DNA of 14,568 bases, taken from positions 1 through 14,568 of the forward strand of contig JAISEX010000129.1 of the NCBI GenBank assembly GCA_031263875.1, read 5' to 3'. The notes beneath the pieces were generated by a model that saw nothing but the letters and a program-made list of their open reading frames with translations, was not told the origin of the DNA and did no database searches. Positions 1 to 14,568 of this stretch are shown here, one piece after another. Position 1 is the first letter of the stretch. Every line of letters starts with the position of its first letter. The stretch comes from Eubacteriales Family XIII. Incertae Sedis bacterium. Lineage in GTDB: Bacteria; Bacillota; Clostridia; Peptostreptococcales; Anaerovoracaceae. The translations under genes and the position numbers were made by a program.

Positions 1-1
1 G

Positions 2-382
2 ATGTCAAGTAAAATGCTTGACACGCTCGCCGGCGCGAATATCGACCTTATCGTGCTCGCCGGTTACATGAGCATACTCCCGCCCGAAATTATACGGGCG
101 TACCCAAAGCGCATCATCAATATTCACCCGTCGCTTATCCCGAAACACTGCGGCAAGGGCTATTACGGGATCCGGGTCCACGAGTCCGTGCTTGCGGCGG
201 GGGAGCGCGAGAGCGGAGCCACCGTCCACTATGTCGACGAGGGCGTGGATACGGGCGAGATCATCGTGCAGGAGCGCGTTCCGGTGATGGCCGGCGATAC
301 GGCGGAAACGCTTGCCGCCCGCGTACTGGAGACGGAACACGTTATTCTTATCCGCGCGATACAAAAGATATTGAAAAAATGA
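2..382 (+). CDS. purN: Phosphoribosylglycinamide formyltransferase (GAR transformylase), 3' part only
   Basis: The window opens inside this gene; about the last 126 residues are visible, roughly two thirds of a normal PurN (about 190-210 aa). It transfers a formyl group from 10-formyl-THF to GAR in de novo purine synthesis, in the cytoplasm. Visible family features: the hydrophobic strand DLIVLAGYM, the active-site segment INIHPSLIPK carrying the catalytic Asn and His, the GATVHYVDEGVDTGEII segment with the catalytic Asp, and the C-terminal helix containing ARVLETEH. The substrate loop is of the GKGYYGIRVHE type, which I associate with Bacillota enzymes. The ATG at 2 is only the first methionine after the edge; the real start lies upstream. 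The TGA is at 380-382 and purH follows after 146 bp, the usual gene order. Identity is firm; the 5' end is missing. Confidence 0.95.
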   Translation: MSSKMLDTLAGANIDLIVLAGYMSILPPEIIRAYPKRIINIHPSLIPKHCGKGYYGIRVHESVLAAGERESGATVHYVDEGVDTGEIIVQERVPVMAGDTAETLAARVLETEHVILIRAIQKILKK

Positions 383-459
383 GGGAAGCGGCGCGAACTC
401 TCATTGCGACTTTCTTTCTTCGGAGGCAACAGATCGCTACACGGTACCGGTTGGCATTA

Positions 460-470
460 TATAATATAAT
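460..470 (+). promoter_or_regulatory. Possible -10 region upstream of purH
   Basis: Two overlapping TATAAT hexamers (460-465 and 465-470) lie in the 146-bp purN-purH gap, within an A/T-rich stretch unlike its surroundings. I see no good -35 at 16-18 bp and no terminator after purN, so an internal promoter for purH is possible but weakly supported; co-transcription from upstream is as likely. No purine riboswitch could be recognised by eye in this gap. Confidence 0.25.
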
Positions 471-528
471 CAATTAACGGCAATAGTTTTTCAGTATAAA
501 TAATTACCATCAGCGAAGGAGGCGAAAT

Positions 529-2085
529 ATGGCGGCACGAGCATTGATAAGCGTATCGGACAAGACGGGCGTGACGGAGTTTGCGCGGGAGCTCGCGGCT
601 CTCGGTTACGAGATCGTTTCGACGGGCGGCACCCATAAGGCGATCGAGGAAGCGGGCGTTCCCGTGACGGGGATAGCGGACATCACGGGCTTTCCCGAAT
701 GTCTTGACGGCCGCGTGAAAACCCTGCATCCCGTCGTCCACGGCGGCATCCTCGCGATGCGCGGCAAGGCCGACCACATGAAACAGATCGCCGATCTCGG
801 CATTGAAACCATCGACATCGTCGCCATCAATCTCTATCCCTTCAAGGCGACGATAATGAAACCGGGCGTCCTGCTCGAGGAAGCGATCGAGAATATCGAC
901 ATCGGCGGCCCGACGATGCTGCGGAGCGCGGCAAAAAATCACCGGGACGTCGCGGTGGTCTGCGATCCCGGCGATTACGGCCAGATCGTCGCCGAGCTGC
1001 GGGAAACCGGCGAGGTGAGTGGCGAGGCGAAGTACCGTCTGGCGCTGAAAGTTTTCGAGCATACCGCCGCCTACGACGCGATGATAGCGGATTATCTGCG
1101 GAAGGAAAAGGGGATACCGCTGCCGGACAATCCGACGTTTACCTATGAGAAAATACAGCCTTTGCGCTACGGAGAGAACCCGCATCAGAGCGCGGGCTAT
1201 TACGCGGAAACGAAGCCGCATGCGGGCGCTCTCGTGCGCGCGAAGCAGCTTCACGGCAAGGAACTTTCCTTCAATAATATCAACGATACGAACGGCGCGG
1301 TGATGTGTCTGCGCGAATTCGACGAGCCCACAGTGGTGGCGGTGAAACACGCGAACCCCTGCGGCGTGGGGAGCGCCGGCGATATATTTCGGGCTTACGC
1401 GAAGGCGTATGAAGCCGATCCCGTGTCGATATTCGGCGGCATAATCGCGGCGAACCGGATCGTCGACGAGCAGACCGCCGCGGAGATCGCGAAGATATTT
1501 GTCGAGATAGTGATCGCTCCGGGCTTTACGGACGAGGCGCTCGACGTGCTGAAACGCAAGGAGAATATCAGGCTTCTCGCGCTTGAGGATATCGCGAAAC
1601 CTTCCGCGGAAAATCAGATCGACATCAAAAAAGTTGACGGCGGGATCCTCGTGCAGGATATCGACACGACGCTTTACGACGATAATAATTTGAAAGTCGT
1701 CACGGAAAAACAGCCGACGGAGAAGGAACTCGAGGACATGAAATTCGCGATGAAGGTCGTCAAACACGCGAAGTCGAACGCGATCGTTATCGCCTATGAT
1801 AAGATGACGCTTGGCGTCGGGCCGGGTCAAACCAACCGCATCAGCTCGGTCGAGATCGCCATTAAAGGAACGGACGGCGACGCGTCTACGCGCGACATCA
1901 ACGGCTCCGTGCTCGCTTCGGACGCGTTTTTCCCGTTCGACGATTGTGTGACGGCCGCGGGTGAAGCCGGCATTACGGCGATAATCCAGCCGGGCGGTTC
2001 CCTGCGCGACGAGGATTCGATCCGGCGCGCGAATGAACTCGGCATCGCCATGGTGTTTACGGGAGAACGCCACTTTAAGCATTGA
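529..2085 (+). CDS. purH: Bifunctional AICAR formyltransferase / IMP cyclohydrolase
   Basis: This 518-aa protein catalyses the last two steps to IMP: formylation of AICAR with 10-formyl-THF and ring closure of FAICAR. The length is normal for PurH. The N-terminal IMP cyclohydrolase (MGS-like) domain, about residues 1-135, begins [10 protein letters not shown], with STGGT at 31-35 and GRVKTLHP at 61-68. The AICAR transformylase domain follows, with RYGENPHQ at 213-220, the catalytic Lys-His pair K273-H274 in [15 protein letters not shown] at 431-437 (more often GPGQMNR), SDAFFPFDD near 464-472 and the C-terminal GERHFKH. A short insertion (about 440-457) lies between GPGQTNR and [10 protein letters not shown] compared with the usual spacing. 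The start is fixed by the ribosome site AAGGAGG at 516-522, 6 bp before ATG. purD follows after 70 bp. Confidence 0.98.
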
Positions 2086-2094
2086 GGAACAGCG

Positions 2095-2117
2095 CTGTCA
2101 AGTAAAAATATTGACAG
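2095..2117. promoter_or_regulatory. Inverted repeat CTGTCA-N11-TGACAG in the purH-purD gap
   Basis: A perfect 7-bp inverted repeat (CTGTCAA at 2095-2101, TTGACAG at 2111-2117) starts 10 bp after the purH stop and ends 38 bp before the purD start. There is no T-run, so it does not resemble an intrinsic terminator. The TTGACA could serve as a -35, but no -10 follows at 16-18 bp. Copies with the same spacing occur at 2-24, 3980-base-scale distance further on at 4156-4178, and at 13980-14001. An operator for a dimeric regulator is one reading; a dispersed repeat is another. Confidence 0.5.
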
Positions 2118-2145
2118 ATGATCGCGGGGAAAAAACAAAGCGAAA

Positions 2146-2149
2146 TGGA
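2146..2149 (+). promoter_or_regulatory. Ribosome binding site that fixes the purD start
   Basis: GGAG at 2146-2149 lies 6 bp before the ATG at 2156. It supports that codon over an in-frame upstream ATG at 2033, which sits inside purH. Confidence 0.7.
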
Positions 2150-2155
2150 GTACAG

Positions 2156-3424
2156 ATGAAAGTATTGATTGTCGGCGGCGGGGGACGCGAACACGCGATA
2201 GCGTGGAAACTTGCGCAGAGCCCGAAGGTTCACGAGATCGTGTGCGCTCCGGGCAATGCGGGGATAGCGCAGGTGGCGCGGTGCGTCGGCGGCGCGGACG
2301 CGGAGGACGTCGGCGCGATGGCGCGGCTTGCGGAAACCGAAAAGCCGGATCTCGTCGTTATCGGCCCGGAAGTCCCGCTTGCGCTCGGCCTGACGGACTT
2401 GATCGAGGCCAAGGGCATACCCGTGTTTGGCCCGAATAAAAAATGCTCCCGGCTTGAAGCGAGCAAATCATTTACGAAGGATTTTCTTATCCGTCACGGC
2501 ATACCGACGGCAAAGAGCCGCGTGTTTACGGATAAGGACGAGCTGCTGTCAAGCATCGGGCTTTACGGCTATCCCATGGTGCTGAAAGCGGACGGGCTTG
2601 CCGCGGGCAAGGGCGTCGTCCTTGCGGCGGACGAGAACGAGGCGCGGCAGGCCATCGAGGAGATGATGGGGGATCGGGTCTTCGGCGAGGCGGGCGATAC
2701 CGTCGTCGTTGAGGAATGTCTGGTGGGCGTTGAGGCGTCCGTGCTGTGCTTCGTGGACGGAAGCGCTCTCGTCCCGATGGAATCCGCGCAGGATTATAAG
2801 CGGATATTCGACGAGGACAAGGGGCCGAACACCGGCGGCATGGGAACGTATTCTCCGAGCCTCGTGTTTACCGGGAAGCTCAACGCGCAGATACGGGAAC
2901 GCATCCTCGAGCCGACTTTCGCGGGATTCAAAAAGGACGGCCTCGATTTTCGCGGTGTGCTTTTTATCGGTCTGATGATGACGGACGAGGGGCCGAAGGT
3001 GATCGAATTCAACAACCGTTTCGGTGACCCGGAAACGCAGTCGGTTCTGCGCCGGCTCGAAAGCGATTTACTTGACATCTTCGTCGCGGTTACGGAGGAC
3101 AGGCTTGCGCAGCAGGAGATAACGTGGTCGGACGAGCGGGCAGTCTGCGTGGCGCTCGCTTCGGCGGGTTATCCCGGCCCTTACGAAAAGGGCAAACCGA
3201 TTTCGGGGCTTGACGCGGTGGAGGACGGGATCGTGGTCTTTCACGCCGGGACTACTTTCGGCAAGGACGGCGTGATCCTGACAAACGGCGGGCGTGTACT
3301 CGGCGTTACCGCAACGGGGAAAACGCACGACGAGGCTCGCGCGAAGGCTTACGCGAATGTCAGCCGCATAACGTTTGACGGCGCGCATTACCGGGGCGAT
3401 ATCGGGGTGGTGTACGGCGCATGA
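2156..3424 (+). CDS. purD: Phosphoribosylamine--glycine ligase (GAR synthetase)
   Basis: A 422-aa ATP-grasp enzyme joining phosphoribosylamine and glycine to give GAR, the substrate of PurN. Length is typical. It begins with the canonical MKVLIVGGGGREHA; then FGPNKKCSRLEASKSFTK at 91-108, the ATP-grasp lysine region VLKADGLAAGKGVV at 142-155, EECLVGVEASVL at 186-197, DYKRIFDEDKGPNTGGMGTYSP at 213-234 (given as two motifs: DYKR and GPNTGGMGTYSP), and the metal-binding EFNNRFGDPETQ at 284-295. In the last motif the fourth residue is Asn, where Ala or Cys is more usual; I would not read loss of function into it. A longer frame open from 2033 overlaps purH and does not look like PurD before residue 1. 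The TGA overlaps the next start as ATGA (3421-3424), so the downstream gene is probably translationally coupled. Confidence 0.98.
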   Translation: MKVLIVGGGGREHAIAWKLAQSPKVHEIVCAPGNAGIAQVARCVGGADAEDVGAMARLAETEKPDLVVIGPEVPLALGLTDLIEAKGIPVFGPNKKCSRLEASKSFTKDFLIRHGIPTAKSRVFTDKDELLSSIGLYGYPMVLKADGLAAGKGVVLAADENEARQAIEEMMGDRVFGEAGDTVVVEECLVGVEASVLCFVDGSALVPMESAQDYKRIFDEDKGPNTGGMGTYSPSLVFTGKLNAQIRERILEPTFAGFKKDGLDFRGVLFIGLMMTDEGPKVIEFNNRFGDPETQSVLRRLESDLLDIFVAVTEDRLAQQEITWSDERAVCVALASAGYPGPYEKGKPISGLDAVEDGIVVFHAGTTFGKDGVILTNGGRVLGVTATGKTHDEARAKAYANVSRITFDGAHYRGDIGVVYGA

Positions 3425-4356
3425 AGATGAAACGAGGCGCGGCGCTGCTCTGCGCGCTTATAATGCTGACCGCTCTGCCGGCGTTCGCGTTTGCGGAAAC
3501 GGGGGACGATGCGGGCGGAAGTTCCGCGGGAAGTTCCGCTGCGGTCGGCGATACGCAGACGGACGACGGATATCCGGATCCGGATAAAACGGACGAGAGT
3601 ATCGACAATACCGCGGGCGATAAGGAGCAGGATTCAAAGGCGAAAACCGAGCAGCCGGCGGAAGCGCCGGTGGTTCCGACCGCGGTGAAGATCGACGTGC
3701 GGGAATACAGCTCCGAGGATATGCTGCTGAGTTCGCACGACGTTATGATCGGGACGGAACTTCATCTTTCCGCGAATATCGAGCCGGCGGACGTCACGAT
3801 GACGCCGGCGCTGATATGGTCCTCAAACGACCCGAACGTTGTCAGCGTGGATTCGCGGGGCGTGGCTAAAATGCTCGAGGAGGGCGAAGCGACGGTTACG
3901 CTCAGCGCGGGACAGCTTACCGATAAAATCAATTTCAACGTGACGCCGAAGCCCGTCACCGGCATCGGCACAACGCTCCTGATCGGTTTCGGCATTCTCG
4001 TCATTCTGATAATCGCCTTCATTATATTTATGATCGCGCGCGTGACGCGCCGCAAGCGCCGCGAACGTGAGATGAAAGAAACGCGTTCTATGGCCGCCGA
4101 TAAGTTGAAGCATAAAATCGAGAAGCAGAAGGCGGGGAAACGGCGCGATACGTATCTGTCAGGTGATGGCCTTGACAGGAGGACACGCGTCTTTGTTCCG
4201 CCGATTGCGGCTGATCCGGATGATACGCCGGGCCCGCCGGAAAGCGGCGACGATCCGGGCGTCGTTGACGGCACGAGGAACGCGGAGCCGAACAGCGATG
4301 GGGAAGGGTACGAGACCGGGCCGGACCGCCCGTTCTCGCTCGACGATATTGATTAA
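3421..4356 (+). CDS. Single-pass membrane protein with one extracellular BIG2 (Ig-like) domain
   Basis: A 311-aa protein not assignable to a named gene. Residues 1-25 form a signal peptide (basic MKMKR, hydrophobic core, AFAFA before the probable cleavage). Residues 26-85 are a disordered linker rich in Gly, Ser, Asp and Thr. Residues 86-177 resemble a bacterial Ig-like group 2 domain (ANIEPADVTMTPALIWSS, then NVVSVDSRGVAKMLEEGEAT, close to the consensus 'W.S.D..VA.V...G.V.....G.A.IT'). Residues 183-206 are a transmembrane helix. A strongly basic segment (209-243, RRKRRERE) follows, then an acidic Pro/Gly/Asp tail. This predicts an exported Ig domain anchored by one helix with a cytoplasmic tail of about 100 residues. 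The start overlaps the purD stop by 4 bp; the ribosome site is weak, so coupling to purD is likely. mscL follows 18 bp later. Function is unknown; surface adhesion or envelope sensing are guesses. Confidence 0.85.
   Translation: MKMKRGAALLCALIMLTALPAFAFAETGDDAGGSSAGSSAAVGDTQTDDGYPDPDKTDESIDNTAGDKEQDSKAKTEQPAEAPVVPTAVKIDVREYSSEDMLLSSHDVMIGTELHLSANIEPADVTMTPALIWSSNDPNVVSVDSRGVAKMLEEGEATVTLSAGQLTDKINFNVTPKPVTGIGTTLLIGFGILVILIIAFIIFMIARVTRRKRREREMKETRSMAADKLKHKIEKQKAGKRRDTYLSGDGLDRRTRVFVPPIAADPDDTPGPPESGDDPGVVDGTRNAEPNSDGEGYETGPDRPFSLDDID
4156..4178. promoter_or_regulatory. CTGTCA-N11-TGACAG motif inside the BIG2 gene
   Basis: CTGTCA (4156-4161) and TGACAG (4173-4178) match the purH-purD copy in both half-sites and spacing. 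The site is inside coding sequence (residues YLSGDGLDR), so it could be chance, although the full 12-base match is rare for a window this size. Confidence 0.3.
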
Positions 4357-4374
4357 AGTAAAGCAGGTAATGAA

Positions 4375-4785
4375 ATGAAAAGAGAAAACGACGAAAAGCG
4401 CAGGAAGCAGATCAAGAAAGCTCTCGACCATCGCGGCATACTGATCGAGTTCAAGGATTTTGCCCTGCGCGGAAACGTGATGGATATGGCGGTCGCGGCT
4501 GTTATCGCGCTGGCTTTCGGCGGGATCGTGAATTCGTTGGTGAACGATATTATCCTTCAGTTTATCGGGAGCATCGTCAATATCGATTACAGCAATCTTT
4601 CGGTAACGATCAACGGCATCGATATTATGTACGGCAAGTTTATTACCGCCGTCGTAAACTTTTTCGTCGTCGCGATCATCATGTTTGTCGCAATCAAGTT
4701 TATCAATTTGTTCACGGGCAAACGCGGCGGCGACAAAGATGATCCGGCAGGCGGCGCGGGCGAGCCGGACGACCAGGAGGAATAG
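4375..4785 (+). CDS. mscL: Large-conductance mechanosensitive channel
   Basis: A 136-aa homologue of MscL, the homopentameric membrane channel that opens under membrane tension to release solutes in hypo-osmotic shock. The family core is clear: FKDFALRGNVMDMAVA (residues 26-41) leads into the pore-lining first helix (about 36-63), a short periplasmic loop with YGKFITAV (86-93), and the second helix (about 93-113, FFVVAIIMFVAIKFINLF). The N-terminus has about 20 extra charged residues before the usual 'EFKDFALRGN' start. The C-terminus ends in a short Gly/Asp/Glu tail and lacks the amphipathic helix (LLTEIRDLL-type) that forms the cytoplasmic bundle in the E. coli protein. It follows the BIG2 gene after 18 bp with a weak site (AGCAGG, 4362-4367) and is probably the last gene of the purine-led operon, since a strong terminator follows. 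Confidence 0.95.
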   Translation: MKRENDEKRRKQIKKALDHRGILIEFKDFALRGNVMDMAVAAVIALAFGGIVNSLVNDIILQFIGSIVNIDYSNLSVTINGIDIMYGKFITAVVNFFVVAIIMFVAIKFINLFTGKRGGDKDDPAGGAGEPDDQEE

Positions 4786-4796
4786 ACGCGTGTAAT

Positions 4797-4840
4797 AAAA
4801 CGTCCCCGGCGAAAGTTTCTCGCGGGGACGTTTTGTTTTT
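4797..4840. terminator. Strong bidirectional intrinsic terminator between mscL and the lipoprotein gene
   Basis: A perfect 12-bp stem, AAAACGTCCCCG (4797-4808) with CGGGGACGTTTT (4823-4834), encloses a 14-nt loop and is followed by GTTTTT. The A-run on the left serves as a T-run on the other strand. It lies 11 bp after mscL and about 30 bp from the end of the opposing lipoprotein gene, so it should terminate both. Confidence 0.93.
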
Positions 4841-4869
4841 GATACGGATAGAGCTGCCCGATCGATCCG

Positions 4870-5265
4870 CTATTTCTTTTCAAATGTTATCTTTATCGCC
4901 ATGCTGCTGTATTCGAGAACAAGGTTGCCGCCTTCGAGCTTGAGCGAAAAATCGTCGGTGGTCTGATCCGCGAACGTCACTTCGTTATCCTTGAACGTAT
5001 ACTCGTATTCCACCGTTTCCCCCATCACGCTGACCGACGCCGTACCATCTTCCTTGAAAGTGTAGGCATAGTCATACGCCGCAAGCGCGTCGCCGCCTTC
5101 GACTTTCTGCCCGTTGGCTTCCACGGATTTGATGACCCATTCGCCAACGATACCGGAATCCTGTTTGTCGTCGCCGCCTTTGCTTTCCTTGTCACCGCCG
5201 CCGCAGGCTGCAAACGCAAAGACCATACATAGGGCAAGCGCGAGAGCTAAAATTTTCTTGATCAT
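4870..5265 (-). CDS. Small secreted lipoprotein, lipocalin-like fold suspected
   Basis: A 131-aa protein read on the minus strand. The N-terminus is a lipoprotein signal peptide: MIKK, a hydrophobic stretch, then the lipobox FAAC with the acceptor Cys at residue 21, followed by a Gly/Lys/Asp linker. The mature part (about residues 35-131) begins GIVGEWVIKSVEANGQKVEGG and alternates short beta strands (YAYTFKEDGTASV, YEYTFKDNEVTF, LKLEGGNLVLEY, AIKITFEKK). I associate this pattern with lipocalin-like or DUF lipoproteins of Clostridia; no ligand can be named. A start 14 codons further upstream (5307) is open, but the chosen ATG has the site GAGGAGGG and gives a clean signal peptide. It is a single gene, convergent with mscL, with its own promoter at 5319-5348. 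Confidence 0.85.
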   Translation of the reverse strand: MIKKILALALALCMVFAFAACGGGDKESKGGDDKQDSGIVGEWVIKSVEANGQKVEGGDALAAYDYAYTFKEDGTASVSVMGETVEYEYTFKDNEVTFADQTTDDFSLKLEGGNLVLEYSSMAIKITFEKK

Positions 5266-5272
5266 GTTCGTT

Positions 5273-5280
5273 CCCTCCTC
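5273..5280 (-). promoter_or_regulatory. Ribosome binding site of the lipoprotein gene
   Basis: GAGGAGGG on the minus strand, 7 bp before the ATG at 5265. It selects this start over the in-frame ATG at 5307. Confidence 0.85.
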
Positions 5281-5318
5281 TGTTTCAAATATTCGTACAA
5301 GACGCATTAGATTGTCAT

Positions 5319-5348
5319 ATTGTATAATAAGTTGACGGAATGCGTCAA
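5319..5348 (-). promoter_or_regulatory. Promoter of the lipoprotein gene, with a palindrome over the -35
   Basis: On the minus strand, TTGACG (5348-5343), an 18-bp spacer and TACAAT (5324-5319) form a good sigma-A-type promoter, about 50 bp before the start codon. The -35 is one arm of a 6-bp inverted repeat (TTGACG 5332-5337 / CGTCAA 5343-5348), so a protein bound there could block or modulate transcription. Confidence 0.6.
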
Positions 5349-5450
5349 GTATTTATTTCATATAAATTTTATATAAAAATTACCGACTTGCCGGTGAGAG
5401 CAGAAGCGCTTCGGCGGATAAATTTTTCCGTTCAAAAATCGAGAGATCAT

Positions 5451-5554
5451 TATTACCCCGGCAACTCATAGTAGGAAGTCGCGCCGATCTGCCGCCTCGC
5501 ATACTGCCGAAAACCTTCGCCGCTTTGTTCCGCCTATTAATTGCCGAGGTAATA
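5451..5554. repeat. 104-bp imperfect inverted repeat, MITE-like or gene remnant
   Basis: Arms of 27 nt (5451-5477 and 5528-5554) match at 21 of 27 positions and start with TATTACC / GGTAATA. The 50-nt interior shows no obvious gene. On the minus strand the left arm and interior carry a short open stretch ending RRQIGATSYYELPG followed by two stop codons, with a TAG upstream and no start. It looks like a gene 3' end or a repeated decayed fragment rather than a working gene. The nature of the element is unknown. Confidence 0.5.
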
Positions 5555-5572
5555 GTATGTTTTTCCGTTGCG

Positions 5573-5581
5573 TGTTAAAAT
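5573..5581 (+). promoter_or_regulatory. Extended -10 of the CPBP gene, leaderless arrangement
   Basis: TG-T-TAAAAT at 5573-5581 ends 8 nt before the ATG at 5590. Transcription would begin at or next to the start codon. No Shine-Dalgarno is present in the 20 nt upstream, and there is no clear -35. Confidence 0.5.
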
Positions 5582-5589
5582 AAGACGAT

Positions 5590-6411
5590 ATGAAATTAGT
5601 GAAAACCATAGCGAAAATAGTGGTCTTTGTCGGCGTCTGGGCGGCGGCGTTCTACGCGGCGTCGTATTTCGCCGTTCCGTGGCTTGAATACCGCGATGCC
5701 GCGCCCGCGACCGTCGAAGTGTGCCGCGGTGCGCTTGCGCTGCTTATCGCCGCGGTTATCGCCTGCCTCGCCATACTTATATTTGACGGCAGAAAGGGAT
5801 TCCCAAAGCTCGTCAAGCGCCCGCTCAGGGACGCGCTTCTCGGCCTCTTTGCCGGCGCGTTTTGGGTCGGCGTCACTTTTTTGCTGTTCACGATTACGGA
5901 CAGCATCTTCCCCGCGGGAACATCGTGGCCGGACTTCGTCTCCCTGTGGGCGTTGGCCGTTCTGCTGAACGTGCTGACGCAGGAACTTATACTCAGAGGC
6001 TTTGTCTATACGGCGGTGGCGCGGAATTACGGAGCGGCGGCGGCAATCGCCGTGTCGTCGCTCGTCAGCCTGCTCGCGCAGGGCGACGCCTTCGAAAACG
6101 GGGCCGTCGCCGTTATATTCGCGGTATCCGCGGCGGCGCTGTACGGCGTTATGCGGCAGTACACCGGCGGGCTGCTAGCTCCCGTTATTACGCACCTGAT
6201 ATGGAATCTCGTGGGCGGACTCGCCTTCGGGCTCGTCGATCTCGGCGGGCAGTTCCCGAAAATATTTCAGGAGGACATATCCGGCGAGGACATTATATCC
6301 GGCGGCAGCGCGGGATTTGAGGGCAGCGTGCTGTCGATCATCGTCTGCATTCTGCTGATCGACTTCGTTATATTGCTGGGCGACGGCGCTAAATCCCGAG
6401 AAGATGATTGA
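5590..6411 (+). CDS. CPBP-family (CAAX protease-like) integral membrane protein, incomplete active site
   Basis: A 273-aa polytopic membrane protein with about seven hydrophobic segments. Residues 120-210 match the CPBP/Abi family, which includes type II CAAX prenyl proteases and bacteriocin self-immunity proteins. Motif 1, normally EExxxR, is Q131-E132-LIL-R136 within LTQELILRGFVY. Motif 3, HxxxN, is intact as H202-LIW-N206. The His of motif 2 (family FxxxH) is not apparent: the corresponding stretch reads VSSLVSLLAQGD (155-166). So one of the two glutamates and one histidine are replaced, which questions protease activity; a non-enzymatic or variant role is possible. There is no alternative start nearby, so ATG 5590 without a ribosome site is kept. 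The end overlaps the convergent AEC gene by 23 bp. Family assignment is good; substrate unknown. Confidence 0.82.
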   Translation: MKLVKTIAKIVVFVGVWAAAFYAASYFAVPWLEYRDAAPATVEVCRGALALLIAAVIACLAILIFDGRKGFPKLVKRPLRDALLGLFAGAFWVGVTFLLFTITDSIFPAGTSWPDFVSLWALAVLLNVLTQELILRGFVYTAVARNYGAAAAIAVSSLVSLLAQGDAFENGAVAVIFAVSAAALYGVMRQYTGGLLAPVITHLIWNLVGGLAFGLVDLGGQFPKIFQEDISGEDIISGGSAGFEGSVLSIIVCILLIDFVILLGDGAKSREDD

Positions 6412-7345
6412 TAAGGGCGGCGGTCAGCGGTATCGTCACGATTGAAAACAGCGTGGTGAGGAAGGTGCCTTCCGACGCGAGTTTTACGTTGCAGCCGTAC
6501 ATCTCGGACAGGGCCACGGTGAGCGCGGCTGTCGGCATCATCGCGTTCAGCGTTATTATCGCGATAATCAGCGGATCGAGCAGCGGCTTGCCCGCGACCG
6601 TGATAAGTCCGAACGGGAACAGGATCGCGAAAACCAGCGCCGGCAGCAGGATTATCTTCACGAACGACGCCGTGACGAGGCGGTAATTTTTTATGATCGA
6701 GCCGACGGAGCTCTGCGTCAACTGGATGCCGATCACCATCATGCAGAGGGGCGTCATCATGTCGCCCGTGATTTTGATGGCGCTGCCCAGCACCTCCGGC
6801 AGCGGGATGCGCAGGAAGAAGATCGCGAGTCCGACGAAGGACGCGATCACGGGCACGTTGATAAACTGCTTGACGCTGAACTTTGCGCCCACACCTTTGT
6901 GGCGCAGCATATTCCAGATCCCGAACGTGTACATAACGGGCGGCGCGAGTATATTCGCCGCGACCATCAGGAAAAATCCCTGGCTGCCGTATATGGCCAT
7001 GGATATCGGCATGCCCATAAACCCGTTGTTCGGGAAGATGATAATATTCTGGTAGATGCCCTTGTCCGCGAATTCCACCTTGAACAGCTTGGAATGGATA
7101 AACGCGATCAGCCATGAGAACGCGGTCAGCGCGACAAACAGCGCGCAGACGATGCCGAGCGACGCCGCGCTCGCGGGATCGAGTTCCTGCTCGCTCATCG
7201 AGTGGATAATGGCGCAGGGCGCCGAAATATACACGACTACGTTTGAAAGATATTTGCTTGACTCTCTCGGCGTGAGCCCCGCCCGTGCCGACGCGAACCC
7301 GATCAGGATCAAAACAAATATGCTTGCGACTTTCATTAATACCAT
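6389..7345 (-). CDS. AEC-family (auxin efflux carrier-like) transporter
   Basis: A 318-aa protein on the minus strand with about ten hydrophobic helices, the usual size and arrangement of AEC/PIN-like permeases (MleP, MdcF and relatives), which carry malate, malonate or other small organic acids. Family signs: LILIGFASARAGL near the N-terminus, LSNVVVYISAPCAI, the polar break IIIFPNNGFMGMPISMAIYG in the fourth or fifth helix, GDMMTPLCMMVIGIQL mid-protein and LNAMMPTAALTVALSEMYG before the last helices. The substrate cannot be told. The frame is open to 7429, but the upstream 28 residues are not membrane-like. The ATG at 7345 sits 7 nt after an extended -10, implying a leaderless mRNA; an ATG at 7336 (MKVASIF) is the alternative. 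Neither has a ribosome site. The 3' end overlaps the CPBP gene tail to tail. Confidence 0.88.
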   Translation of the reverse strand: MVLMKVASIFVLILIGFASARAGLTPRESSKYLSNVVVYISAPCAIIHSMSEQELDPASAASLGIVCALFVALTAFSWLIAFIHSKLFKVEFADKGIYQNIIIFPNNGFMGMPISMAIYGSQGFFLMVAANILAPPVMYTFGIWNMLRHKGVGAKFSVKQFINVPVIASFVGLAIFFLRIPLPEVLGSAIKITGDMMTPLCMMVIGIQLTQSSVGSIIKNYRLVTASFVKIILLPALVFAILFPFGLITVAGKPLLDPLIIAIITLNAMMPTAALTVALSEMYGCNVKLASEGTFLTTLFSIVTIPLTAALINHLLGI

Positions 7346-7352
7346 AGATAAT

Positions 7353-7361
7353 AGTGTATCA
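7353..7361 (-). promoter_or_regulatory. Extended -10 of the AEC gene, leaderless arrangement
   Basis: On the minus strand TG-A-TACACT (7361-7353) ends 7 nt before the ATG at 7345. No clear -35 and no Shine-Dalgarno are visible. It is the same geometry as at the CPBP and Lrp genes. Confidence 0.45.
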
Positions 7362-7457
7362 CAGGTTGCGTAATTGTTGCGGGGCGATGGCGCGACAAAC
7401 CCATGTCGCGCGGATTCGTTGGAAGTCAAATTCCTTTGATGTGAGGACAGCTTTTAA

Positions 7458-7691
7458 GGGCGCATGGGGCTGTTTCGCAAAATAAATGTGGCAACCCGGT
7501 CATTAAAAGCTCAACAATCAGAAGATTTCAAACACAGTGAAACAGCCCCACCGGGCTCTGCGGGGCTTCGGCCCCGGCGCTCAAGACATGCGCTTGGAGG
7601 TGCGGCTATTTCGCGAGTCTAGCTCCAGCTCCGCTCGTTTACAGCTAAGTCCGCGCCGTGGCTGCTTCGCACCCCTCCGATCCCTTGCGCG
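7458..7691. repeat. Dispersed GC-rich repeat, copy 1 (see 14087-14177)
   Basis: Three blocks recur in the same order near the right end: 7458-7471 with 14087-14100 (14 identical bases), 7553-7567 with 14111-14125 (15 identical) and 7669-7691 with 14155-14177 (23 identical). Spacing differs: copy 1 carries extra DNA between all blocks. It is rich in GGGGCT/CCCC hairpins, a style of non-coding repeat common in GC-rich Clostridia. Confidence 0.75.
7470..7545. mobile_element. 76-bp insertion with inverted ends inside repeat copy 1 (possible MITE)
   Basis: The ends CTGTTTCGC (7470-7478) and GTGAAACAG (7537-7545) are inverted with 8 of 9 matching; including flanking bases, GGGGCTGTTTC (7466-7476) and GAAACAGCCCC (7539-7549) pair perfectly over 11 bp. 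In the related copy near 14096 the two GGGGC/GCCCC sides are separated only by a few bases, so this segment looks inserted into, or expanded from, a hairpin loop. No coding capacity. Confidence 0.45.
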
Positions 7692-7813
7692 AGCATGGCG
7701 AGAAAAGTCCACGACCCGCCCGTCCTCCTCCGGCGAATCCGTTTCTCGCATAAGCGCTAAACGAAACGAGAGAAAACGCGACGTGAGCATTCTCATTATG
7801 CCGTCTGCCGTTT

Positions 7814-8051
7814 CCTGTGCGGGCAAAGAACCCGACCCGCCCGTCCTACCACGGCGTTCCCGTTCATCGCACAAACCCAAAAAGAAGCGGGCAGGGGATC
7901 CGACGCGACCATCCTCCCCGTGCCGTCTCCGTCTCCCCTGTGCGGGCAAAGAACCCGCCCCGCCCGTCCGTCCTCCGGCGTTACCGTCTATCGCATAAAC
8001 CCAAAAAGAAGCGGGCAGGGGACCCGACGCGACCATCCTCCCCGTGCCGTC
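7814..8051. repeat. Two tandem repeat units of period about 124 bp
   Basis: Unit 1 is 7814-7927 and unit 2 is 7937-8051. Three sub-blocks repeat: a 21-base block at 7814-7834 / 7937-7957, a block of about 26 bases starting AAACCCAAAAAGAAGCGGGC at 7873 / 7997, and a 27-base block at 7901-7927 / 8025-8051. A decayed third unit can be followed at about 7700-7800 (CGACCCGCCCGTCCT at 7712), and a GTGCGGGCAAA at 14241 begins a diverged copy near the right end. Spacing is far too long for CRISPR and no known transposase is adjacent. Confidence 0.75.
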
Positions 8052-8091
8052 CCCACAAAATAAATAATTTCAAAAATGACCCTGCAAAGTA

Positions 8092-8120
8092 TTGACAACA
8101 TGCCCGAAAAAGCGTATAAT
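8092..8120 (+). promoter_or_regulatory. Consensus sigma-A promoter of rhuM
   Basis: TTGACA (8092-8097), a 17-bp spacer and TATAAT (8115-8120) match the vegetative consensus at every position. It is the strongest-looking promoter in the window. The expected start near 8127 leaves a leader of about 140 nt before the rhuM ATG. Confidence 0.85.
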
Positions 8121-8146
8121 GTTACTGCAATAAACAATATTGACTC

Positions 8147-8200
8147 ATGATGGAATTCTTGCGCGAAAGGAATTACGCGAGCAAGGAGAGCGATTACTGA
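8147..8200 (+). CDS. Possible 17-codon leader peptide in the rhuM 5' UTR
   Basis: An open frame reads MMEFLRERNYASKESDY then TGA, lying wholly in the leader of the rhuM transcript. It has no evident Shine-Dalgarno. It overlaps an imperfect hairpin (CTTGC 8158-8162 region with GCAAG 8180-8184). It may be a regulatory upstream frame, a remnant, or chance; I would not call it a gene without further evidence. Confidence 0.25.
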   Translation: MMEFLRERNYASKESDY

Positions 8201-8250
8201 GGAATAGAGCCGGTTGAAACGCACAGTGGCGCCTGGTGAATGGCCGCTCC

Positions 8251-8257
8251 AAAGGAG
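8251..8257 (+). promoter_or_regulatory. Ribosome binding site of rhuM
   Basis: AAAGGAG at 8251-8257 lies 8 bp before the ATG at 8266, and so argues against the in-frame ATG at 8236. An upstream hairpin (AGTGGC 8225-8230 / GCCGCT 8243-8248, one G-U pair) ends just before it. Confidence 0.75.
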
Positions 8258-8265
8258 TTCAGAGT

Positions 8266-9392
8266 ATGACCAATATGAACGAAATAGTCCTCTATCAGCC
8301 CGACACGGCGGTACGCCTTGAAGTGACGCTCGGTGACGAAACAGTTTGGCTTACGCAAGAACAAATCGCGCTGTTGTTTGGTGTCAATCGTCCGGCGGTT
8401 ACTAAGCATCTCGGCAACATATTTAAAACAAAGGAACTCGCCGAAAGATCAGTATGTTCCATTTTGGAACATACTGCGACCGACGGAAAGAGATACCGGA
8501 CCAAATTCTACAACCTCGATGCGATCATCTCCGTGGGCTACCGCGTGAACTCTATTAATGCCACCAAGTTTCGCCAATGGGCGACATCGGTGCTCCGCGA
8601 GTACCTGCTCAGAGGCTATGCCGTGAACCAGCGCGTGGAACGGCTTGAACGCAGGATGGAAGGCGTTGAGGAAAAGGTGGATTTCTTCGTGAGGACCGCG
8701 CTGCCCCCGGTCGAAGGCATCTTCTACGAGGGCCAGATATTCGACGCCTACGAGTTTGCGAGCAAACTGATAAAGTCCTCAAAGACGAGCATCGTCCTTA
8801 TCGACAACTATGTGGACGAAACGGTACTCGGTCTGCTCGCGAAACGCGGAAAAACGGTATCGGCGACGTAGGGTAAAGGGAGCTATACGAACCCGGTCCA
8901 CAGAAGCGGATTTTCCCCAGACCTTCGGCAAATTTTAAGCACATACTACCGGTATGCACTTAAAATTCTGCCTGTGTTCTGAGAAAAATCCGTCTTCTGT
9001 GGACTCTTTGACCTGATAATGGCGGTATTTCAGCGCAGACGAGGCAGCAGGACGCAGGCGTACCCGGTGGTACGCCAAGGACGATAACGAAGTCTGCGGT
9101 GAAATACCGCTATTACAGGCGGATTTGTATAGCTCCCTTTACCCTATACACCGCGAAAATCAGCAAGGCGCTTCAGGCGGACGCGGACAAACATAACAAG
9201 CAATACCCGCCCATTATTATTGAGAGAGTATCCGGCATTCATGACCGATTTCTGATTATCGACGACAACGTTTATCATATCGGAGCGTCGATCAAAGATT
9301 TGGGAAAGAAGCTGTTCGCGTTTTCAAAAATGCGCGGTGACGCAAAAGAATTGCTGGATAACCTGAACAAGAAGCGCGATGTTGCGTCATAA
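8266..9392 (+). pseudogene. rhuM: rhuM-family gene split by a MITE-like insertion
   Basis: The 5' part (8266-8868, 201 codons) encodes the N-terminal region of a RhuM-family protein (named after a gene of Salmonella pathogenicity island 3; molecular role not established). It contains VWLTQEQIALLFGVNRPAVTKHLGN, a helix-turn-helix-like region (28-52), then FYNLDAIISVGYRVNS (81-96), WATSVLREYLLRGY (105-118) and a coiled-coil-like stretch (119-141). It ends ...LLAKRGKTVSAT at TAG 8869-8871, created by the insertion. The 3' part resumes at 9147 as YTAKISKALQADADKHN, continues with HDRFLIID and VYHIGASIKDLGKK, typical of the RhuM C-terminus and PLD-like in part, and stops at TAA 9390-9392. The two halves are in different frames across the 278 bp. 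A GTG at 9099 within the element could start a 97-aa product but has no good ribosome site. The N-terminal fragment may still be expressed from the strong promoter. Confidence 0.88.
8869..9146. mobile_element. MITE-like element with 20-bp perfect inverted ends, inserted in rhuM
   Basis: The ends TAGGGTAAAGGGAGCTATAC (8869-8888) and its exact reverse complement (9127-9146) bound 278 bp without a transposase gene. If TA is the target duplication, as in IS630/mariner-type transposition, the element proper is 8871-9144 with 18-bp ends. The interior is two large imperfect hairpins. Hairpin 1 (8896-9004): GTCCACAGAAG / CTTCTGTGGAC, CGGATTTT / AAAATCCG, AATTTTAAG / CTTAAAATT, with the self-complementary tip TACCGGTA. 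Hairpin 2 (9017-9115): GCGGTATTTCA / TGAAATACCGC, CGCAGAC / GTCTGCG, and the tip GGCGTACC-CGGT-GGTACGCC. The rhuM homology resumes immediately after it. Family not identified. Confidence 0.9.
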
Positions 9393-9454
9393 GTGGCTTG
9401 GTGTCCGTTTATTTTTGACTGCCCCATGCGCCCCCGCATTATCGATGGCGAATA

Positions 9455-9463
9455 TGTTATAAT
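9455..9463 (+). promoter_or_regulatory. Extended -10 of the Lrp gene, leaderless arrangement
   Basis: TG-T-TATAAT (9455-9463) ends 7 nt before the ATG at 9471. No Shine-Dalgarno can be seen and no good -35 at 16-18 bp. An alternative promoter TTGACT (9415-9420) with CATTAT (9437-9442), spacer 16, would give a leader of about 20 nt, still without a ribosome site. Confidence 0.55.
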
Positions 9464-9470
9464 AAAGATA

Positions 9471-9989
9471 ATGAATAACAAACCGGATAAAATAGATATG
9501 CAGATATTGAGCATTCTCCAGAGCGACGCGCGCATACAGCTCAAAGCGCTTGCGGAGAAGGTCTTTCTCTCGTCGCCGGCGACGTCGGCGCGGCTTGAGC
9601 GGCTCGAGCGCGAGGGGTATATTCTCGGTTACAAGGCGCAGGTGAACCGGCTGGCGCTGGGGCTTCATATTACGGCGTTTATCAATCTTGCGGTCGATCC
9701 GACGGAAAAGCCGCAGTTCTACCCGTTTATCACGGAAAGCCCGTATGTGCTCGAGTGTAATTGCGTGACGGGCGAATACTCCATGCTTATCAAGGCGGCG
9801 TTCCACAGCACGATAGAGCTGGACGCTTTTATCAACAAACTCCAGCGGTTCGGCAAGACGAATACGCAGATCGTGTTCTCCACGTCCGTGGCGCCGCGGG
9901 GGATCGACTTCGTCAAACTTGAGGAGCGCTCGGAACAGGACAAGGGCGAGTATCTCTACATGCCTGAAACAGAAAGCAAAAAAGAATGA
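9471..9989 (+). CDS. Lrp/AsnC-family transcriptional regulator
   Basis: A 172-aa protein of the feast/famine regulator family, which binds DNA as dimers or higher oligomers and often senses amino acids. The N-terminal helix-turn-helix covers about residues 7-55: DKIDMQILSILQSDAR, LKALAEKVFLSSPATSARL (helix pair) and LEREGYILGYKAQVN, the classic AsnC-type 'RI..LE..GII.GY' turn. The RAM/AsnC effector domain spans about 66-145 (HITAFINLAV, VLECNCVTGEYSMLIKAAF, LDAFINKLQRFGKTNTQIVFS). In many Lrp proteins the motif is V..C..VTG..D; here it is VLECNCVTGEYS. The frame is open upstream to 9393, but the ATG at 9471 begins the family homology and lies 7 nt after an extended -10. The stop overlaps the ECF gene start as ATGA, so the two are probably coupled, and the neighbour is the natural candidate target. 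Confidence 0.92.
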   Translation: MNNKPDKIDMQILSILQSDARIQLKALAEKVFLSSPATSARLERLEREGYILGYKAQVNRLALGLHITAFINLAVDPTEKPQFYPFITESPYVLECNCVTGEYSMLIKAAFHSTIELDAFINKLQRFGKTNTQIVFSTSVAPRGIDFVKLEERSEQDKGEYLYMPETESKKE

Positions 9990-10501
9990 AGGTACAGAAA
10001 CTGACGAGCGCGGCGCTTGTTGCCGCGTTTATATTCGTTGTCACCTATATCGTGAAAATCCCGATGCCGATTTCTTCGGGCGGTTATATCAATCTCGGCG
10101 ATACGATAATATACCTCGGCGGCCTGCTGCTCGGCGGCTGGCGCGGCGCGGCGGCGGCGGCGGTCGGAAGCGCGCTGTCGGACGTCCTGTTGGGCTATTT
10201 TATTTACGCGCCCGCGACGTTTGTCATCAAGGGGCTGATGGGGCTCGTCTGCGGCCTGATTACGCGGCGTGAGGGGTTTGCGCCGTTTGCCGTGGCTTCG
10301 TCGCTCGCCGGCGTGATAATGCTCGCGGGATATTTTCTCTTTGAAACGTTGTTTTTTAATATCAACCAGGCGTCCGCTTCGGCGTTTTTCAACGTGGCGC
10401 AGCTTATCGCCGGGGTCGGGGTCGCGCTGGCGTTGTATCCCGCTGCGGCGCGCATCGACCGGTCGTTTGACCTGCGCGAGACCCGCCGCAAAAATCTTTG
10501 A
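9986..10501 (+). CDS. ECF transporter substrate-binding (S) component, vitamin unknown
   Basis: A 171-aa, roughly six-helix membrane protein of the ECF S-component type (HmpT/ECF-RibT-like group). These bind a vitamin or precursor and pair with a separate EcfA-EcfA'-EcfT module to import it. Supporting features: the N-terminal MKVQKLTSAALVAAF helix, then PISSGGYINLGDTIIYLGGL (about 28-47), the Gly/Ala-rich GGWRGAAAAAVGSALSDVLLGY (about 51-72), YAPATFVIKGLMGLVCG (about 74-90) and a Lys/Arg-rich end. The INLGD...LGG pattern fits S-components for thiamine or pyrimidine precursors, or pantothenate-type substrates, but I cannot choose. No EcfA or EcfT gene is in the window, consistent with a shared (group II) module elsewhere. 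The start overlaps the Lrp stop by 4 bp. Confidence 0.85.
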   Translation: MKVQKLTSAALVAAFIFVVTYIVKIPMPISSGGYINLGDTIIYLGGLLLGGWRGAAAAAVGSALSDVLLGYFIYAPATFVIKGLMGLVCGLITRREGFAPFAVASSLAGVIMLAGYFLFETLFFNINQASASAFFNVAQLIAGVGVALALYPAAARIDRSFDLRETRRKNL

Positions 10502-10533
10502 TAACTATTTGTTCATCGCGTTTATTATGCGAA

Positions 10534-10589
10534 GGGTTCAATACCCCGCAGCTTGCTGCGCTTCGCTGTTCACACTTGGAATTGAACCC
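10534..10589. repeat. Nested hairpin after the ECF gene
   Basis: GGGTTCAAT (10534-10542) pairs with ATTGAACCC (10581-10589), and inside it CGCAGC (10547-10552) pairs with GCTGCG (10555-10560) across a TT loop. No T-run follows, so it is not a standard terminator. It resembles a small dispersed palindromic repeat. Confidence 0.5.
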
Positions 10590-10642
10590 ATTTGAATAAA
10601 CTTCCTCTCTTAACAAACTGCCCGCGAAAATATGCAAAAATA

Positions 10643-10674
10643 CCTCGTGGTTTCTGCCGCGAGGCTGTTTATTT
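10643..10674 (+). terminator. Probable intrinsic terminator of the Lrp-ECF operon
   Basis: CCTCGTGG (10643-10650) pairs with CCGCGAGG (10657-10664) over 8 bp with one G-U pair and a 6-nt loop, followed by CTGTTTATTT. It lies 141 bp after the ECF stop and just before the OTC promoter, so it separates the two transcription units. Confidence 0.6.
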
Positions 10675-10696
10675 CCGCTCGTCCCTATGTTAGAAT
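10668..10696 (+). promoter_or_regulatory. Possible promoter of the OTC-ODC operon
   Basis: An extended -10, TG-T-TAGAAT (10688-10696), with a weak -35 TTTATT (10668-10673) at 17 bp. The start of transcription would be near 10703, giving a leader of about 50 nt. A second -10-like TATATT lies at 10711-10716. No ARG box could be identified with confidence. Confidence 0.45.
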
Positions 10697-10743
10697 AGGC
10701 GCAGAGGCATTATATTTTGCCCCTGAACATGAAAATCGGAAAT

Positions 10744-10750
10744 GGAGGAG
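10744..10750 (+). promoter_or_regulatory. Ribosome binding site that fixes the OTC start
   Basis: GGAGGAG at 10744-10750 precedes the ATG at 10754 and lies downstream of the in-frame ATG at 10742, which it therefore excludes. Confidence 0.85.
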
Positions 10751-10753
10751 ATT

Positions 10754-11743
10754 ATGACAATAAATCTGAAAGGCAGGAGCTTTCTTACGCTTATGGACTT
10801 TACCGCGGAGGAGATACGGTATTTACTCGACGTGGCGAAGGATCTGAAGGCCAAAAGGCGCGCCGGCATATCGGACGAGAGCCTGCGGGGAAAGAGCCTG
10901 CTGTTACTGTTTGAAAAGACTTCGACGAGAACGAGATGTTCCTTTGAAGTCGCGGGAGGTCTTGAGGGAGCGTCAGTCGTTTACCTCGACAAGGACAGCT
11001 CGCAGTTCGGCAAGAAGGAATCACTTGAGGACAGCGCGAAGGTTTTCGGCAAGTTCTTTGATGGAATAGAATATCGCGGCTTTGAGCAGTCGGTGGTCGA
11101 GGACCTCGCGAAGTACAGCGGCGTGCCCGTATTTAACGGGCTGACGGATGTGGATCATCCGACGCAGATACTCGCCGATATTATGACGATAGAGGAACAC
11201 GTAAAGGACAAGCCCCTGAAGGACATCAAGGTCGTGTTCTGCGGCGACACGCGTAATAACATGTCGTACGCATGGATGTACGGCTGCGCGAAGATGGGCA
11301 TGACCTTTGTGGCGCACGGCCCGCAGGAGCTCGCGCCGGATCCGGACGTCCTCGCGCACGCGCGGTCAGTAGCGGCCGAAAGCGGCGCGTCGATCATCTT
11401 TTCGTCGGACGACGCGGATCTCGCGGGCGCTGACGTTATCTACACGGACATTTGGGCGTCGATGGGTGAGGAAGATCAGATACCCGAGCGGGTACGTCTT
11501 CTGACGCCGTATAAAGTAACGACCGAGCTGCTCGCAAAGACGGGTAATCCCGACACGCTCTTTATGCACTGCCTGCCGGCCTTCCACGACTTTGAAACGA
11601 AGATGGCGCAGAGCCAGAAGGAACTCGGTTACGATATCCGCGAGGTGACGGACGAAGTGTTCCGCAGCAAAAACTCGGTCGTGTTCGACGAAGCGGAAAA
11701 TAGGATGCATACGATACGCGCCGTCCTTGTCGCGATGATGTAA
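10754..11743 (+). CDS. argF: Ornithine carbamoyltransferase
   Basis: A 329-aa cytoplasmic transcarbamylase interconverting ornithine plus carbamoyl phosphate and citrulline plus phosphate. Carbamoyl-phosphate binding: FEKTSTRTRCSFEV with STRTR at 57-61, and HPTQ at 135-138. Ornithine binding: DIWASMG at 232-238 (the SMG loop specific for OTC rather than aspartate transcarbamylase) and HCLPAFHD at 272-279 with the catalytic Cys. Length is normal. Anabolic (ArgF) and catabolic (ArcB) forms cannot be told apart by motif; the HCLPAFHD ending and the ornithine decarboxylase gene 20 bp downstream make a supply of ornithine from citrulline as plausible as arginine synthesis. No other arc or arg gene is present. 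The start is chosen by GGAGGAG at 10744-10750. Confidence 0.95.
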   Translation: MTINLKGRSFLTLMDFTAEEIRYLLDVAKDLKAKRRAGISDESLRGKSLLLLFEKTSTRTRCSFEVAGGLEGASVVYLDKDSSQFGKKESLEDSAKVFGKFFDGIEYRGFEQSVVEDLAKYSGVPVFNGLTDVDHPTQILADIMTIEEHVKDKPLKDIKVVFCGDTRNNMSYAWMYGCAKMGMTFVAHGPQELAPDPDVLAHARSVAAESGASIIFSSDDADLAGADVIYTDIWASMGEEDQIPERVRLLTPYKVTTELLAKTGNPDTLFMHCLPAFHDFETKMAQSQKELGYDIREVTDEVFRSKNSVVFDEAENRMHTIRAVLVAMM

Positions 11744-11763
11744 GAGTAACGGAGGCATATTAC

Positions 11764-13935
11764 ATGAGGGCGCTTAAAATTGCTTACACCCCCGGTACGG
11801 AGAAGTACCTGACAACGACCCGAAAGCTCGTACACGCGGATAACACGGATTTTACCGACATCGCGGCGGCGCTGTTCACGCCCGACGACGAGGCGGTGAT
11901 CGACGCGCTGGACGCGACCAAATTCGGCGTGCCCATCTTTATCTTCGCGGAGGACACGGAAACGATTTCCGAATCCATTCGCGAGAAGGCGCACCGCATC
12001 GTCGATCTGAACAAGTTTTCGATCGCGATAATTTCAAACGAGATCGCGACCGCGGCCACGCAGTACGAGGAGAGAATGCTGCCGCCGTTCTTCGAGAAGC
12101 TCAGCGAATACATGGAGCTGAACAATATTCAGTTCGACTGTCCCGGCCATCAGAGCGGGCAGTATTTCCGCAAGCATCCCGCCGGAAGATATATGTACGA
12201 TTTCTACGGCGAGATAATATTCAAGTCCGACATCTGCAACGCGGACGTCGCGATGGGCGACCTTTTGATACTCGAAGGGCCCGCAAGCGAGGCGACGAAG
12301 AACGCCGCGAAGGTCTATAACGCGGACGAAACGCTGTTTGTGCTGAACGGCACCAGCACGTCAAACGCGGTCGCCATCAGCGCGGTGGTGACCGAGGGCG
12401 ACCTCGTGCTGTTCGACCGGAACAACCACAAGTCCGTCTACGACTCGGCGCTGACCAAATGCGGCGGGACCCCCGTCTACCTGCAAACCTCGCGGAACCC
12501 GCTCGGCTTTATCGGCGGCATCTACGGGGAATGTTTTGACGACAAATACCTGCGCGAAAAGGCGGCGAAAGCCGATCCCGAAAAGGCGAAGAGCGCGCGG
12601 CCGTTCAAACTGGCCGTCATTCAGCTCGGCACCTATGACGGGACGATATACAACGCGCGGTGGGTCGTCGACCGCATCGGCCATCTCTGCGACTACATCC
12701 TCTTTGACTCGGCGTGGGTCGGCTACGAGCAGTTTATCCCGATGATGCGGGACTGCTCGCCGCTGCTGCTCGAACTGAAACCGGAGGATCCCGGCATTCT
12801 CGTGACGCAGTCCGTCCACAAACAGCAGGCGGGATTTTCGCAGGCTTCCTACGTCCACAAGAAGGACGAGCATCTGCGCGGCCAGAAACGGCACGTGGAT
12901 AATAAACGCTTTAACCACGCGTACCGCATGAACGCGAGCACCAGCCCGTTCTATCCGCTCTACGCGTCGCTGGACGTCAACGCGCGCATGCAGGACCGCG
13001 AATCGGGGCGCAAGCTCTGGGACGACTGCGTGAAGCTCGGCATCGAAACGCGCAAGCGCATACTGAACGAGTGCGAACTGCTGCGTCCCTTTGTGCCGGA
13101 AACCGTGATGAGCCGCCCGTGGCAGGATCATCAGACAAACGAGATGGCGCATAATATCGAGTATTTCAGCTTTGATCCCGCCGATAAATGGCACGCCTTC
13201 GACGGCTATCTCTACGACCAGTATTTTGTCGACCCGAACAAGCTGATGCTGACGACGCCGGGCATCGACCTCGAAACCGGCGAATACGAGGACTTCGGCA
13301 TTCCCGCCGTTATACTCGCGAACTACCTCCGCGATAACCGCATCATTCCGGAAAAGAACGATTTCAACTCGATACTTTTCCTGATGACGCCCGCGGAAAC
13401 CGAGGAAAAGATGGATGCTCTCGTGGCGCAGCTCGTGCGCTTTGAACGCCTGATACAGGCCGACGCTTCGGTCAGCGAAACGCTGCCCTTCCTGTACTCG
13501 TCGAACATCGAACGCTACCGCGGCTATACGATACGCCGGCTCTGCAGCGAAATGCATAATTTCTACAAGAGCCATGACGCGAAAAGCTGCCAGAAGAAGC
13601 TGTTCCTCGACGACTATATGCCGGAGATCGCGCTGTCCGCGCGGGCCGCAAACGTCGAACTTGTCAGAAACAACGCGAAGCTCGTGCGCATCGAAGATAT
13701 TCGCGGTGAGATCGCGCTCGAAGGCGCCTTGCCGTACCCACCGGGGATCTTCTGCGTGGCGCCCGGCGAACGCTGGAGCGAAACCGCCCAAAAATATTTC
13801 CTGATACTCGAGGAAGGCATCAATAAATTCCCCGGCTTCTCGCCCGAGATCCACGGCGTCTACATTGAGCCGGAGAACGGGAAACAGGTCGCGTACGGCT
13901 ATGTTTTGGACAAGGCGGACGACGAACCGGCGTAA
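11764..13935 (+). CDS. speF: Ornithine decarboxylase (bacterial SpeC/SpeF type, PLP fold type I)
   Basis: A 723-aa PLP enzyme that decarboxylates ornithine to putrescine; the length matches E. coli SpeC/SpeF (about 711-732 aa). The N-terminal wing domain (about 1-105) precedes the PLP core. Core motifs: DCPGHQSGQYF (125-135), FVLNGTSTSN (192-201), HKSVYDSAL (222-230), QLGTYDGTIYNARWVVD (287-303), CDYILFDSAWVGYEQFIPMM (309-328), and the Schiff-base lysine K353 in TQSVHKQQAGFSQ. NASTSPFYPLYASLDVNA and the C-terminal EEGINKFPGFSPEIHGVYIE follow, as in ODCs. The QLGTYDGTIYNA, FDSAWVGYE and HKQQAGFSQ stretches favour ornithine over lysine or arginine decarboxylases. GGAGG at 11751-11755 sits 8 bp before ATG. 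It is the second gene of the OTC operon; no PotE-type antiporter follows. speC is an equally fair symbol. Confidence 0.95.
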   Translation: MRALKIAYTPGTEKYLTTTRKLVHADNTDFTDIAAALFTPDDEAVIDALDATKFGVPIFIFAEDTETISESIREKAHRIVDLNKFSIAIISNEIATAATQYEERMLPPFFEKLSEYMELNNIQFDCPGHQSGQYFRKHPAGRYMYDFYGEIIFKSDICNADVAMGDLLILEGPASEATKNAAKVYNADETLFVLNGTSTSNAVAISAVVTEGDLVLFDRNNHKSVYDSALTKCGGTPVYLQTSRNPLGFIGGIYGECFDDKYLREKAAKADPEKAKSARPFKLAVIQLGTYDGTIYNARWVVDRIGHLCDYILFDSAWVGYEQFIPMMRDCSPLLLELKPEDPGILVTQSVHKQQAGFSQASYVHKKDEHLRGQKRHVDNKRFNHAYRMNASTSPFYPLYASLDVNARMQDRESGRKLWDDCVKLGIETRKRILNECELLRPFVPETVMSRPWQDHQTNEMAHNIEYFSFDPADKWHAFDGYLYDQYFVDPNKLMLTTPGIDLETGEYEDFGIPAVILANYLRDNRIIPEKNDFNSILFLMTPAETEEKMDALVAQLVRFERLIQADASVSETLPFLYSSNIERYRGYTIRRLCSEMHNFYKSHDAKSCQKKLFLDDYMPEIALSARAANVELVRNNAKLVRIEDIRGEIALEGALPYPPGIFCVAPGERWSETAQKYFLILEEGINKFPGFSPEIHGVYIEPENGKQVAYGYVLDKADDEPA

Positions 13936-13979
13936 GACCGCGTAACGTTTTATTGCGCGGCGCAGCGACCGAATGAAAG

Positions 13980-14001
13980 CTGTCAAGTAACTAATTTGAC
14001 G
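13980..14001. promoter_or_regulatory. CTGTCA-N11-TGAC motif after the ODC gene
   Basis: CTGTCA (13980-13985) followed at the same 17-bp pitch by TGACGA (13997-14002). The left half and the AGTAA after it match the copies at 2-24 and 2095-2117; the right half has two mismatches. It lies 45 bp after the ODC stop and just before the terminator. Confidence 0.4.
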
Positions 14002-14007
14002 ATACGG

Positions 14008-14037
14008 ACGGCGGCTCCCGCAGGGGGCCGCCGTTTG
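14008..14037 (+). terminator. Intrinsic terminator of the OTC-ODC operon
   Basis: A 12-bp GC-rich stem (ACGGCGGCTCCC 14008-14019 / GGGGGCCGCCGT 14023-14034, one G-U pair) with a GCA loop, followed by TTT only. The stem is very strong but the T-run is short. Confidence 0.75.
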
Positions 14038-14086
14038 CTGTAGTGGGCCAGTGAGCGGCAATTCTCTTGGCCGAGGTATTTCTTTT

Positions 14087-14345
14087 GGGCGCATGGGGCT
14101 TCGCCCCACGGGGCTCTGCGGGGCTCCGGCCGCCTGTTTTACGCGGCTGCTACCGCACCCCTCCGATCCCTTGCGCGGACATGCGCCCCATTCCGTGCCG
14201 CTTTCACAAAGTCTGTCATTGTGGCCGTAGCCGCTCTACCGTGCGGGCAAAACAAATGACACGATCGCCCTCTTTACGGTGTCCTCCTACCTCACCCAAA
14301 CATCAAAAAGAAACGAGAAACGAAACCAAACCGCCCATCTTTCCC
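14087..14345. repeat. Dispersed GC-rich repeat, copy 2
   Basis: Blocks 14087-14100, 14111-14125 and 14155-14177 match 7458-7471, 7553-7567 and 7669-7691. The following sequence to about 14345 drifts (GTGCGGGCAAA at 14241, then a CATCAAAAAGAAACGAGA stretch), recalling the tandem units near 7814-8051. I see no gene here. Confidence 0.65.
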
Positions 14346-14443
14346 CGCCGTCCCCATCCCCCTCCTGCGAAAATACCAAAAAAATTCGCATGTCAGGCGA
14401 CAAAAACCACACACTAAAATTCTCCAAACCCCACCAAACCGTT

Positions 14444-14568
14444 GAAATCAAAAGATTTCCGGGGGGGGGGGGGGGGGGGGCCACCCCCAAAAATTTTTAT
14501 TAAAAAAAAAATTATATTTTTTATTTTTTAACCCAAAAAATTGAGATAATTTTATTAAAAAATAAAAA
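14444..14568. other. Low-complexity contig end: hairpin, 20 G, then A/T-only tail
   Basis: GAAATC-AAAA-GATTTC (14444-14459) is a perfect small hairpin, followed by 20 consecutive G (14461-14480), a C-rich stretch and about 80 bp of nearly pure A/T. This differs sharply from the rest of the window and fits an assembly or sequencing artefact at a contig end more than biology. Confidence 0.7.

What the first reader, a model, noticed from the sequence alone, without database searches (positions are those of the whole stretch)
8869..9146. MITE-like element with 20-bp perfect inverted ends and two giant hairpins interrupts rhuM
The ends match perfectly over 20 bp, TA flanks both sides, and homology to the RhuM C-terminus resumes one base after the right end. 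The interior is two independent long hairpins (8896-9004 and 9017-9115), each tipped by an ACC/GGT palindrome. No protein is encoded, so it would depend on a transposase elsewhere. The insertion makes an immediate TAG. Removing 8871-9146 less one TA leaves a one-base frame offset, while removing all 278 bp restores the frame but lacks one residue that I expect from relatives (…T-I-YT…). Either the left junction lost a base or the gene was already shifted.
Basis: partly seen in the sequence, partly recalled or inferred. Interest (0 to 1): 0.7.

Follow-up and report, generated by a model that had tools for sequence, protein, structure and literature searches.

The report
Mobile hairpin element with swappable ends
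A short non-coding jumping element has broken a gene in this bacterium, and its hairpin core turns up inside related elements with different ends, which suggests that the folded core is what is kept while the ends are replaced.

Summary
Window 8869-9146 is a 278-bp non-coding element with perfect 20-bp inverted ends, and it truncates rhuM. It is not unique: the same draft genome holds 9 near-complete copies including this one, 3 fragments at contig ends and one 46-bp copy made of the ends alone. A MITE-like reading is supported, but no autonomous partner was found and TA duplication is not proven.

The unexpected part is the interior. Between the ends lie two inverted copies of one ~107-nt hairpin unit. 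A covariance model of that unit finds it in 21 of 349 genomes and 14 of 92 genera of the host family, own included. 28 of 30 stem pairs covary while the internal loops stay conserved. Within the own genome the ends differ more than the interior, yet change together. In genome G006 nearly the same core (81-83 of 86 nt) sits between two dissimilar pairs of ends. Wobble pairs favour one strand of the unit in both arms, but not in the outer stem. That fits a single-stranded fold (RNA or ssDNA) inside DNA-recognised ends. No Rfam family matched at gathering score in the sequence tested.

The parts
8869..9146 (+). whole element, 278 bp, Y-shaped fold
8869..8895 (+). left outer arm, 27 nt, begins TA; outer 20 nt match the right end exactly
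   Evidence: in other genera a 27-nt window next to arm B (length set by me) pairs with TA at its outer edge
9120..9146 (+). right outer arm, 27 nt, ends TA
8896..9004 (-). arm A: hairpin unit in inverted orientation
   Evidence: arms A of other genera and of one other own copy (C24) match the models on the strand opposite to arm B; this copy's own arm A passed neither R1 at E 1 nor R2 at E 0.1, and its direct alignment to arm B is reached by 17 of 5000 shuffles
9005..9011 (+). 7-nt linker between the arms
9012..9119 (+). arm B: hairpin unit, forward orientation
   Evidence: R1 119.8 bits (this copy is in the training set); R2, trained on single-unit loci only, 52.3 bits, E 7e-12
9041..9057 (+). 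conserved purine-rich internal loop, 5' side
   Evidence: alignments
9077..9092 (+). conserved purine-rich internal loop, 3' side
   Evidence: alignments
8266..8871 (+). N-terminal piece of rhuM, ending at a stop made by the element
9147..9392 (+). C-terminal piece of rhuM

Best explanation
A non-autonomous DNA transposon (MITE-like) that landed in rhuM and destroyed its frame. It belongs to a group, spread through one bacterial family, whose common part is not the ends but a ~107-nt structured hairpin unit. Single-unit members are [end][unit][end], about 160 bp. The window's subfamily is [27-nt end][unit inverted][linker][unit][27-nt end], 275-289 bp. Inferred steps: a transposase supplied in trans, probably one that inserts at TA, cuts at the ends; the ends are copied or exchanged as matched pairs, which keeps them complementary while their sequence drifts; the unit acts as a folded single strand, as RNA in transcripts crossing the element or as ssDNA during mobility. 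Two inverted units would give one correctly folded unit whichever strand is read. Shown: copies, geometry, inverted duplication, covariation, strand-specific wobble, the same core with dissimilar ends. Not shown: movement, transposase, transcription, the unit's function.
For: Copies: 9 near-complete, 3 contig-end fragments, one 46-bp ends-only copy. Ends covary: within-copy left/right mismatch 9.6% against 23.2% between copies, 0 of 20000 permutations as low; 11 of 26 outer-stem pairs show double changes against 4 of 81 in the arms. Ends differ at 0.21 per site, interior at 0.088; 29 of 54 columns vary against 54 of 223. Unit in 21 of 349 genomes, 14 of 92 genera. R2, trained without arm A or two-arm loci, has 42 matches in the loci searched; 9 loci show arm A, each on the strand opposite to arm B, and none is an arm B read on the wrong strand. 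28 of 30 pairs covary, also after dropping 9 opposite-strand rows. Distinct G-U:A-C is 25:11 (arm A) and 25:9 (arm B), each in its own unit orientation, against 14:12 in the outer stem. Core 81-83 of 86 identical between dissimilar ends in G006.
Against: No autonomous element or transposase found. 3 of the 9 near-complete copies lack TA on at least one side. No empty site was seen in a close strain, and the rhuM junction is not clean. In genus g12 arm A goes against the wobble bias (1 G-U, 6 A-C), and the orientation test was chosen after an undivided count looked equal (27 G-U, 30 A-C). With R1, arm B read on the wrong strand also scores 28.5-42.7 bits (9 rows) because its stems are palindromes, so R1 alone is weak on the strand of arm A. 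The A5 alignment was fitted to the model, so its pair counts lean towards the structure. Ends in other genera may have been acquired separately rather than drifted.
Confidence: 0.72

Rival explanations
1. Ordinary MITE of a TA-inserting (IS630/Tc1-like) IS whose parent is missing from the draft genome; the hairpins are the debris of fold-back formation and have no function.
For: TA at both ends of 6 of 9 near-complete copies and of most two-arm elements elsewhere; stable stem-loops are usual in MITEs (review PMC10969869, passages seen); genome only 67.8% complete.
Against: The interior is better conserved than the ends, and the unit is found in 14 genera with covariation and between dissimilar ends. 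No PF13358 in the draft genome.
Confidence: 0.3
2. A single-strand (HUH/Y1, REPIN-like) element: each unit is a strand-specific ssDNA hairpin recognised by a tyrosine transposase, and paired inverted units form the mobile dimer.
For: Inverted dimer of hairpin units and a strand-specific wobble bias resemble the inverted REP pairs of REPINs (recalled).
Against: No Y1_Tnp match in the draft genome; 27-nt complementary ends and TA are not what I recall of that class; units are ~107 nt, REPs 20-40 bp (PMC3733652, start of abstract).
Confidence: 0.12
3. A structured regulatory RNA family, spread by duplication rather than by transposition.
For: Strong covariation, conserved purine-rich loops, placement outside called ORFs in 42 of 42 placed elements, the broken rhuM not being called as one ORF (crude ORF calling).
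Against: Copies sit in unrelated places within genomes, one interrupts a gene, ends are inverted repeats, and both orientations are present in the dimer. No Rfam match at gathering score.
Confidence: 0.1
4. A module of the genome's REP-like mosaic repeats that moves with them.
For: 7 of 13 copies abut the repeat AGCCCGGTGGGGC exactly; 7 of 8 copies of one end type do, 0 of 5 of the other (Fisher p 0.005).
Against: 6 of 13 copies are elsewhere, including rhuM. The repeat has no exact match in 39 of 40 relatives, whereas the unit occurs in 13 other genera.
Confidence: 0.05

Closest known systems
Bacterial MITEs such as Correia/NEMIS, RUP, Nezha, Chunjie, QMITE2
   Same: Short, non-coding, inverted ends, dispersed, strongly folded; QMITE2 has 23-29 bp ends and a long fold (PMC10969869 passages).
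   Different: As I recall them, those families are defined by conserved ends shared with an IS. Here the ends vary between genera, stay complementary, and a structured core is shared across different ends.
REPINs / REP-RAYT systems (PMC3116915, listing and start of abstract only)
   Same: Small mobile units in inverted pairs; hairpins (recalled).
   Different: Unit of ~107 nt against REPs of 20-40 bp; outer 27-nt ends with TA; no Y1 transposase found in the draft genome.
TIMEs and mosaic non-autonomous transposons (PMC4133298, listing and start of abstract only)
   Same: Ends used with different interiors (recalled).
   Different: Here the reverse: one conserved folded interior with different ends.
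Candidate structured RNAs from comparative genomics (PMC2864571, listing and start of abstract only; Rfam 15)
   Same: Covarying stems around conserved loops.
   Different: Not in Rfam at gathering score; carried by repeats with inverted ends.

Membership tests
Bacterial MITE | short element without protein-coding capacity | tested here: met
   278 bp; no ORF of 80 aa or more lies within it
Bacterial MITE | terminal inverted repeats | tested here: met
Bacterial MITE | several dispersed copies | tested here: met
Bacterial MITE | target-site duplication | tested here: inconclusive
   TA at both ends in 6 of 9 near-complete own copies and in most two-arm elements of other genera; rhuM junction not clean; no empty site from a close strain
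Bacterial MITE | autonomous relative with the same ends | tested here: inconclusive
   End pattern in the own genome: only copies of this element, a lone end-like site on C140 and a 3-mismatch site on C124. 295 other family genomes: one single 1-mismatch site, G083. Genome contigs: two single matches, not inspected. Genome 68% complete
IS630/Tc1-type MITE | IS630-type (DDE_3) transposase in the host | tested here: not met
   PF13358 absent from the draft genome; the missing third leaves room, so not filed there
REPIN/RAYT | Y1 (RAYT) transposase in the host | tested here: not met
   PF01797 absent from the draft genome
REPIN/RAYT | GTAG or CGTC tagged REP unit | not tested
   tag not examined
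Known RNA family (Rfam 15) | match at the curated score | tested here: not met
   0 matches in the window and in 18 loci; one sub-threshold mir-1295 hit, 26.5 against 100 bits, E 0.0042

The most novel reading that the evidence does not exclude
The ~107-nt hairpin is an undescribed structured nucleic acid (RNA or ssDNA) that is itself the selected unit. It is carried by otherwise unrelated miniature transposons, which swap their ends around it, and it is doubled in inverted orientation so that one copy always folds correctly.
Probability: 0.35. Interest if true: 0.78.

Novelty: new variant of a known kind. Interest (0 to 1): 0.6.

Why it matters
As I recall, MITEs are usually described by their ends, with the middle treated as filler. 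Here the middle recurs in 14 genera with compensatory changes and a strand preference, while the ends change. If the core has a function, it offers a testable reason why some non-coding transposons persist, and a structured motif to probe for RNA or ssDNA activity.

Tried and rejected
BLASTN with the window copy found nothing in 60 relatives. A copy nearer the consensus, run over 349 family genomes with only 2 candidates scored per genome, found the interior in G196, G099 and G086; its three other hits (G178, G149, G113) are 34-39 nt long and I dropped them as chance. The end pattern in genome contigs gave two single matches (Vibrio, Agrobacterium), taken as chance and not inspected; none in viral contigs. 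A loop pattern in viral contigs gave 58 stretches; the model found no match at E below 0.2 in those 58 loci, so I rejected them. Stricter loop patterns and another genus's end pattern gave 0. Plasmids and phages: no match for two queries, the window copy and a single-unit element. The same-genus genome G001 gave one match of 116 bases at 71% identity, too distant for an empty site. Within G000 alone G-U and A-C counts looked equal (27 and 30); only separating the arms by unit orientation showed the bias, so the test was chosen after seeing data. First arm-A/arm-B comparison was weak (17, 3 and 3 of 5000 shuffles); the models settled it. L099's match (26.7 bits) is unproven and not counted. Of the 55 matches outside the own genome I examined 43 for ends; of the other 12, two are arms A of examined elements, one (G099:C73) was read, and nine were not examined. 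Papers: eight searches showed no description of this unit in their listings; I read only passages of PMC10969869 and PMC3733652. The host family name is inferred from 'Clostridiales Family XIII' labels on two RhuM relatives; Anaerovoracaceae is recalled.

Full report
What was checked. The 278-bp element at 8869-9146 is as described: 20-bp perfect inverted ends, 27-nt arms at 93%, a Y-shaped fold far more stable than shuffles as RNA and as DNA, and a stop at once in rhuM. The two rhuM pieces, searched and aligned apart, match the 11 intact relatives that I took from the 120 listed, 70-90% identical to the N-terminal piece; all 11 have one residue more at the junction. So the insertion is real, and the frame oddity is real too: the junction is not a simple TA duplication.

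Copies. The own genome (1.87 Mb, 319 contigs, 67.8% complete) has 9 near-complete copies (window, C15, C33, C311, C173, C24, C32, C26 with about 30 extra bases and C267 with an 80-bp insert, both in arm B), 3 fragments at contig ends (C73, C14, C180) and a 46-bp copy at C133 made of the two ends only. Three contigs end inside copies, so the number is a lower bound. Of these 13, 7 abut the repeat AGCCCGGTGGGGC, which occurs 269 times exactly in this genome, not at all in 39 of 40 relatives and twice in the last. 7 of 8 copies of one end type are at the repeat and 0 of 5 of the other.

Ends against interior. In 9 aligned copies the outer 54 columns differ at 0.21 per site on average and the interior 223 at 0.088; 29 of 54 outer columns vary against 54 of 223 (Fisher p 5e-5). 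The ends nevertheless stay complementary: the left and right ends of one copy mismatch at 9.6%, ends of different copies at 23.2%, and 0 of 20000 permutations were as low (10 copies, the 46-bp one included). Double changes occur in 11 of 26 outer pairs but in 4 of 81 arm pairs. An element recognised only by the sequence of its ends should show the opposite (inference).

Relatives. BLASTN with another copy found the interior in three other genera: G196 (276 bp), G086 (278 bp) and a deleted copy in G099. In G196 and G086 the 27-nt ends differ in sequence from the own ones but pair with each other at 25 of 27. A covariance model of arm B (R1, 9 sequences) then found 21 of 349 family genomes and 14 of 92 genera at E 0.001, own included, with several copies in G156 (8), G012 (6), G006 (6) and G099 (6). 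Of its 64 matches, 55 lie outside the own genome; I examined 43 of these for ends with a 27-nt window. 17 of 43 are two-arm elements whose ends match at 21 or more positions; with the own genus they make 7 genera, and uncut ones are 275-289 bp long. 10 of 43 are single-unit elements of 159-162 bp with ends pairing at 21 or more of 27. The other 16 are cut off by contig ends, pair more weakly or had no clear ends under this test; in at least six of them (L174, L175, L177, L178, L201, L203) inverted ends show at another offset.

The two arms are one unit. R1 matches arm A of G156 (56.5 bits), G086 (42.4), G151 and G248 (41.9 each, near-identical loci), G218 (39.3 and 30.4), G260 (34.9) and one own copy, C24 (29.9), each on the strand opposite to its arm B. 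R1 is weak on strand by itself: nine arms B read on the wrong strand score 28.5-42.7 bits in the same call, because the stems are palindromes. A second model, R2, built only from 15 single-unit loci, settles it: among its 42 matches in the 39 loci searched, arm A appears in 9 loci, always opposite to arm B, and no arm B is matched on the wrong strand. The best is the inverted arm A of G151 (59 bits, E 9e-14); the window's arm B has 52.3 bits, E 7e-12. So the window's element is an inverted dimer of a unit that also exists alone, including once in the own genome (C33, about 10192-10294). The window copy's own arm A was detected by neither model; its assignment rests on its homologues.

Folding and strand. 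In the 68 distinct aligned rows, 28 of 30 pairs show compensatory changes and 93.2% of cells pair; shuffles average 63.7% and slid controls reach at most 43.2%. After dropping nine rows that are arm B read on the wrong strand, 59 distinct rows still give 28 of 30 and 93.1%. The alignment was fitted to the model, which overstates pairing, but the contrast is large. Pair mismatches were then counted with a symmetric palindrome alignment. Counting distinct position/class combinations per genus over 25 elements, G-U exceeds A-C in arm A (25:11, p 0.029) and arm B (25:9, p 0.009), each in its own unit orientation, that is on opposite strands of the element, but not in the outer stem (14:12). A replication or transcription mutation bias would push both arms the same way in element orientation, so it does not explain this. 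Genus g12 goes the other way in arm A (1:6). The orientation test was chosen after an undivided count in G000 looked equal.

Exchange of ends. In G006 three elements with one pair of ends and two with another pair carry cores that are 81-83 of 86 nt identical, while end scores between the groups are reached by 23-47 of 500 shuffles, so no clear similarity. In the two within-group pairs tested, ends match at 27-29 of 29. The core has thus been placed between dissimilar ends.

Mechanism. I commit to a MITE-like transposon moved in trans (inferred) by a transposase acting on the ends, with TA as the likely target, and carrying a folded unit that is itself under selection. Whether the unit works as RNA or as ssDNA cannot be told from sequence; purine-rich loops lean towards RNA, inference only. 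The insertion in rhuM is a by-product: of 42 placed elements none lies inside a called ORF, the broken rhuM itself not being called as one (crude ORF calling).

Comparison. It works like a MITE and meets its structural features, but the target duplication and an autonomous partner are unproven. IS630-type and Y1 transposases were not found in the incomplete genome, so I do not file it under either. No Rfam family matches at gathering score.

Limits. Most genomes are drafts; the last family-wide search used strict filters and scored 11 candidates per genome, so 21 of 349 is a lower bound; nothing outside this family was searched with the models except fetched loci.

Noticed in passing
own genome; window 7545-7557 (-) holds one: REP-like repeat AGCCCGGTGGGGC: 269 exact matches, 323 with at most one mismatch, built into mosaic repeats with interchangeable left and right modules; no exact match in 39 of 40 relatives.
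   Followed up: partly
L083:2845-2926 (own genome C267): An ~80-bp palindromic repeat, with at least 36 further places in the genome, sits inside arm B of one copy, so repeats nest in each other.
   Followed up: partly
L087:3434-3479 (own genome C133:8433-8478): 46-bp copy consisting of the two ends only, in a mosaic repeat; either an arm deletion at the base of the hairpins or a separate form.
   Followed up: partly
L077:2160-2330 (own genome C33, about 10160-10330): Single-unit element with different inverted ends (ends seen by eye), 48.3 bits with R2.
   Followed up: partly
L166, L167 (genus g99), right end of element: The element's end reads GGAGGGTA a few bases before an ATG, so it could supply a ribosome-binding site to the next gene.
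   Followed up: no
single-unit elements in other genera: 8 of 13 single-unit elements with both neighbours called lie between divergent genes (crude ORF calling).
   Followed up: no
window 7852-7930 and 7976-8054: 79-nt direct repeat, 92% alike, part of a run of repeats spaced 121-124 nt upstream of rhuM.
   Followed up: no
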